A stretch of DNA of 64,000 bases from Halotia branconii CENA392 (GTDB lineage Bacteria; Cyanobacteriota; Cyanobacteriia; Cyanobacteriales; Nostocaceae): positions 4,443,455 to 4,507,454 of the forward strand of contig NZ_CP124543.1 in NCBI RefSeq assembly GCF_029953635.1, read 5' to 3'. Positions 1 through 64,000 of this stretch are shown piece by piece. The stretch's first letter is position 1. Every line of letters begins with the position of its first letter. The notes beneath the pieces are model-generated. The model had not been told where the DNA came from, made no database searches, and saw nothing but the letters and a program-made list of their open reading frames with translations. The position numbers and the translations under genes were made by a program.

Positions 1-271
1 AGTCAATCTTCAATCGTCAATCGTCAATGATTATTGAGAAATATAGCGCTTCTCGGTTGTATGCAAACACTCCAGTAATCAAAAGGGGCTAGGAACTAGA
101 GGCTAGGGGCTAGAAGAAGCAGAGGAGCAGGGAGACAAGGAGAGAAGTGCGGTCTTGGGGTCTCCCCAAGTGGAGCAACTTCGGGAGAAAGAGGTAATTC
201 CTCTTCATCTTCTCTGCACCCCGCACCCTGCCCCCCTGCCTCTTTCCAATGCTCCTTTCTAAGTTTTTACG
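1..271. repeat. Intergenic stretch made of dispersed repeats
   Basis: No gene is visible. The stretch opens with a short imperfect tandem (units like TCAATCGTCAA). From about 42 to 115 it carries an end of the TATAGCGCTTCTC repeat family, also seen at 16098-16206 and 22111-22180; only one terminus is present here. From about 137 to 250 it holds the C/G-rich dispersed repeat with GCGGTCTTGGGGTCTCCCC and CCAAGTGGAGCAACTT, which recurs in many other intergenic gaps of this window. The distal end of the minus-strand ycf46 gene lies immediately to the right. Confidence 0.7.
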
Positions 272-1783
272 TTAGCGTAGCTTACCAAAAGTATCGCTCA
301 AAGGAGTCTGTCTAGATGCCATGCGCGCTCTACCAGCCGCAGCCCATTCTTGTAGTTGCTGAATTTGCTCAACGGCAGTTCGGGCTAAGGGTATAATTTG
401 ACTCGCAGCTTCTAAAACGTCGTCGGTAGTAAAATCACGGTTTTGGCTAAATCCAATATGCATCGCTTCAATTAAAGTTTGCTCGATTTCTGCTCCAGAA
501 AAATCAGGTGTTTCATAAGCTAGTCTGTCGATGTCATAGCTTTTTAAATTATGGGGGCGCAGTCGGGATAAATGTACATTAAAAATGGCTTTTCTCTCTT
601 CTTGGGTAGGCAAACCGACAAAGAAAATCTCATCAAATCGCCCTTTGCGGAGCATTTCCGGTGGTAGGGCTTGGATGTCGTTAGCAGTAGACACAACAAA
701 CACAGGTGAGGTTTTTTCAGCTAACCAAGTAATAAAGGTACCAAAGACACGACTCGTAGTACCTGCATCACCTTTACTACCAAGTCCCGAAAAAGCTTTA
801 TCAATTTCATCAATCCACAGTACACAAGGAGCGAGGGCTTCTGCTACCTGAATCATTTGGCGGGTGCGGGATTCTGATTCACCCACTAAACCACCAAATA
901 AACGCCCGACATCTAAGCGCAATAAAGGTAAATGCCAGTGATGAGCGATCGCTTTTGCTGTTAAAGATTTGCCAGTACCTTGAATCCCCACTAACATCAA
1001 TCCGCGGGGGTGTGGTAATCCGTACTGTCTGGCTCGATCTGTAAATGAGCCTCCCCGACGAAGTAGCCAATCTTTAAGGTTATCAAGTCCGCCAATATCG
1101 GAAATTTGCTCAGTGGCAGGATAAAAGTCCAGGATTTGGGTTTGGCGGATGGTTTGGCGTTTTTCTTCCAAAACGAGATCAACGTCCTCTGGTTGCAATT
1201 CGCCGTGGGTAGCGATCGCTCTCGCCAAAACCCGCCGAATCCTTTCCATTGAAAGCCCTTGACAAGAACGCACCAAGTCATCTAAAACTTTCACAGAAAG
1301 AGAGTTACCAGTGCTTTGTAGTAAGCGTTCCACCTCAATTTTAATTTCTGGAGCAGCTGGTAAAGGAAATTCAACCACTGTCAAAACTTCGGTCAAATCG
1401 TCAGGAATGGCGATGCGTGGCGATAATAGTACAATATTTTTTGGTTGCGACTTCAAAAGTCGAGTTAGATTGCGGAGTTTGCGGGCGATCGCCACATCTT
1501 CTAAAAAACGATGATAGTCTCGTAGAATTAATACTGCTGATGCCGAAGCGGGTAATTTTTCGATAAATTCCAAAGCTTGCAGCGGGTTACGCCGCCCAAA
1601 TCCTGCATCATTAAGGTTTCCCTGGTAGCCATCGACAAAATCCCAAGTATACACAGGCCGATTACCTTGGTTAGCGGCTTCTTCTCGAATCGCTGCTTCT
1701 ACCCGTTCTTCTTCATAAGTGGGAATATAAATTAAAGGATAACGGGCGCGTAATAGCAGTTTAAATTCTTCACGAAAGTTCAT
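272..1783 (-). CDS. ycf46: Ycf46-like AAA+ ATPase
   Basis: This 503-residue protein belongs to the cyanobacterial/plastid Ycf46 group of AAA ATPases. The first ~215 residues form the family-specific N-terminal domain; the AAA module follows. Visible motifs are Walker A GIQGTGKS (about 266-273), Walker B VLWIDEID (about 321-328), and an arginine-finger region RKGRFDE (about 379-385). A C-terminal lid helix bundle completes it. Length is normal for the family. The ATG start comes right after an AT-rich upstream stretch. The molecular role of Ycf46 is poorly defined; cyanobacterial homologues have been linked to inorganic-carbon and photosynthesis regulation. No operon partner is visible, since both flanks are repeat-filled gaps. 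Confidence 0.93.
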
Positions 1784-2348
1784 ATATAGCTGTGGTTATT
1801 AGTTCTTTTATCATTGTTCAGGTTTGTATTGTGTCTTACAACTAAAAACTAATATATTCTCGTTCAATAAGGATTTGGGCATGGGGCATGAAGAAGAGAA
1901 TTGGGGCACAAGAGAAGTGCGGTCTTGGGGAGCCAGTCCGCCCTTGCGGTTTCCCGACTTGAAGGAACTGGCGTGTCTCCCCCTCCGGGTGACGCTCGCA
2001 AGCTCGCTATCGCTACGCTAACGGCAGTCCAACGCCAGTCGCTCCTGGGGAGCCACTGCGTTGCGGGGGTTCCCCCCGAGTCCCGCAAGTGGCATGGAAA
2101 CCCCCATGATCGCGCTGGCTCCTCTTTGTTGGAACAACTTTCTGCGGGCAGCCTCACCAAGTGGAGCAACTTTGGGGTGCGGGGTGCAGAGGGGATAAAG
2201 AAGAATTGGGGACAAGGAGAATTGGAGAACTGGGGAAACAAATGTCTCCTTATCTGCCTATCCCCTTGTCTCCCTGTCTTCCTCTGCCCCCTGCTCCCTG
2301 CTCCCCTGCGGTTTTATTCTTCCGTCAATAGATCTCAACTTATAGTAA
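1784..2348. repeat. Long mosaic of C/G-rich dispersed repeats
   Basis: No credible gene lies here, although open frames exist on both strands because the repeat has few stop codons. The mosaic includes GGGCATGGGGCATG runs, GCGGTCTTGGGGAGCCAG, a block with CGCTCGCAAGCTCGCTATCGC, inverted copies of CCAAGTGGAGCAACTTT, and a tail of CCCTGCTCCCTGCTCCCCTG. Related pieces occur at 137-250, 8735-8955, 12720-12845, 18099-18310, 42777-42915, 48150-48245, 53527-53570 and inside 57027-57238. GC content is clearly above that of neighbouring genes. Confidence 0.75.
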
Positions 2349-2404
2349 TAATATCATGTCCGGATAATCGCTTACGATAAAAGCAGGGAGCGCAAAGATG
2401 AGTC

Positions 2405-3465
2405 ATGCCAAAACGAATTAGTGTAGCCAAACATTTAAGTATTGAAGAGCTAGAAAAACGTTATCGTCAAGCTAAAGATGGCATAGAAAGCCGTCAGTAC
2501 CAGATTATTTGGTTAGTAGCACAAGGTAAAAAAACGGAAGAAGTAGAGGAAATAACAGGCTACAGCAAAACATGGATATACGGATTGGTAAAAAGATACA
2601 ACGAATTTGGAGTGGGATACTTAGGCGATCGCAGGCAGTTAAACCAAGGTAAACAGCCTGTAGTGGATGATATGCAACAAGCACAGTTATGGCAGGCATT
2701 ACAAGAGAAAGCACCAGATGGAGGGCTATGGAACGGTCGAAAGGTAGCAGACTGGCTAACTGAAGTCACAGGAAATCAGATCAGCCGACAGAGGGGATGG
2801 GAGATATTACGGCAGATGACTTTTAGACTCAGAGTACCTCGCCCGTCTCACACTAAAAGCGATCATTTTGAGCAAGAAGCCTGGAAAAAAAACTAGCGAC
2901 ACAAGTAAAACAACTCCAAACTATCTATCCAGATGCAGAAGTTCAGTTGTGGTGTGAAGATGAACATCGTTTAGGACTCAAACCGATTTTGCGACGAGTG
3001 TATGTACCTGAAGGAGAAACACCAATTGCTGATGTCCATTGGCGGTTTAAATGGTTATGGTTGTATGCTTTTGTACATCCCAAAACAGGAGAGAGCTATT
3101 GGTGGATTCTGCCTTACGTGAACACAGAATTGTTTAATCAGGTTTTGGCTGATTTTGCTCGTGAATTTGGATTAGGTAAAAATAAACACATTTTATTAGC
3201 TGTTGACCGTGCTGGCTGGCATACCAGTAAAAATTTACAGATTCCTGAAGGACTACATTTAACATTTTTGCCTTCTCACTCACCTGAGTTACAGCCGGCA
3301 GAAAGGTTGTGGACTTTGGTGGACGAACCAATCGCTAATCAATCGTTTAACTCACTCAATGATTTGGAGAATATTTTATTTCATCGCTGTCAGTCTTTAC
3401 TTCAACAGCAAGATTTAATTCGTGGGTTAACTGGTTTTCATTGGTGGCTTCAGATTGGAGTTTAA
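2405..3465 (+). CDS. IS630-family transposase, two frames joined by a probable -1 frameshift
   Basis: The first frame (2405-2896) encodes 163 residues with an N-terminal helix-turn-helix domain of IS630 type (ITGYSKTWIYGLVKRYNEF) and stops at TAG just after a run of eight A. The second frame (2947-3465 from its first ATG, but open upstream to the A run) encodes the DDE domain: CEDEHRLGLK (first D), LLAVDRAGWHTS (second D), and SPELQPAERLWTLVDE (final E). A slip back by one base on A AAA AAC at 2887-2893 continues as KKKLATQVKQLQ and joins the frames without gap. This is either programmed frameshifting, known in several IS families, or a plain frameshift mutation. The complete catalytic triad argues for function. 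Confidence 0.85.
2885..2893 (+). other. Candidate -1 ribosomal frameshift site (A8C)
   Basis: Eight A followed by C lie at 2885-2893 in the transposase, with the zero-frame stop TAG immediately after. The heptamer A AAA AAC fits the slippery pattern X XXY YYZ. Shifting by -1 here restores the full IS630 transposase. I did not identify a clear downstream stem-loop by eye. Confidence 0.6.
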
Positions 3466-3596
3466 TCGTAAGTGATTATCCGGACATGATATAATCAGCT
3501 CACCACATAAACAACTTTTGGAAATATTTCAGGAAAGTTGTCAACGCAACTTGAAGTAGAGCTTAAATTAAATTATGTTTTTATCAAGCAAATAAA

Positions 3597-4049
3597 ATGG
3601 CAGAAAATAACTCACAACCCCAAAACACTGGAGGAATGTCCCTAAACATTGGTGGTGGTCAATTTTCAGGTGTTCAAGTTGGCCAAGCGGCTGGCGATAT
3701 CACCCAAAATCAGCAAAATACTCAAGGTGGGACTGAAAAACAATTGACCTTACCTGAAGTTGCGGAATTAATGGCACAAATTGAATCTATATTTCGTAAT
3801 TCAGATTTACCAGAAGACCAAAAAAAACAAGCACTAAAACATCTCGATTACGCAACCGACGCAGTGAAAGAAAAAGAACCAGACAAAAACACTGCGGTCA
3901 CAAGTTTGCAAAAAGCTAGCAAAGTCCTCAAAGAAGCGAACGAAACGTTTAATGCTGGACAAGGAATTTGGCAAAAATTAGAGCCAATTGCCAAACAATT
4001 AGCTCCTTGGTTAGGAGTTGCAGTTAAAAGTCTTTTACTTTTTACATAA
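3597..4049 (+). CDS. Small partner protein with RHIM/PP-like amyloid motif
   Basis: This is a 150-residue protein. The N-terminal 45 residues are Gly/Gln/Asn-rich and contain the motif GVQVGQAAGDI (about 25-35), then QNQQN. VQVG matches the RHIM core pattern [I/V]-Q-[I/V/L]-G, and the whole resembles RHIM/PP-type amyloid signalling motifs. Residues ~48-120 form a charged helical domain. The last ~25 residues (KQLAPWLGVAVKSLLLF) are amphipathic to hydrophobic and could insert into membrane. The next gene begins nine bases after the stop and carries the related motif AQIGQAGRDL at its N-terminus. I infer an effector or adaptor activated by templating from that receptor. I do not recognise the helical domain; a cyanobacterial death/TRADD-N-like adaptor fold is possible but unproven. 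Confidence 0.75.
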   Translation: MAENNSQPQNTGGMSLNIGGGQFSGVQVGQAAGDITQNQQNTQGGTEKQLTLPEVAELMAQIESIFRNSDLPEDQKKQALKHLDYATDAVKEKEPDKNTAVTSLQKASKVLKEANETFNAGQGIWQKLEPIAKQLAPWLGVAVKSLLLFT

Positions 4050-4058
4050 TAAAAGGTT

Positions 4059-6188
4059 ATGCATCAAGAACCACAGCCACTTCAAAATTTGAACATTGAT
4101 GGTGCTTTGATTCGAGAAGCTCAAATTGGACAAGCTGGACGTGATTTGCACCAAATCCAGTACCTAACTGTAAACGAAAGCTTCAGCCTAGCTAAACTCA
4201 TAGGTCACAGAGAGGTAAAACCTCCTTCAGGAAAACAAGAGTACCGTTTCCGAGAAGTTATACTTAATAAAGTAAAACAGTACTGGATTAAAGGCGTACT
4301 AGAAAAGTCGCTATATACCAAAGCTTTAATTGATTTGGGACTGGAAGAACGATTAGACGCAGTAAAACATCCCTTGAGCAATGTCCCAGAAATCCCTGAT
4401 GAGTCTGAGCAAATTTTACCTGAAGGTCAAAGTGTCTCTGATGTCTTCAATCAGATGGGAAAAGGACGAACTTTACTGATTTTAGGAGAACCAGGAGCCG
4501 GAAAAACGATCACTCTTTTAAAGTTGGCACAAGAATTAATTACTCGTACCGAACAAGATTTAAGCCAACCTCTCCCAGTAGTGCTGAACTTATCTTCTTG
4601 GGGAAATAAACATCAAACACTTGGCGATTGGCTGATTGAAGAATTGCATAGTATATATCAAGTTTCTCCGGCACTTGGTAAAGTTTGGATTGAAGAGCAA
4701 CAACTATTACTATTACTAGACGGTTTAGATGAGGTAAGAATTGAGCAACGAGAAGCTTGCATTAAAGCCATCAACCAATTTATGCAAGAACATGGACTAA
4801 TTGAAATTGTGGTAACAAGCCGCATTCATGATTATGAAGCTCTTTCTGAACGTTTACAATTGCAAGCTGCTATCTGCATCCAATCTTTGACATCTCAGCA
4901 AGTTGACCAATATTTAGATAGAGCTGGTGAACAACTCGAAGCTGTAAAAACTTTGCTTCAACAAGACACTACGCTGCAAGAGTTAGCCAAGTCTCCCTTA
5001 ACTTTAAATGTTATGACTTTGGCTTATCAAGGTAAGAAACTTGAAGATTTATCCAGTATAGGCTCAAAAGAAGAACGCCGCAAACATTTGTTTGATGCTT
5101 ATATTGAACGGATGTTTAAACGTCGTCAATCTCAGCAAAGATACTCAAAAGTGCAAGCAAGGCGCTGGCTAATTTGGCTAGCACAACAGATGTATCAAAA
5201 GTCTCAAACGGTTTTTGTTATTGAAAGAATACAGCCTTCTTGGTTGTCAAATCGAGTGCCAAAAATATTTTATCAATTGGGAGTTTTTCTATTTGGAGTC
5301 ATAATTTGTGGGTTAATCGGCATTTTTAGCAATTTCATAAGTAAATCACAGTCAATCAATCTGGTATATATTGTTGTAATCACTGTTGTATTAACTGTTT
5401 ACTTAAGTAATACAGAAATTAAGCCAGTTGAAACTTTGAGATGGTCTTGGCAAGAAGCCAGAAAATCTCTGACAAATGGGCTACTAGGGGGCTTATCTCT
5501 GGGACTAATTGTAGGAGTGGGTTTTAAGCTAACGGAACCTCAACCAAATATCATTGATGGTCTAGAATTAGGGTTAATACATGGGCTAACTGGTGGATTA
5601 ATTTTAGGATTATTAGGTGGATTGAGAGGCCCAGAAATAGAGACAAAAACGATTCCTAACCAAGGTATATGGAACTCAGCTAAGAATGCTGTGATAGTAG
5701 GATTACTTGGCGGATTACTTGGCGGATTTTTTGGTGGATTAATTGGTTTGATAATTTTAAATCACCCCTCATGGCTGCAATTAGGGATAGTATTTGGAGT
5801 AGCGTTTGGGCTAGTATTTGGAGGTGGTAAAGCGTGTCTACAACACTTTACCTTACGCCTCATTCTTTACGCCAAGAATTACATACCTCGAAACTATGCC
5901 CGCTTTCTTGAATATGCGACTGAACACATATTTTTACAAAAGGTTGGAGGTAGTTATATTTTTATCCATCGAATGCTGCTAGAGCATTTTGCCCAAATGG
6001 AACCAGTATTTATTCAATTAAACTCACAACCAATTCATCATTCTACTGAATTTCATTCAAATAACAATTCGAGTAGAAATACTTCATCTCAAACTTTAGT
6101 AGAATGTACCAATTGTGGTCTGAATAATCCAGGAAACTTAAATTTTTGTACTAAGTGTGGAAGACGATTAAATCAACCATCTAGCTGA
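4059..6188 (+). CDS. NACHT-family STAND NTPase with RHIM/PP-like N-terminus, membrane domain and zinc ribbon
   Basis: The 709-residue protein has, in order: an N-terminal motif EAQIGQAGRDLHQIQ (about 20-34) matching the upstream gene's VQVGQAAGDI; a linker; a NACHT NTPase with Walker A GEPGAGKT (143-150) and Walker B LLLLLDGLDEV (216-226), followed by VVTSR; an ARC-like helical region; a multi-pass membrane domain from about residue 390 to 610 rich in glycine-zipper patterns (GLLGGLLGGFFGGLIG); and a C-terminal zinc ribbon with paired CxxC knuckles (CTNCG, then CTKCG near 698). No TPR, WD40 or LRR sensor is present, so sensing may use the membrane or ribbon domain. It probably forms an operon with 3597-4049. 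A cell-death or defence role is inference. Confidence 0.85.
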   Translation: MHQEPQPLQNLNIDGALIREAQIGQAGRDLHQIQYLTVNESFSLAKLIGHREVKPPSGKQEYRFREVILNKVKQYWIKGVLEKSLYTKALIDLGLEERLDAVKHPLSNVPEIPDESEQILPEGQSVSDVFNQMGKGRTLLILGEPGAGKTITLLKLAQELITRTEQDLSQPLPVVLNLSSWGNKHQTLGDWLIEELHSIYQVSPALGKVWIEEQQLLLLLDGLDEVRIEQREACIKAINQFMQEHGLIEIVVTSRIHDYEALSERLQLQAAICIQSLTSQQVDQYLDRAGEQLEAVKTLLQQDTTLQELAKSPLTLNVMTLAYQGKKLEDLSSIGSKEERRKHLFDAYIERMFKRRQSQQRYSKVQARRWLIWLAQQMYQKSQTVFVIERIQPSWLSNRVPKIFYQLGVFLFGVIICGLIGIFSNFISKSQSINLVYIVVITVVLTVYLSNTEIKPVETLRWSWQEARKSLTNGLLGGLSLGLIVGVGFKLTEPQPNIIDGLELGLIHGLTGGLILGLLGGLRGPEIETKTIPNQGIWNSAKNAVIVGLLGGLLGGFFGGLIGLIILNHPSWLQLGIVFGVAFGLVFGGGKACLQHFTLRLILYAKNYIPRNYARFLEYATEHIFLQKVGGSYIFIHRMLLEHFAQMEPVFIQLNSQPIHHSTEFHSNNNSSRNTSSQTLVECTNCGLNNPGNLNFCTKCGRRLNQPSS

Positions 6189-6218
6189 GACTAAATCAAG
6201 AAAGTGAAAGCAATTTGT

Positions 6219-6725
6219 CTATCCCGGAAGTTGCTTTTTCAAAGCTTCTAAAGAAGCCCAGCGGTTATCAACTGGCTGATTTGAACCATTACCACTATTG
6301 CTAATGATACCAGGGCAATTGCGATCGCACAGCTGGCGCTGGGGTATTGCTAGACACATTTGCTCATACAGCCATTCACTGGGATAAAAATAACCATCAG
6401 GCGGTAGAGTTTCTATCAAGTCTTCTACAGCCACTTCCCTCTCTAAGGGCAAGTCTTCCACTTGATTAGCAGTTTCGTCTAACCAGATGATTTCTTGGGT
6501 ATCAACCCCCAAACGCTGGTTATACTGCTGCAAACAGCGGTTGCAGGTACAAGTAATAATTGCCTCTGCTTGACCGGAAACTTCCAGGTAGTTGCCATGA
6601 TGCTGCACACGAACATGACCGCGAACTGGTGTCAACGTCTCTAGACCAGGCAGAAACTCTTTAACCTGAACTTCCTCTGTTCGCTCCGATGCTCTAGTTA
6701 GCTGCGGAATATAAATTGCGTCCAT
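6219..6725 (-). CDS. YceD/DUF177 family protein
   Basis: This 168-residue protein is of the YceD (DUF177) family, linked to large-subunit ribosomal RNA accumulation in bacteria and to plastid 23S processing in plants. The family-typical paired cysteines TCTCNRCLQQY are present (about residues 58-68), with further cysteines in LCDRNCPGI near the C-terminus that could complete a metal site. It is the last gene of the minus-strand cluster rpmH-rnpA-PH-yidC-R3H-yceD, about 215 bp after the R3H gene. The ATG start is well placed. Its position next to RNA-processing and membrane-insertion genes fits a ribosome-biogenesis role. Confidence 0.85.
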   Translation of the reverse strand: MDAIYIPQLTRASERTEEVQVKEFLPGLETLTPVRGHVRVQHHGNYLEVSGQAEAIITCTCNRCLQQYNQRLGVDTQEIIWLDETANQVEDLPLEREVAVEDLIETLPPDGYFYPSEWLYEQMCLAIPQRQLCDRNCPGIISNSGNGSNQPVDNRWASLEALKKQLPG

Positions 6726-6940
6726 AGGATTAGTGATATATCTTCACGAAAAATATATGTGAGTTATCAGCAATTCTACTGATACTACATTTTTAGTTTA
6801 TCTCTTTAGGAATAAGAGAAATCTTGAAATTACAGCAGATTGCACAGGCATGAGGTACAAACTTTCAAAAAAAGCATATATTAAGGGAGTTTCACCCCTG
6901 TTCCTCGTTCCCTATATGGTTATGAATTTTCAATTAACTC

Positions 6941-7474
6941 CTAACTTCCAACTTCTCCCAAATCAGCCGGACGAACAACCAAATGACGATGTGGCTCTTT
7001 ACCTCGGCTGAAGGTTTCCAAATCTCCTAAATCCTTTAAGAAGGTGTGGACTTGACGACGCTCAGCTGAACTAAGGGATTTAATTTCTACTTCTTGACCA
7101 GTAGAACGTACTTCATCGGCTGCGGCTTCTGCCATTGCCTTAATTTCCGCTTGTCTTTTGACACGGTAGCCATTTAACTCAATGGTATAAGAGGCTTGCC
7201 CCTCTTGCGGTTGATTCAGATTAAGAACTGAATTAGCTAGATACTGCATTGCATCCAGTACAGAACCATTAGGGCCAATCAGAACTTGAATTTCTTTTGG
7301 TGTCAGGTTGGTTTCATCAATCGTTAACCAGTAATTATCTGGTTCTGAAGCATCACTTTCTTGAAGTAAGGCAGTTGCTAAATTACCCTGAATTTCAGCA
7401 GGTACTCCTGTTAGTTGCAGCAGGGTTTTTAACCACTGCTGCCCTCTTTGCATGGGACTGTCGAGCATTATCAA
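6941..7474 (-). CDS. Jag/KhpB-type R3H RNA-binding protein
   Basis: The 177-residue protein matches the KH-R3H (Jag/KhpB/SpoIIIJ-associated) family. A KH-like part contains [20 protein letters not shown] (about 62-81), where IGPNG resembles the GxxG loop. The R3H domain ends in [15 protein letters not shown] with arginine and histidine in the expected order, followed by [14 protein letters not shown]. The gene begins inside the 3' end of yidC (4-base ATGA-type overlap), the classical yidC-jag arrangement, which implies translational coupling. It binds RNA in relatives, where it affects cell shape and division; the cyanobacterial role is not known to me. Confidence 0.88.
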
Positions 7475-8622
7475 CCTGTAGTCTTTTTCTTAGAACTTTT
7501 TGGCTCAAAAGGTAATGTCTTTTGTTCTGCCGCTGCTGCTTCTTTTTCTTTCTCTTGAGTGGCTACAATTTTTTGTAGTTCCTCTGATAGTGGTTCACGC
7601 GAGAGGATATAAGTTTGTATTGTTTGGAAAATATTCCCAATTACCATATACATCAACACCCCGGCTGGTAGAGGGAAGAACAAAAACATCCCCGAAAATA
7701 TAACTGGGGTAATTTTGTTTACTGTCTCCTGCTGCGGGTTACCACCACTGGAATTTTGCCCAGAAAGTAGTTGACTAACATAAAGGCTAATCCCAAAAAA
7801 GACAATCATAGAGACAATATCCCAATGAATTGCACCGTCGGGATCTATAGCACCAACTCTACCTAAGGCATCAATGAAGAGAAATCCTTTATCTGCTGCC
7901 AATCCAGGAATTGTGCCTTGAATTGTGACATCTCCTGGTTGTAGAGCTTCTATGTTGCCCTCAGCATCGATTTTGACCCTATCTTCCCCTTTGATGACTT
8001 TCCATTGAGGAATTAGCTTGTTTTCTGGGTGTTCAGCTAATAAAACCTGAAATGGTTTACCCTCAAGAGTTTGATATTGTATTTTGGTTGTTTCTCCCAC
8101 TGCTAATTTGTTACCACTAGGGAGAATCGCTGTAATTCGAGCATGTTCTCCATCAGCAACATAGATGTTTTGGGGAGAAGTAGCAAAAGCTTGGGGTTGG
8201 ATTCGTTCGATTTGTTCAGATGGAAGAACTTGCAGGTTAACAGAGTAGTTCACTCCAGCAAAAGGTGAACCCCGCAAAGTCGCAAATAATGCTAGCAAGA
8301 CTGGCATTTGTAATAGCAGTGGTAAACATCCTGCTAGGGGGTTGCCAAATTCTTTTTGAACATTGACCATTTCCTCCTGCTGCTTTTGCGGTTCGTCTTT
8401 ATAACGCTCTTTGATTTCTGCCATCCGCTTCTGCATTAAAGGTTGCACAACTCGCATCCGCCGCATACTGCGAATTGAGCCAGCACTCAGGGGATAGAGC
8501 GCAAAGCGGATTATCAATGTCAAGGCAACGATCGCCAATCCATAGCTAGGCACAATACCATAGAAAAAATCTATGATTGGCAGCATTACGTTGTTTGAGA
8601 GAAACCCGATACCAAAATCCAT
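7471..8622 (-). CDS. yidC: YidC/Oxa1/Alb3 membrane protein insertase
   Basis: This inserts membrane proteins, including thylakoid and photosystem subunits. The Oxa1-type core is clear: [19 protein letters not shown] with the conserved arginine in the hydrophilic groove, then the coiled-coil hairpin ([20 protein letters not shown]), the second helix [19 protein letters not shown], and later helices up to [20 protein letters not shown] periplasmic/lumenal insert of about 130 residues separates the helices, as in other cyanobacteria. The C-terminus is basic. I chose the ATG at 8622 ([15 protein letters not shown]), the usual family start, over an upstream TTG at 8682. It lies between the PH-domain gene and the R3H gene in the conserved cluster. 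Confidence 0.93.
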
Positions 8623-8734
8623 TATTCTGAATCCAACCTGAGGTACTGTAAATTCAACTGAATCTAATTTATCTAAAATCAAGATTCGTCTGCGACTATC
8701 CTACGCTACGGATAGCCGCACATTCAAATAAAAT

Positions 8735-8955
8735 TGGGCATGGGGCATGGGAAAGAGGCAGAGGGGCAGGGTGCGGGGTGCAAGGGGGAAGAAAAATTAC
8801 ATCTTTCTCCCGAAGTTGCTCCACTTGGTGAGGAAGTTCAAGTCTTGGCGGTTCCCGTCGAGTTGAAACTTCCGAACCCGGAGGGGGAGACCCCAAGACC
8901 GCACTTCTCTCCTTGTCTCCCTGCTCCCCTGTTTCTTCAGCTTTCCTGCCTCCCC
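8735..8955. repeat. C/G-rich dispersed repeat in the yidC-PH gene gap
   Basis: The gap between yidC and the PH-domain gene is filled with the window's common repeat. It has GGGCATGGGGCATGG, GCAGGGTGCGGGGTGCAAGG, then CCGAAGTTGCTCCACTTGG, and later the inverse GACCCCAAGACCGCACTTCT followed by CCCTGCTCCCCTG. The opposed CCACTTGG and CCCCAAGACC segments make it partly palindromic. No coding content is visible. Confidence 0.7.
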
Positions 8956-8957
8956 TG

Positions 8958-9347
8958 CTATTTGGCTGCACCAGTGTATAGAGGATTTTTCGCTATAACT
9001 CTCTCATTGATGTAGTCATAAGTCTCACGGAAGTTGGGAACAGCCCGCATTTCTAGACGACTACCGTTTCTGAGGGTTAGCACCATATCGCCCCAAAGAC
9101 CAATACCACGAGGTACTTTGACAATTTTAACTATTTCTGAATAAATTACGTCAGTGCGATCGCGTCCTCTCCAACCTCCCGTCACGGTAACTCGGCGATC
9201 GGTAATACGGTAACGTAACCACAATGCCCTGACAATTGCTCCAACCGCTAATGGCAAGCCTACGACGGTTAGCCCAATTAACAAGTTGAGAATTAAATCC
9301 CCAACATGGGGGCCGCCTTCATAATAAATTTCTTCACGAATGCCCAT
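8958..9347 (-). CDS. PH-domain (bPH) membrane protein
   Basis: The 129-residue protein has two hydrophobic segments early on (LILNLLIGLTVVGLPLAVGAIVRAL, about 18-42) and then a bacterial pleckstrin-homology-like domain with the pattern RYRITDRRVTVTGGW, followed by YSEIVKIVKVPRGIGLWGDMVLTL. Such bPH proteins occur between rnpA and yidC in many cyanobacteria. Its 5' end overlaps the 3' end of rnpA by 14 bases, so the two are likely co-translated. No catalytic residues are expected; the function is unknown. Confidence 0.85.
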   Translation of the reverse strand: MGIREEIYYEGGPHVGDLILNLLIGLTVVGLPLAVGAIVRALWLRYRITDRRVTVTGGWRGRDRTDVIYSEIVKIVKVPRGIGLWGDMVLTLRNGSRLEMRAVPNFRETYDYINERVIAKNPLYTGAAK

Positions 9348-9747
9348 TGAATACCTCAGTTTGTGCCAACAACTGTTCTAATTCTTGCAGAAATTGTTGG
9401 CTTACGCACTTAGATTCTGCTGCTGTTGGTTTTACAACCACTACTAACCGCCAGCCCGGTGACAATTTCGGCAACAATTGTTGAAAAGCAGCTGCAATTT
9501 GGCGTTTGATTCGATTGCGAATTACTGCTCTTTTGCTAACTTTTGTGCTAATTGTAATGCCAATTTGGGTACTGGCTAGCTGGTGTGGATCAGTTGGTAG
9601 AACAGCAGTACTCAAAGAAGACTCTATTGTCTGTGACGGGCGTAAGGCTCTCAACGTGAAATAAGAACTATGTCGCCGAATCCCTTCGCGGAAAACTGCC
9701 TGGAAATCCTTACGGGATTTTAGTCGATTCGCTTTGGGCAAAGCCAC
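9334..9747 (-). CDS. rnpA: Ribonuclease P protein component
   Basis: RnpA assists the RNase P RNA in removing 5' leaders from tRNA precursors. The 137-residue protein begins MALPKANRLKSRKDFQAVFREG, the usual RnpA opening, and carries the signature ISTKVSKRAVIRNRIKRQI (RNR motif) that binds the RNA. It lies 25 bases after rpmH, the near-universal order, and overlaps the PH-domain gene downstream. A short low-similarity insertion (SQTIESSLSTAVLPTDPHQLAS) precedes the signature. Nothing suggests a defect. Confidence 0.95.
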   Translation of the reverse strand: MALPKANRLKSRKDFQAVFREGIRRHSSYFTLRALRPSQTIESSLSTAVLPTDPHQLASTQIGITISTKVSKRAVIRNRIKRQIAAAFQQLLPKLSPGWRLVVVVKPTAAESKCVSQQFLQELEQLLAQTEVFNGHS

Positions 9748-9772
9748 AGTTGCTCCTTTAGCTTGAATTACC

Positions 9773-9907
9773 CTAAACGCTTAGACGATAACGTCCTCTT
9801 TTTCTTCTAGCCCTAATCACGTTTCTTCCGTCTGGTGTCCGCATTCTGGCACGAAAACCAGAAGTTCTTTTTCTTTTACGGCAAGTGCCGCCCAGGGTTC
9901 TCTGCAT
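9773..9907 (-). CDS. rpmH: 50S ribosomal protein L34
   Basis: This 44-residue basic protein reads [20 protein letters not shown] at the start and ends [18 protein letters not shown]. That is L34 of cyanobacterial type, where TLGGT replaces the TLQPS seen in proteobacteria. An AGGAG ribosome-binding site lies about six bases upstream of the ATG. It heads the minus-strand cluster rpmH-rnpA-PH-yidC-R3H-yceD. dnaA is not beside it in this window. Confidence 0.95.
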
Positions 9908-10215
9908 ATTGTTCTCCTCTTAGGCGATTTTTATAAAAAGTCACAATCTATAACCTTATCACTTTACAGATAAAATATACAGATCCAGGGAAAAATTGAA
10001 TCAGTTGCCAGTTGCTACTGACAACTAACCACATTTCGACAAGCGGTAGTTGAATCTCGACTTCGCGGCAGTTGAGCGTAGTCGAAACTCGATTACCGCG
10101 CAGCGCTGCACTGACTTGTACTGAGTTTAGCCTGAGCGTAGCCGAAGGGCGTAGTCGAAGTAGCCTGTCGAAGTGTCGAAACTCAGTGCATCGCTGACAA
10201 CTGACAACTGAAAAT
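9908..10215. repeat. Intergenic gap with TAGTCGAAG-type repeats
   Basis: About 300 bases separate rpmH and the DUF2808 gene. The first ~80 bases are the rpmH leader and promoter region. The rest is repeat: TTGAGCGTAGTCGAAACTC, CTTGTACTGAGTTTAGCC, GAAGGGCGTAGTCGAAG, and CTGACAACTGACAACTGA near the end. Pieces of the same family occur at 30670-30710, 42855-42890 and 48125-48155. An open frame on the minus strand here is repeat-derived and I do not call it. Confidence 0.65.
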
Positions 10216-10770
10216 TTACCCAATAGTCAAAATCCAACTTCCCAAGTAACGCAGTAGTGGCACATCTCCAGGAGAAAGAATTTGACAGTTGAAATAATAA
10301 GTACCACCAAACGCAGGATTTTGGACATTAGAAAAAACTAACTCAACTTTGGTTCCTGCTGGCACTGGTTCTTGGGGAAATATTTCAATCACCCCGCCTT
10401 CTTTATCCCACTTGACTTCTGAAAGTGGAACTGCTTTGCCTTTAACCCGGACTTCTATCTTTTTGGGGTCAAAAGTTCCTTTATAATAATTTGGGTATGT
10501 AACAGCAAACTGAGCAGCTGCCAACTTCATTTTATTGGCTGGAATCCTCAAATTGTAGCGATCCCAGGAATTAGCTTGTCCACCAAAATCTAACCGGAAG
10601 GGTAGCTGATTTTCACTTTTAACACCGCTAAATAGTGTAAATCCAGGTAAACCATTTTGCGCCCAAGTGGCGGTTTGCAATCCGGTTATTAAACAGCTAG
10701 TTACAGCCAAAGCTGATAAAAGTCTTAGCGGTAGCTGACGCTGAGATTTAGAAAACAGTAAATGTCGCAT
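10216..10770 (-). CDS. DUF2808 exported protein
   Basis: The 184-residue protein has an N-terminal signal peptide: basic start, hydrophobic core LLSALAVTSCLITGL, then ATWAQN with likely cleavage after about residue 38. The mature part matches the DUF2808 family found almost only in cyanobacteria: FRLDFGGQANSWDRYNLRIPA, YYKGTFDPKKIEVRVKG, and ending GTYYFNCQILSPGDVPLLRYLGSW. It is probably periplasmic or outer-membrane associated. Its function is unknown. It appears monocistronic; upstream is a long AT-rich gap. Confidence 0.88.
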   Translation of the reverse strand: MRHLLFSKSQRQLPLRLLSALAVTSCLITGLQTATWAQNGLPGFTLFSGVKSENQLPFRLDFGGQANSWDRYNLRIPANKMKLAAAQFAVTYPNYYKGTFDPKKIEVRVKGKAVPLSEVKWDKEGGVIEIFPQEPVPAGTKVELVFSNVQNPAFGGTYYFNCQILSPGDVPLLRYLGSWILTIG

Positions 10771-11532
10771 AATATTAAGCTTCCTCCACCAAAACAGATC
10801 TGTTATTTAAATAACTAAAATTTAGTACGTGTTCCTAAACTTTATTACTGACTTCTTGACAATTGACCTGAAGTTAAAACAAAAAGTGCCTTTTCCTCTC
10901 AGAACAAAATGCTAGAAAAAATACGTAGTAATATATTTAACCTTTATTTAATTTATTCAGATGAGCGCTTGATTATAGCCATTTTTTGAGAATTTCAGCT
11001 AAATTTGAACTAGATACAAACACATGGAGGATTTGATTGTGTTTCTGAATATGTATAAGTGTATCTTAATTTAAGGTTTTTGTTATAAAAATTGAGCCAT
11101 GCTCTAGGCGATCGCCATTGAACTTAAGATAGATTGATTAAAATAAGCTTAAATCGTTAGGAATAATCATTAAAAATTAGTTGGGAAGTTATTAAGCTTA
11201 AAAAATTTGCTAAATATTGGACTATGTAAGTAAGGAAGACCAAAAATTTTCAATCCCTAAAACAAGCTAAAGACACAGAGGCAAAATTGGGAATCAACAT
11301 AGGATTTGCAATATGTAAATCTATGCGTAACTATCAGCAAGGATGACACCTGTAAGCGGCAAAGTCTTACTTTGTCTGGAGAACCGAGAGTGGGAAAGGA
11401 AAAATTCAAGGTTTAATCTAGGAAAAAAGTAGTCGCTGACAGTTTTTATCCTGAACTATGAATATGAGACATCCCTAAATCGGGAAAAGTGCATACTTTG
11501 TAGAGATTAGGTATTTATCTCCAGGAGATTTC
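10771..11532. other. Long non-coding gap between divergent genes
   Basis: This ~760-base AT-rich gap separates the DUF2808 gene (leftward) from pntA1 (rightward). I see no ORF with coding character, tRNA or known riboswitch. It must hold both promoters. The last 200 bases before pntA1 are less AT-rich and include CACCTGTAAGCGGCAAAGTC and ACCGAGAGTGGG; they could be a structured leader or a small RNA, but I found no convincing stem. A strong ribosome-binding site (CAGGAG) precedes the pntA1 ATG. Confidence 0.5.
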
Positions 11533-12705
11533 ATGAGAATAGCAGTTGCTAAAGAAATAGAAGTTTGTGAGCGTCGTGTAGCATTAAATCCCGATACTGT
11601 TGCCCGCTTGGTAAAACAAGGTTTGGAAGTTTGGGTAGAAACAGGTGCAGGAGAGCGATCTTTTTTTAGCGATTCTGCTTATGAAGCAGCAGGAGCTAAA
11701 ATTATCAGTGATTCTGCCACGTTATGGCAACAAGCAGATATTTTATTGAAGGTTAGTCCACCACAAGAACGAGAAAATGGAGGTTCAGAAGTTGAGTTGC
11801 TTAAGGAAGGAGCTGTTTTAGTTAGCTTCCTTAATCCCTTGGGTAATCCCGTCGTAGCGCAGCAACTAGCAAATCGCCAAATCACAGCCTTGAGTATGGA
11901 GATGATCCCCCGTACTACTAGGGCGCAAAGTATGGATGCTTTATCCTCACAAGCTTCACTCGCAGGTTATAAGGCAGTTTTGATTGCGGCGGCGGCATTA
12001 CCAAAATATTTCCCAATGCTGACAACAGCCGCAGGTACAATTGCCCCAGCTAAAGTATTTATCATGGGCGCTGGTGTGGCAGGATTGCAAGCGATCGCCA
12101 CCGCCAGACGTTTGGGAGCAGTAGTAGAAGCCTTCGATATTCGTCCGGCTGTTAAAGAGGAAGTGCAAAGCTTGGGAGCAAAATTCGTCGAAGTCAAGCT
12201 AGAAGAAGAAACTGTCGCCGCTGGTGGTTACGCCAAAGAAATTTCTGAAGCTAGCAAACAGCGCACCCAAGAAGTTGTCGCCGAACACGTCAAAAATGCT
12301 GATGTAGTGATTACTACTGCTCAAGTTCCTGGCAGACAAGCACCACGGCTCGTTACAGAAGAAATGGTTGCCCAAATGAAACCAGGTTCAGTGATTGTAG
12401 ATTTAGCCGCAGAACAAGGTGGTAACTGTGCCTGCACCGAACCCGGCAAAGATATTGTGTGGAATGGTGTGACAATTATTGGCCCAATTAATTTACCATC
12501 ATCAATGCCAGTCCACGCCAGCCAGTTGTATTCCAAAAACGTCACATCTTTGATTCAACTACTAATAAAAGACAAAGCTTTGCAAGTAGACTTTGCCGAC
12601 GACATAGTTGATGCAGCTTGCATTACCCACGCAGGCGAAATTCGCAATCAGCGGGTACGGGATGCGCTACAAGCTTTGAGCAATCAACAATCAGCCGTTA
12701 ATTAG
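11533..12705 (+). CDS. pntA: NAD(P) transhydrogenase subunit alpha part 1
   Basis: This is the NAD(H)-binding domain I subunit of proton-translocating transhydrogenase, which exchanges hydride between NADH and NADP+ at the thylakoid membrane. The 390-residue protein starts MRIAVAKEIEVCERRVALNP, the alanine-dehydrogenase/PntA N-terminus. It has the nucleotide-binding loop KVFIMGAGVAGLQAIATARRLGA (about 176-198), with an acidic residue two strands on, and the RAQSMDALSSQA mobile-loop region. The alpha chain is split after domain I, as in other cyanobacteria; membrane helices come from the next gene. CAGGAG lies just upstream of ATG. The gap to pntA2 carries a CATGCCCC tandem. Confidence 0.95.
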   Translation: MRIAVAKEIEVCERRVALNPDTVARLVKQGLEVWVETGAGERSFFSDSAYEAAGAKIISDSATLWQQADILLKVSPPQERENGGSEVELLKEGAVLVSFLNPLGNPVVAQQLANRQITALSMEMIPRTTRAQSMDALSSQASLAGYKAVLIAAAALPKYFPMLTTAAGTIAPAKVFIMGAGVAGLQAIATARRLGAVVEAFDIRPAVKEEVQSLGAKFVEVKLEEETVAAGGYAKEISEASKQRTQEVVAEHVKNADVVITTAQVPGRQAPRLVTEEMVAQMKPGSVIVDLAAEQGGNCACTEPGKDIVWNGVTIIGPINLPSSMPVHASQLYSKNVTSLIQLLIKDKALQVDFADDIVDAACITHAGEIRNQRVRDALQALSNQQSAVN

Positions 12706-12795
12706 AGAGCAGAAGAAGCAGGGAAGTAGGGAGTGTGGGAAGAGAGGGAAGAGAGGGGGAAAGATTTCTTCCCCATCCTCCCACACCTCCCACAC

Positions 12796-12844
12796 CATGC
12801 CCCATGCCCTATGCCCCATGCCCCATGCCCTATGCCCCATGCCC
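12796..12844 (+). repeat. CCCATGCCCTATG short tandem repeat
   Basis: Several copies of units like ATGCCCC, ATGCCCT and TATGCCCC follow one another directly before the pntA2 ribosome-binding site. The repeats create a false upstream start for pntA2 (reading MPHALCPMPHALCPM). The preceding ~70 bases are purine-rich GGGAAGAGAGG-type filler. The same ATGCCCC unit appears in inverse (GGGGCAT) at 1880, 8735, 18099 and 42780. Confidence 0.7.
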
Positions 12845-12868
12845 ATTTACACAAGGAGTTTTGATTTC

Positions 12869-13162
12869 ATGACAGAGACATTACTTGCTGCTTTGTTTGT
12901 ATTTGTTCTGGCATCTTTTATTGGCTTTGAAGTTATTAATAAAGTACCGCCTACCTTACACACCCCTTTAATGTCAGGATCTAACGCAATTTCTGGCATT
13001 GCGGTATTAGGGGCGATTGTGGCTGCTGGTGCTAGAGAGACAAGTGTATCGGTGATTCTTGGTTTGATTGCCGTAGTGTTGGCAACAGTCAACGTTGTTG
13101 GTGGCTTTTTAGTTACAGATCGGATGTTGCAAATGTTCAAGAAGAAGGAGATTAAGGCGTGA
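12869..13162 (+). CDS. pntA2: NAD(P) transhydrogenase subunit alpha part 2
   Basis: The 97-residue membrane subunit has three or four hydrophobic helices: LLAALFVFVLASFIGFEVI, then AISGIAVLGAIVAAG, then SVILGLIAVVLATVNVVGGFLVTDRML. It supplies part of the proton channel. I start it at ATG 12869, preceded by AAGGAG at 12853-12858. A longer frame from 12797 runs through the CATGCCCC tandem and is not credible. Its stop overlaps the GTG start of pntB by four bases. Confidence 0.93.
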   Translation: MTETLLAALFVFVLASFIGFEVINKVPPTLHTPLMSGSNAISGIAVLGAIVAAGARETSVSVILGLIAVVLATVNVVGGFLVTDRMLQMFKKKEIKA

Positions 13163-14562
13163 GCGACTTTCTACCAACTGGGATTCAGCTGACGTACTTA
13201 GTTGCTGCATCTTTATTCATTCTGGGTTTGAAAAAGCTGGGATCACCTGCTACAGCACGCAACGGTAATGTTGTAGCAGCCGTGGGAATGTTACTAGCGA
13301 TCGTGGCAACAATGCTGGATCAGCATGTGTTGAATTACGAAATGATTTTGTTGGGTTTGGCAATTGGTACAGGAATTGGGGCGATCGCAGCCTACAAAGT
13401 CCAAATGACCGAAATGCCCCAAATGGTAGGTTTGCTCAACGGTTTGGGTGGTGCAGCTTCTGCACTGATCGCCGTTGCTGAATTTTGGCGGTTAATGGGA
13501 ACTTCTCAGCCCATACCCCTTGATGTCAACATTTCCATGCTATTGGATGTGTTAATCGGTGGTGTTACCTTAACAGGTAGTTTTTTGGCTTTTGCCAAAT
13601 TGCAAGGTTTAATCAGCGGTACTCCGATTACATTTCCATTTCAGCAACCATTTAACCTTTTGCTTTTGGGTGCTTACTTGGTAGGAAGTGCGTATTTAAT
13701 CATTACACCAGATAGCCTACCCATATTTTTAGGAGTAGTTGCTGTTTCTTTAGTATTAGGTGTGATGTTCGTCATCCCCATCGGTGGTGGCGATATGCCA
13801 GTGGTAATTTCACTGTTGAACTCGTTGTCAGGTGTCGCCGCTGCTGCTGCTGGGTTTGTGGTAATGAACAATATGTTGATTATCGCTGGTGCTTTGGTAG
13901 GAGCTTCTGGGTTAATCTTGACCGAGATTATGTGTAAAGCCATGAACCGTTCTTTGTTCAGCGTGCTGTTCAGTGCTTTTGGTTCAGCGGCTGCTGGCGG
14001 TGGCGGTGCAGCAGGTACTATAGGCGATCAAACCGTCCGCAGCATCGATCCCGAAGAAGGAGCGATGATGTTGGGTTATGCTCGTAACGTGGTAATTGTC
14101 CCTGGTTATGGGATGGCAGTTGCTCAAGCACAACATAGCGTGCGAGAGTTGGCAGACCAATTAGAACGGATGGGCGTTGATGTCAAGTACGCCATTCACC
14201 CCGTTGCTGGAAGAATGCCGGGACACATGAATGTGTTATTGGCAGAGGCGAATGTACCTTACACCCAGTTGTATGACATGGATGATATTAATCCCCAATT
14301 TGAGCAAGCAGATGTGGCTTTGGTAATTGGGGCTAATGATGTCGTAAATCCAGCGGCGCGCAGTGATAGCAATAGTCCTATTTATGGTATGCCGATTTTA
14401 GAAGTAGATCGGGCAAAGCAGACAATTGTCATTAAGCGCGGGATGAGTGCAGGTTTTGCTGGTGTAGATAATGAATTGTTCTACAAAGATAAAACTACGA
14501 TGCTCTTTGGTAGCGCCAAGGATATGGTGTCGAAGTTGGTTTCAGAAGTGAAGCAACTTTAA
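13159..14562 (+). CDS. pntB: NAD(P) transhydrogenase subunit beta
   Basis: The 467-residue protein has an N-terminal membrane domain II (about eight helices to residue ~270) and a C-terminal NADP(H)-binding domain III, with VVIVPGYGMAVAQAQHSVREL (about 311-331) as the GYG-containing NADP loop, followed by the HPVAGRMPGHMNVLLAEA segment and KRGMSAGFAGVDNELFY. The start is GTG at 13159, overlapping the pntA2 stop, so the pair is translationally coupled. With pntA1 and pntA2 it forms the complete enzyme. An intrinsic terminator-like hairpin follows at 14616. Confidence 0.95.
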   Translation: MSDFLPTGIQLTYLVAASLFILGLKKLGSPATARNGNVVAAVGMLLAIVATMLDQHVLNYEMILLGLAIGTGIGAIAAYKVQMTEMPQMVGLLNGLGGAASALIAVAEFWRLMGTSQPIPLDVNISMLLDVLIGGVTLTGSFLAFAKLQGLISGTPITFPFQQPFNLLLLGAYLVGSAYLIITPDSLPIFLGVVAVSLVLGVMFVIPIGGGDMPVVISLLNSLSGVAAAAAGFVVMNNMLIIAGALVGASGLILTEIMCKAMNRSLFSVLFSAFGSAAAGGGGAAGTIGDQTVRSIDPEEGAMMLGYARNVVIVPGYGMAVAQAQHSVRELADQLERMGVDVKYAIHPVAGRMPGHMNVLLAEANVPYTQLYDMDDINPQFEQADVALVIGANDVVNPAARSDSNSPIYGMPILEVDRAKQTIVIKRGMSAGFAGVDNELFYKDKTTMLFGSAKDMVSKLVSEVKQL

Positions 14563-14615
14563 AAGAAACAAACTGCGAAGGACACAAAGAGCGCAAAGGA
14601 AGAATTTAGACAGTT

Positions 14616-14658
14616 AACTTGCCTTGGGGATACTATATTCTTAAGGCAAGTTTTATTT
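14616..14658 (+). terminator. Terminator-like hairpin after pntB
   Basis: A perfect 10-bp stem AACTTGCCTT / AAGGCAAGTT (14616-14625 and 14643-14652) encloses a 17-base loop and is followed by TTATTT. It lies 54 bases after the pntB stop and before the convergent ABC ATPase gene, so it may serve as the pnt operon terminator. Confidence 0.65.
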
Positions 14659-14727
14659 AAAAAAGTATACAATTATACTAAAATTTATGACAGGCGATCG
14701 CTGGTAGTTAGAGCTTTATTTCAACAA

Positions 14728-15855
14728 CTATTGACTAATTGCTAGACAATCACTTTCTGCCCACCAAGCATAAATCGGCGTATCACGGTCTGGTAAATCA
14801 CCAAAAGTATTGGGTTGTAAAACGTTGATGCTAACACCATTTGTTAGTTCCACAACATAATTAACATGGGTTCCCAAATACATCACATTGACTAATCGTC
14901 CTTCAAAGCAATTAGTTGACAAAGTGGGCGGATAAAGTGATAGTTGAATTTTTTCTGGACGCACACTTACCATTACTGCTTGTAATAATTCAGTTGGTGT
15001 ATCTTCATGGCGAGTCACAACAACTGTGAGTCCGGTTTTAGTCACAATTTGTACACAAGCAGATTCCACCGCAGTAATTTCACCGCTAAATAAATTGGTA
15101 TCACCAATGAAGTCAGCGACAAATGATGTCTGAGGACATTCGTAAATTTCGCTGGGAGTACCAATTTGTTCAATTTTGCCTTGATTCATTACCGCAATGC
15201 GATCGCTCAAGCATAGCGCTTCTTCTTGGTCGTGTGTCACCAATACAAAAGTTAAACCTAAATCTCTGTGTAAATTTGATAACTCAAACTGCATTTCCTT
15301 ACGCAGTTTCAAATCTAACGCCCCCAAAGGTTCATCTAGCAGCACCACAGCCGGACGGTTGACTAAAGCTCTTGCTAAGGCGACTCGCTGCTGTTGACCA
15401 CCAGAAAGCTGACTAGGAAAGCGCGATCGCAGACTTTCCATTTTTACTAACTTTAAAGCATCTTTAACTCGGCTCTCAATTTCTGATTTGCGTAATTTTT
15501 GCAACCGCAGCCCAAAAGCAATATTTTCCCACACATTCAGGTGATTAAACAAAGCATAGCTTTGAAACACAGTATTCACGGGTCGGCGATAAGGAGGGAC
15601 ATGAGTCATCGGCTGACCTTGAATCAATACCTTGCCAGCATCAACCCTCTCAAATCCAGCAATTAAGCGTAGAGTTGTGGTCTTTCCGCAGCCAGAAGGA
15701 CCTAAAATACTAAAGAACTCCCCCTGCCTCACATCTAAATCTATTCCATGTACTGCGGGTTCTTCGTTAAAAAACTTGAACACGTTACGCAATTCAACAT
15801 CAAGTGGCTGAAAAGTCGTTATCCCCCTCTGATTCTGCATGAAAGTTTGAGCCAT
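14728..15855 (-). CDS. PotA-like ABC transporter ATP-binding protein
   Basis: The 375-residue ATPase resembles PotA (spermidine/putrescine importer) and related CUT1/FbpC subunits. It shows Walker A GPSGCGKT, signature [15 protein letters not shown], Walker [13 protein letters not shown], the H-loop VTHDQEEAL, and a C-terminal TOBE domain ([10 protein letters not shown] and after). No permease or binding-protein gene lies next to it, so the cargo is not fixed by context; polyamines are the best guess by similarity. It converges on pntB. Both ATG 15855 and a second ATG at residue 6 are possible starts. Confidence 0.88.
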
Positions 15856-16097
15856 AATCTTCAGTAGAATGCCGTAATTTTACGTGATTTCGTTGAGTCA
15901 ATGTAGCCTCAAGAAAATTTGAAGGATAAAGTTATGAAGGATAAAATTTTAGATGCTTCTATATCAGCTAAGCAGGTTTATCCGTGGAGTCTTCACTTTA
16001 ATCCTTTATACATCATCTTTCAGTAAACACTTTGGTTTATTGTATCTGTCAAAAACAGTTGTTCAGGAATATACTTTCTCAATTGTTACAAGCTCTG

Positions 16098-16206
16098 TAT
16101 CGCTTCTCGGTTGTATCCAATACACTCCAGTAAGGAAAAGGGGCTAGGAACTAGAGTCTATGGGCTAGAGTGGTGTATTTTATTCAAAATAAAACCGCTA
16201 TATATA
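16098..16206. repeat. MITE-like repeat with TATAGCG ends
   Basis: About 110 bases run from TATCGCTTCTCGGTTG to AAAACCGCTATATA, with short inverted ends and an internal segment ACACTCCAGTAAGG, GGGGCTAGGAACTAGAG and GGGCTAGAGTGGTGTATT. The same ends and pieces occur at 42-115 (one end) and 22111-22180 (shorter version). It encodes nothing and looks like a small non-autonomous transposable element. It is part of the 398-base gap upstream of the PBP2 gene; the rest of that gap (15856-16097) is AT-rich without features I recognise. Confidence 0.65.
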
Positions 16207-16253
16207 CGGTAATAGTTAAAAAATATTGTATAAAATCATATTAAGGTTATTTT

Positions 16254-18089
16254 ATGGCTTTATTTTCATCATCTTTCTCCAATAGCAAAAAAGATACACG
16301 TACAGTAGGACGTGGCTTGCAGTCAATATTTTTAATTATATTTACCTTATTAATGACTACTGGTATTGGAGTTCGTTTGGCATATTTGCAAATCGTTGAA
16401 GGGCCAAAACTCCGCCAACGAGCAGAGTCTAACAGGATACGGATGATTCCTAAACTACCAGAACGGGGTAATATTTTTGACCGCAATGGCAAGCTTTTAG
16501 CTAGTACACGTTATCCCCATTCTGTATATCTGTTGCCAATGGCTCATACTAAGCCTTCTTGGTCAATTGTCGGTTCGCGTTTAGAAAAAATTCTTCACAT
16601 TTCCCCAGAGGAGATGGAAAAAAAATTAGAAGAAGCAGGTCCTAACTCTTCTTCACTAATCCGAGTGGCACGGGACTTGAACGAAGTACAAATTACAGCT
16701 TTAAAAGAATATGAAAGCGAACTTCCAGAAGTAGAAATAAATACAGAAGCAGTTCGTTATTATCCTCATGGCAAAGCCTTAGCACATGTGCTGGGATATA
16801 CACGAGAACTTACTCCTGACCAGTTGAAAGCCAGGAAAGATGAAGGCTACCGACTAGGAGACGTAATTGGTCAAATGGGAATCGAAAAAGCTTACGAAAA
16901 AACACTGCGGGGTGAATGGGGCGGTAAGCAAGTAGAAGTAGATGGTACAGGTAAGTTTATCCGGGTAATAGGAGAACAACAAGCAAAATCTGGTACAGAT
17001 TTGCACTTAACCCTAGATTTAGAGGTGCAGAAAGCAGCAGACAAAGCTTTAGGAAAATTACAAGGTGCAGTTGTGGCAATTGACCCAAATAATGGTGCTG
17101 TCTTAGCAATGGCATCTCATCCTACCTTTGATCCTAATATTTTCTCCAAGCAAAAACTTTCCCAGGAAGATTGGCAAAGTGTCCAAGGTAAGAACCATCC
17201 CTTGGTTAATCGTGTCCTTAGTGCCTTTCCACCTGCCAGTACCTTCAAAATTATTACTACGACATCTGGTTTAGAATCGGGTAAATTTTCTCCTGACACA
17301 GTACTACAAACATTTGGTTCTCTGACCATTGGTGGAGTGACTTTTGGCGAATGGAATCATGCCGGATTTGGGCCATTAGGATTTCCTAGAGCGATCGCCA
17401 TGAGTAGTGATACCTTCTTTTATCAAGTTGGCAGAAAAGTCGGTGGCCCAACGTTGATTAAATGGAGTCGCGAATATGGATTTGGTCAAAAAACTGGTAT
17501 TGAGTTTGCCAACGAAGAATCAAGAGGCTTAGTTCCAGATGAGATATGGAAACAGAAAGTTTTTAAAATGCCTTGGACTATAGGCGACACTATCAATATG
17601 TCCATTGGTCAAGGCGCTTTACAAGTCACACCACTACAAGCAGTGATTATGTTTTCTGTCCCAGCGAATGGTGGGTATAGAGTCAAGCCACATTTGCTCA
17701 AAGATCATGAAGAAGCAAAAAGCTGGCGGGAATCATTAGATATGAAACCGTCAACTATCAAAGTTCTTCGTGATGGACTACGAAAAGTGGTAACAGAAGG
17801 TACAGGTAAACTTTTAAATGTGCCATCAATCCCCCCCACATCAGGAAAAAGCGGTACGGCGGAGGCTGGTGTTGGTCGTCCCAATCATACTTGGTTTGGT
17901 GCTTATGCCCCTAGTAATAAGCCAGAAATTGCAGTGGTAGCGTTTGGGGAAAACTCTGGCGGTCACGGAGGTACTGATTGTGGCCCAATGGTTTTACAAG
18001 TACTAGAAGCTTATTTTCAACATAAATATCCAGGCAAATATCTGAAATCTCAATCTGAAAAATCTTCAGTCGTGACTCCTGGCGATTAA
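16254..18089 (+). CDS. mrdA: Penicillin-binding protein 2 (elongation transpeptidase)
   Basis: This class B PBP cross-links peptidoglycan during lateral growth, partnering RodA. The 611-residue protein has a single N-terminal membrane anchor (SIFLIIFTLLMTTGIGVRLAYL, about 24-45), a dimerisation/pedestal region with RGNIFDRNGKLLA, and a transpeptidase domain. Active-site motifs are visible: STFK with Ser about residue 329, SSD as the SxN-type motif (about 384-386), and KSGTAE (about 533-538). Family length is about 600. It is monocistronic here, behind a repeat-rich leader and followed by a long repeat. mreBCD is not in the window. Confidence 0.93.
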   Translation: MALFSSSFSNSKKDTRTVGRGLQSIFLIIFTLLMTTGIGVRLAYLQIVEGPKLRQRAESNRIRMIPKLPERGNIFDRNGKLLASTRYPHSVYLLPMAHTKPSWSIVGSRLEKILHISPEEMEKKLEEAGPNSSSLIRVARDLNEVQITALKEYESELPEVEINTEAVRYYPHGKALAHVLGYTRELTPDQLKARKDEGYRLGDVIGQMGIEKAYEKTLRGEWGGKQVEVDGTGKFIRVIGEQQAKSGTDLHLTLDLEVQKAADKALGKLQGAVVAIDPNNGAVLAMASHPTFDPNIFSKQKLSQEDWQSVQGKNHPLVNRVLSAFPPASTFKIITTTSGLESGKFSPDTVLQTFGSLTIGGVTFGEWNHAGFGPLGFPRAIAMSSDTFFYQVGRKVGGPTLIKWSREYGFGQKTGIEFANEESRGLVPDEIWKQKVFKMPWTIGDTINMSIGQGALQVTPLQAVIMFSVPANGGYRVKPHLLKDHEEAKSWRESLDMKPSTIKVLRDGLRKVVTEGTGKLLNVPSIPPTSGKSGTAEAGVGRPNHTWFGAYAPSNKPEIAVVAFGENSGGHGGTDCGPMVLQVLEAYFQHKYPGKYLKSQSEKSSVVTPGD

Positions 18090-18098
18090 TTGATAAGA

Positions 18099-18310
18099 GG
18101 CATGGGGCATGGGGCATTGGGCATCCCTACCCTTCGGGAACGACTCCGTCGAACGACTTCGCTCAGGGCAAGTGGGCATTGGGCATTGGGCGGGTTTCTC
18201 GACTTGAAGGAACTGGCGTGGTTTCCCCTCTTGTGCGACTGCCGCACCCCTTGTGGGTCTTGGGGTCTCCCCAAGTGGAGCAACTGCCGTCATGGGGCAT
18301 GGGTTACGGG
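18099..18310. repeat. C/G-rich dispersed repeat after PBP2
   Basis: The repeat holds GGCATGGGGCATGGGGC, CCTTCGGGAACGACTCCGTC, CTTGAAGGAACTGGCGTGG, GGTCTTGGGGTCTCCCC and CCAAGTGGAGCAACTGCC, all recurring elsewhere in the window (for example 1900-2200). Open frames on both strands are repeat artefacts. The rest of the 539-base gap, up to 18628, is AT-rich; it includes GGTTCGCACAAGCGTTCCC but no tRNA or other feature I can support. Confidence 0.7.
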
Positions 18311-18628
18311 GCAATAGCTCAAAGAGTTGTTGTGACTATGTGTATATACAAAAAAATAGTAAGGTGTAAATACTGTTTAATCTGACAATATCAATTGCTC
18401 AAATTTATCAGTATTTAGATTTATTGTGTAAATTTTTATACTAGTTTTTCTGTCAAATACGGTACTTCTTCCGTTATTGCGACTGAAACAAAATGGAAGG
18501 TTCGCACAAGCGTTCCCGCAAGGTAGCAATCTCATCAACCTTGAACTACTACAATAGAACGCAAATTAGTATCAACTGAAAGCTAAAAGCAAATTCTGCC
18601 TTGTAATCCAATTAAACTTATCTTTTTT

Positions 18629-19690
18629 ATGCATCGACCAGCATCATCTTCATCCCAACCCCACCCAACAAAATCGCTGGCTCTCTCTTCTTTTCATATT
18701 CGTTTGGAAGCTTTAGATAAAGAACATCAATGGTTGCTAAAACAAATTAAGAGAAAACGGACTGAGTTAAATAACTTTGTCGAGCAGATGCGTTCTTTAG
18801 CGACAGAAATATTTAGTCGCTGTAGTCCTCGGTTTCAAAAATTGGCAGATATCGACCGAGAAATTCATACTTTGTTTGATGAAATATTTACTAAGAGAAA
18901 GTTTGGTAAACAAACTAAAAAAGATGTTGAAGGAGTTTATCGCAGTCTTCAATCAGCAGGGATCATCAGTCCAAAATTTGAGCAAGAAGATGAAGATGCA
19001 GAACTAGACGAATTGTTTGAAAACAATGAACAAGAGCAAACTTTCTCCCAAGAACCTACTGAAGAGCGCCATCAATATCAAAAAGCACAACAGGAATTAG
19101 CATCTCCTAGTGCAAATAAAAATAGTTCTTCCAGAAAAGTTCGCCAGACTTTTTTAAGATTAGCGGAAATCTTTCATCCCGATAAAGTCAAAGATGGCGA
19201 AACGCAAATGCGCCATACAGAAATTATGAAAGAAATCAATAAAGCCTACCAAGAAGGAGATTTTGCTCGTTTATTAGAAATTGAGCAACAACATCAACTG
19301 GGTGCATCTATTGATAGTAATAGCGAGGACGATTTAACCCGAAACTGTAATCGTCTAGAACAAGAAAATGAATTTCTTAAAACTCAATATGAAAACTTGA
19401 AGCGAGAACTACGCTTAGTAAAAAATACACCAGAAGGAGAAATGGTTGCTGATTGTCGAAAAGCTACTAAAGCAGGTATAGACCCGATGGATCAGGTGGT
19501 AGAACAAGTTGAAGCTCAAATTCAAGTCATTGCTTCTATCCGCGATTTTGTTAAGGATTTTCGAGAACAGAAAATGACAATCAAAGAATTTCTTCGTGGC
19601 CCGGAAATTCTACGTTCATTAAACCGAGAAATGATGGAAGAAATGCTGGAACAGATGCTTGAAGAATTAGGCGAGATTGTCATATTTTGA
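18629..19690 (+). CDS. J-domain-like protein with coiled coils
   Basis: The 353-residue hydrophilic protein has an N-terminal helical region (about 23-115), an acidic low-complexity stretch (EDEDAELDELFENNEQEQ), and a DnaJ-like helix-loop-helix with HPDK at 183-186 (VRQTFLRLAEIFHPDKVKDG), then further coiled coil (NRLEQENEFLKTQYENLKREL). The HPD is the Hsp70-stimulating motif, so a DnaK co-chaperone role is plausible. Zinc-finger and client-binding domains of classical DnaJ are absent. It ends in a Met/Glu-rich helix. No obvious operon partner. Confidence 0.75.
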   Translation: MHRPASSSSQPHPTKSLALSSFHIRLEALDKEHQWLLKQIKRKRTELNNFVEQMRSLATEIFSRCSPRFQKLADIDREIHTLFDEIFTKRKFGKQTKKDVEGVYRSLQSAGIISPKFEQEDEDAELDELFENNEQEQTFSQEPTEERHQYQKAQQELASPSANKNSSSRKVRQTFLRLAEIFHPDKVKDGETQMRHTEIMKEINKAYQEGDFARLLEIEQQHQLGASIDSNSEDDLTRNCNRLEQENEFLKTQYENLKRELRLVKNTPEGEMVADCRKATKAGIDPMDQVVEQVEAQIQVIASIRDFVKDFREQKMTIKEFLRGPEILRSLNREMMEEMLEQMLEELGEIVIF

Positions 19691-19759
19691 AGTTTTAGTC
19701 ACAATTGATTCGATCATCGCTGGAGATTGAATGCAATAATTGAATACTTGATTTATATA

Positions 19760-19802
19760 TCCATAAACCTTGTATGCAACAAATCAGGTATATGGATTTT
19801 TA
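19760..19802 (+). terminator. Terminator-like hairpin
   Basis: TCCATAAACC (19760-19769) pairs with GGTATATGGA (19787-19796) at nine of ten positions, followed by TTTTTA. It lies 70 bases after the J-domain-like gene stop and before the PhoD-like gene, so it may end transcription of the former. Confidence 0.55.
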
Positions 19803-19841
19803 ATCATGCATTGATTTATTTAACAGTTTGTGCTATTGGGA

Positions 19842-22115
19842 ATGAACTATCAATCTGGGGATGAGTATTTACAGGACATGCCGCTAATTTTGGCAGGACC
19901 AATGTTACAGCATACAGAACCGGAATCAGTTACGGTGTGGTTGGCACTCCAACAGGCTTGTCAGGTAGAACTCAAGGTTTACGACACCACAAATAACGGT
20001 GCTGTGTTAGGTAATTATCTATTCCAGGGAAGACGTTCTACCATTGCTCTGGGCAAATCGTTACATATTGTTGCCGTAACAGCTCGTTCTTTGGATATGT
20101 ATCGCCTGAGGAGCGATCGCATCTATGCTTACGATCTCCAGTTTATTCATCAGGCTGACCAAAATCGGCAAACGCTACAGCAAGCCTTATGTTGCGATCG
20201 CTTTCCTGACGTTAACATCAGCTATTTTGCCCACCAAAAACCAACGTTTGTCCTACCGCCTGATCATCTCCAAGATTTACGAATTGTACATGGTTCTTGT
20301 CGCAAACCCCACGGACATGGGTTTGATACATTACCCATTTTAGATTGCTTGATTGAGGAAAACGCCAACCAGCCTCGAAAACGCCCCCATCAACTATTTC
20401 TGACTGGCGACCAAATTTATGGAGATGATGTGGCTGAACCGTTATTGTGGGTTTCTAGTATGCTGGGTGATGCGCTTTTGGGTTGGTCAGAACGGCTACC
20501 AGTCACTCAAAACAAGCCTGGAGATGTTGCTTATTACACACCAAAACAACTACCTCCCGGACATCGGGCTGATGTAGTTACTCACCAAGCCGGCTTCACC
20601 GCCGGATTAGATAATAAACGCGCTAAAATCCTGAGTCACCTTCTGAGTTTGGGTGAATATTATGCCTCTTACTTATTGATTTGGTCTCCAGTCTGCTGGC
20701 CAGATACTTTTTTGCAAGGACGGGAAATGATGAAGACTCGCAAAGCTACTAAAAAGTGGGATCGGCAAGTGCAAAATATGCAGCAATTTATCCACACTCT
20801 TTGGAAAGTCCGCCGGGCTTTAGCCAATATTCCCATGTACAGTATCTTTGATGATCATGATGTCAGTGATGACTGGAATCTCAATCAGGCTTGGTGTTTA
20901 CGGGTACTGGGACAACCTTTGGGGCAACGATCTGTGCAGAACGCCATGTTAGCCTATGCAGTTTCTCAAGCATGGGGTAATACACCCTGGCAATTTGCAG
21001 CCGATCAGCCTGGTGAAAAACTATTAAAGGCAGCTAGTGACTGGTCTGCTTCTCAAGGAACAGATATTGAGGCTTATGAGGCGATCGCTCGTTATGTAGG
21101 AATGCCAGCTAATAACCCCCACACTAACTTACCTGAGTTTGTTCTAGACGGTTCAGTGTTGATTTTAGATCGACATCCAGAGGCACTTACTTGGCACTAC
21201 ACAGTACGTAGCAATTGCCACGAAGTGATTGTTTTAGATACACGCACATGGCGGGGCTACCCTGCTGAAAAAAAACCGACAGCACCACCAATGCTGTTAT
21301 GCCCACAAGCCTTTGAGCGCCAACTTTCTCTGCCTCTGCAACAAACACCTAAAATGCCAGCCACAATGGTAATTGCACCAACAAATGTGTTTGGTTTAAA
21401 AATAATTGATAAAATTCACAATTGGCAGTTGCAACGTGACAAAGTATTTGCTACAGATGTTGGAGATGCCTGGAATATTAACACCCAAGCATTGGCGAAA
21501 TTTCTTACAACTTTATTTGAACAACGCCAAAAAATTGTAGTTCTATCTGGAGATATTCACTACAGTTCAGTTGTGCGTTTATCTTTTGCAGATAATTCTA
21601 GAAGTTTTGCCACAGAGTCAGTCTTGGTGCAGTTAACTTCGAGTGCCATGAAGAATGAAGAGACAATTACTCGCATCCTACATACACGACTGAAACACTG
21701 GCTTCTGCCCGAAAAGATCCGACATTGGATAGGATGGCTCAATCCGCCCGATATGGTAGAACAAAAAACGAGCCAATCTCAGCGTACCCAAACCAAAGCA
21801 GATTGGAATTGTGCGTTGGAGTGGATTCCTCGCCAAAGTATTCAGACTCCTAACTTTGGCACTAGTCCATCATGGCTGATGACTCCCCAACAAAAAGCTA
21901 AAAACGATCAATGGCAGTGGTTACAGCAGCTAATGTTCTGGAAATCTCCTTGGTTTCAAGATGGACAAGAAGTAGTAGGAGTTAATAATTTGGGATTAAT
22001 TCATTTTGAACTAACAGATACCAGCAATTCTTATAAGGTTATGCAAGATTCGTACTGGTTTTCTTCCTGGTATCCTACCCAAATTGTTTATAGCCGCTTC
22101 CTCAGCCAACTATAG
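19842..22115 (+). CDS. PhoD-like metallophosphatase
   Basis: This large protein (757 residues from ATG 19842; a GTG at 19830 is an alternative) belongs to the PhoD/alkaline-phosphatase-D group. Metallophosphoesterase signatures are visible: HGSCRKPHGHG, FLTGDQIYGDD (metal Asp), SIFDDHDVSDDW (DDHD core), and VVLSGDIHYSS near the C-terminus. I see no export signal, so it may act in the cytoplasm, unlike secreted PhoD. An N-terminal beta-domain (residues ~15-120) precedes the catalytic part. Its stop codon TAG is the fourth-to-sixth base of the palindromic repeat at 22111-22180, so the insertion sets the C-terminus (FLSQL). Confidence 0.87.
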   Translation: MNYQSGDEYLQDMPLILAGPMLQHTEPESVTVWLALQQACQVELKVYDTTNNGAVLGNYLFQGRRSTIALGKSLHIVAVTARSLDMYRLRSDRIYAYDLQFIHQADQNRQTLQQALCCDRFPDVNISYFAHQKPTFVLPPDHLQDLRIVHGSCRKPHGHGFDTLPILDCLIEENANQPRKRPHQLFLTGDQIYGDDVAEPLLWVSSMLGDALLGWSERLPVTQNKPGDVAYYTPKQLPPGHRADVVTHQAGFTAGLDNKRAKILSHLLSLGEYYASYLLIWSPVCWPDTFLQGREMMKTRKATKKWDRQVQNMQQFIHTLWKVRRALANIPMYSIFDDHDVSDDWNLNQAWCLRVLGQPLGQRSVQNAMLAYAVSQAWGNTPWQFAADQPGEKLLKAASDWSASQGTDIEAYEAIARYVGMPANNPHTNLPEFVLDGSVLILDRHPEALTWHYTVRSNCHEVIVLDTRTWRGYPAEKKPTAPPMLLCPQAFERQLSLPLQQTPKMPATMVIAPTNVFGLKIIDKIHNWQLQRDKVFATDVGDAWNINTQALAKFLTTLFEQRQKIVVLSGDIHYSSVVRLSFADNSRSFATESVLVQLTSSAMKNEETITRILHTRLKHWLLPEKIRHWIGWLNPPDMVEQKTSQSQRTQTKADWNCALEWIPRQSIQTPNFGTSPSWLMTPQQKAKNDQWQWLQQLMFWKSPWFQDGQEVVGVNNLGLIHFELTDTSNSYKVMQDSYWFSSWYPTQIVYSRFLSQL

Positions 22116-22180
22116 CGCTTCTCGCTTGGGACGCTTAGGCTAGAGTGGTGTATTGCATCCATAAGAAAACCGCTATATAT
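22111..22180. repeat. Short palindrome-ended repeat supplying stop codons on both sides
   Basis: Seventy bases from TATAGCGCTTCTCGC to AAAACCGCTATATA form a compact member of the TATAGCG family (others at 42-115 and 16098-16206). The left end contributes the TAG stop of the PhoD-like gene (22113-22115). The right end, read on the minus strand, contributes the TAG stop (22173-22175) of the decayed HTH gene. The internal part includes GGCTAGAGTGGTGTATT, shared with 16098-16206. Confidence 0.75.
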
Positions 22181-22377
22181 CAACCAGTTCAAACTTAACT
22201 CGTTTACCAACAACTTTAGCGGCACGTTCAATCGTTTCTAAAGTTACAGATGTGTTGTTTGGGTCTAACAATCTGTCAAGAGATGATCTGCTTGTTCCTA
22301 TCTTCTGCGCCATTACAGTTTTGCTTAAATTTCTTTTTTTCATAGCTTCGCTAATCTGCTATGCAATGACGCGCTTA
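22173..22377 (-). pseudogene. HTH (XRE/HigA-like) regulator remnant cut by an insertion
   Basis: The minus strand reads MKKRNLSKTVMAQKIGTSRS from 22343, then SLDRLLDPNNTSVTLETIE, ending in FELVDI. This is the helix-turn-helix module of XRE-type regulators common as antitoxin partners. Upstream in the same frame is KRVIA-stop-QISEA, so an in-frame TAG interrupts a longer product just before the internal ATG. The frame is then broken at 22377 by the IS630-derived element. Removing that element and one TA copy continues the frame into 22957 and beyond (reading GDRILKLGTKKESAILY). The gene is therefore disrupted twice. A short product from the internal ATG remains possible. Confidence 0.65.
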
Positions 22378-22379
22378 TA

Positions 22380-22954
22380 CCAATTCTGTATGAAGATGCG
22401 CTAAACTACGCCTTAGTAATTTTGTTATGAGTCGTCCATTCCAAATCGAGATTAAAGAGCGTCAAGAAGAATTGGAGAAATCTCTCAGACATGCCACAGA
22501 GGCGAGCAGCAAAGAAAGATTGCAAATGCTTTATTGGCTAAAGAGCGGTCAAGTGAGCAGCAGGCGATCGCTAGCACAACGTTTAGGCCGTGATGAATCA
22601 AACATCACTCGTTGGGTTAGGAAGTATAAAGACGAAGGACGAAGGGGATTGCTTGAAGTCAAACATGCACCCGCAAAAGTTCCGCTGATTAGTGGAGAGG
22701 ACTTAGAACGCTTGAAAAAGCGGTTGCAGGAGCCATCTGGGTTTCACAGCTACGGTCAAATTCAACAATGGTTCAAGAACGAATTAGGGCTTTCGATTGC
22801 CTACAAAACGGTCTATGAAGTTGTTCATAACCGTTTGGGTGCGAAGTTAAAAGTGCCTCGCCCTCAAAGCAATTACACCTGAGATAATTGCTTCTCTTAC
22901 TTCTTATGACTTTATTCTTGAAGCATTATTTAGCGCAACTTCATAAAGAATTGG
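22380..22954 (+). mobile_element. IS630-type element lacking the catalytic domain (575 bp)
   Basis: Terminal inverted repeats match at 24 of 26 positions: CCAATTCTGTATGAAGATGC at the left (from 22380) and the inverse of a closely similar end at 22929-22954. The flanking TA at 22378-22379 and 22955-22956 fits a TA target duplication. It holds only the DNA-binding half of a transposase; the DDE part is missing, so it could move only with help from a complete relative. It lies in the 5' part of the HTH remnant. The ends differ from those of the IS630 element at 2354-3489. Confidence 0.8.
22427..22882 (+). CDS. IS630-type transposase, N-terminal half only
   Basis: The 151-residue product has the paired helix-turn-helix region of IS630 transposases: SGQVSSRRSLAQRLGRDES with ITRWVRKYKDEGRRGLLE, and a second HTH near IQQWFKNELGLSIAYKTVY. 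It stops after KVPRPQSNYT, the point where the DDE domain would begin. Only ~70 bases separate the stop from the element's right end, so the catalytic domain is deleted rather than frameshifted. It could still bind the element ends and act as a repressor or be inert. A normal ATG begins it. Confidence 0.8.
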   Translation: MSRPFQIEIKERQEELEKSLRHATEASSKERLQMLYWLKSGQVSSRRSLAQRLGRDESNITRWVRKYKDEGRRGLLEVKHAPAKVPLISGEDLERLKKRLQEPSGFHSYGQIQQWFKNELGLSIAYKTVYEVVHNRLGAKLKVPRPQSNYT

Positions 22955-23366
22955 TATAAGATTGCGCTCTCTTTTTTTGTGCCTAACTTAAGAATACGAT
23001 CACCTTTTTTTGCCAAGCGTTAACGTAGTGCGGTAAACGATAGCTATGCCGTCAAGCTTATCGTTTGAAAAAAAAGATTACTATAGTAATCCGGTTTGAT
23101 TCGGTGAATTTATTTGTGTAGGTAGGGAACAGAAAACAGGAAACAGGGAACAGTTAAGAAGGGATAGATATGTACTGAATCGTGTTCAAAAATCAAATAG
23201 GAGTCCTATATATATAATAACTAACTATGAATATCGGTCAATTTATGTCTACTAAACATATCGCAGATCTTAATAGATTAATCTTTGCTCGCTCAATAAA
23301 AACTGGGATGCTCCCTCTACAACTCTGTTAAAATCATATACAACTAATTGATGCTGTATTGATTCT
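22955..23366. other. Gap with continuation of a broken frame and repeat ends
   Basis: The first ~70 bases continue, on the minus strand, the frame of the HTH remnant to the left (reading LAKKGDRILKLGTKKESA). From about 23120 there is GGGAACAGAAAACAGGAAACAG filler and AAAATCAAATAGGAGTCCTA, which recurs near 35461 and 40269. At about 23295-23315 AAAACTGGGATGCTCCC is an end of the same repeat as at 28471-28618. The rest is AT-rich and must carry the Uma2 promoter. Confidence 0.5.
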
Positions 23367-24026
23367 ATGACCATCACTAAAGAATTAGATTCTCAAAAAA
23401 GCATCTGCCAAGATGTTATATTTCCCCCTGGTGACTTATATAGTGACGAACCTCCCTTGGAAACAGAATTACATTTAGAGCAGATTATGCTCTTACTCAA
23501 ATGCTTAAAATGGTTGTGGCGAGATAGAAATGATTTCTATGCGGTAGGAAACTTGACGATTTACTATAGTCCGCGCCAACTCAAATCAGAATACTTCCGT
23601 GGCCCAGACTTTTTTGTAGTATTAGGAACCCAACGCAAAACACGCAAAAGTTGGGTAGTCTGGGAAGAAGATGGCAAATATCCTAACTTCATTTTAGAAA
23701 TTCTCTCCCAATCAACAGTAAATACAGACAAAAATTTAAAGAAAAAAATTTATCAAGAGACTTTCCGTACTCCTGATTATTTTTGGTTTGACCCTTTTAC
23801 ACAAGATTTTGCGGGATTTCATTTAGTAGATGGAGAATATCAACCTCTGCAAATGAATGAACAAGGACATTTGTGGAGTCATCAGTTAGGGTTACATCTG
23901 GGAATTTATGATGGACTATTGCGATTTTTTACAGCAGATGGGCAATTAGTACCCACACCTGAAGAAACGGCAGAACGTTTGGCAGCAAAACTGCGCGAAT
24001 TAAATATTGACCCAGATACAATTTAG
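23367..24026 (+). CDS. Uma2/DUF820-family putative restriction endonuclease
   Basis: The 219-residue protein is of the Uma2 family, which has a PD-(D/E)xK nuclease fold and is heavily expanded in cyanobacteria. The core has RGPDFFVVLG (the catalytic Asp strand), then NFILEILSQST (the E-x-[S/L]-type strand) and a downstream lysine in NLKKKIYQETF, followed by YFWFDP. The C-terminal ~25 residues (PTPEETAERLAAKLREL) form a helix frequent in this family. Substrate is unknown; activity in defence or mobile-element biology is only suggested for the family. It stands alone. Confidence 0.88.
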   Translation: MTITKELDSQKSICQDVIFPPGDLYSDEPPLETELHLEQIMLLLKCLKWLWRDRNDFYAVGNLTIYYSPRQLKSEYFRGPDFFVVLGTQRKTRKSWVVWEEDGKYPNFILEILSQSTVNTDKNLKKKIYQETFRTPDYFWFDPFTQDFAGFHLVDGEYQPLQMNEQGHLWSHQLGLHLGIYDGLLRFFTADGQLVPTPEETAERLAAKLRELNIDPDTI

Positions 24027-24082
24027 AGTACTGCGATTATACAATACGCTATGCGATCGCAACCTACGACACTGCTAAGCTG

Positions 24083-24215
24083 ATACCATTTCACGAAAAA
24101 TTTGATACAGATGTAAACCTTGAAAGGTTTACTGTGTCTAGGTTTTTTAATTGCGTTAGCGAAGCGGTAGCGAGTCTGCGAGCGTCATTGCGACTTGCGA
24201 ATTGTGAATTGGTAT
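24083..24215. repeat. MITE-like repeat with ATACCA-TTCAC ends
   Basis: Inverted ends ATACCATTTCACGAAAAATT and the inverse of GCGAATTGTGAATTGGTAT bound a 133-base segment. The interior contains GCGTTAGCGAAGCGGTAGCG, a common cyanobacterial palindromic filler. The left end is nearly identical to that of the repeat at 35581-35687. No coding content; the remainder of the 24027-24458 gap is AT-rich and otherwise featureless. Confidence 0.65.
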
Positions 24216-24458
24216 GAGGTGCTTGGGCTAATGAAAATTTTCCTATTATTAATGCTAAAAATATGCTATCGCTTTCAAGGCGATCGCTAATATCCATCAA
24301 CTTTGTAGACACTGTTAGTTAAAAATAATCGCAACAAATAGACTGAATTTTTGAGACTACAGAGAGATATAATCCTTACTGCGTAAGACTTTGATACATT
24401 TAAGTGATGTAATGAGTTTTACATTAGAAGTCATAGAACTAGAAATAAAAAATTATCT

Positions 24459-25361
24459 ATGACTTACGATAATCGCGCCGAAGTGCGAAAGGTTTTAATT
24501 ATTACTCTAATTCTCAACCTGTTTGTCATGGGATTGAAAGCAGTTGTGGGGTATTGGACAGGTTCTTTAAGCTTGTTAGCTGATGCCTTGCACAGTGTGA
24601 CAGATAGTGCCAACAACGTTTTAGGATTAATCGCGAGTAAATTTTCTTCGCCACAACCTGATCGCGAACATCCCTACGGACACCAAAAGTTTGAAGCTGT
24701 GGGCGCTTTGGGTATTGCAGCCTTTTTAGGAATCGCTTGTTTTGAAATTCTTCAAGGTGCAGTTGAACGGATTCTTAAAGGTGGTGCGACTGTAACAATA
24801 TCACCGCCTGAATTGTGGTTATTGCTAATCGTATTAGGTATAAATATTTTTGTGGCGTTTTACGAACGTAGTGTAGGTAAGCGGGTACGTAGTCCAATTT
24901 TAATAGCTGATGCTACTCATACGATGAGCGATATTTGGGTGACAATCTCAGTCATTGGTGGCTTGATAGGAGTTTGGCTAGGTTATCAATGGATGGATGT
25001 AGTATTAGCTTTTCCGGTTGCATTATTGGTATTTTGGAGTGGCTGGTCAGTTTTGAAAGAAAATTTACCTTTACTTGTAGATCAAATGGCGATCGCACCT
25101 GAAGCAATACATACGATCGCAGTTTCTGTACCTGGAGTAATTAACTGTCATGACATCGCCTCTCGTGGTGTTCTTGGTCGTCAAGTCTTCATTGAAATGC
25201 ACTTAATAGTAGATGCACCAGATGTAGAAACCGCGCACCAAATCACTGAAGAAGTAGAAAGCCGACTAGAACAACGCTTCAGTCCTGTGAGAATTGTCAT
25301 TCACGTCGAGCCACCAGCATACGAGTCTGAGCAAATTAGCTTTGAACCTAAAACAAAATAG
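24459..25361 (+). CDS. Cation diffusion facilitator transporter
   Basis: This 300-residue CDF-family protein exports divalent metal (Zn, Co, Fe or Mn) by proton antiport. Six membrane helices are expected. The metal-site motifs are LLADALHSVTDS in helix 2 (D-x-x-x-H/D pattern) and ILIADATHTMSDIWV in helix 5. The C-terminal cytoplasmic ferredoxin-like domain holds conserved histidines (IEMHLIVDAPDVETAHQI). There is no His-rich loop, which would mark Zn specificity. It is monocistronic and faces the ROK gene convergently. Confidence 0.92.
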   Translation: MTYDNRAEVRKVLIITLILNLFVMGLKAVVGYWTGSLSLLADALHSVTDSANNVLGLIASKFSSPQPDREHPYGHQKFEAVGALGIAAFLGIACFEILQGAVERILKGGATVTISPPELWLLLIVLGINIFVAFYERSVGKRVRSPILIADATHTMSDIWVTISVIGGLIGVWLGYQWMDVVLAFPVALLVFWSGWSVLKENLPLLVDQMAIAPEAIHTIAVSVPGVINCHDIASRGVLGRQVFIEMHLIVDAPDVETAHQITEEVESRLEQRFSPVRIVIHVEPPAYESEQISFEPKTK

Positions 25362-25435
25362 TACCAATTCTCTCAAATCTGGCAACAGATCAAAATTTGT
25401 TAACTCAGATGAAATCTAAATTTCTTAATTACGAA

Positions 25436-26158
25436 TTACTTTGGTGTTTTCTCACTCCGCCATAAAGCAATACCGCCTAACAAACCAGTGATATTGGGGA
25501 TAAGTTTCACATTTAAAGGCAACTGAAGATCAACTCTCACGGCTTCACCACCACCGATATAAAGGTAATCATAATTAAACAAATGGTGCAAAGATGCGAT
25601 CGCCTTTTCTAAACGCCTGTTCCATCTTTTCTCACCTATTTTTTCCAGTTCTGCACGTCCTAGTTGTTCTTCAAAAGTCTCTCCCTTGCGAAACGGATGA
25701 TGTCCCATTTCCATATTTGGCACAAGTTTACCATCTACAAATAAAGCCGAACCAAACCCTGTGCCTAAAGTAATTACAAGTTCCACACCTTTACCTGCGA
25801 TCGCACCAAATCCTTGCATATCAGCGTCATTAATTACCCGTACAGGTTTATTTAAAAGGTTTGTCAATGCTGTTTGTAAGTCAAACCCAATCCAGTCTGG
25901 ATGTAAATTAACTGCTGTTTCTGTGACTCCACACCTCACCACTCCCGGAAAGCCTACCGAAACCCGATGAAATTCACCTTGGGCAGCTGCTAAAACAGCA
26001 ATTGCATTAATTACAACCTCAGGTGTAGCAGGTTGTGGTGTATCTAAACGCTTCCTTTCGGTTAAAGGAACCCCGGTAATATCTAATACCATAGCTTTGA
26101 CACCACTACCGCCAATATCAACAGATAAGGTGCGAATTGATCCATTTTCTTCAGTCAT
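25436..26158 (-). CDS. ROK-family sugar kinase (polyphosphate glucokinase-like)
   Basis: The 240-residue protein has the ROK/hexokinase-fold phosphate loop LSVDIGGSGVKAMVLD (about 10-25), a substrate-binding segment VRVINDADMQGFGA, and the second phosphate motif LVITLGTGFGSALFVDGKL. The ROK zinc signature (CxCGxxGC) is absent, as in polyphosphate glucokinases, and GHHPFRKGETFEEQLG fits that subgroup. It likely phosphorylates glucose using polyphosphate or ATP. It is about 30 residues shorter than some relatives but has all core motifs. It is the last gene of a minus-strand run behind a PIN module, with no apparent functional link. Confidence 0.85.
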   Translation of the reverse strand: MTEENGSIRTLSVDIGGSGVKAMVLDITGVPLTERKRLDTPQPATPEVVINAIAVLAAAQGEFHRVSVGFPGVVRCGVTETAVNLHPDWIGFDLQTALTNLLNKPVRVINDADMQGFGAIAGKGVELVITLGTGFGSALFVDGKLVPNMEMGHHPFRKGETFEEQLGRAELEKIGEKRWNRRLEKAIASLHHLFNYDYLYIGGGEAVRVDLQLPLNVKLIPNITGLLGGIALWRSEKTPK

Positions 26159-26385
26159 TAAGTTTTGTCCTTGTTTGATTCCATATCTTGATAAGCTTTA
26201 ATTTTTTCATACAAGGTATCAACATCATCCTGAGCAAACAGTTTGTCTTTTAGTTGTAAATAATTACCTTCGCCTAATTTACAAACTGCCCAAAATTTCA
26301 TCACTTTGGATGGCTCTAAATGTGTGAGTAAAATCTGTATTACTTCTTGTAGATTTTGCTGTTCGTTAATCATTTTAATTGTCAT
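26158..26385 (-). CDS. Small protein paired with a PIN toxin (putative antitoxin)
   Basis: The 75-residue protein reads NLQEVIQILLTHLEPSKVMK then FWAVCKLGEGNYLQLKDKLF. It starts inside the end of the upstream PIN gene (11-base overlap) and its own end meets the ROK start. The same arrangement is seen at 28210-28437, where a similarly sized protein follows a broken PIN gene. I do not recognise a DNA-binding motif. Antitoxin function is inferred from position; in this pair the toxin would be encoded first. Confidence 0.7.
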   Translation of the reverse strand: MTIKMINEQQNLQEVIQILLTHLEPSKVMKFWAVCKLGEGNYLQLKDKLFAQDDVDTLYEKIKAYQDMESNKDKT

Positions 26386-26815
26386 CTTCTATATCCAAAA
26401 TAAAATCAGTAGGCTTGATTGTTTTAAGTGTTAAACCATGACAGCGGTTGATTAATCTCTTATCGCAAGTAATCAAATAATCACTTTGAGAAGCTTCGGC
26501 ACAAGCAATGTGGAGAGCATCAATGGCTTTAATTCCTTGTTGTTCTAGTTGTTTTGCTCTAACTCTAATATTTTCATCTACTAATACTTTTAATGTAGCT
26601 ATTTGTAAATATCGCTCCATTGACTGTTGGTTTACAGAAAACGGGTTACGGCTATTTTCATATTCTAGAACTGAAGAATTGACTAATTCTATTAATTTTG
26701 CTTCGACCATTTGTAAAATTAAGATGACAGCTTGTGTTTCTAAAAAGATTTTTGGCTGTGTTTGGTCATCAAAGGGGCGGTTATAAATACTTGTATCTAA
26801 ATAAACTCTGGTCAT
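26375..26815 (-). CDS. PIN-domain protein (VapC-like toxin)
   Basis: The 146-residue protein is a PIN-domain RNase-like protein. The first acidic residue is in RVYLDTSIYNRPFDD, the second in VLEYENSRNP, the third in AIDALHIACAEASQSDYLITCDKRL, and the last motif is near ILDIEDD. All expected active-site acids are present, so it looks intact. It overlaps the small partner gene downstream. A broken paralogue with the same start (CLNRPFDDQAQP) lies at 28418-29062. VapC-like action on RNA is the likely activity. Confidence 0.87.
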   Translation of the reverse strand: MTRVYLDTSIYNRPFDDQTQPKIFLETQAVILILQMVEAKLIELVNSSVLEYENSRNPFSVNQQSMERYLQIATLKVLVDENIRVRAKQLEQQGIKAIDALHIACAEASQSDYLITCDKRLINRCHGLTLKTIKPTDFILDIEDDN

Positions 26816-26926
26816 GTCAACACCTATGATACTTTCTCAGCATTTTCTCCTCAAACGCCTGATCATCATCTTCAACTTCCTTTGTCCCGCTTCCTTCTCA
26901 TCCCACTAAAATGATTATCATTTTTA

Positions 26927-27118
26927 TTGCCGTATATTTCACTCTCTGGAAGTCCCTTACCTGTGGCTTGGGTGACGCGAGATATCAGTAAAAGTAGAGT
27001 TATTGGTGATGCTACAACTGCAACCAAAGAAAAAGGCGATCGCATCCTCGAATCTGTTACTGATGGTTGGGTACAGGTGATTAAAGATATTTATACTTTT
27101 AAACAAACCCATAAATAA
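26927..27118 (+). pseudogene. Creatininase-family C-terminal remnant
   Basis: A frame beginning at a TTG reads PYISLSGSPLPVAWVTRDIS and then VIGDATTATKEKGDRILESV. This matches the C-terminal end of creatinine amidohydrolase-family proteins (around the GDxxxAtaekG segment and the final helix). Nothing upstream supplies the metal-binding N-terminal domain, so it is a truncated relic. It lies in a decayed zone with two other broken genes. Confidence 0.6.
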
Positions 27119-27259
27119 TTCGAGAAAACCGTACCTACATTTTATCTAGATTTGCTAATGTAAGAATAGTGTAAATATTACTAATAGTAAGGGTATAGCT
27201 GCATAATAGCTATCGGGCGATCAATTGTTATTCAAAGTAACACTACAGAGATTATAATT

Positions 27260-27763
27260 ATGACGGACTTTGAACCTAAGAGCCTCCGTTCTTATAGCCA
27301 AGAAGATGTGCAGAAAATTCTTCAGTTTGCGATCGCCCGTCAAGCTGATGACCAAAACAAAGAATTTTCTTACGAGCAATTGGTAGAAATTGCTACTGAG
27401 TTAGAAATATCGCCTGAATGTTTAAATTTAGCAGAGCATGACTGGCGATCGCAAGCCAGTGAAATCCAACAGCGCCGAGCTTTTGACAATTATCGCCTCA
27501 CAAGATTTAAGAAGCGATTTGGTAATTATGCCATTATTAATGGTTGTTTAATGCTTGTGGATTTTATCGGTGGTGGTGGTCTGAGTTGGTCGCTGTATAT
27601 TTTGTTATTCTGGGGAATGACAGTAGGGCTTGATGTTTGGAATACTTTTCAAGCTAAAGGCGAAGAATATGAAGTCGCTTTCCAGAAGTGGAATCGCAAG
27701 CACCAATTCAAACAAACAATTAACACAATTTTAAATAAGTGGTTCAAGGCGTGGCAAACTTGA
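27260..27763 (+). CDS. 2TM-domain protein
   Basis: The 167-residue protein has an N-terminal helical cytoplasmic part (YSQEDVQKILQFAIARQAD, SYEQLVEIATELEISPECL) and a C-terminal 2TM domain: FGNYAIINGCLMLVDFIGGG, then SLYILLFWGMTVGLDVWNTF. Such proteins are common in cyanobacteria and of unknown role; the N-terminal part resembles the DUF1707-type or SHOCT-like membrane-linked modules. It has its own upstream promoter region and a clear ATG. It faces the truncated universal stress gene convergently, five bases away. Confidence 0.8.
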   Translation: MTDFEPKSLRSYSQEDVQKILQFAIARQADDQNKEFSYEQLVEIATELEISPECLNLAEHDWRSQASEIQQRRAFDNYRLTRFKKRFGNYAIINGCLMLVDFIGGGGLSWSLYILLFWGMTVGLDVWNTFQAKGEEYEVAFQKWNRKHQFKQTINTILNKWFKAWQT

Positions 27764-27768
27764 TCGAG

Positions 27769-28008
27769 TCAACGGAATAACAATACAGGAATATGACTTC
27801 CTCGTAGTATTTGTGCTGTCGTGCTGCCAATGACTAAATGACGAATCCGGCTATGTCCGTAAGCTCCCATTATTAGTAGATTGATGTTTTGAGCTTCCAC
27901 ATAGTTAGCTATTTCCTGTTCTGGATTACCTTGCGTCAGCTCACAGATTGGTGTGAAACCACTTGCTGTTACTTGGCGTTGGGCAATTTTCAAGTAAGCT
28001 TCTGCCAA
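27769..28008 (-). pseudogene. Universal stress protein C-terminal fragment
   Basis: The 79-residue frame ends with the UspA nucleotide-binding tail: LLIMGAYGHSRIRHLVIGST (G-2x-G-9x-G-S/T pattern) and TAQILRGSHIPVLLFR. The N-terminal half of the domain, including the ATP-contacting Asp, is missing; upstream is AT-rich with stops. Its only possible start is TTG. It is most likely a gene relic, although a short stable product cannot be excluded. Confidence 0.7.
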
Positions 28009-28209
28009 ATCTTAAATATTAGCAACAAAAATATAAAAATGAACTCAAACAAGCAAAAATATTCAGTATTGCATATTTAGATACAGATAAAAAGTCAATT
28101 TGATTCAACTGGAAAATTGATTGATTTAATCTTAGAAGTTTATGTTTTGGGATAGTGTTATTGAACTAAGCCGGACACTCACCCATCCGACTCATCTGCA
28201 AAATTGACG

Positions 28210-28437
28210 CTACTCAATAATTTCGTCATACTGATTGGTGTCGTCTTCGGGTGATTCTTTCATCTCTACCAACACATCAGCTAAAATTTTTTCATCTAGC
28301 CATTGATAACGTTCTTTGGTGTAGTCTCCTTTACCGGGACTGAAATATTGAATAAACCGAATAGTATCGGCAACTCCCAAAGAATTGATTAAGGCATCGT
28401 AGCCCTGTTTAATAATTTCATTTTGGGTTTTTATCAT
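28210..28437 (-). CDS. Small partner protein of a broken PIN module (putative antitoxin)
   Basis: The 75-residue acidic protein reads LINSLGVADTIRFIQYFSPG then KGDYTKERYQWLDEKILADV, ending in a Glu/Asp-rich tail. It overlaps the reconstructed end of the PIN pseudogene upstream by 20 bases, parallel to the intact pair at 26158-26815. It appears open and could still be made. A function as antitoxin is inferred from position only. Confidence 0.65.
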   Translation of the reverse strand: MIKTQNEIIKQGYDALINSLGVADTIRFIQYFSPGKGDYTKERYQWLDEKILADVLVEMKESPEDDTNQYDEIIE

Positions 28438-29062
28438 TGCTTTCCTCAGCTTGTATTACTTCAACCAGGGAGCATCCCACTTTTTTGAATGTCATTGTGA
28501 GCGAAGCGAAGCAATCGCAAAATCCTCCAACTAAGAGCGAGTCGATGCGATTGCTTCGTCGTTCCTCCTCGCAATGACAGTTATTATCTCATTGGAAAAT
28601 AAAAACTGGGATGCACCCCTTCAACCAGCCATTGAACGGGATTATTAATCAAAACGTTAATTAATTGAGAGGTTTTTTGAGCTTTTTTGAAAAGTCTATC
28701 ATCTGTTGTCAGAAATACATCAGCCCGACTTCTTTCTGCGCTGGCGATTGGGTGGCATCATAGCTTGAAAATCCTAATTTTTGAAGTTCGGCGGCTCTGT
28801 CTTTAATGAAGATACTATTAATAATTTTGATTTTAGCAATGGAGAGTAATTTTTTGACGTTTTGTATTCTTTCTAAATCAGGTGTTTGGTTTAATTAGGC
28901 AATTAAAGCACTGCTGTTGATCAGTTTCCAAGTTGCTGATTGACATTGACTCAAAATTGTCATAACTGCCTGTGCTTCTAAATAAATCCGAGGTTGCGCT
29001 TGGTCATCAAACGGACGATTCAAACAACAAGCATCAAGATAGATTTTATATTGTTTGCTCAT
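28418..29062 (-). pseudogene. PIN-toxin pseudogene with stop, frameshift and MITE insertion
   Basis: The frame starts at 29062 with KIYLDACCLNRPFDDQAQP, close to the intact paralogue at 26375-26815. An in-frame TAA falls at 28895-28897. A frameshift near 28745-28758 follows SSYDA, after which the other frame reads ASAERSRADVFLTTDDRLFK and INNPVQWLVE. A 148-base repeat then interrupts the 3' end at 28471-28618. Removing the repeat and one copy of the 10-bp duplication gives WLVEVIQAEESNDK and a stop at 28418, overlapping the next gene as in the intact pair. The toxin is inactive by three independent lesions. Confidence 0.8.
28471..28618. repeat. MITE with 10-bp target duplication
   Basis: The element is bounded by inverted ends GGAGCATCCCACTTTTT and the inverse of AAAAACTGGGATGCACC (15 of 17 matching). 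It is flanked by direct copies of CTTCAACCAG at 28461-28470 and 28619-28628. Its interior is itself palindromic: GTCATTGTGAGCGAAGCGAA, CAATCGCA, and the inverse ending CGCAATGAC, a repeat type widespread in bacteria. Another end of this family lies at about 23295-23315. Confidence 0.8.
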
Positions 29063-29285
29063 ATTAAAGTCGGTTTTATTCCGTAATTAATTCCTAGACT
29101 ACATCCTTTGTTATCAGAGGTTAAGATTGAGATAATATTCATCTATAAAAGTCAAAAAGAATGAACATTCTGGGAAAAAAGTTGGCGATTTGCTGAAATT
29201 AGTTAGAGCTTACAGGCATAAACGGTATAACCTCATAGTTGTTAAAAGTGTAAAATAAAACCATAAATTCACATATTGATTAGCT

Positions 29286-30602
29286 ATGGAAGCAGAATAT
29301 CGGCAGCGTCGTGAGCAGTTAATGGCAAAAATTGGTAATAGTACAGCCATTTTTCGCAGTGCGCCAATGGTAGTGATGCACAACGATGTCGAGTACGCTT
29401 ATCGCCAAGATAGTGATTTTTTCTATCTAACTGGCTTTAACGAATCCCAAGCAGTGGCAGTGTTAGCGCCCCATCATCCAGAACATCGGTTTGTGTTGTT
29501 TGTCCAACCTAAAGAGCGAGAAAAAGAGGTTTGGACTGGTTATCGTTGTGGGGTAGATGCCGCAAAAGAGATTTATGGTGCAGATGAAGCTTACCCCATT
29601 AGTGAATTAGATGAAAAGTTGCCGCAGTATTTAGAAAAAGCCGATCGCATTTACTATCATTTAGGACGCGATCGCAATTTTAACGACAAAATTCTTAAAC
29701 ATTATCAAATTTTACTGCGGACTTATCCCAAGCGCGGTACAGGGCCTATTGCGATTGCAGATACAGGCCCTGTCCTGCACAGCATGAGATTAATTAAAAG
29801 CGAAGCCGAGTTAAAACTGATGCGTCAAGCTGTGGCGATCGCAGTTGAAGCTCATAATAATGCAATGGCAGCTAGTACACCTGGACGTTATGAATACGAA
29901 ATCCAGGCGGGAATAGAACACATATTTCGGTTGCGGGGGGGAATTGGCCCGGCTTATCCTTCAATTGTGGCTTCCGGTGCTAATGCTTGTGTACTGCACT
30001 ACATCGAAAATAATCGACAGATGCAAGATGGAGAATTGCTGTTAATTGATGCTGGTTGTGCATACGGTTATTACAATTCTGATATTACCAGGACATTTCC
30101 TGTAGGAGGTAAATTTACATCAGAACAAAAGACATTATATGAGATTGTATTAGAAGCACAAAAACAGGCGATCGCTCAAGTAAAACCCGGTAATTCTTTT
30201 AACTCAATTCACGATACAGCAGTACGTGTACTAACTGAAGGTTTAGTTGAATTAGGCATCCTCAAAGGTGAAATTGACAAGTTAATTGAAGAAGAGAAAT
30301 ACAAGCCATATTATATGCACCGCACCAGTCATTGGTTAGGCTTGGATGTCCATGATGCAGGAGTTTATCAGCACGGTGAAGATAAACCGCAGATTTTACA
30401 ACCAGGTCAAATATTAACTGTAGAACCAGGACTGTATATTGTGCCTGATACTAAATTAGCAGAAGACCAACCAGCGACTGATCCCAGGTGGGTTGGCATT
30501 GGCATTCGCATTGAGGATGATGTATTAGTGACACCTGAAGGGCATGAAGTTTTAACTGCGGGAGTACCAAAAGCAGTGGATGAAGTTGCACGAATGAGTT
30601 AG
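29286..30602 (+). CDS. pepP: Xaa-Pro aminopeptidase (aminopeptidase P, M24B)
   Basis: The 438-residue enzyme removes N-terminal residues before proline. The N-terminal creatinase-like domain (FRSAPMVVMHNDVEYAYRQD) precedes the pita-bread catalytic domain. Metal ligands are visible in LLIDAGCAYGYYNSDITRTF (two Asp), HRTSHWLGLDVHD (His), ILTVEPGLY (Glu) and GIGIRIEDDVLVT (Glu). Length and motif order are normal. It is single-gene, with an ATG and upstream AT-rich region containing no obvious operator. Confidence 0.94.
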   Translation: MEAEYRQRREQLMAKIGNSTAIFRSAPMVVMHNDVEYAYRQDSDFFYLTGFNESQAVAVLAPHHPEHRFVLFVQPKEREKEVWTGYRCGVDAAKEIYGADEAYPISELDEKLPQYLEKADRIYYHLGRDRNFNDKILKHYQILLRTYPKRGTGPIAIADTGPVLHSMRLIKSEAELKLMRQAVAIAVEAHNNAMAASTPGRYEYEIQAGIEHIFRLRGGIGPAYPSIVASGANACVLHYIENNRQMQDGELLLIDAGCAYGYYNSDITRTFPVGGKFTSEQKTLYEIVLEAQKQAIAQVKPGNSFNSIHDTAVRVLTEGLVELGILKGEIDKLIEEEKYKPYYMHRTSHWLGLDVHDAGVYQHGEDKPQILQPGQILTVEPGLYIVPDTKLAEDQPATDPRWVGIGIRIEDDVLVTPEGHEVLTAGVPKAVDEVARMS

Positions 30603-30757
30603 ATAAAGAACGTTGCTGAATCAAGGGATGAAATTTGTGTATTAAAATCTAAAACTCTTTATTCTCTCTGCGTCTCCGCTTACTGAGCGCAGTCGAAGTA
30701 TGCGCCTCTGCGTGAGCAATTCATCCCGCATTTATGCAACGCCTAATTATCCACTAA

Positions 30758-31597
30758 ATGAAATCGCAATCAATGGTTGCAACAATTATTGTTTTTCTAA
30801 TTATAGGGCTGATTATTATCGTAATTATATTCAGCCCTTTCCTAATTAAACAACAAAGAAGCCGTTTTAAAAAACGTTCTTTTCCACCGCTTTGGAATGC
30901 CATTATTGAAAATAACTTTCCTTTTTATTTGCGAATTTCTCCCATAGAACGTAGAAGACTACAGGGACATATTCAAGTGTTCTTAGCAGAAAAACAATTT
31001 ATTGGTTGCGGGCAATTGCAAGTAACAGAAGAAATGAAATTAACTATTGCGGCTGTTGCTTGTTTGCTTTTATTAAATGAGCGAGGAGAATATTTTCCTA
31101 AACTTCGTTCGATTTTGATTTATCCCAGTACTTATTTTGTGAATGAAACTGTAGCCACTGGAAATTATATTATCGAAGAAAGGCGTGTAGCCAGATTAGG
31201 GGAATCATGGATTAAAGACCAAGTAATATTGTCTTGGGAACAAGTACAACAAGACATTGTTAACTGGAGAGATGGACATAACGTAATTCTTCACGAATTT
31301 GCCCACCAATTAGATCAAGAAGATGGTAAAGCTGAGGGTGTTCCTATTTTGCCACGCAATTCAGACTATGTAACTTGGGCTAGAGTAATGACAAAAGAAT
31401 ATCAACAACTCTGCAATGATGTTCAAAAAGGTGCAAAAACCGTGATGAATAGCTATGGTGCGACTAATCCCGCAGAATTTTTTGCTGTAGCGACTGAAAC
31501 GTTTTTTGAAAAACCGCACCAATTGTTAAAGCAGCATCCGCCACTTTATGAGCTACTACAAAGTTACTATCAACTAGATCCTGGACAATGGGTTTAA
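30758..31597 (+). CDS. MtfA-like zinc metallopeptidase (M90)
   Basis: The 279-residue protein starts with a membrane-spanning segment (MVATIIVFLIIGLIIIVIIFSPFL, about 5-28), then a domain of the MtfA/YeeI family with the zinc motif HEFAHQLDQEDG (HExxH, about 180-191) and a distant Glu in NPAEFFAVATETFFEKP. In E. coli MtfA controls the glucose phosphotransferase repressor Mlc and is an aminopeptidase; the cyanobacterial role is unknown. The gap from pepP (30603-30757) carries a CTGAGCGCAGTCGAAGTATG repeat. It converges on the WD40 gene. Confidence 0.88.
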   Translation: MKSQSMVATIIVFLIIGLIIIVIIFSPFLIKQQRSRFKKRSFPPLWNAIIENNFPFYLRISPIERRRLQGHIQVFLAEKQFIGCGQLQVTEEMKLTIAAVACLLLLNERGEYFPKLRSILIYPSTYFVNETVATGNYIIEERRVARLGESWIKDQVILSWEQVQQDIVNWRDGHNVILHEFAHQLDQEDGKAEGVPILPRNSDYVTWARVMTKEYQQLCNDVQKGAKTVMNSYGATNPAEFFAVATETFFEKPHQLLKQHPPLYELLQSYYQLDPGQWV

Positions 31598-31702
31598 GTA
31601 GGTCGATGTCAATAATTATCGTTGGGCTAAAGTAGGGGGCAGTCGAAGTATGCTCCCTGCGGTCTTAATGATAAGTATTTTACCGAACATGATATGAGAA
31701 GG

Positions 31703-34700
31703 TTAGATTCTTTTTTGCGTGCCAATATCGTCGCATAAGTGCCTGTCGCTCTCGCTGACATTAGGATTATTTTGTAAATAACCGCGCACCCAATCACAAC
31801 TACGCCCCATTAAAGCGTCTAAGTCTAAATTCCAGAAATCTAGATTCCACAGTTTGATTGTGTTGTCACCACTACCAGAAGCCAAAGTCTTGCCGTCGGG
31901 GCTAAAACTGACGCTATAAACAAAGTTATCATGCCCAGAGAGGGTGCGGATTTGCTTGCCTGTCTCTAGATTCCACAGTTTGATTGTCTTATCCTCACTA
32001 CCAGAAGCCAAAGTCTTGCCGTCGGGGCTAAAACTGACGCTATAAACAAAGTTATCATGCCCAGAGAGGGTGCGGATTTGCTTGCCTGTCTCTAGATTCC
32101 ACAGTTTGATTGTCTTATCCTCACTGCCAGAAGCCAAAGTCTTGCCGTCGGGGCTAAAACTGACGCTATAGACCCAGTTATCATGCCCAAAGAGGGTGCG
32201 GATTTGCTTGCCTGTCTCTAGATTCCACAGTTTGATTGTCTTGTCACTACTGCCAGAAGCCAAAGTCTTGCCGTCGGAGCTAAAACTGACGCTATAGACC
32301 CAGTTATCATGCCCAGAGAGGGTGCGGATTTGCTTGCCTGTCTCTAGATTCCACAGTTTGATTGTGTTGTCAGCACTGCCAGAAGCCAAAGTCTTGCCGT
32401 CGGGGCTAAAACTGACGCTTATGACAAAGTCATCATGCCCAGAGAGAGTGCGGATTTGCTTGCCTGTTTCTAGATTCCACAGTTTGATTGTCTTATCCTC
32501 GCTGCCAGAAGCCAAAGTCTTGCTATCGGGGCTAAAACTGACGCTTCTGACAAAGTCATCATGCCCAAAGAGAGTGCGGATTTGGTTCCCTGTTTCTAGA
32601 TTCCACAGTTTGATTGTCTTGTCACCACTGCCAGAAGCCAAAGTTTTGCCGTCGGGGCTAAAACTGACGCTTATGACAAAGTTATCATGCCCAAAGAGAG
32701 TGCGGATTTGCTTGCCTGTCTCTAGATTCCACAGTTTGATTGTCTTGTCACGACTGCCAGAAGCCAAAGTTTTGCCGTCCGGGCTAAAACTGACGCTTAT
32801 GACAAAGTTATCATGCCCAGAGAGAGTGCGGATTTGCTTGCCTGTCTCTAGATTCCACAGTTTGATTGTCTTGTCACGACTGCCAGAAGCCAAAGTTTTG
32901 CCGTCGGGGCTAAAACTGACGCTTATGACCCAGTCATCATGCCCAGAGAGAGTGCGGATTTGCTTGCCTGTCTCTAGATTCCACAGTTTGATTGTCTTGT
33001 CATAACTGCCAGAAGCCAAAGTTTTGCCGTCGGGGCTAAAACTGACGCTTATGACAAAGTTATCATGCCCAGAGAGAGTGCGGATTTGCTTGCCTGTCTC
33101 TAGATTCCACAGTTTGATTGTCTTGTCATAACTGCCAGAAGCCAAAGTTTTGCCGTCGGGGCTAAAACTGACGCTCCAGACATCCCTATTATGCCCTTCC
33201 AAGCGGTTGCGTTCGCTTCCCTCATTAAGAGCTTTTTGCAAGGCATTCATTACACCTGAGTTATATGCGTGCTGGCTTTGCAGAATTTTTCCCGCTTTAA
33301 TTGCCTTGACAAAGGCATCCAACTCTTTTCTTCTATCGAGTAAAGACAAAGAAGAAGAACCGAGGGAATCTGCAAGATTGAGTTCTGCTTGTTTTGTCTG
33401 ATTCCATGCCGTCAAACCCAATCCACTGCTAACCACCACCGCCACCAACGAACCCGCCGCAATTGTCCTCGCCGTTCTAATTTTTTCATTCTTTTGGCGT
33501 TCTGCTTGAGCTTCACTAACCTTAATAAATTCTTTCGCTTCTTTATCAATAATCTGGATAGATTGTTCTTTTTCAAGCTCAACAATTCGCACCAGCTTAG
33601 AACCGTTCCAGAGTTCACTGTTAGCTTTTTGGGCATCTTTTTTGCGTAATTCATTCCACTGTTTCGCATCAGCAGATAACCGATTTTCCAGGACTATTAT
33701 CTCTTCCTTGTCCCGAATTAAATTTTGTAAAACTTTCCAAGAGCGAAGTAATTCCTCATGTGCCACTTCAACCGTCGCCTTTCCTTTTTCTCTTTTACTT
33801 ACCAAAAGGCGACTATTAATCAATTGATACAGAACTTTTTTTTGTGTCTCATCTTTCTCCAAAGCTGTTATATCAGCCCTTTTACTAACAGCTTCTTTGC
33901 TTTCTAATGCGATTAATTTTATAAAAATGTTTTCTGCTGCTTTTCTTTCTTTTTCATTAAATTTATTATATATTTTATCAGCCTGTTTCTGAAGTGCGCC
34001 TTTCACTCCTCCCAAATCTTGATAAGTTTTGGTATTTAAAACTCTGTCTTGAATATTATCTTTCTTCCACAATTCGTTTAAAGTATATTGCAAAAGTGGT
34101 AAAGACCCAGCCCGTTCACGAAAATCAGAAATAATTTGCTCAATTAATCCCTGTTCAAAAGTTACTCCATTCCTAGCGGCAGGTTCAGCAATTGCCAATC
34201 CTAAAGCAATATCATCCATCTCTGTGAGCATTTTGCTAGATGAATCATGGATTTTTCCTAATTTTGGATAGGGGCTTAATTTATCGAGAAAATCAGCCCG
34301 CATAGTCATAACAACTTTAACGGAAGTCTCCGATTTTTCAATTAATTGAATGAGGCTTTTTATAAAAGAATCTCTTTTATCCTTTGGTGTTAGGGTAAAT
34401 AGTTCCTCAAATTGATCAATAAAAATCAGCCATTGAGAATCCCGTTTAAGAGATTGAACAACTTTTACAAGAGTATCTTCTTTAACAGCTAGAGCTAGTT
34501 CCGCTTCTGATTGGTTATATTTTGTTAAAAGACTACTATGAAAAGATTTAAAGGGATCTTTATCAGGTACAAAGGTTAAATTTACTAATTGTTCATAACC
34601 AGGCTGATTTTCTAAAGCAGGAATTAACCCCGCTCGAATTAAGGAAGACTTACCACTTCCAGAAGCTCCTAAAAGCAGAAGAACATTATTTTGTTTGAAG

Positions 34701-34930
34701 TAATCTGTTAATTCACTAATCCAAGTGTCTCGACCAAAAAATTTACTACTATCTTTCGTCTCAAATTTACTTAATCCCAAATAAGGAGAACCTTCAATAA
34801 GCTTTCGAGCATGAATTTCAGTCTCAGATGAAATGCTAGAAATATAGGTGATATTAACAGTTCCTGAATTTGCTCCAGCAACGCCTAATACATCACCTTC
34901 AGCCGTTACTTTGAAAGGATCTGTAGTCAT
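31703..34930 (-). CDS. nSTAND1-WD40 receptor with N-terminal amyloid-like motif
   Basis: The 1075-residue protein has, in order: motif GDVLGVAGANSGTVNI (residues 12-27), nearly the same as the C-terminus of the upstream small protein; an nSTAND1-type NTPase beginning SPYLGLSKFETKDSSKFFGR, with Walker A GASGSGKS (88-95) and Walker B WLIFIDQFEELF (167-178); a helical and winged-helix region; a single membrane-type segment (TIAAGSLVAVVVSSGLGLTA, about 490-510); and eleven WD40 repeats of 42 residues at the C-terminus, closing with SCDWVRGYLQNNPNVSESDR. It resembles fungal HET-E/NWD-type NLRs in layout. The gene is 42 bases downstream of the Bell-like gene and is probably cotranscribed. Ligand-triggered oligomerisation that seeds the effector is inferred, not shown. 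Confidence 0.88.
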   Translation of the reverse strand: MTTDPFKVTAEGDVLGVAGANSGTVNITYISSISSETEIHARKLIEGSPYLGLSKFETKDSSKFFGRDTWISELTDYFKQNNVLLLLGASGSGKSSLIRAGLIPALENQPGYEQLVNLTFVPDKDPFKSFHSSLLTKYNQSEAELALAVKEDTLVKVVQSLKRDSQWLIFIDQFEELFTLTPKDKRDSFIKSLIQLIEKSETSVKVVMTMRADFLDKLSPYPKLGKIHDSSSKMLTEMDDIALGLAIAEPAARNGVTFEQGLIEQIISDFRERAGSLPLLQYTLNELWKKDNIQDRVLNTKTYQDLGGVKGALQKQADKIYNKFNEKERKAAENIFIKLIALESKEAVSKRADITALEKDETQKKVLYQLINSRLLVSKREKGKATVEVAHEELLRSWKVLQNLIRDKEEIIVLENRLSADAKQWNELRKKDAQKANSELWNGSKLVRIVELEKEQSIQIIDKEAKEFIKVSEAQAERQKNEKIRTARTIAAGSLVAVVVSSGLGLTAWNQTKQAELNLADSLGSSSLSLLDRRKELDAFVKAIKAGKILQSQHAYNSGVMNALQKALNEGSERNRLEGHNRDVWSVSFSPDGKTLASGSYDKTIKLWNLETGKQIRTLSGHDNFVISVSFSPDGKTLASGSYDKTIKLWNLETGKQIRTLSGHDDWVISVSFSPDGKTLASGSRDKTIKLWNLETGKQIRTLSGHDNFVISVSFSPDGKTLASGSRDKTIKLWNLETGKQIRTLFGHDNFVISVSFSPDGKTLASGSGDKTIKLWNLETGNQIRTLFGHDDFVRSVSFSPDSKTLASGSEDKTIKLWNLETGKQIRTLSGHDDFVISVSFSPDGKTLASGSADNTIKLWNLETGKQIRTLSGHDNWVYSVSFSSDGKTLASGSSDKTIKLWNLETGKQIRTLFGHDNWVYSVSFSPDGKTLASGSEDKTIKLWNLETGKQIRTLSGHDNFVYSVSFSPDGKTLASGSEDKTIKLWNLETGKQIRTLSGHDNFVYSVSFSPDGKTLASGSGDNTIKLWNLDFWNLDLDALMGRSCDWVRGYLQNNPNVSESDRHLCDDIGTQKRI
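31840..33206 (-). repeat. Eleven 126-bp WD40 repeats, near-identical
   Basis: Eleven consecutive 42-codon units in the 31703-34930 gene are almost identical at DNA and protein level. The constant parts are SVSFSPDGKTLASGS and TIKLWNLETGKQIRTL. Variation is confined to a few sites: the residue in SxD (Y, Y, R, R, G, E, A, S, E, E, G), K/N after it, GHD followed by N/D and F/W, V then I/Y/R, and S/F before GHD. Such homogenised repeats with hypervariable surface sites suggest unequal exchange plus diversifying selection. Assembly collapse is a possible artefact. Confidence 0.9.
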
Positions 34931-34972
34931 TTTAATTTTACTTAAATTTGATTAAACACAATTAAATATTAT

Positions 34973-35371
34973 TTATTCGGTCTTGGGTACTGAGCCAATA
35001 TTAACCGTACCTGAGTTTGTTCCAGCAACACCAAATACATGACCCTGCACTGATACGTTTGTATTGTATTTGCCTTCTTCAAACCCTTGAGGATCTTCTT
35101 TTTTCATGACCTCTTCGGCTGCTTTAATAATTTCCTCATCTTTATCAACACCAGCTTGAGTAAGCTTATCTTTCAATAAACCTTCAGCTTTCTTAATTTC
35201 TTCTGGTTTGGCATCTACCATTGCTTGTCCCAGAACATCTCCTTCAAACTTTTTCTTAATCAAAGCCTTCAAACCTTGATAGGCATCTTTAACGGCTGTT
35301 CCTGCGGTATCTTTAGCAGCAGCGATCGCACCAGCGCCTAAAGCAGCAATAATTAAAGAAATAGGTTCCAT
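34973..35371 (-). CDS. Bell-like putative pore-forming effector with C-terminal amyloid-like motif
   Basis: The 132-residue protein begins MEPISLIIAALGAGAIAAAK then DTAGTAVKDAYQGLKALIKK, the pattern of the bacterial Bell domain, a small helical module regarded as an analogue of fungal HeLo/HELL and animal MLKL membrane-disrupting domains. A charged helical middle (about 50-95) follows. The C-terminus has QGHVFGVAGTNSGTVNI (109-125). The receptor encoded next has GDVLGVAGANSGTVNI at its own N-terminus. This effector-C / receptor-N pairing in adjacent genes is the hallmark of amyloid-templated NLR systems. Membrane killing is family-based inference. The ATG is the first in the frame, and the leader is AT-rich. 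Confidence 0.83.
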   Translation of the reverse strand: MEPISLIIAALGAGAIAAAKDTAGTAVKDAYQGLKALIKKKFEGDVLGQAMVDAKPEEIKKAEGLLKDKLTQAGVDKDEEIIKAAEEVMKKEDPQGFEEGKYNTNVSVQGHVFGVAGTNSGTVNIGSVPKTE

Positions 35372-35580
35372 AGTTAATCCTCAAAAATTTGATTTTTAAA
35401 AACATACTGAGGCTGAAAAACCCGTATTCACAAGGATTATATCTAAAGTCTTGTTCACAAATCAGATATGAGTCCTATTTAGATAAAGATTTACGCCTAA
35501 GGCTAAATACAACATGAATATGTGGTTTTCCAGATATAAAATTAATAAATTCAACGTTTTAAATTGATATTCTCTTTCTA

Positions 35581-35687
35581 ATACCATTTCACGAAATATT
35601 TGAAACAGATAATTGGTCTTTAATTCTTTCCCCCTGCTCCCTGCTCCCCTGCTGCCTATTTGTATCAATTTTAAAGTGAAACGGTAT
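35581..35687. repeat. MITE-like repeat with ATACC-TTTCAC ends
   Basis: A 107-base segment has inverted ends ATACCATTTCACGAAATATT and the inverse of TTTTAAAGTGAAACGGTAT, with internal CCCCCTGCTCCCTGCTCCCC filler. It is a sibling of 24083-24215. It sits in the 574-base gap between the Bell-like gene and the PEP-CTERM gene. The rest of that gap is AT-rich, with GATATGAGTCCTATTTAG near 35466 (a motif shared with 23200 and 40272) and no gene I can support. Confidence 0.65.
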
Positions 35688-35945
35688 AATGCCAGAATTT
35701 ACGCTTAACGTTTTTAGCAGCTTTGTCTGCGGCGAATCTTTTCAGAAACTATCAAAATATTATTTTATACTGCAATTTACTAAATGTTTAGTAAATAATA
35801 CTGAGTGTGACAGTTGCAAGTGTGGAATGCGGCTTGTTGTTTGTTTTAAGTATTCATGGGAACCTATCCAAGTAACAAATAAACTATGCAGTGAATCTTA
35901 ATAGATTCCATACAGAACGCCCTTAGTTCTGTCACATTCTTATAG

Positions 35946-36710
35946 GTGAATAAAATGAAAATAGTTGCTTTTTCATCTAGATTACTAGATGCACTTTTTG
36001 CTGCCACTGTTGCAGTACCATTATCTTTTGCTGGGATATTTACTTTTGCTAGTTCTGCTACAGCAGCCTCTTTTAATGGTGACTTTCAGCTAAGTAGTGG
36101 ATATACTTTTTCGCCTCCTAATTCAGCCACTAGCTTAGTAGAATTATCAGCAAAATCTCTAACATTTTCTCCCCAACCCATAACACCAATTGCTCTTGCA
36201 GCTCAAACAGGAAGTTTTACATCATTTAACACAGCCAAAATAAATAATATTATCAATTTTTCTCCTTTATCTGTAAAAAATCCTTTTATTGATTTTGGTA
36301 AAACTTTCATACCTGGAACAGTTCAATCTGCTGCTGAATCTGCTTCAATCACCGATAAAATCAATACATTTAATTTGAAATCTGCAAATTATGAACTTAA
36401 ACAAAGCGGTGAAAACGTAGCTATAGATGTTGCACTTTATGGATTATTTAGCAGTGAGGATGGGTCAAAATCTCAAGGAGCCGGAAACTTATCTTTCCAA
36501 GTCAATAATGTAAAAGTTGCCAATGTTGAGTCAATTCTTAGTAGTGGTGGATCAGTTAAGAATTTAGCTTTTTCTGGTGCTTTATTCACTACTACTACTT
36601 CTGCTACTTCTGTCCCTGAGCCAGCTACATTACTTGGTTTAGGAATAGTGGGCGCAGCAATAGTGATGTTTCGCCGTCATCAACCTCAAAATAGTTCTAT
36701 AGATATATAG
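35946..36710 (+). CDS. PEP-CTERM sorted exported protein
   Basis: The 254-residue protein has an N-terminal signal (LLDALFAATVAVPLSFAGIF, then SSATAASF) and a C-terminal PEP-CTERM tail: SVPEPATLLGLGIVGAAIVM followed by FRRH. The tail is cut by an exosortase-type system after transport. The mature part is Ser/Thr/Asn-rich and has no catalytic motif. Start may be GTG 35946 or ATG 35955. It is probably a surface or extracellular matrix protein. A strong hairpin follows the stop at 36745. No exosortase gene is in the window. Confidence 0.87.
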   Translation: MNKMKIVAFSSRLLDALFAATVAVPLSFAGIFTFASSATAASFNGDFQLSSGYTFSPPNSATSLVELSAKSLTFSPQPITPIALAAQTGSFTSFNTAKINNIINFSPLSVKNPFIDFGKTFIPGTVQSAAESASITDKINTFNLKSANYELKQSGENVAIDVALYGLFSSEDGSKSQGAGNLSFQVNNVKVANVESILSSGGSVKNLAFSGALFTTTTSATSVPEPATLLGLGIVGAAIVMFRRHQPQNSSIDI

Positions 36711-36744
36711 CAATCCTCTTTGATTTGTGAAAATTGAGAAGCTC

Positions 36745-36777
36745 AGATACCCGACTTATTAAAGAAGTCGGGTATCT
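36745..36777 (+). terminator. Strong hairpin after the PEP-CTERM gene
   Basis: A perfect 13-bp stem, AGATACCCGACTT and AAGTCGGGTATCT, encloses a 7-base loop 34 bases after the stop codon. T-rich sequence after it is weak (TGCTGTT), so it may be a stabilising hairpin or part of a dispersed repeat rather than a classical terminator. Beyond it, to 37179, I see only AT-rich sequence, an AGAAGCGCTATATAG repeat end near 36834, and a small ACCCT/AGGGT hairpin near 36957. Confidence 0.6.
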
Positions 36778-37179
36778 TGCTGTTCGCTAGTCCCTAATCC
36801 CTTTTCCCGATTAGAGTATATTGTAAATAACTAAGAAGCGCTATATAGCTAGCAAAAAATATTACATATACATCTAAAAAACAGTCAAATACAATCAATC
36901 AGATAGCTGTATTCTTTAAAGTAGCTTTCGTAACGCTTGTTACAAGGTAGGTTGAAACCCTCACCTCAGGGTTGACTTAGTTTCCCTATTTTCTTTCATT
37001 TTGCATTAATACAATACACTTTTTAGGACACCAATATTAATCAATTGGTAACTCAAAGGCGTGTCTACTTACATAGCTTTCTTTACTTCAACAAGAAAGC
37101 AAAACAGTTTTAGTACAAACATAGTTGTAAATGCAAACCTATCATCCACCTTTGCTTTTAAAAAGTTTTGGTCTTGTTT

Positions 37180-37344
37180 ATGCAGCTATCAGATTGGTTT
37201 CTGTCCAATTTTCGTTGGTATCGTCGTCTATCGGGCGGGTTGTGGTGGCAAGTTGAAGTTCCTTTGTTCGACGGTTCTCAAATCATCTGGGTACGTCACA
37301 TGCCGGAATCTAAACATTACATTCTACAAAAAGAGGAATACTAG
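37180..37344 (+). CDS. Small hypothetical protein (54 aa)
   Basis: An ATG-TAG frame encodes 54 residues: MQLSDWFLSNFRWYRRLSGG, then LWWQVEVPLFDGSQIIWVRH, ending YILQKEEY. Composition (five Trp, balanced charges, few low-complexity runs) looks like a genuine small soluble protein, more so than the overlapping 118-codon frame. I do not recognise a family. No clear ribosome-binding site is visible (upstream TTTTGGTCTTGTTT). It stands alone between the PEP-CTERM and crtO genes. Confidence 0.5.
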   Translation: MQLSDWFLSNFRWYRRLSGGLWWQVEVPLFDGSQIIWVRHMPESKHYILQKEEY

Positions 37345-37411
37345 CACCGCTGCATGTTTAGATTTTTACAAATGTTTTAGACATTCAAAGCTGTTAGAAT
37401 GCTTGACTACT

Positions 37412-37526
37412 AAGTAAGTCGGTGAAATAAAATCAAACTATGTGAATAAAAGTAAATAAGGCTCAAACGCTTTTTCCCCCTGCTCCCTGCCTTATTACAA
37501 CAATAATTATTTACACCGACCTACTT
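37412..37526. repeat. MITE-like repeat with AAGTAxGTCGGTG ends
   Basis: A 115-base segment is bounded by AAGTAAGTCGGTGAAATAA and the inverse of TTATTTACACCGACCTACTT, with CCCCCTGCTCCCTGCC filler inside. The ends match at most positions. It encodes nothing and lies downstream of crtO. The neighbouring TTATAGCGGCACTAG may be an end fragment of the TATAGCG family. Confidence 0.55.
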
Positions 37527-37579
37527 ATAGCGGCACTAGTATTATTCAAACTCCATTTATTTACACCTGTGTATGAAAA

Positions 37580-39274
37580 TTAATTAATTTTAAACACCGA
37601 CTCGACAGTTGATTTAATCGAATCTCGTGCATCTTTTAAAGTTTGAGCAAAAGGATGTTTTGCTTGCAGAAATACACGGGCGCAATTGCGTCCTGGCATT
37701 CCAGAAATAGAACCACCTGGATGAGTTCCTGCGCCAGTTAAAAACAAATTTTCGATTGGTGTTTTGTAGTTGGCCAACTCTGGCAAAGGACGGAAAAACA
37801 CCATTTGATCCAAAGTCATATCAACGTGGTAATAATTGCCTTTGTATGCACCTAATCTTTCTCCTAATTCTGCTGGGCTTTCTACACGACGAGCAATAGT
37901 AGCCGTTTTTACATTCGGTGCATAAGTTGCTAACTTATCAATAACTCTATCTGCAACCTTGTTTTTCAATTCATCTGTCCAACCAGTACCTTTTAAACCA
38001 GTACCTTCTGCACCCGCAATTTGATAAGGAGCAAAAAACTCAATCCATAAAGTATGTTTACCTGATGGTGCTAAGGTTGGATCAAGAGCGCTAGGCATGA
38101 CTACATACATTGATGGGTCAGAATCAGGTATTTCTCCTAAGGTACATTTACTATGAGCTTGTTCTACATGAGCCACGGAATCTGCAATCAAGATAGACCC
38201 GATTAAATATTCATCTTTGTGGGCATGGTATGGAAAACGCAAAGGTTCATCTAAAGCCAAATCTATCTTGAGGATGGTTTCGTTGTTATTAACAATGCGG
38301 CGTTCTAATCTTTCCCACAATTCGGGTTCTGCTGCATCAATGTCACTTTTATCAGTCATTTGTAAAAATAACCGTCTGGCATCAATATTAGAGATTACCC
38401 CGTATTTAGCACGATATTCTTTACCGCCACTAACTCTTACACCAACGGCTTTATTATCATCAATCAAAACTTTTTCAACATGCTGGTCTGTGAGAATAAC
38501 ACCACCTTTACTTCTAACTAAATTCACTAATGCTTGCACAAGCGCACCAGTACCGCCCCGTGGTCTAGCCATACCGGGGTCATGACGCATCGCCATCATA
38601 ATTGCACCAATAGCAATGGTTTTTTGTGATGGTGGTGCGCCAAGTTCTGAGGCTAATCTTGCCAGTGGCGCTTTGAGAAATTCTGAATCAAACCACTCGT
38701 TGAGTAAGTCTTCAGCACTGGTCATCATGTTGCGAACAAAATCCAGCGTTTTGTTGGGCGAACCAATGACTGAAAATAAATCCTTGATTTTTGTAATGTC
38801 GTAGTTGCCAGCGATATCAATAATTGACTTGGGCGGCGCATTAAACATGGGAATCATTGCCCCCAGCGCCCGCTGCCAATATTGAGTATATTCTCGGTAT
38901 TTTTTGGCATCGCGATCGCTATATCTGGCAATTTCTGCACAAGTCTTATCTAGCGATTTATGACCTAAGAAATATTTTCCATCAGGATGAGGACAAAAAA
39001 CAACTGGATCGCATTCTAGATATTCTAAACCGTATTTTTCTAGTTCTAATTCTTCAACAACTGGCCCTAAATGAATAAATTCATGGTCAATTGCACACAA
39101 GTTAAATTTAAATCCCGGTGCTGCTTCTGGTAAACATTCTTCAGTTGTCGCTGCCCCTCCTGGAACAGAACGCTTTTCGAGCAACAGAACACTATAGCCA
39201 GCTTTAAGCAAATAAGCAGCACAAACTAGTCCATTATGTCCTGCACCGATAATTACAACATCATACTCTTGCAT
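37580..39274 (-). CDS. crtO: Beta-carotene ketolase, CrtO type
   Basis: The 564-residue FAD enzyme of the phytoene-desaturase fold adds keto groups to beta-carotene (echinenone, canthaxanthin). The dinucleotide motif VVIIGAGHNGLVCAAYLL is at about 7-24, followed by LLEKRSVPGGAATTEE. The segments CAIDHEFIHLGPV, GAPPSQK, RPRGGTGALVQALV, ISNIDARRLFLQ, and the C-terminal TGAGTHPGGSISGMPGRNCAR match CrtO of Synechocystis closely. CrtO is unrelated in fold to the CrtW ketolase. It is monocistronic. Its product would be in membranes, for photoprotection. Confidence 0.92.
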   Translation of the reverse strand: MQEYDVVIIGAGHNGLVCAAYLLKAGYSVLLLEKRSVPGGAATTEECLPEAAPGFKFNLCAIDHEFIHLGPVVEELELEKYGLEYLECDPVVFCPHPDGKYFLGHKSLDKTCAEIARYSDRDAKKYREYTQYWQRALGAMIPMFNAPPKSIIDIAGNYDITKIKDLFSVIGSPNKTLDFVRNMMTSAEDLLNEWFDSEFLKAPLARLASELGAPPSQKTIAIGAIMMAMRHDPGMARPRGGTGALVQALVNLVRSKGGVILTDQHVEKVLIDDNKAVGVRVSGGKEYRAKYGVISNIDARRLFLQMTDKSDIDAAEPELWERLERRIVNNNETILKIDLALDEPLRFPYHAHKDEYLIGSILIADSVAHVEQAHSKCTLGEIPDSDPSMYVVMPSALDPTLAPSGKHTLWIEFFAPYQIAGAEGTGLKGTGWTDELKNKVADRVIDKLATYAPNVKTATIARRVESPAELGERLGAYKGNYYHVDMTLDQMVFFRPLPELANYKTPIENLFLTGAGTHPGGSISGMPGRNCARVFLQAKHPFAQTLKDARDSIKSTVESVFKIN

Positions 39275-39365
39275 ATTTTTAATTGAGAACAGATTAGGAG
39301 TAAATAAAGTGACTTGTTAATATTACAAAGTGTTAAGCAAAATTACAACTTTAAAAATTGCTAAT

Positions 39366-40127
39366 TTACTTAATTAAAGAATTTATTTTTGAAGCAGACA
39401 GTTGCTGCACATTAGCTTCTAAAATTATTGTTATATTTTCTTGTTGTATTTCCATTTGTTTGACACTAAACGCTATATCTTCCCAGGTAAAATATGGGAG
39501 TTTTACTAGTTCTTTGAGTTTTTGTAAAAAGGCTGCAATCAACTCTATCGAAAGACCTGACTCTGGGTTACATTTGATACTTTCTATTTTGATAGGTTGG
39601 GAATTAGTACGGGGAATCACTATTCCCTCAACATCTAATGATTGAGTGTTATTGCTTTCTTTAATCAGCACTTTCACTTGAAATTCTATTTTGCGATCGC
39701 TTGTTAAAAATAACTGGATATTTTGTAGTTCAAAACTAACACTTTCACCATCTACATCCAACTGAAATTTCTGTGATAAGCTGCGAGCAAATTCAGAATT
39801 TAAAGCACAGTTAATATCTGCTTGGGTCATGACAACACGAGCGATCGCATTCACTGGCTCATTTAATTCGACTTGACCAAAAATAGCACTTAAAGGATTA
39901 ATAGAAATACTATCTGTTTGTAGTTTTATTTCTTGAATACGGATGTTTTCTTTTAGCACCAGTCCTTTTCCTGCAACGGAAACACCATCAGAATGTCCTC
40001 GAAGTACTTGCAACAAATCGGTTTGCACATCTATATCAATTTGTTCTGCTTCATCTACCTGGTCAGATACCCTGCGTTCAGCTTCTTGTGATATTAGCTG
40101 CTCTTCCAAGCGTTGCTTGTCTGGCAT
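39366..40127 (-). CDS. DUF2993 (LmeA-like) family protein
   Basis: This 253-residue protein belongs to DUF2993, a family with a lipid-binding (LmeA/TULIP-like) character. The N-terminal ~35 residues are charged and helical (EEQLISQEAERRVSDQVDEA). The core has alternating beta strands: VSVAGKGLVLKENIRIQEIK, INPLSAIFGQVELNEPVNAI, VVMTQADINCALNSEFAR. No signal peptide is visible, which is usual for the cyanobacterial members. Function is unknown. It lies 91 bases upstream of crtO in the same direction, with an AT-rich gap. Confidence 0.83.
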   Translation of the reverse strand: MPDKQRLEEQLISQEAERRVSDQVDEAEQIDIDVQTDLLQVLRGHSDGVSVAGKGLVLKENIRIQEIKLQTDSISINPLSAIFGQVELNEPVNAIARVVMTQADINCALNSEFARSLSQKFQLDVDGESVSFELQNIQLFLTSDRKIEFQVKVLIKESNNTQSLDVEGIVIPRTNSQPIKIESIKCNPESGLSIELIAAFLQKLKELVKLPYFTWEDIAFSVKQMEIQQENITIILEANVQQLSASKINSLIK

Positions 40128-40571
40128 AACTTTTTACTCTTTAAGCTTCCTATTGTTAATTACTGTAAACCTTAAAGAGGCAAGAGCGTATCTATAAAAA
40201 GAAGGAAACAGAACACAGCAAACAAGGAACAGAGAATAAGGGAGATGAGGTGTCCTGAATAATTTAAAAAATCAAATATGAGTCCTAAAATGTAAGTACA
40301 AAAAGCTTTTACGTTTTAATAGACAAATAAGATAATTACCGATAAATAAAAATCATCATATTTTTCATTAATCCTAGGAATGATTTAAGACAAATATTTC
40401 AAAAAAAAACTGTTTCTTATCAACTGTAAAAATCATCCTTGAGGACTATAAAGTATCTTTACTTCAATCCCATTTTTTTAAGGGTGGATTTCTTTGATTA
40501 AGTAATTATTGCTACTAAAAACCATTATACTGTTACGATCAATTTAGGTAACAAGCGCCATTAATTGAGTT
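40128..40571. other. AT-rich gap with filler repeat
   Basis: About 440 bases between divergent genes. The first part carries AGAAGGAAACAGAACACAGC filler and AAAATCAAATATGAGTCCTA (about 40268-40290), a motif also near 23195 and 35466. The rest is AT-rich, without a gene, hairpin or repeat I can support, and must contain the promoter of the HTH gene at 40572. Confidence 0.5.
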
Positions 40572-40871
40572 ATGGAACGAGTAACACTACCAGATATTCT
40601 AACTCTTGAAGAAGCCTCAGAATACTTAAGACTACCCACTCAAACAGTTGTGCATCAAACAATACTTGGAAATATCCCAGGTCGTAAAATTGAAAATGAC
40701 TGGAGATTTTTGAAAGTGGCTATTGATGACTGGTTACGTTCAAAAAATGGTCGGGCTGTTCTACTTCAACAAGCAGGCGCTTTAATAGATGATGATACTC
40801 TCTCAGATTTGAGAGCAAAAATTTACCAAGACAGGGAACGTTCTGAAGTCGATGGGGAGTCTGTCGATTAA
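40572..40871 (+). CDS. Excisionase-like HTH DNA-binding protein (putative antitoxin)
   Basis: The 99-residue protein has an HTH_17/MerR-like domain: ILTLEEASEYLRLPTQTVVH, then GNIPGRKIENDWRFLKVAI, WL (the classical excisionase winged-HTH with W-R and a final WL). A charged C-terminal extension (LRAKIYQDRERSEVDGES) follows, as in many antitoxins. A truncated PIN gene starts at its last base (TAATG overlap), so it was probably the antitoxin of a HTH-PIN module whose toxin has been lost. Confidence 0.78.
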   Translation: MERVTLPDILTLEEASEYLRLPTQTVVHQTILGNIPGRKIENDWRFLKVAIDDWLRSKNGRAVLLQQAGALIDDDTLSDLRAKIYQDRERSEVDGESVD

Positions 40872-40948
40872 TGTATTTGCTTGATACCGATACCCTAACT
40901 CATCACCAGCTGTTTCGCTTCAATCACCGAATCGTAACGATGTACTAA
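40871..40948 (+). pseudogene. Truncated PIN-toxin start
   Basis: A 25-codon frame begins MYLLDTDTLTH, the typical first strand of a PIN domain with its first catalytic Asp. It then runs into unrelated sequence (HQLFRFNHRIVTMY) and stops. No further PIN sequence follows before the ABC transporter gene. It overlaps the stop of the HTH gene. It is the relic of a VapC-like toxin removed by deletion. Confidence 0.65.
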
Positions 40949-40997
40949 AGAGCAATACAATCAAAGATAATTTTCCAGAAATACAGGAGTAAATTCA

Positions 40998-42776
40998 TTG
41001 GTTCAACAACCAGAACTTCAGGAAAATTCTTCAATGCAGTCAATCTGGCGTGTCCTGGGGAGTTTGCGTACTTACCGATGGATTTCACTGGGAGCCTTAG
41101 TCAGCTTGTTGCTGTTGACAGCTGCCAATGCACTGACTCCCCAGTTGTTTCGGTGGAGCATCGATCAAGGTATTGTCCCACAAAATTTACGAATTGTACT
41201 TTACAGCGCTGCTTGGATGGTTGTTGCAGCGATCGCTCGTGGTTTATTTAACTTTGGACAAAGTTATTTGGCAGAAGCTGCATCTCAAGGTGTGGCCTAT
41301 GAATTGCGTAAGCAAATTTTCAGCAAAATTCAAAATCTCAGTTTCAGCTACCATGACCAATCACAGACATCTCAACTGCTAACCCGCGTCACTAGTGATA
41401 TTGAACAGATTCGCACATTTATTGGTACTAGTTTAATTCAAGTAATTGGTGGAACTGTAACATTAGTAGCAATTGCGGTAGTTTTGCTAATAATGAACTG
41501 GCAACTAGCACTAATTACATTGACGGTTGTACCGATGTCAGGATGGTTAATGGCACGATTTATCTCCCGTAATAGTGGATTATTTCGGCAGGTACAAGAG
41601 CAACTCGGCGATCTCAATGCCGTCTTACAAGAGAATTTGTTAGGAATTAAAGTAGTCAAAGGTTTTGTGCGGGAGTCAGCCGAAAAGAGGCGTTACACCA
41701 CCATGAATGATGCCTTAATCAAGGCAAACATGAAGACCATTCGCGCTATCCGTAATACCTTCCCCTTTATCTTTTTGCTGAGTAATTTGGTGACATTAGC
41801 AGTTTTCGCCTACGGTGGGGCGCAGGTAATTGATGGTAGATTTTCTATTGGTGAACTAGTAGCGTTTAACTCCTATCTGGTATTAATTCTGCAACCGATT
41901 TTATTGATTGGCTTTGCTGCACCTGCGATCGCTCAAGCAGCCGCCTCTGCGGAACGGATTTATGAAGTAGTCGATGCAGAAGTAGAAATTCGCGATCGCC
42001 CAAATGCAATTGCTTTTGAAACCTGCGGCGGTAGAATTACCTTTGAAAACGTCTGTTTTCGCTATCCTGGTGCTGCAACCGCAGCCCTAAAAAATGTTTC
42101 TTTTGAAACAAAGCCTAAGGAGCTAATCGCCGTTTTGGGGATGACAGGTTCTGGGAAAAGCACAATTATGAACTTGATTGCTCGATTTTATGATGTCACG
42201 CAGGGATCAATTCGTATTGATGGACGAGATGTGCGGGATTTTACACTCCAGAGTCTGAGAACACATATAGGCATTGTGTTTCAAGAAACCACACTATTCT
42301 CTGGGACTATCCGCGAAAATATCACTTATGCCAAACCCAAAGCTACCCTAGAACAAGTAATTGAGGTTGCAAAAACTGCCCAAATTCATGATTTTATAAT
42401 TAGTCTGCCTGATGGCTATGAAACAATTGTAGGTGAACGTGGCGTGGGTTTATCTGGTGGACAAAAACAACGAATTGCGATCGCCCGTACCTTACTGACC
42501 GATTACAGTATTCTGATTTTAGATGATAGTACCTCTGCGGTAGATGCTAAAACTGCCGCTCAGATTCAAGCTGAACTCGATGATCTAATGCGCCAAAAAG
42601 CCTGTGTAACTTTTGTTGTGGCTCAACGCATCAGCACCGTCAAAAATGCCGATCGCATTTTGCTAATCGATCAAGGAAAATTAATTGCTCAAGGTAGCCA
42701 TGAGGAACTAATGCAAACAAGCCCCCTATATGGTGTAATTTTGGAATCTCAAGTTAAGCAGAAGGAGAAAGTATAA
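40998..42776 (+). CDS. ABC exporter, half-transporter 1
   Basis: This 592-residue protein joins a six-helix membrane domain to an ATPase. Motifs are Walker A GMTGSGKST (about 384-392), Q-loop FQETTLFSGTI, signature LSGGQKQRIAIARTLL, Walker B ILILDDSTSAVD and H-loop VAQRIS. Here the residue after Walker B is Asp (ILDDS) instead of the catalytic Glu, and the H-loop His is Gln (QRIS), so this site is probably degenerate. The next ABC gene has ILDEATS and AHRLS and would carry the active site. Together they would make a heterodimer like TmrAB/BmrCD. The start is TTG at 40998 after CAGGAG. Confidence 0.87.
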   Translation: MVQQPELQENSSMQSIWRVLGSLRTYRWISLGALVSLLLLTAANALTPQLFRWSIDQGIVPQNLRIVLYSAAWMVVAAIARGLFNFGQSYLAEAASQGVAYELRKQIFSKIQNLSFSYHDQSQTSQLLTRVTSDIEQIRTFIGTSLIQVIGGTVTLVAIAVVLLIMNWQLALITLTVVPMSGWLMARFISRNSGLFRQVQEQLGDLNAVLQENLLGIKVVKGFVRESAEKRRYTTMNDALIKANMKTIRAIRNTFPFIFLLSNLVTLAVFAYGGAQVIDGRFSIGELVAFNSYLVLILQPILLIGFAAPAIAQAAASAERIYEVVDAEVEIRDRPNAIAFETCGGRITFENVCFRYPGAATAALKNVSFETKPKELIAVLGMTGSGKSTIMNLIARFYDVTQGSIRIDGRDVRDFTLQSLRTHIGIVFQETTLFSGTIRENITYAKPKATLEQVIEVAKTAQIHDFIISLPDGYETIVGERGVGLSGGQKQRIAIARTLLTDYSILILDDSTSAVDAKTAAQIQAELDDLMRQKACVTFVVAQRISTVKNADRILLIDQGKLIAQGSHEELMQTSPLYGVILESQVKQKEKV

Positions 42777-42915
42777 AAATGGGCATTGGGCATGAGAAAG
42801 AGGAATTGGGGCAGGGTGCGGGGTGCAAGGGGGACGAAGAAGAGGAATTACCTCTTTCTCCCTGGTTACTGAGCGCAGTCGAAGTATGCCCCCTGCTCCC
42901 TTGCCTCTTCTAATA
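42777..42915. repeat. Dispersed repeat between the two ABC genes
   Basis: The segment has GGGCATTGGGCATGAG, GCAGGGTGCGGGGTGCAAGG, ACTGAGCGCAGTCGAAGTATG and CCCCCTGCTCCC. It matches pieces of the repeats at 8735, 10080 and 30670. It separates two genes that are probably functionally paired, so they may not form a tight operon. Confidence 0.65.
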
Positions 42916-42964
42916 ACAGCTTTGTGACCAAAACTTTTAATCCAAACTCTAAAATTTAAATCTT

Positions 42965-44761
42965 ATGAGAGGTACAGGCCCAGTTGTTGCACCGGATCAA
43001 AATGCGAGTCATCAACTTTCCACTCTGCGACGTTTTTTACAATACCTGCGACCTTACCGTAAAGAAATTCCTATTGCTTTGACATTAGTCGCGATCGGTG
43101 CGTCAACTCAAGCAATTGGGCCGTTCTTACTTGGTTGGTCAATTGATAATTTGATTGCAAAGGGTAATTTGCCGGATTTACTACTGCTGTTAGGCTTACT
43201 AGGGCTAATCTACGGACTTGGTATTGTGGCAATTCGGGGTCAAATTTTGCGAGTTGGTTGGATTGTGCAGCGATTGTTAGCTCAATTGCGGCAAGATATT
43301 TTTCTGAAAATCCAAAGTTTACCAATGAGCTTTTTTGACCGCAGTGAAGCCGGTGATTTAATGAGCCGCTTATTAAATGATGTTAATACTGTCAATCAAG
43401 CGTTTGGGCAAACGATCGCCCAGATGTTGGGTAATACTTTGAGTTTAATCGGCATTGTCATTGCAATGCTGGCAATTAACTTGCAACTTGGGTTATTGAG
43501 TAACTTAGTTGTGCCACTAATGATTTTAACTACAAGCTTTTTTGCCCGGTGGGCAAGAGCTAGATTTCGCGTCACTCGCCAAACTATTGGGGAACTTTCT
43601 GCTAAGTTAGAAGAAGACATTGGTAGTGTACGAGAAGCACAGGCATTTAATCGTGTAAATCTCAACATCGCAGAGTTCGATGTTCTCAACGCTGCCAATC
43701 GTGATGCTAATGTTGAAGCAGTGGCAATTACCGCTGCTTTTTTGCCATCTATCGATTTTCTCAACACCCTAGCAACCGCTGCTGTATTAGCCTATGGAGG
43801 CTATCTCGCTGTCACAGGAGCAGCAACCGTTGGTGTAGTGACATCTTTTTTACTTTACGTTCAGCAGTTCTTTCGCCCTATCCAAATTCTCAGTCAATTT
43901 TACACCCAAGCTCAGTCTGCCTTTGCTGGATTAGAACGTATCTTTCTACTATTGGATGAACCGTCACAACTCCAAGATGCAGCCGATGCTATTGAAATGC
44001 CTCCTATTCAAGGTGAAGTAATATTCGATCACGTTACCTTTGGCTATAACCCAAATCAATTAGTTCTTAAAGGAGTAGATTTACACGCCTATCCCGGACA
44101 AATGATTGCTTTAGTAGGGCCAACTGGATCGGGAAAAAGTACGATTATTAACTTGATTTTGCGTTTTTACGATGTCTCTGGTGGTGCAGTCAAAATTGAT
44201 GGTGTTGATGTGCGGAGTGTGACTCAAGCTAGTTTGCGCCGTCAAATTGGTATTGTTTTACAAGACAACATTTTATTTAGCGGTACAGTTGCCGAAAATA
44301 TTGCCTTTGGCTGTCCCCACGCCACCCAAGCCGAAATTGAAGCGGCGGCGCAACTGGCAAATGTGCATGAGTTTATCACTTCGTTGCCAGAAGGTTATGC
44401 AACTCAGTTAGGTGAACGGGGTGCGCCTCTAAGTCAGGGACAGCGACAACTGATTAGTATTGCCCGCGCCGTATTAATCAATCCTCAAATTCTGATTCTC
44501 GATGAAGCAACTAGTAGCATTGATACCCGCACAGAAGCGCTAGTACAAACTGCGATCGCTCGTTTACTCAAAAATCGCACTAGTTTTGTAATTGCTCACC
44601 GTCTCAGTACAGTTACTCAAGCCGACCAAGTATTAGTGATTCAGCAAGGACAAATTGCTGAACGCGGTACTCACGAGGAACTGATTAATCAGCAAGGTGT
44701 CTATGCTAACCTTTATGCCTTACAGTTGGGTGCAGCATCAGCGACGGAAGTTCTTAATTAA
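42965..44761 (+). CDS. ABC exporter, half-transporter 2
   Basis: The 598-residue partner of the preceding gene has six helices in its first ~330 residues and an ATPase domain with Walker A GPTGSGKST, Q-loop LQDNILFSGTV, signature LSQGQRQLISIARAVL, Walker B ILILDEATSSID and H-loop AHRLS. The catalytic Glu and His are intact, while the signature is LSQGQ instead of LSGGQ; in asymmetric exporters one composite site has such changes. It likely forms a heterodimer with 40998-42776. The cargo (lipid, peptide or drug) is not evident. Confidence 0.87.
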   Translation: MRGTGPVVAPDQNASHQLSTLRRFLQYLRPYRKEIPIALTLVAIGASTQAIGPFLLGWSIDNLIAKGNLPDLLLLLGLLGLIYGLGIVAIRGQILRVGWIVQRLLAQLRQDIFLKIQSLPMSFFDRSEAGDLMSRLLNDVNTVNQAFGQTIAQMLGNTLSLIGIVIAMLAINLQLGLLSNLVVPLMILTTSFFARWARARFRVTRQTIGELSAKLEEDIGSVREAQAFNRVNLNIAEFDVLNAANRDANVEAVAITAAFLPSIDFLNTLATAAVLAYGGYLAVTGAATVGVVTSFLLYVQQFFRPIQILSQFYTQAQSAFAGLERIFLLLDEPSQLQDAADAIEMPPIQGEVIFDHVTFGYNPNQLVLKGVDLHAYPGQMIALVGPTGSGKSTIINLILRFYDVSGGAVKIDGVDVRSVTQASLRRQIGIVLQDNILFSGTVAENIAFGCPHATQAEIEAAAQLANVHEFITSLPEGYATQLGERGAPLSQGQRQLISIARAVLINPQILILDEATSSIDTRTEALVQTAIARLLKNRTSFVIAHRLSTVTQADQVLVIQQGQIAERGTHEELINQQGVYANLYALQLGAASATEVLN

Positions 44762-44762
44762 C

Positions 44763-44877
44763 AGGACTTACGCAAAATCATGGAAAAACTAACCATAAAG
44801 ACACAAAGGACACGTAGACACGAAGTGGCTTTCCGCAGGGTAGTTAGAAGGTTTCAGAGAGTGATTGCGTAAGTCCT
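44763..44877. repeat. MITE with AGGACTTACGCAA ends, short copy
   Basis: A 115-base segment runs from AGGACTTACGCAAAATCATG to TGATTGCGTAAGTCCT and has perfect terminal 12-mers in inverse orientation. The interior includes GACACAAAGGACACGTAGAC and CGAAGTGGCTTTCCGCAGGG. The inverse, longer copy is at 57027-57238, where another repeat is inserted in the middle. Confidence 0.75.
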
Positions 44878-44920
44878 AATTAAAAATGATCTAGGATATA
44901 AGACTCCTATTGATTAGGAC

Positions 44921-45700
44921 TCATATCATGTTTTGGAGATGTTTATACATCCACTCAATATCCGCGTCACTTAATGCTGGTGGGGGTGGAGGTTGGGTGT
45001 AGTCTATCGATAAATCATATCCAGCTTCGTCATAGATAGCATTCAGCCCAGCTTGTAATTCTAATACAGCATCAGGGTCGCCTTCACGGAGGGGAACGGT
45101 TATCGTCGGCAGAGTATCCTGCAACGTCACAGGCCACAGATCAATTACTCCAGACCGAGCTTGCGTTAAGGTTATCAAGTAGGGAACATCTGGAAGACGG
45201 GGATGGTTAAATGGTCGATTTCCCCGACGCAGCAAGTCAATTTCAATGAGATGGACGTTGGCATTATATAAACGTTGGCGTTTCTTACGGTAATGGGCTA
45301 AACCGGGTTCGCGTTTGTTTACTGGAGAAAGAATTTCGATACAGCTGATCAATACATTGTTGGCTGTATCCCGAATTTCGACTATGGGGATGCGAACTAT
45401 TACTGGCTGGATAACTGGAAGCGTTAGTAGTGGGGGGGTTGTTGCAATATTTGATGTGTGGATAGCAGGAGTTACGTTACGGCTTTGTTTGATCTGCAAT
45501 ACCTCGACATCTGGGTATAAAATGCCAATTTCACTTGCAGGGGAAATATCTTCCACAACATATACTTCCAGTCGCGCGGCATACTTGGGACGCAACTGTG
45601 GAGCGAGGAAGGCACGGATTTTACTGGCAAGGGCGTTGTGTACGTCACTCCACAGATAGCCTTCAAGATATGGGTCCATAACGGGGAACGGGGAAGGCAT
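44921..45700 (-). CDS. DUF4058 family protein
   Basis: The 259-residue protein starts MPSPFPVMDPYLEGYLW, the signature of DUF4058, a family abundant in cyanobacteria. Later segments LEVYVVEDISPASEIGILYP, VEIRDTANNVLISCIEILSP and NRPFNHPRLPDVPYLITL fit the family, which has a predicted PD-(D/E)xK nuclease-like fold. Biochemical activity is unknown to me. It is single-gene. The C-terminus (PPPPALSDADIEWMYKHL) is a proline-rich linker with a final helix. The ATG at 45700 is the only sensible start. Confidence 0.87.
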   Translation of the reverse strand: MPSPFPVMDPYLEGYLWSDVHNALASKIRAFLAPQLRPKYAARLEVYVVEDISPASEIGILYPDVEVLQIKQSRNVTPAIHTSNIATTPPLLTLPVIQPVIVRIPIVEIRDTANNVLISCIEILSPVNKREPGLAHYRKKRQRLYNANVHLIEIDLLRRGNRPFNHPRLPDVPYLITLTQARSGVIDLWPVTLQDTLPTITVPLREGDPDAVLELQAGLNAIYDEAGYDLSIDYTQPPPPPALSDADIEWMYKHLQNMI

Positions 45701-45837
45701 TTTAAAAGCATGGGTAACTACACTTTATATTCTAGAACTTGGCGGCTCATTTCACCCCTGAACTTTTTGCTTTCAGCTTTTCAATTGCTTTATGAGAAAG
45801 AAAATGTTTCCATTGAGTTTATTAGTTATATTTAGAC

Positions 45838-47025
45838 CTACTGAATGACTTTTGAATGGTTTAGGTTAATGCTAGTAACCATCTGATCTAAAACTTGTTT
45901 GTTACGTTGATAGTTTTGATTTGGTACATCATAAGTAACAGCAATCAACGTCTTGCCGTTCATATCAATTAGGTATCTATAAAAACGTCTTCCCTTGGGT
46001 AAAAGACCAAAACCTGTAGCTTCACTTTCAATCGCTACCGCTTGGCGGTCATCTACATTTATTTGACGACGAGAAAGTGTCTGTGAGGTTCGGCTATCTG
46101 TATTATTGACCAGCTGATTAAATGAAATATTTTCTAGCCGAATATAAACCGTTTCATCGAAATCTTCACTGTTTTTAGGCAGTTTAATTGATTTTGAATC
46201 AAATACTTGGCATTGGTTAACAACTTGACCAGAATTAGCTTGCCAGTTTGTAGGATAACTAATGGTGTAACCAATCTGTTCATTCGTGCAAGTTTGTCCT
46301 AATCTAATCGAATTATTATTGGGTTTGTTACCAGAGGAAGATGAACTGATTACATATTGGTTAGAGACACCAGCTATATTTTTAACTTGACATAGGGCTG
46401 CTGCCACTTCGGCTCTTGTCGCTAAACTAGAAGGTTTAATTAATTGCTGATTAAACTGTGTCTTTGGAGAACTGATAACAATTCCTTGCTGAGTTGCTGC
46501 GGCAATTTTACCTCTTGCATATTCGGGAATTTCCTGTGCATCATTATATATAGTGTTAAGAATTTGATTAGCTGAGGTAGGAATTGGATAATCTAAGCCA
46601 CTTGCCAAAGCGACAAAAGCTTCTGTGCGAGGAATATATTGATTGGGTTGAAAAAGTTGATTTGGATAACCAGAAAGAAATCCTTTGCTATAAGCAACTC
46701 TAATTGCTTCTTGACCCCAGTAATCAGATAAAACATCACTAAAGTTAACTTCTGCTCTTTCTGCTGAAGTATTAGGAAACGCTTGATTCATAATTGCCGC
46801 ATATTCAGCGCGGGTAATCAGATTATTTGGTCGAAAAGAACCGTCTGTATACCCACTAATAATTTTCTGCTGAGTCAAATTCTGAATACAATTTCTTGCC
46901 CAATTACCTTGAATATCAGAATATATTTGCGCTTTTGCTTGCAAGTTAAAACTCAAGGGAACCATACTTGTCACAAACCCTAAAAATAACCGAAAGGAGG
47001 TTTGCTTAGTTTGTTTCCAAATCAT
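45838..47025 (-). CDS. S-layer-homology-domain envelope protein
   Basis: The 395-residue protein has a signal peptide (FRLFLGFVTSMVPLSFNLQA, cleavage near AKA) and three SLH repeats: IQGNWARNCIQNLTQQKIIS with GYTDGSFRPNNLITRAEYAA, then VLSDYWGQEAIRVAYSKGF, and IPEYARGKIAAATQQGIVIS. After a Ser/Asn linker the C-terminal domain (about 245-395) begins GQTCTNEQIGYTISYPTNW and resembles PsbP/DUF-type lipocalin-like domains that follow SLH repeats. It would be anchored to peptidoglycan or outer membrane by SLH. No partner gene is adjacent. Confidence 0.85.
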   Translation of the reverse strand: MIWKQTKQTSFRLFLGFVTSMVPLSFNLQAKAQIYSDIQGNWARNCIQNLTQQKIISGYTDGSFRPNNLITRAEYAAIMNQAFPNTSAERAEVNFSDVLSDYWGQEAIRVAYSKGFLSGYPNQLFQPNQYIPRTEAFVALASGLDYPIPTSANQILNTIYNDAQEIPEYARGKIAAATQQGIVISSPKTQFNQQLIKPSSLATRAEVAAALCQVKNIAGVSNQYVISSSSSGNKPNNNSIRLGQTCTNEQIGYTISYPTNWQANSGQVVNQCQVFDSKSIKLPKNSEDFDETVYIRLENISFNQLVNNTDSRTSQTLSRRQINVDDRQAVAIESEATGFGLLPKGRRFYRYLIDMNGKTLIAVTYDVPNQNYQRNKQVLDQMVTSINLNHSKVIQ

Positions 47026-47464
47026 GATTTTATCGTTTTGATATCATTACCAGTTACCAGTTAGCAGTTATTTTTTGCTGTTCACTGGTTTAATTTATTG
47101 TATTTATTACTTTTTGTTTTAGCTGTAAATGTTTTACAATACCTCTAACTGAGGCATATAATTTACTATCAAGATTTCAGTTCTGGGGATAGTTGACAGA
47201 GTAAACATTCTAGAAGCAAGTAATCTGTCTGGAGAAGAAAATGCCCCCACAGCAAATCTTCAAAAAATTAACAAAACTTAAACACTAGATTTAACGAGAA
47301 ATATGGGTGAATTTATTTTTAGAGGCGATGTTTAGTTTAGAGTAATATAGAAAATAGACATTAAGTTACTGTCTCCCAAGAACATCACTCATAAGTTAGC
47401 ATTGTCTTACGTCGGCATTATTTGCCAAGCAAAGCAAAATCTTAAAAATTGAGAGGAAACCGTT
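47026..47464. other. AT-rich promoter gap before the IF-3-like gene
   Basis: About 440 bases lie between divergent genes. Apart from ACCAGTTACCAGTTAGCAGTT filler near 47047 it is AT-rich. An AGAGGA ribosome-binding site at 47452-47457 has no ATG, GTG or TTG after it at normal distance, only ATC at 47465. No structured leader of known class is recognised. Confidence 0.5.
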
Positions 47465-47953
47465 ATCGTAGTCCAAAAGCAACTGATTAACTCACAAATC
47501 AAGTCACCTCAAGTCTTCTTGATTGACCATGAAAATAACAATCGTGGCCTGATCGATACTTATGAAGCTCTACAGATAGCACAAAGCGTAGAGCTTGACC
47601 TAGTTGTAGTCTCCCAAAGCAAAGACACTCCAGTAGCGAAGATCCTCAACTACGGCAAGCTTCAATATCAAAAGAAAAAGCGTCAGGGACAAAGTGCTAG
47701 ACATGTAGTCAAAGAAGTTAGGCTTCGTCCAAATGTGGGTGCGGCTGATTACAGAATACGTATTGAGCAAGCAATTCAGTGGTTGAGTAAAGGTGACTCA
47801 GTCAAGTTTGCCATTCGTTTAAGAGGTAGAGAAAATCAATATCGTGACAAAGCTGGAGAACTGCTAGAGCAAGTTGTCAACGATCTTAGTGAAGTAGGTA
47901 AAGTCCAGTCGCTTGATAAACGCTCGTTAATTGCTCAAGTCATTCCTGCTTAA
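47465..47953 (+). CDS. infC: Translation initiation factor IF-3-like protein, probable AUC start
   Basis: IF-3 binds the 30S subunit and checks start-codon selection. The N-domain core INSQIKSPQVFLIDHENNNR corresponds to the family's INxxIrxxxVrLI segment; the linker is rich in Lys/Gln (LQYQKKKRQGQSARHVVKE), and the C-domain has VRLRPNVGAADYRIRIEQA and FAIRLRGREN. The first usual start codon in frame, TTG 47519, falls inside the conserved N-domain and cannot be right. Upstream to the in-frame TGA at 47450 the best candidate is ATC at 47465, seven bases after AGAGGA. This gives 162 residues. IF-3 genes with AUU or AUC starts that autoregulate are known. The sequence is divergent and may be a second IF-3. 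Confidence 0.75.
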   Translation: MVVQKQLINSQIKSPQVFLIDHENNNRGLIDTYEALQIAQSVELDLVVVSQSKDTPVAKILNYGKLQYQKKKRQGQSARHVVKEVRLRPNVGAADYRIRIEQAIQWLSKGDSVKFAIRLRGRENQYRDKAGELLEQVVNDLSEVGKVQSLDKRSLIAQVIPA

Positions 47954-48376
47954 ATTAATTATCCGGGAATATTCTAGTGAACCCAAGCAGACAGTATAAT
48001 TCCCAAAATTAAGCACTGACTAGCGAAGCGCAACAGAAATTTTGGGAAGAATCTGCATCATAGTAGGGGTTTTATAATACAAAACTTCACGCCACTTGCG
48101 GGATGAAGTTTTCGAGCATAAAGTACTTGTACTGAGTTTAGCCGAAGTATAAGGAATGGGGCATGGGAAAGAAGTTACCAATGCTCAATGCTCAATGCTC
48201 CAAGTGGCAAGAGGAGCAACCTCGATCACCCATGAAGCAATGGAGTTTCCCGCCGCTTTCAATAAAAATGGCACACTCTCAAAGCAAAACCTTTGCCTTG
48301 GCAAGATGTAGAAAATGAGAGTTAGGAGATATCTCTTTTACAGTAATGTCTTAGTGCCATTCTCCTAATAAAGATT
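47954..48376. repeat. Gap with dispersed repeats
   Basis: The gap includes a stretch after IF-3 with TTCCCAAAATTAAGC and the inverse AATTTTGGGAA (hairpin, a possible terminator near 47999-48042), then CTTGTACTGAGTTTAGCC, GGGGCATGGGAAAG, AATGCTCAATGCTC and CAAGTGGCAAGAGGAGC filler. GCACACTCTC and AATGAGAGTTAG, plus AATGGCAC and GTGCCATT flanking, could pair upstream of the ion-channel gene; significance is unclear. Confidence 0.5.
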
Positions 48377-49192
48377 ATGAAAAACCTTAATCCTTCGGAA
48401 AAACAAGCTTTAGAGCAAGAGCGCAACGAAATTTTGCAGCAGCTTGAAGATTGGCTAGAAATTCCGATGCTAGTGCTGGCATTCACATGGCTAGCACTAT
48501 TTATTATTGAACTGATTTGGACACTAAATCCTTGGCTCGAAGTCGTTAATGCAACGATTTGGATTGTATTTATTATAGATTTTGGAATTAAATTTGCTCT
48601 TGCTCCTCGTAAGTTTTTTTATCTTAAAAATAACTGGCTGACTGCTTTTTCTTTGATTCTTCCTGCTTTGCGGATCTTTCGGATTGTTCGCGTGGTGCGT
48701 TCACTCGCATCAATTAGGGCTATTCGAGGATTAAGGCTACTACGAGTAATGACTCGTACTAACCGTACCATGAGGGCTTTGGCTGCAAGTGTTAGCCGTC
48801 GTGGTTTTGCTTATGTACTGACGCTGACAGCAATTGTAACTTTGGTAGGAGCTGCTGGGATGTATGCGTTTGAAAGTGGGACTCCTGATAGTTCTGGTTT
48901 AAACAACTACGGCGCAGCTTTGTGGTGGACAACAATGTTAATGACAACTATAGGTTCTGAATATTCGCCCAAAACGCCTGAAGGTAGAGTGCTTTACTTG
49001 GTTCTTGCAGTGTATGCGTTCACTATATTTGGCTACGTGACAGCGACAATTGCAACATTTTTTATTGGTCGTGATGCAGAAGATGAAGATGCAGAATTAG
49101 CAAGTGCAAAATCCATTGCAGCGCTTCATAGTGAAATTGCATCATTAAGATCTGATATTCAGACTTTGTTGCATCAAGAAAAATCAACTTAA
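48377..49192 (+). CDS. Voltage-gated-type ion channel with atypical filter
   Basis: The 271-residue protein has the 6-TM architecture: S1 (MLVLAFTWLALFIIELIW), S2/S3, a strongly basic S4 (RIFRIVRVVRSLASIRAIRG, then LRLLRVMTRTNRTMRAL), S5, a pore loop and S6 (VLYLVLAVYAFTIFGYVTAT). The pore loop reads WWTTMLMTTIGSEYSPKTPE, where potassium channels have TVGYG; here it is TIGSE. Ion selectivity is therefore uncertain; the acidic Glu could favour sodium, calcium or non-selective flow. The C-terminus is a coiled coil (LHSEIASLRSDIQTLL). It is single-gene, and its stop overlaps the end of the convergent methyltransferase. Confidence 0.87.
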   Translation: MKNLNPSEKQALEQERNEILQQLEDWLEIPMLVLAFTWLALFIIELIWTLNPWLEVVNATIWIVFIIDFGIKFALAPRKFFYLKNNWLTAFSLILPALRIFRIVRVVRSLASIRAIRGLRLLRVMTRTNRTMRALAASVSRRGFAYVLTLTAIVTLVGAAGMYAFESGTPDSSGLNNYGAALWWTTMLMTTIGSEYSPKTPEGRVLYLVLAVYAFTIFGYVTATIATFFIGRDAEDEDAELASAKSIAALHSEIASLRSDIQTLLHQEKST

Positions 49193-49870
49193 GTGCGGAT
49201 TGCTATATTCAATCCGTACTTGTTTTACATGAGTTTGTTCAGACTCTAAAATCAAAATATGCTCTACTTGGTGTAATCCCAATTTCTCAAATTGTGCCAG
49301 TTCCGCGTTTGATAATGGCCATGGAGGGCCAGAGGGTTCGACTTCTGTTTCTCGGATACGAGTAATCACTAGTAGTATCCCATCGGGAGCGACAACAGAG
49401 GCCACAGAGTCAATAACTGAAGAACGCACACTCAAGGGTAAAGCTTGAATATTGCGACATTCAAAAACAAAGTCAAAAGCAAGATGCCATTGTGAGGGAA
49501 TTGCTAATAAATCTGCAATCACGTACTTCACAGGCGAATCGGGAAATCGTTGTTGACACCAAGTTATTGCTGTGGGAGATATATCAAAAGCAGTCACTTC
49601 AAATCCTCGCTTTGCTAAAGCTTCTGCATCATCTCCTAAACCACAACCAATTATTAATGCCTTTTGACCTTGAGTAAATGGTTCATGGGTACTCAACCAA
49701 TCTTGCAAATAAGGGTGAGGAGCTAATTTTGCCCAAGGTATTTGTGCTGTATCACCTTTTGCTGAGGCATATAAAACTTCAAACCATGCCGATGGTTCTG
49801 ATTGTTGTATGGCTTCTGTAGCCAACTGTTGAACATAAAGCTGTAAATCTTCAGGTTGTTGTTCAAACAT
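49184..49870 (-). CDS. SAM-dependent methyltransferase
   Basis: This class I methyltransferase has motif I ALIIGCGLGDDAEALAKRGF, then VTAFDISPTAITWCQQRF (acidic end of strand 2) and VKYVIADLLAIP. The N-terminal WFEVLYASAKGDTAQIPWAK resembles the thiopurine methyltransferase-like group. I take ATG 49870 (MFEQQPEDLQLYV), giving about 228 residues; an upstream in-frame ATG at 49921 would extend it into the coding end of the glycosyltransferase. Substrate is unknown. It lies 22 bases after the HpnI-like gene, in the same direction, so they may be cotranscribed. Confidence 0.85.
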   Translation of the reverse strand: MFEQQPEDLQLYVQQLATEAIQQSEPSAWFEVLYASAKGDTAQIPWAKLAPHPYLQDWLSTHEPFTQGQKALIIGCGLGDDAEALAKRGFEVTAFDISPTAITWCQQRFPDSPVKYVIADLLAIPSQWHLAFDFVFECRNIQALPLSVRSSVIDSVASVVAPDGILLVITRIRETEVEPSGPPWPLSNAELAQFEKLGLHQVEHILILESEQTHVKQVRIEYSNPHLS

Positions 49871-49892
49871 AAAATTTAATATTATAGGACTT

Positions 49893-51101
49893 CTATAATA
49901 AACTTTTAAATTTTTGAACAATAGTAGAGGTAATATTTTTACTTTTGGAGTTTGCTGTTGAATTTGTCATCGCCATTAACTTACCTCCTTTAATCAACTT
50001 CAACCGTTGTCCCCGCCATTCAATGGTTCCGTCTATAAAGCCATAGCACCAAATGGCAAATTGAATTAAATCACTGATAGGGATAATCCACAAAAATTTT
50101 TGGGACACTTGGTCGCGGATAACTTTGATGGCAACAACCCAACCCATGATTAATCGCATTATCCAAGCAATAATTAACCCACTCCACCCTAATATCGAAC
50201 CTCCTGTAACCATCAGCAGTAAAAAGCTGGTAACTGTACCATAAGTAAAAATTAGTGCTAGATAACCCCAAGGGCGAGAAACACGAATACAACGCGCCCA
50301 GCGAATTTGACGCTGAATGGCATCAATCAGACTACTGGTAGCTAAGACATGTTCAACTATATAGTCAGATAGCACAACTTTGTAACCTGCTTGGGCTGGT
50401 AAGTAGCCAAGCATGAAGTCATCTGCTAAATAATCGGCTATTGCCTCAAATTTACCTATCTCTTCTAGAACTTGTTTACGAATGACAATTGTGGAACCGA
50501 AAGCAAATTTTATCCCTTCTAAATGATTGCTGACTAAAACACCTGCATGAAAGTCGGTCGCAGTCTTGATTGCTTCTAAAGTTGTCACCCATCCTGGGGC
50601 TGAAGAACGATACAAACAAGTGACAACACCGACTTTGTCATCTTGCAAAGGTTGGACAATTCTGAATAGATAATCTTTTTCAACTCGGATATCACTATCA
50701 GCTATTACTAAGATTTCATGTTTAGCAATACCTACAGCATTGGATAAATTACTGACTTTTAAGTTAGCTCCAATGATGCGATCGCTCACGACTAAGTTAA
50801 GATCTAAATGGGGAAGTTCTTGGATAATTTGCTGTATAACTTCTATGCTGGGGTCTTGGCGATCGCGCACTGCGAAAATAACTTGGTACTCTGGATAATC
50901 TTGCTGACAAAATGAGGCGAAGTTTTCATAAGCATCCTGATCTAGTCCGCAAATCGGCTTGAGAATACTAATAGGTGGATGAAACTTGGGATTGAAAAGA
51001 CGAGGATGATTTAAAAAAGCGATCGCGGCATAAATCCCATAGCAGTAAAACAAAACTGCTGCTAGACAGAGGATGCACAAAAATACATTAATAACTGCCA
51101 T
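49893..51101 (-). CDS. hpnI: HpnI-like ceramide glucosyltransferase-family glycosyltransferase
   Basis: The 402-residue enzyme is a GT2/GT21-like processive-type glycosyltransferase similar to HpnI, which adds N-acetylglucosamine to bacteriohopanetetrol. It has an N-terminal helix, PPISILKPICGLDQDAYENF, the metal-binding ILVIADSDIRVE (D-x-D), the catalytic YLADDFMLGYL, and IQRQIRWARCIR (Q/RxxRW). C-terminal helices (LIFTYGTVTSFLLLMVTGG and others) anchor it. Hopanoid glycosylation is the best assignment by family; plain ceramide-type glucosylation is the alternative. Squalene-hopene cyclase is not in the window. Confidence 0.83.
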   Translation of the reverse strand: MAVINVFLCILCLAAVLFYCYGIYAAIAFLNHPRLFNPKFHPPISILKPICGLDQDAYENFASFCQQDYPEYQVIFAVRDRQDPSIEVIQQIIQELPHLDLNLVVSDRIIGANLKVSNLSNAVGIAKHEILVIADSDIRVEKDYLFRIVQPLQDDKVGVVTCLYRSSAPGWVTTLEAIKTATDFHAGVLVSNHLEGIKFAFGSTIVIRKQVLEEIGKFEAIADYLADDFMLGYLPAQAGYKVVLSDYIVEHVLATSSLIDAIQRQIRWARCIRVSRPWGYLALIFTYGTVTSFLLLMVTGGSILGWSGLIIAWIMRLIMGWVVAIKVIRDQVSQKFLWIIPISDLIQFAIWCYGFIDGTIEWRGQRLKLIKGGKLMAMTNSTANSKSKNITSTIVQKFKSLL

Positions 51102-51367
51102 CTGAAGTTTGCAGTAAATCCAAAACTAAATCTCTTTACCCTATATTTTCGATGGACTAATCATTGTTTATATCCATATTATACCATTAAAAGTATTGCT
51201 AAGTATTTATTTTTTCAACTTAAAGCTTGTCAAGAATAGCTAAAAAAAAGTATTATTGAATATACATTAAAAAACAAATATTTCTCAATAGTTAAGTATA
51301 TAGCAACTTAGCTTATTTATCAAATAATGTTTTTATTTAAAAATGTCATAGTTGCCAGTTATTGATC

Positions 51368-53020
51368 ATGAATTTAATTTATTTTCTCCTACGTTCTTCT
51401 TGGGTGATGGTGGCGATCGCGATCGTTACTGGCTTTTTGAGTGGCGGTAGTAGCGCAGGATTAATCGCTTTAATTAGCAGTGCAGCAACTCGCACTCAAA
51501 CTTCACCGTTAACATCTATCGCTTGGGCTTTTTTAGGTTTAGTAATTATTGCCCTGATTACTAGTATTATTTCACAAGTAATGCTGGTTCGCCTATCTCA
51601 GAATGCTATTTTACAATTACGGATGCGCTTGAGTCGCCAAATCCTTGCTTCTGAGTTAAGTCATTTAGAACAACTAGGAAACTCTCGATTACTGGCAACC
51701 TTAACAGAAGATGTCCAAGCAGTAGCCAATGCTGTATATATAATTCCTTTTCTTTGTATTGATTTGGCGATGGTTTTGGGTTGTTTGGTATATATCACTT
51801 GGCTATCTTGGTTAGTTTTGCTGATACTTTGTTGTCTAATAGTGGTAGGAATAGGTAGTTGTCAGTGGCTATTGAATAGAGGTGGAAAACTGCTTGCTTT
51901 AGCCCGTGACGATCAAGATTTGCTATTTAAGCATTTTCGTACTATCACAGAAGGAGTTAAAGAACTTAAGCTTAACTATCAACGCCGTCAAGATTTTTTA
52001 TTGAAAAATCTTCAATCAACAGCTGTCAGGTTTCGTCGTCATAATGTTGACGGTTTAACTTTATTTGCCACAACTACTAGCTGGGGTAAATTGCTGTTTT
52101 TTTTCGCGATTGGTTTTTTATTATTCGCACTACCAAAATTACTCACCATCAGTTCTGCGACTCTTTCGGGCTACATCTTGACTTTTACCTACTTAATGTT
52201 GCCGATGGATAATATCGTCAGTAATTTGCCTCAAATTAGTAAGGCTAATGTAGCATTGCAAAAAATAGAATCTCTAGGTTTATCTCTAGCTAGTCGCTCT
52301 GAATTATCAACTGTGCCACCTACTTTTAACTCTGCTTGGCATAGTTTACAATTAAAGAGTATTACCCACACCTACTATACAGACCAAGGAGAAAACAGCT
52401 TTATCTTTGGCCCAATTGACTTGACAGTTTATCCTCAAGAACTAATATTTATTGTTGGTGGTAACGGCAGTGGTAAATCTACTTTAGCTAAACTGATTAC
52501 TGGTCTTTACATCCCTGAAAATGGCAAAATATTATTAGATGGGCAGTCAATTGATCAACAGAATCGAGAATGGTATCGTCAGCATTTTTCGGTAGTATTT
52601 TCCGACTTCTATTTATTTAGAGAACTTGTCAATTCCGAAAATACCAACTTGGATACTCAAGCGCAACATTATTTGCAGCAACTCCAGTTAGACCATAAAG
52701 TCAAAGTAGAAAATGGTAGACTTTCTACTACTGCTCTTTCTCAAGGACAACGTAAACGCTTGGCATTACTGACAGCCTACTTAGAAGACCGACCAATTTA
52801 TTTATTTGATGAGTGGGCTGCCGACCAAGACCCAGTATTCAAAGAAGTATTTTACACTCAGCTGTTGCCAGAATTGAAGAATCGCGGCAAAACAGTACTA
52901 GCAATCAGCCATGATGATCGCTATTTTCATTTAGCAGACAGGATAATTAAATTAGACTACGGCAAAATAGACTATAGCAGCACTACAGCAGTTCAACCCA
53001 CCCCAACAACAAGGATTTGA
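51368..53020 (+). CDS. Cyclic peptide export-type ABC transporter (SyrD/PvdE family)
   Basis: The protein (550 residues from ATG 51368; TTG 51362 possible) has six membrane helices (IVTGFLSGGSSAGLIALISS and following) and an ATPase with Walker A VGGNGSGKST, signature LSQGQRKRLALLTAYL and Walker B IYLFDEWAADQDP, then ISHDDRYF. The DEWAADQDP sequence is typical of the SyrD/PvdE/cyclic peptide exporter group. No peptide synthetase is adjacent, so the cargo is not inferable. The next gene starts three bases after its stop, probably cotranscribed. Confidence 0.9.
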   Translation: MNLIYFLLRSSWVMVAIAIVTGFLSGGSSAGLIALISSAATRTQTSPLTSIAWAFLGLVIIALITSIISQVMLVRLSQNAILQLRMRLSRQILASELSHLEQLGNSRLLATLTEDVQAVANAVYIIPFLCIDLAMVLGCLVYITWLSWLVLLILCCLIVVGIGSCQWLLNRGGKLLALARDDQDLLFKHFRTITEGVKELKLNYQRRQDFLLKNLQSTAVRFRRHNVDGLTLFATTTSWGKLLFFFAIGFLLFALPKLLTISSATLSGYILTFTYLMLPMDNIVSNLPQISKANVALQKIESLGLSLASRSELSTVPPTFNSAWHSLQLKSITHTYYTDQGENSFIFGPIDLTVYPQELIFIVGGNGSGKSTLAKLITGLYIPENGKILLDGQSIDQQNREWYRQHFSVVFSDFYLFRELVNSENTNLDTQAQHYLQQLQLDHKVKVENGRLSTTALSQGQRKRLALLTAYLEDRPIYLFDEWAADQDPVFKEVFYTQLLPELKNRGKTVLAISHDDRYFHLADRIIKLDYGKIDYSSTTAVQPTPTTRI

Positions 53021-53022
53021 AA

Positions 53023-53394
53023 ATGGCAGATGCTAAAAACGTGCTAGGCAAAAATCTGGAAATTTGCTGCAACTCTCCCATGACTGGGTATTATCGTGAC
53101 GGATTTTGTAATACAGGTGGTCAAGATTTTGGAATGCACGTTGTTTGCGCCCAGATGACAGCAGAATTTCTGGAGTTTACCAAATTGCAGGGAAACGATT
53201 TGAGTACACCAGTGCCGCAATTTAATTTTCCCGGATTACGGCCAGGCGATCGCTGGTGTTTGTGTGCGGCTCGTTGGCAAGAAGCCCTCGATGCTGGCGT
53301 GGCTCCACCTGTAGTTTTATCAGCCACCCATGCTAGAGCTTTGGAAGTCTGTAACCTGGAAGATTTGAAGCAACACGCCATAAGTTCCTCATAG
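53023..53394 (+). CDS. DUF2237 family protein
   Basis: The ~123-residue protein matches DUF2237: NVLGKNLEICCNSPMTGYYR, DGFCNTGGQDFGMHVVCAQM, then DLSTPVPQFNFPGLRPGDRW, CLCAARWQEALDAGVAPPVV. Conserved Cys residues suggest a metal site or redox role. I chose ATG 53023 (MADAKN); the frame also has TTG 53017. It lies immediately after the ABC exporter. Function is unknown. Confidence 0.9.
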   Translation: MADAKNVLGKNLEICCNSPMTGYYRDGFCNTGGQDFGMHVVCAQMTAEFLEFTKLQGNDLSTPVPQFNFPGLRPGDRWCLCAARWQEALDAGVAPPVVLSATHARALEVCNLEDLKQHAISSS

Positions 53395-53733
53395 ATATTG
53401 CTGAATAATAGAATGATATTTGTAATACCCGTATTTATCCAGAAAAATGTGAGGTAATTTTGGCTACTGCTATACCGCAGTGACTCCATGTGGGTAAGCT
53501 GTTAAACATTTAATTTGCACATTGAGGCAGCAGGGGAGCAGGGAGCAGGGGGCAAGGGAGAGGGTTTGCAGCTTTTATTACCATTAACATGATGCAATTT
53601 AAATGACGATTAGCTTAAAAGGGAATCAAAACCATTGTGACGTTACTTCCCTTGCCTCGTTTGCTCCCTACACTCACCGTTAACCTGTGGCAAGATTAAA
53701 ATCAGACACAACGCGTTCAACTAGGCAATCAAG
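53395..53733. other. Gap with GCAGGGGAGCAGGG filler
   Basis: The first ~110 bases are AT-rich, with no clear terminator. From about 53525 to 53570 the filler repeat GCAGCAGGGGAGCAGGGAGC occurs, inverse to the CCCTGCTCCCCTG tails elsewhere. The remainder holds the promoter and leader of the Ser/Thr kinase. Nothing else is recognised. Confidence 0.5.
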
Positions 53734-55851
53734 ATGCTAGGAAACACACTTGTTGGAAGATACCAAATTATTAGCCACTTGGGAGGTGGGGGATTTGGTG
53801 AAACTTTTGTTGCTTGTGATACTCACTTGCCTGGTTTACCTCAGTGTGTTGTCAAGAAACTTAAGCCTCAAGCGATTGACCCGGTAACTTTAGAAACAGC
53901 TAGGCGGTTATTCGATACGGAAGCGCAAGTACTGTATAAGTTAGGTACTCACGATCGCATCCCGCAACTTTTAGCTTATTTTGAAGAAAATGCCGAATTT
54001 TATCTTGTACAAGAACTTATCAAAGGTCATGACCTAAGTACAGAATTAGCAGCCGGGAAGACTTTGAGTCAAGACCAAGTGATTTTGTTATTACAAGAAA
54101 TCTTAGAAATTTTAGAATTTGTTCACCAACAAAAGGTGATTCACCGCGATGTCAATCCACACAATTTACTGAGACGGCAGCAAGATGGCAAGTTAATTTT
54201 AATTGACTTTGGAGCCGTTAAACAAATTACTACCCAGTTAATTACTCCTGATGGTCAAACTAAATCTACTGTTGCGATAGGCACACCCGGATATATCCCC
54301 GGAGAACAGGCTCATGGTACGCCAAAATTTAGTAGTGATATTTATGCTGTAGGGATAATTGCGATTCAAGCAATCACGGGAATATCTCCTGAACAATTAG
54401 ATAAAGATGCCGAAACGAATGAGATTATTTGGCAAAATAAAACCACAATATCGCCAGATTTCGCCCAATTTTTAGACAAAATGGTGTGTTATGATTTCCG
54501 ACAACGATATTCTTCGGCTTCTGTAGCCTTGCAATCTCTCAAGGATTTCACACAGCCAACATCTGGCACTATAGCCTTGAGTCCTCCTGCTTTACCAATG
54601 CAGCAGACAAAAGGTGGTAAACACAAAAAAGGACTATTTATTAAGTTATTATTAGCTATATTTCTCATTGGTGTTAGTAGTGTAGCATCTATATTTATTG
54701 TTAATAGTATTAATGCTAGTAACGCTACAGAATTATCTAAACAAGGCAATACTCTTTTTGAATTGCAACGTTATCAAGATGCACTAGCCGCTTATGAACA
54801 GGCAGTTGAAATTAGACCAGATTATGCTCAAGGATGGAATGGTCAAGGCAAAACTTTATCTAAATTAAAACAATATAAAGCCGCACTAGCAGCTTACGAT
54901 AAAGCAATTCAAATTCAGCCTGAGTATGTAGAAGCTTGGAGTGGCAGAGGTTTTATCCTGCAAAATTTACAGCGATATTCAGAAGCGATCGCCTCTTTTG
55001 ATAAAGCCTTAAAATTACAAAATAATTATCCAGAAGTTTGGAATGCCAAAGGCGAAGTTTTTAGTAATTTAAAGCAGTATGATAACGCTATAAAATCTTA
55101 TAATCAAGCGATAAAACTCAAGCCAGATTATTATCAAGCTTGGTATGAAAAAGGGCTAGCCTTACAAAATATCAAACAATATGAAGAAGCGATCGCAGCT
55201 TATGATAAAGCGATTGAAATCAAACCTAGTTATGAACAAGCTTGGTACAATCGAGGTAATGCCCTAGTAAATTTAAACCGCTACGAAGATGCCTTCAAAG
55301 CTTATGACCAAGTAGTACAGTATAACCCAAATTATGACCTAGCTTGGTTATCTAGAGGTAATGTCCTCATGACTTTGCGCCGCTATCCAGAAGCAATAGA
55401 ATCATTTAGTCAAGTCATAAAAGACAATTCCAAAAATTATCAAGCTTGGTATAGTCGAGGTTGGGCATTGCATCAAAGCCAACGTTATGACGAGGCTGTG
55501 CAATCTTATAAAAAAGCGGCAGCAATCGAACCAAAAAATTATCAAGTTTGGTATAACTTAGGAAATTCTCAATATATTTTACAGAAATACGAAGATGCGA
55601 TCGCGTCTTATAATAAAGCAGTTCGTTACAAGCCAAATCATTACGAAAGTTGGTATAGCAAAGGTAATGCTTTATCAAAATTAGCACGATATAAAGATGC
55701 GATCGCTTCTTATGAACAAGCACTTAAATATAAACCTGATTATCAACAAGCAATAGAAGCTCGTAATCAAGCTCAAAGTCAATTACAAATAGAAAAACCA
55801 CAGCCGATAATCGTACCAACCATACCAATACAGGAAAACACTGAAGATTAA
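53734..55851 (+). CDS. Ser/Thr protein kinase with membrane segment and TPR repeats
   Basis: The 705-residue protein has an N-terminal Hanks-type kinase (about 1-265): glycine loop LGGGGFGETFVACD, VVKKL with the catalytic Lys, HRDVNPHN catalytic loop, DFGAVK and GTPGYIPGEQ. A membrane helix follows (FIKLLLAIFLIGVSSVASIF, about 302-321), then about ten TPR repeats of 34 residues (AWYNRGNALVNLNRYEDAFK and similar), which would lie outside the cytoplasm if the topology is N-in. The layout kinase-TM-TPR is common in filamentous cyanobacteria. Substrate is unknown. It is single-gene and converges on kdpD with a one-base gap. Confidence 0.93.
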   Translation: MLGNTLVGRYQIISHLGGGGFGETFVACDTHLPGLPQCVVKKLKPQAIDPVTLETARRLFDTEAQVLYKLGTHDRIPQLLAYFEENAEFYLVQELIKGHDLSTELAAGKTLSQDQVILLLQEILEILEFVHQQKVIHRDVNPHNLLRRQQDGKLILIDFGAVKQITTQLITPDGQTKSTVAIGTPGYIPGEQAHGTPKFSSDIYAVGIIAIQAITGISPEQLDKDAETNEIIWQNKTTISPDFAQFLDKMVCYDFRQRYSSASVALQSLKDFTQPTSGTIALSPPALPMQQTKGGKHKKGLFIKLLLAIFLIGVSSVASIFIVNSINASNATELSKQGNTLFELQRYQDALAAYEQAVEIRPDYAQGWNGQGKTLSKLKQYKAALAAYDKAIQIQPEYVEAWSGRGFILQNLQRYSEAIASFDKALKLQNNYPEVWNAKGEVFSNLKQYDNAIKSYNQAIKLKPDYYQAWYEKGLALQNIKQYEEAIAAYDKAIEIKPSYEQAWYNRGNALVNLNRYEDAFKAYDQVVQYNPNYDLAWLSRGNVLMTLRRYPEAIESFSQVIKDNSKNYQAWYSRGWALHQSQRYDEAVQSYKKAAAIEPKNYQVWYNLGNSQYILQKYEDAIASYNKAVRYKPNHYESWYSKGNALSKLARYKDAIASYEQALKYKPDYQQAIEARNQAQSQLQIEKPQPIIVPTIPIQENTED

Positions 55852-55852
55852 A

Positions 55853-56974
55853 TTATTTTTCAGTAGCAATAATATGTAAATCTATTTTTTGATGTCTGAT
55901 TAGCTCCATCAATCTTTGGGTGAAAGAACCTTTGAGCCATCTTCTCCATGAGGACTGCTGGCTTTCACCAATGATAATTTGAGTGATGCGATAATCTACT
56001 GCAACTTGAGCAATTTTTTTGGCGATACTTTGGCTCTTAAAGTGCAAAAATTCACCGCCAAAATCTTGACATAATTTCTCGCATGTATCGATATGTAAAC
56101 TTTCTTCTTTGGTAAGGAAACGTTCGGGATATGCTACAAACACAGTATACAATCGCGCATTCATATAATTGGCAATTCGTGCGCCTCTACGTAGCAATTG
56201 CACTGAATCAGGATAAGTGGATACACATACTAAAACTCGTTCGTGAACATTGCACTTTTGTCCTACCAAGTTGGAAGTATTTGCTTCTTCCTCAACGGTA
56301 TCTGCTACTTCTCTTAATGCTAGTTCCCTTAAAGCAATGAGATTACGACGCTGAAAGAAGTTTTTCAGGGATTGCTCGATTTTTTCAGGAGCATAAATTT
56401 TCCCTTCTTGTAAGCGTTCTTCTAGAGTTTCTGGAGTAACATCAATCACAACAACAGCATCAGCTTCCTCAAGTAGATAATCAGGAATGCGTTCTCGTAC
56501 CACGACACCTGTAATTCTTGCCACTAAGTCGTTTAAACTTTCCAAATGCTGAATATTGACAGTTGAATAAACATCAATTCCATTTGCTAAAATGACTTCT
56601 ACGTTCTGATAGCGCTTTTCTCGTTGGGAACCAGGAACGTTAGTATGAGCAAGTTCATCCACTAGAACCAATTGGGGAGAGCGTTGCAAAATTGCCTCTG
56701 TATCCATTTCCTGTAGAGTGACGTTCTGATGGATGCAGGCTTTTTGGGAAACTACCTCTATTCCAGCAGCTTTCATTGCCGTATCTTTACGTCCATGAGT
56801 TTCTAAGATACCGATAACTACATCAATGCCATCTTGTTTGAGTTGATGTGCTTCTTCCAGCATTTTGTAAGTTTTGCCGACACCGGGAGCCATACCAATA
56901 AAAATCTTATGTTTTCCGCGTCGGTGAGGACGAATATAAGAACTGTCAGGGGATGGGGTGTGCGAATGAATCAT
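55853..56974 (-). CDS. kdpD: KdpD N-terminal-domain protein (no kinase)
   Basis: The 373-residue protein equals the N-terminal part of KdpD: the KdpD domain with Walker A GMAPGVGKTYKMLEEA and LVLVDELAHTNVPGS, then a UspA-like domain (VLVCVSTYPDSVQLLRRGAR to IDLHIIATEK). The four membrane helices, GAF and histidine kinase domains are absent. Short KdpDs of this type occur in Anabaena kdp operons, so this is a normal form and not a truncation. It would sense potassium or ATP and act through another partner. It is the last gene after kdpC, separated by a 212-base repeat. Confidence 0.9.
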   Translation of the reverse strand: MIHSHTPSPDSSYIRPHRRGKHKIFIGMAPGVGKTYKMLEEAHQLKQDGIDVVIGILETHGRKDTAMKAAGIEVVSQKACIHQNVTLQEMDTEAILQRSPQLVLVDELAHTNVPGSQREKRYQNVEVILANGIDVYSTVNIQHLESLNDLVARITGVVVRERIPDYLLEEADAVVVIDVTPETLEERLQEGKIYAPEKIEQSLKNFFQRRNLIALRELALREVADTVEEEANTSNLVGQKCNVHERVLVCVSTYPDSVQLLRRGARIANYMNARLYTVFVAYPERFLTKEESLHIDTCEKLCQDFGGEFLHFKSQSIAKKIAQVAVDYRITQIIIGESQQSSWRRWLKGSFTQRLMELIRHQKIDLHIIATEK

Positions 56975-57026
56975 ATCATTAACAAAATACTGGGCAAATT
57001 GGCAATTGTTGCGGTTTGATATTAAT

Positions 57027-57238
57027 AGGACTTACGCAAGAACTCTCTAAAACCCTCTTAACTACCCTCCGGGAAGCCACTTCGTGTCTACGTGTTCTTT
57101 GTCTTGAAAAGTTTGTTACGCAGGGAAACCAACGCCACTTGCTACAAGTCGGGGAACCCGCCCAAAGCAGTGGCTCCTCCTGACAACTTTTCGCTGTGTC
57201 CTTGGTGGTTCGTTTTTCCATAACTTTGCGTAAGTCCT
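57027..57238. repeat. MITE with AGGACTTACGCAA ends, long copy with nested repeat
   Basis: The 212-base segment between kdpC and kdpD has inverted ends AGGACTTACGCAA and TTGCGTAAGTCCT. In inverse orientation its two flanks match the 115-base copy at 44763-44877. A ~100-base piece with GTTACGCAGGGAAACC, CAACGCCACTTGCTACAAGTC and GCAGTGGCTCCTCCTGAC is inserted in the centre. That piece resembles the C/G-rich dispersed family seen near 2000-2100. Confidence 0.75.
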
Positions 57239-57245
57239 GATTAAG

Positions 57246-57827
57246 TTAACTTTTAGGCTGTAAAGCATCTAAAGCTAGATTTAGCCGTAAAACATTAACT
57301 CCTGGTTCACCAAAAATTCCCAAGAATCTACCATCGATGTTTTGAGATACCAAAGTTTGAATTTGGGCTAAGTTAAGATTACGGGCGCTGGCGATACGTC
57401 GCACCTGTGCTTGGGCTGCTGCAATGCTAATGTGAGGATCTAAACCGGAGCCAGAAGTATAAACTAAATCAGCAGTTGGTTGTATGTTGGCTTGTTTCAG
57501 CCGTGCTACTTCCACTTGAATGCGTTTAAGGAGTTCAGGATTGCTGGGTGCGAGGTTGCTAGCTCCTGATATCCCGGTTTTGGCAACTTCTGGGTCTGTA
57601 CTATATTTTACAGTGCTGGGACGGCTCCAGAAATAGCGATCGCTACTAAAGGGTTGACCAATTAAAGCAGAGCCTACAACTGTACCTTGACTATTAGTAA
57701 TTAAGCTGCCGTTAGCCTGAAAAGGCAATGCTATCTGTCCGCAAAGTAGCATGAAAAAAGGATAGAGAAAGGCTGTTAGTAGCCATAAAGCTAAGGTGGA
57801 ACGAACAGCTTTATTGAGTTGGCTCAT
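57246..57827 (-). CDS. kdpC: Potassium-transporting ATPase subunit C
   Basis: KdpC is the single-span subunit that stabilises the KdpFABC potassium pump. I start at ATG 57827 (MSQLNKAVRSTLALWLLTAF), giving 193 residues, because the longer frame from 57980 runs into the upstream gene. One helix (LALWLLTAFLYPFFMLLCGQ) is followed by the soluble domain with SLITNSQGTVVGSALIGQPF, YFWSRPS, SGASNLAPSNPEL, VYTSGSGLDPHISIAAAQAQ and NVLRLNLALD. All conserved KdpC segments are present. Its start overlaps the kdpF/G stop (TAATG), implying coupling. Confidence 0.93.
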   Translation of the reverse strand: MSQLNKAVRSTLALWLLTAFLYPFFMLLCGQIALPFQANGSLITNSQGTVVGSALIGQPFSSDRYFWSRPSTVKYSTDPEVAKTGISGASNLAPSNPELLKRIQVEVARLKQANIQPTADLVYTSGSGLDPHISIAAAQAQVRRIASARNLNLAQIQTLVSQNIDGRFLGIFGEPGVNVLRLNLALDALQPKS

Positions 57828-58048
57828 TAGAATTTCTCCGGTTGAAAAATGACTACAAATAAATAAATACTCACGCTCAAAGTCACAAGTCCTAAAAGGG
57901 CAATAGCATAAGATGCAGAACGTGATATTTCGCTCGATGTTGCGGCTTGTACTATTGGTGCTAAAAATGCATTCAAGCAAAGCAGTAAAAATAGAGAGAA
58001 AGGAACGCGATTTGGTTTTTCACCAATAAAGTCAAATACATTCTTCAT
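57827..58048 (-). CDS. KdpF/KdpG-type small subunit
   Basis: The 73-residue protein (ATG 58048; a TTG at 58075 would add nine residues) lies between kdpB and kdpC, where Anabaena kdp operons have kdpG. It has an N-terminal hydrophobic helix (FSLFLLLCLNAFLAPIVQAA) and a C-terminal helix ALLGLVTLSVSIYLFVVIFQ ending PEKF. The last helix matches KdpF, the ~30-residue lipid-like stabiliser of KdpFABC. It thus looks like KdpF with a cyanobacterial N-terminal extension. Confidence 0.82.
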   Translation of the reverse strand: MKNVFDFIGEKPNRVPFSLFLLLCLNAFLAPIVQAATSSEISRSASYAIALLGLVTLSVSIYLFVVIFQPEKF

Positions 58049-58092
58049 AGTTAAAATAGTGAATTGAAACGCCAAGTAACGCAGGTTTTAAA

Positions 58093-59598
58093 CTAAGCCA
58101 GACCTATGGACACAATCAAAACATCAATTATTTTGATGACAAAGAAGGGAATCAGAACGCCACCAAGTCCATAAATAAAAATATTGCGTTGCAAAAGTTG
58201 ATCTGCGGTCAATGGTCGAAATTTAACTCCAGTTAGTGCTAAGGGGATGAGTGCTGGAATCACCAATGCGTTGTAAATTAAAGCTGATAAAACCGCAGAT
58301 TGGGTACTTGCCAAACCCATAATATTGAGAGTGCCAACACCAATACCCGCGAAAATAGCAGGAAGGATAGCAAAATACTTAGCGATATCGTTAGCAACAG
58401 AAAAAGTGGTAAGTGCGCCGCGGGTAATCAGTAATTGTTTACCAATAGTGACGATGTCAATTAACTTGGTAGGATCAGAATCAAGGTCTACCATATTAGC
58501 AGCTTCCTTCGCCGCTTGAGTGCCTGTATTCATTGCCACACCTACATTTGCTTGAGCTAAAGCTGGGGCATCATTAGTACCATCCCCAGTCATGGCTACG
58601 AGTTTTCCTTGGGCTTGTTCTGTCCGAATCACTTCAATTTTGTCTTCAGGTGTAGCCTCGGCGATAAAGTCATCAACTCCTGCTTCTTCGGCAATCACAG
58701 ATGCAGTAATCCGGTTATCTCCAGTTAGCATAATAGTTTTAATTCCCATCCGCCGCATTTGGTCAAACCGTTCTCGAATCCCCGGTTTAATAATATCTTT
58801 GAGATAAATTACACCGTAGATCTCATCATTTTTACAAAGTGCTAATGGAGTACCACCTAATCGAGAAATTCGTTCAAAGGTGGTATCAAGTTCAGGGATT
58901 AATTTTCCATTTCGGGAACGCACAAATCCTTTAATTGCATCCACTGCACCTTTACGAATTTGCACCTCGTTGGCTAAATCAGTTCCACTCATCCGCGTTT
59001 TTGCAGAAAACTCAATACCTTCTGCTTGTTTGGGGTCAAAATCTAGTTTTGCCCCTAATTTTTCTGCCAATTTGACGATGGATTTTCCTTCTGGTGTTTC
59101 ATCAAATACACTTGATTCTAGAGCAACTTTTGCTACCTTCTCCATAGAATGACCATTAACAGGAATAAATTCCTCTGCTAAACGGTTTCCCAAAGTAATC
59201 GTACCTGTTTTGTCCAATATCAGGGTGTTGATATCCCCACAGGCTTCAACCGCCCGTCCGGAAGTCGCAATGACATTAAACTGAGCGACTCTATCCATTC
59301 CAGCAATCCCAATAGCACTTAATAATCCGCCAATCGTGGTAGGAATCAGTGCCACAAGTAAGGCTATGAGTACGGCAATACTGAGAGGTGAGTTGATGTA
59401 GACTGACACTGTAGGTAAAGTAGCAATCACAACCAAAAATACCTGAGTAAGAACTGCCAATAAAACTGTCAGGGCGATTTCATTAGGTGTTTTGCTGCGA
59501 GAAGCTCCTTCTACTAAACCAATCATGCGGTCAAGAAAGCCTTGGCCAGGGTCAGTAGTCACCCGAATGATCAGCTCATCGGAGGTGATACGCGTTCC
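58093..59598 (-). pseudogene. kdpB: kdpB, C-terminal part, separated by IS insertion
   Basis: This is the C-terminal two-thirds of the KdpB P-type ATPase. Beginning at the IS junction it reads [20 protein letters not shown], then membrane helices, the phosphorylation motif [21 protein letters not shown] (nucleotide-binding) and [20 protein letters not shown]. The gene is otherwise intact to the stop. The 5' part is at 61691-62266, and the two are separated by a 2092-bp IS4-family element. As it stands no complete KdpB can be made; an internal GTG at 59562 could at most give a fragment lacking the actuator domain. Confidence 0.93.
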
Positions 59599-59717
59599 TG
59601 ACTTTTCACGGGATGTGGAAAAGGGGAGTTGGTTCGCGTAAAATTTACGCGAACCAATGCCAGAGAATTAACTTGTGATTTTAGATATTGTCGTGGTAGG
59701 TGTGTCAATGAGTGCAA

Positions 59718-61139
59718 ATGAAAATCTTAGAGAAGAACCTGTATGAGGAGTGTAACTTTGGAGACAAACGTTTAACCCAAAGGGCAGCATTTATAGGTGA
59801 ACTTTTATCGGTAAAATATGGTCAGCCTTTATCGAAAATATTTAAAACTGCTAGCGACCTCAAACGTGGTTACGAATTTTTCTCTAATCCAAAAACAAAT
59901 TTTGAGAAATTGACTCAACCTTACTTTAAACAAACAGCCCAAGAAATAAACGGCGCTCCTGTGGTGCTAGCTGTAGGAGATACAACTTTTTTAGATTATA
60001 AAAAAATATTAGACAAAAGAGAAGAATACGGCCCAATAGGTAATGGCGGAAATGGATTAATTTTACATAGCTGTTTAGCTATAGAACCTGATTTTGGGCA
60101 GCCATTAGGGTTATTGTGGGAGAAGCTGTGGCATAGAGAGCATAAAGCTTCACAGCCGATTAATGAAAGCCAAGAAGCTAAAAAAGAGCGTCTAAAAAAA
60201 GAGCGAAAAGCCAAAAGAAATAAAGAATTTAAAGAGAAAGAATCTTATAGATGGGTTGAGGCTTTCTCAAAGATAGAAAAACAGTTTTCTACTTTAGAAA
60301 TTCCACTAGGGGGATTATCGTCGAAGATAATTCATGTCTTTGACCGAGAAGGTGATATTGCAGAAGTCTTCGCCCAAATCAGTCAAACTAAAAACGCGGG
60401 TGTAATAGTCAGGGCGGCACACAACCGTTGTCTAGAAGGAGAGAATGAGCATTTATGGTCATACGTAACTTCCACTGCTGTCAAGTTTGTAAAAGACGTT
60501 GGACTAGCCGAAACTAAAAAGCGTAATGCCAGAACTGCCACCTTAGAAGTCAGATATTGTCCAGTATCAATTAGTTCGCCAACAAGGCTGAAAAATCAAG
60601 GCAGTTTTCATGTTTATGCAGTCTATGCCAGAGAAATTAATTGTCCAGAAAATTGTGAACCAGTAGAGTGGATGCTACTAACTACTGAATCAGTTGATTC
60701 AGAACAATCAGCAGCACAAATCCTCCGTTGGTATACGTATCGTTGGCGAGTTGAAGAGTATCATAAAATTCTCAAATCGGGGTGTAAGGCTGAAAGCTAC
60801 CGATTAGCTGGTGAGAGTATGTCAACGATGTTGGGATTTTTAACTGTGATTGCCGCACAGCTATTGCGAATGACGTACTTACACCGTAACTGCCCGCACC
60901 TTGATGCTAGTGTGGTGTTAACTCAAGTACAAATGGATGTACTGTTAGCTAGTAGCCCGCCTAAATTCAAAAAAGATATCGAATTTACCGTTGATTGGGC
61001 AATCCGCGCTATCGCCCGCCTGGGGGGATACTTAGAACATCGAAAAAACAGTGCCATTGGTATACAGGTTTTATGGAGAGGTTGGTTAGAGTTAGAAACC
61101 CTGTGCCAAGGTTGGCTATTACACCAAAATCTTAAATAA
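59718..61139 (+). CDS. IS4-family (Tn5-like) transposase
   Basis: The ~473-residue transposase (ATG 59718; GTG 59712 possible) opens NLYEECNFGDKRLTQRAAFI, the Tn5/IS50-type DNA-binding domain. DDE residues are visible: AVGDTTFLDY (first D), IHVFDREGDIAEVF (second D), and the YREK signature in WYTYRWRVEEYHKILKSG (Y-2-R-3-E-6-K). The C-terminal dimerisation part follows. No frameshift or stop is present, so the enzyme looks intact. It lies in the opposite direction to kdpB. Confidence 0.92.
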   Translation: MKILEKNLYEECNFGDKRLTQRAAFIGELLSVKYGQPLSKIFKTASDLKRGYEFFSNPKTNFEKLTQPYFKQTAQEINGAPVVLAVGDTTFLDYKKILDKREEYGPIGNGGNGLILHSCLAIEPDFGQPLGLLWEKLWHREHKASQPINESQEAKKERLKKERKAKRNKEFKEKESYRWVEAFSKIEKQFSTLEIPLGGLSSKIIHVFDREGDIAEVFAQISQTKNAGVIVRAAHNRCLEGENEHLWSYVTSTAVKFVKDVGLAETKKRNARTATLEVRYCPVSISSPTRLKNQGSFHVYAVYAREINCPENCEPVEWMLLTTESVDSEQSAAQILRWYTYRWRVEEYHKILKSGCKAESYRLAGESMSTMLGFLTVIAAQLLRMTYLHRNCPHLDASVVLTQVQMDVLLASSPPKFKKDIEFTVDWAIRAIARLGGYLEHRKNSAIGIQVLWRGWLELETLCQGWLLHQNLK

Positions 61140-61226
61140 TTCGCTTCAAACGGTAAACACCTACCTGACTCCATCAGAAAATAATTCGCGTAAATTATCC
61201 GCGAACCGTAACGCCCGGTTTGTTAT

Positions 61227-61628
61227 ATGCCTCAGTCGCCAAAATCTTCAATTCAAGATGATTTAGCCAAACGTGTAGACGCGGTAGTCAAAATTAAACA
61301 GCGCCTTGAGCAAGAAATTCATTCGATACTCGCTTTGGGTAAGGTCGCTCCTGCTTCTTGTTGGATTGTTCGCTATCAAGCTAAGGGGCGGAATGATAAT
61401 TATTGGTATTACAAACTACAGGCTTCTTCCCCAATCTTTCCCACAAAGACCGATGGTAAATTATCTCGATATCAGCATTTGGGTAAAGCTGGTAGTCAAG
61501 CTTACATAGATGCCCTTGAGCAAATTACCCGTCGCGCTAAAATTGAAGCTTTAGATCGCTCCATTGAGTCTCTAAACCTTGGTTTGAAAGATTTAATCGA
61601 AGAAACCTCCAAATATCGTCAACAATAA
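61227..61628 (+). CDS. Unknown passenger protein of the IS4-type element
   Basis: The 133-residue protein starts MPQSPKSSIQDDLAKRVDAV and contains VKIKQRLEQEIHSILALGKV, then CWIVRYQAKGRNDNYWYYKL, KTDGKLSRYQHLGKAGSQAY. I do not recognise a family. It is basic, helical at both ends, with an aromatic-rich central part that might bind nucleic acid. It lies between the transposase and the right end of the element, 87 bases after the transposase stop, and its 3' flank is the subterminal palindrome. A regulatory or accessory role in transposition is possible but untested. Confidence 0.75.
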   Translation: MPQSPKSSIQDDLAKRVDAVVKIKQRLEQEIHSILALGKVAPASCWIVRYQAKGRNDNYWYYKLQASSPIFPTKTDGKLSRYQHLGKAGSQAYIDALEQITRRAKIEALDRSIESLNLGLKDLIEETSKYRQQ

Positions 61629-61690
61629 AAGTTGGTTCGCGTTAATCATACGCGAACCAACTCCCCTTTTCCACATCCCGTGAAAAGTCA

Positions 61691-62266
61691 GATACGCGTT
61701 CCCCCAGTCACGGAACTAGCAATATCTGACCCTGGTTCTTTTAGTACTGGTGCTGATTCTCCTGTAATGGCAGATTCATCCACAGAGGCAATACCTTTAA
61801 TCACCTCTCCATCAGCAGGGATAATGTCTCCAGCAGTTACCTTAATTTGGTCGCCACGACGTAGGGCAGTAGAACTAACCTCTTCGATGAAACCATCAGC
61901 AAGGAGTTTTTTGGCTTTAGCATCAGATTTTGCTGATCGCAAGGCATCTGCTTGAGCTTTACCTCGTCCTTCAGCTACAGCTTCGGCAAAGTTGGCAAAG
62001 ACAACGGTGAAGAACAAAATTAGAGTAATTAAACCATTGAATAATCTGGGGTTGTCACCAGATGTTGGGCCAAATAAGTTTGGTGCAATTGTTACCAGTG
62101 CTGTGATAATCGTACCTAACCAAACCACAAACATCACTGGATTTTTCAGCATGTTACGCGGATGCAGCTTAACAAATGCTTGCTGAAATGCGCGTTTGTA
62201 AAGTCCGGCTGATTTGGCTTTGGGTTTATGTTTGCGTTCTTGTCGCAGTTTTGTAGATAATGTCAT
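61691..62266 (-). pseudogene. kdpB: kdpB, N-terminal part, separated by IS insertion
   Basis: The first ~191 residues of KdpB read MTLSTKLRQERKHKPKAKSA, then VMFVVWLGTIITALVTIAPN (membrane helices), FANFAEAVAEGRGKAQADAL, DIIPADGEVIKGIASVDESA and ITGESAPVLKEPGSDIASSV with the actuator motif TGES. After TGGTRI the frame hits TGA supplied by the element's end. The interruption is directly after the conserved SSVTGGTR segment; the continuation is at 58093-59598. The start ATG 62266 is normal and follows kdpA by about 120 bases. Confidence 0.93.
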
Positions 62267-62386
62267 TGGTGATTAATTAATTTAAAAAAATTAGGCACAG
62301 GCGCAAACAAGAGAATATTTCGCGTTGCATAGTTGCGGGATGATTTACCAACTTCCAAAATTCTCCCCCTGCTCCCCCTGCTCTCT

Positions 62387-64000
62387 TCATCCACCTCTAG
62401 CAATCAAAAATGCCTCTGCTATAGGGCCTAAAACAAGTGCAGGAAAGAAGGTAAGAGCGCCAAGAATTAAAATCACTCCGCTTGTAACTCCTGTGAAGAG
62501 TCTAGTGTCAGTTCTGAGAGTGCCGGTGGTAACAGGAACAGGTTGCTTGCGAGACATATTATCCGCCAAAAGCAACAGTGCAATAATCGCGATATAACGT
62601 CCTGCCAAAATACTGACACTCGTGCTGAGATTCCACCACAGAGTGTTATCACTTAATCCTTCAAAGCCAGAACCGTTATTCGCTGCGGCGGAAGCGTATT
62701 CGTAAACTACCTGGGAAACTCCATGAAAACCTGGGTTACTAATACCTGAAAGGATATCGGGAAAGCCGAAAGTAATAGCCCAAGGAATGAGAATAGCAAA
62801 GGGGTGAACTAATAAAACAACGCTGGCTAGGACAATTTCTGGTTTCTCAATTTTGCGTCCTAAAAATTCTGGTGTCCGTCCCACCATTAACCCAGTCAAG
62901 AACACCGCCAAAATTAGATAAATAAATAGGTAAGCTGTACCAGTTCCTTGACCTCCCCAAATAATTTGCAAAAACATATTAAAGAGAGTGGCAAATCCTC
63001 CAGGCGGCATCAAAGAATCATGCATACCATTAACAGCACCACACATAGTTGCTGTAGTCATGACTGCCCAAAGTGCTGTTTGCGCCCATCCAAATCGAAC
63101 TTCTTTGCCTTCTAAATTGGGTTGTTGTTCTCCTAATAGTGAGTTAACAAGGGGATTTCCTGGAAATTCACCTACTGCGGCAACACCTACTAAAAAGACA
63201 AAGATGATGAAGACCATCCAAAACACTAACCATGCTTGTTTACGGTTGTTAGCAAATATGCCGTAAGTGTAAATCAGTGCTGTGGGAATAGAAATCATTG
63301 CCCACATTTCTAATAAGTTCGTAAAGCCGTTGGGATTTTCAAAAGGATGGGCTGAGTTGATTCCAAAAAAGCCACCACCGTTTTCTCCTAGTTCTTTAAT
63401 AATTTCAAAATGTGCAACCAGGCCACGGGCAATTACTTGAGTTGCACCCTCTAAGGTGGTTGCTGTAGCCGGGCCTGCCAAGGTTTCGGGTATACCCGCC
63501 AAAATCAATAACAAGCCACCAATCACAGATATTGGTAACAAAATTCGTGTGATTGACTTAATTAAATCGCTGTAAAAGTTGCCTAATGGTCTACCAGTTA
63601 AACCGCGAATAAAGGCAATTCCTACTGCTAAACCAGTCGCCGCTGAAGTAAACATCAAGAACCCAAGGGCAAAAGTTTGACTAGCATAGCTAAAGGTTGT
63701 CTCACCAGAATAATGCTGTTGATTGGTATTAGTGACAAAGGAAAGTGTAGTGTGCAGTGCTAAATCCCAACTTGGCGCACCTAAATTTGTAGGATTTAGC
63801 GGCAACCATCCTTGCAGCATCAGGATTAAATAAACTAAAATCCCCATGACAAGATTGCTATACAGTACTGTTTTGGCATACTGCCAACCTGTCATTTCTT
63901 CTTGGGGACGTATACCACTAAAGGCATAAATAGCTTTTTCTAGAGGATTTATTACTGCATCAAGGATTATTTTTTCTCCCATAAAAACGCGAGCTATATA
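62387..64000 (-). CDS. kdpA: Potassium-transporting ATPase subunit A (5' end beyond the window)
   Basis: KdpA is the potassium-selective channel-like subunit. It is open through the window edge: upstream of the ATG at 63982 the frame continues as YIARVF before [20 protein letters not shown], matching the family, so the real start lies outside. Selectivity-loop regions are visible: [50 protein letters not shown]-type segments and [12 protein letters not shown]. The C-terminus ends [12 protein letters not shown]. It heads the kdpA-B-F/G-C-D order. The gap to kdpB (62267-62386) holds a CCCCTGCTCCCCCTGC filler near the kdpA stop. Confidence 0.93.

Follow-up and report, generated by a model that had tools for sequence, protein, structure and literature searches.

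The 64,000-nucleotide stretch of DNA analysed here (the window) carries, on its forward strand at positions 47465–47953, a gene that by its sequence encodes a two-domain translation initiation factor IF3. Judged by sequence comparison, this protein (IF3-2) is an anciently diverged IF3 paralogue in a nostocalean cyanobacterium, and its translation probably starts at an AUC codon at 47465, behind a Shine-Dalgarno sequence and an 8-nt spacer. The explanation that we favour as a whole, with a probability of about three in four, is that of a second, AUC-started IF3 whose output follows how much free IF3 activity the cell has.

The coding sequence specifies 162 amino acids and ends in a TAA stop codon (47951–47953). 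Its translation matches the IF3_N and IF3_C domains in that order, PF05198 over residues 8–74 (77 bits, against a cut-off of 26.9) and PF00707 over residues 81–150 (69 bits, cut-off 34.8). The NCBIfam infC model TIGR00168 was also matched, at 132 bits against a cut-off of 60, and the solved structures in the PDB that were matched by the sequence and fold of IF3-2 are those of bacterial IF3. An AlphaFold model had a pLDDT near 90 in the C domain and was poor in the N domain, because the alignment was shallow; it was therefore used solely to confirm the C-domain fold.

The possible start region is bounded by an in-frame TGA at 47450–47452, after which the frame reads GAG GAA ACC GTT ATC GTA GTC CAA AAG CAA CTG ATT AAC. 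The first canonical-type start codon is TTG at 47519–47521, which encodes the internal residue Leu19 and falls downstream of most of the conserved INSQIKSPQVF, inside the IF3 N-domain. A Shine-Dalgarno sequence, AGAGGA (47452–47457), overlaps the TGA, and its GAGG core (47453–47456) is separated by 8 nt from the ATC at 47465–47467. The 16S rRNA of the same genome ends in GGATCACCTCC, which is complementary to AGAGGA. The sequence-only reading had stated that no ATG, GTG or TTG precedes the conserved residues, the first TTG lying within the domain, and that AGAGGA stands seven bases ahead of ATC; both statements agree with the frame and positions just described.

For comparison of start codons, 80 Nostocales loci were retrieved, making 81 with the window. 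The codon aligned with ATC 47465 was ATC in 78 of the relatives and ATA in two (79 and two when the window is included). An in-frame stop was present five codons upstream, at the position of TGA 47450–47452, in 60 of the 81 loci. The codons on either side of the ATC were variable: the upstream codon was ATT (61 loci), GTT (13), CTT (3), ACT (3) or CTC (1), and the following codon GTA, GCA, GTC, GCC, GGA or ACC. Within so close a group two other isoleucine codons are almost as invariant, so that conservation of ATC among the Nostocales cannot by itself decide the matter, and the sample was therefore widened.

Inspection was extended to the start regions of roughly one hundred further loci from many cyanobacterial families, giving 174 distinct loci in total, 123 of which had GAGG within 70 nt. 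In this class-wide set, the codon 8 nt after GAGG was AUH in 108 of the 123 loci (82 ATC, 18 ATT and 8 ATA), always in frame, and ATG, GTG or TTG was found at this place in none of the 123. Another 10 of these loci had AUH at a spacer of 9. At the other spacers tested, AUH was found in 0 to 51 of the 123 loci, the value of 51 occurring at spacer 5 because the preceding codon, which is variable, is often ATT. The conservation of GAGG-N8-AUH is thus well beyond chance. By eye, nearly all of the remaining 51 of the 174 loci showed a comparable purine-rich stretch, such as GGAG, GAGAG or GGGA, and an AUH codon at the corresponding position. Where the protein was extended at its N-terminus, the AUH codon was shifted along with the Shine-Dalgarno sequence (L149–L162 and L177); the layout in L149 is GGAGG-AAATCGCT-ATC, and L154 and L177 provide further examples. 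In the relatives the site is thus occupied by ATC, ATT or ATA and never by ATG, in line with the start first proposed from the letters of the window. It is the more distant families, together with the constant distance from GAGG, that carry the weight for the predicted AUC start.

Annotation pipelines start such genes elsewhere. A start at the internal TTG 47519 would yield the 144-aa protein that they call, and plasmid copies have been annotated from the equivalent TTG. Three observations rule this start out, and we regard it as barely conceivable. Purifying selection on codons 2–18 (pN/pS 0.20) equals that on the rest of the gene (0.19 for codons 19–161), whereas the same frame upstream gives 0.91; the residues ahead of the TTG align to the beginning of the IF3 N-domain, the crystal structure 1tif aligning from query residue 7; and some relatives have no NUG codon at that place. 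In addition, no GGAG- or GAGG-like sequence is present within 20 nt upstream of 47519. A start at a neighbouring non-canonical codon (47462, or the ATT at 47486), or at an NUG farther upstream by way of a frameshift or read-through, is very improbable. An ATT does precede the proposed start in 61 of the 81 Nostocales loci, and two adjacent AUH codons might both serve, but the codon at 47462, which the window has as GTT, is also GTT, or else CTT, ACT or CTC, in other loci, whereas the following ATC or ATA is invariant, and 47462 was rejected as a start since the codon there is not conserved. The codons from ATC to 47486 are protein-constrained, which argues against the ATT there, and read-through is not conserved, because the close upstream stop codons vary in identity and place. 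The expectation that automated annotation would truncate the gene was borne out in relatives begun at TTG in RefSeq NZ_CP046705 and in the submitter annotation of AP018320; another plasmid copy was annotated from an upstream TTG. This suggests that many IF3-2 database records have wrong N-termini.

The source genome (7.1 Mb, 99.97% complete) also contains a canonical infC at C1:4340668–4341198 (L221), with an ATG start, and the window gene is therefore a second IF3, as had been supposed. The two proteins share the order of IF3 domains and are about 40% identical. Unlike IF3-2, the canonical gene has no clear Shine-Dalgarno sequence ahead of its ATG, and its product has a linker four residues longer, an EGR motif and a PKK tail. 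A weak IF3-like match (E 0.17) elsewhere in the genome, at C1:5382345–5382602 (L003), lies inside a 688-aa open frame and is probably due to chance. In a tree of 82 proteins, IF3-2 formed one clade (SH-aLRT 100) and the canonical cyanobacterial IF3 a group of their own (91), and the IF3 of E. coli, Bacillota, Actinomycetota and Alphaproteobacteria stood apart from IF3-2 (support 90). The window protein fell within the IF3-2 clade and did not cluster with the canonical cyanobacterial factors. The tree came from a short search and has long stems and few outgroups, so that it does not fix the root or the origin of IF3-2. A phage source was considered and rejected, phage IF3 relatives being less than 60% identical and thus giving no link.

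Of 388 cyanobacterial genomes searched, 107 had IF3-2. In 34 genomes, nearly all from one family and many of them near-complete and in few contigs, it was the sole IF3. Fourteen of the 34 (13 from one family and one from another) had a single infC-type gene, which was IF3-2. In the other 20, from the same family, every copy was of the IF3-2 type, with 38–45% identity to the canonical query and E values of about 1e-29 to 1e-34, and no canonical infC hit was obtained. Among 116 genomes chosen for completeness, 85 had the canonical gene only, 25 had both and 6 had IF3-2 only. Since IF3-2 is the sole IF3 in 34 genomes, it must work as an IF3 there, and this genomic inference indicates that it can probably serve as the general IF3 of a cell. 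A specialised role, as suggested for the window gene from its divergence, thus needs qualifying: the gene is indeed a second IF3 here, but in one family the same lineage may do the general job. That family (f27) appears to have lost canonical infC and to rely on IF3-2. Some genomes have two or three IF3-2 genes, for example Nostoc sp. FACHB-152 (L026, L047, L055) and Atlanticothrix (L004, L014). Copies are also present on large Nostoc plasmids (L218, L219, L220), with the AUC start retained.

Residues of the N-domain were compared using canonical numbering, which corresponds to that of E. coli. R25 is replaced by Phe or Leu, and Q33 by Asn, each in 97% of IF3-2 proteins; R66 is replaced by Lys, which is also present in most outgroups. 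IF3 residues that contact the elbow of the initiator tRNA reportedly modulate fidelity, according to work by Singh et al. in 2022, and from the same work we take R25, Q33 and R66 to be fidelity-linked. In every IF3-2 protein the linker lacks four residues; the PKK tail and three residues ahead of the last conserved Arg are missing as well. In the C-domain, arginine is kept across the IF3-2 family at the positions of E. coli R99 (87%), R129 (99%), R131 (100%), R133 (100%), R147 (98%) and R168 (89%), which presumably make up the 30S-binding face; in the window protein the R147 position is occupied by Gln, and the equivalents of R112 and R116 are not kept in IF3-2. Shortening of the IF3 linker causes the start site to be decoded wrongly (PMC8266586). 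Given the changed fidelity-linked residues and linker, altered start-codon selection by IF3-2 is possible.

The region upstream of the gene contains a promoter-like conserved block at 47405–47440 on the forward strand. Its consensus in Nostocales is GTGTTACnTTAGnATTACTTGC, and its columns are highly conserved when 80 upstream regions are aligned. It is recognisable as GTTACCCTGGTATT in other cyanobacterial families and, on its conservation in the window and in L004–L083, may represent an atypical promoter or a site for a regulator. A search upstream for a structured leader or riboswitch gave no Rfam match up to E 1. Neither flanking gene encodes a protein with a match in the loci of the 80 Nostocales relatives, which extend up to 2 kb to either side, and there is therefore no operon logic for IF3-2.

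AUH-started IF3 genes are textbook examples of autoregulation, mainly for the single infC of a genome, and AUH starts of IF3 are known also in Bacillus. Here the non-canonical start is on an ancient paralogue that stands beside an ordinary AUG-started infC and replaces it in one family. The infC gene of E. coli resembles the IF3-2 gene in its IF3 domains and in the layout GGAGG-AATAAGGT-ATT, with the same 8-nt spacer and an AUH codon. It differs in starting with AUU, in belonging to the thrS-infC-rpmI-rplT cluster and in encoding the only IF3 of the genome, whereas IF3-2 is a paralogue that stands alone, starts with AUC, has a shorter linker and is without the PKK tail. The dsg gene of Myxococcus xanthus is an IF3 gene with a reported AUC start, and in this it is like IF3-2. 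It carries a 66-aa C-terminal extension (PMC2129111), which is absent from IF3-2. The AUA start of Staphylococcus aureus infC was detected by ribosome profiling (Ribo-Ret; PMC13009471). That gene is likewise an AUH-started IF3 gene for which auto-regulation is likely, but it comes from a member of the Bacillota, uses AUA and is not a cyanobacterial paralogue.

IF3 discriminates against AUU, AUC and AUA starts (PMC4611024), and in the passages of PMC9845219 and PMC1780047 that cite Butler et al. (1987), changing AUU to AUG is described as abolishing autocontrol of E. coli infC. By analogy, we infer that this AUC may be repressed by IF3, by IF3-2 or by both. The AUC codon would hold IF3-2 output low, because IF3 rejects codons whose third base is unpaired to the initiator anticodon. 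A shortage of IF3 relative to 30S subunits, whether of the canonical factor, of IF3-2 or of both, would allow the IF3-2 gene to be translated, and a plentiful supply of IF3 would shut its translation down. Where a genome has two IF3 genes, repression could come from the canonical factor, from IF3-2 or from the two together; where IF3-2 is the only one, repression could come only from IF3-2. With its changes at R25 and Q33 and a linker four residues shorter, IF3-2 may be a poorer discriminator; its feedback on its own synthesis would then be weaker, and repression would fall to the canonical factor. No demonstration of a cyanobacterial IF3 discriminating against AUC was found in the literature.

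The main rival to feedback is constant throttling, in which AUC is merely a weak start that sets a constant low level of IF3-2. Weak non-canonical starts do limit expression where autoregulation is not known, as in E. coli pcnB and in cvfC1 and ccpN of S. aureus (PMC13009471), and a conserved Shine-Dalgarno sequence and spacing would also be expected of plain strength setting. However, the product of this gene is IF3, the very factor that discriminates against AUH codons, and in 34 genomes the AUH-started gene encodes the only IF3; throttling a presumably essential factor is less natural than feedback. We consider a constant level possible but doubtful. The opposite sign of control, positive feedback by a relaxed-fidelity IF3-2 that permits non-AUG starts including its own, is quite unlikely. 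The replacement of R25 by Phe or Leu and of Q33 by Asn, the shorter linker with its decoding effect described above, and the reported role of elbow contacts all point that way; yet as the sole IF3 of 34 genomes IF3-2 must serve ordinary initiation, it retains the arginines that match E. coli R129, R131 and R133, and the isolated C-domain of IF3 discriminates (PMC4611024). A broader extension of the feedback explanation, which we regard as rather unlikely, is that the two IF3 lineages differ in start-codon stringency, so that canonical IF3 would restrain IF3-2, and IF3-2, once accumulated, would alter the range of accepted starts, forming a fidelity switch, with the second lineage having taken over in one family.

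No description of a second cyanobacterial IF3 was found in the full-text literature, which is weak evidence of novelty as many journals lie outside its coverage. As far as the literature searched shows, the paralogous cyanobacterial IF3 lineage, whose AUH start is conserved alongside a partner that starts with AUG, would be new, and so, within the same scope, would be the replacement of canonical infC by IF3-2 in one family. The system offers a natural experiment on whether a rare start codon, factor residues and regulation evolve together. Outside the cyanobacteria, AUH codons were seen near the likely N-terminus of infC in Sinorhizobium (L251, ATT), Anoxybacillus (L252, ATT) and Falsirhodobacter (L254, ATA). 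AUH starts may be common among IF3 genes, with the canonical infC of cyanobacteria as the exception.
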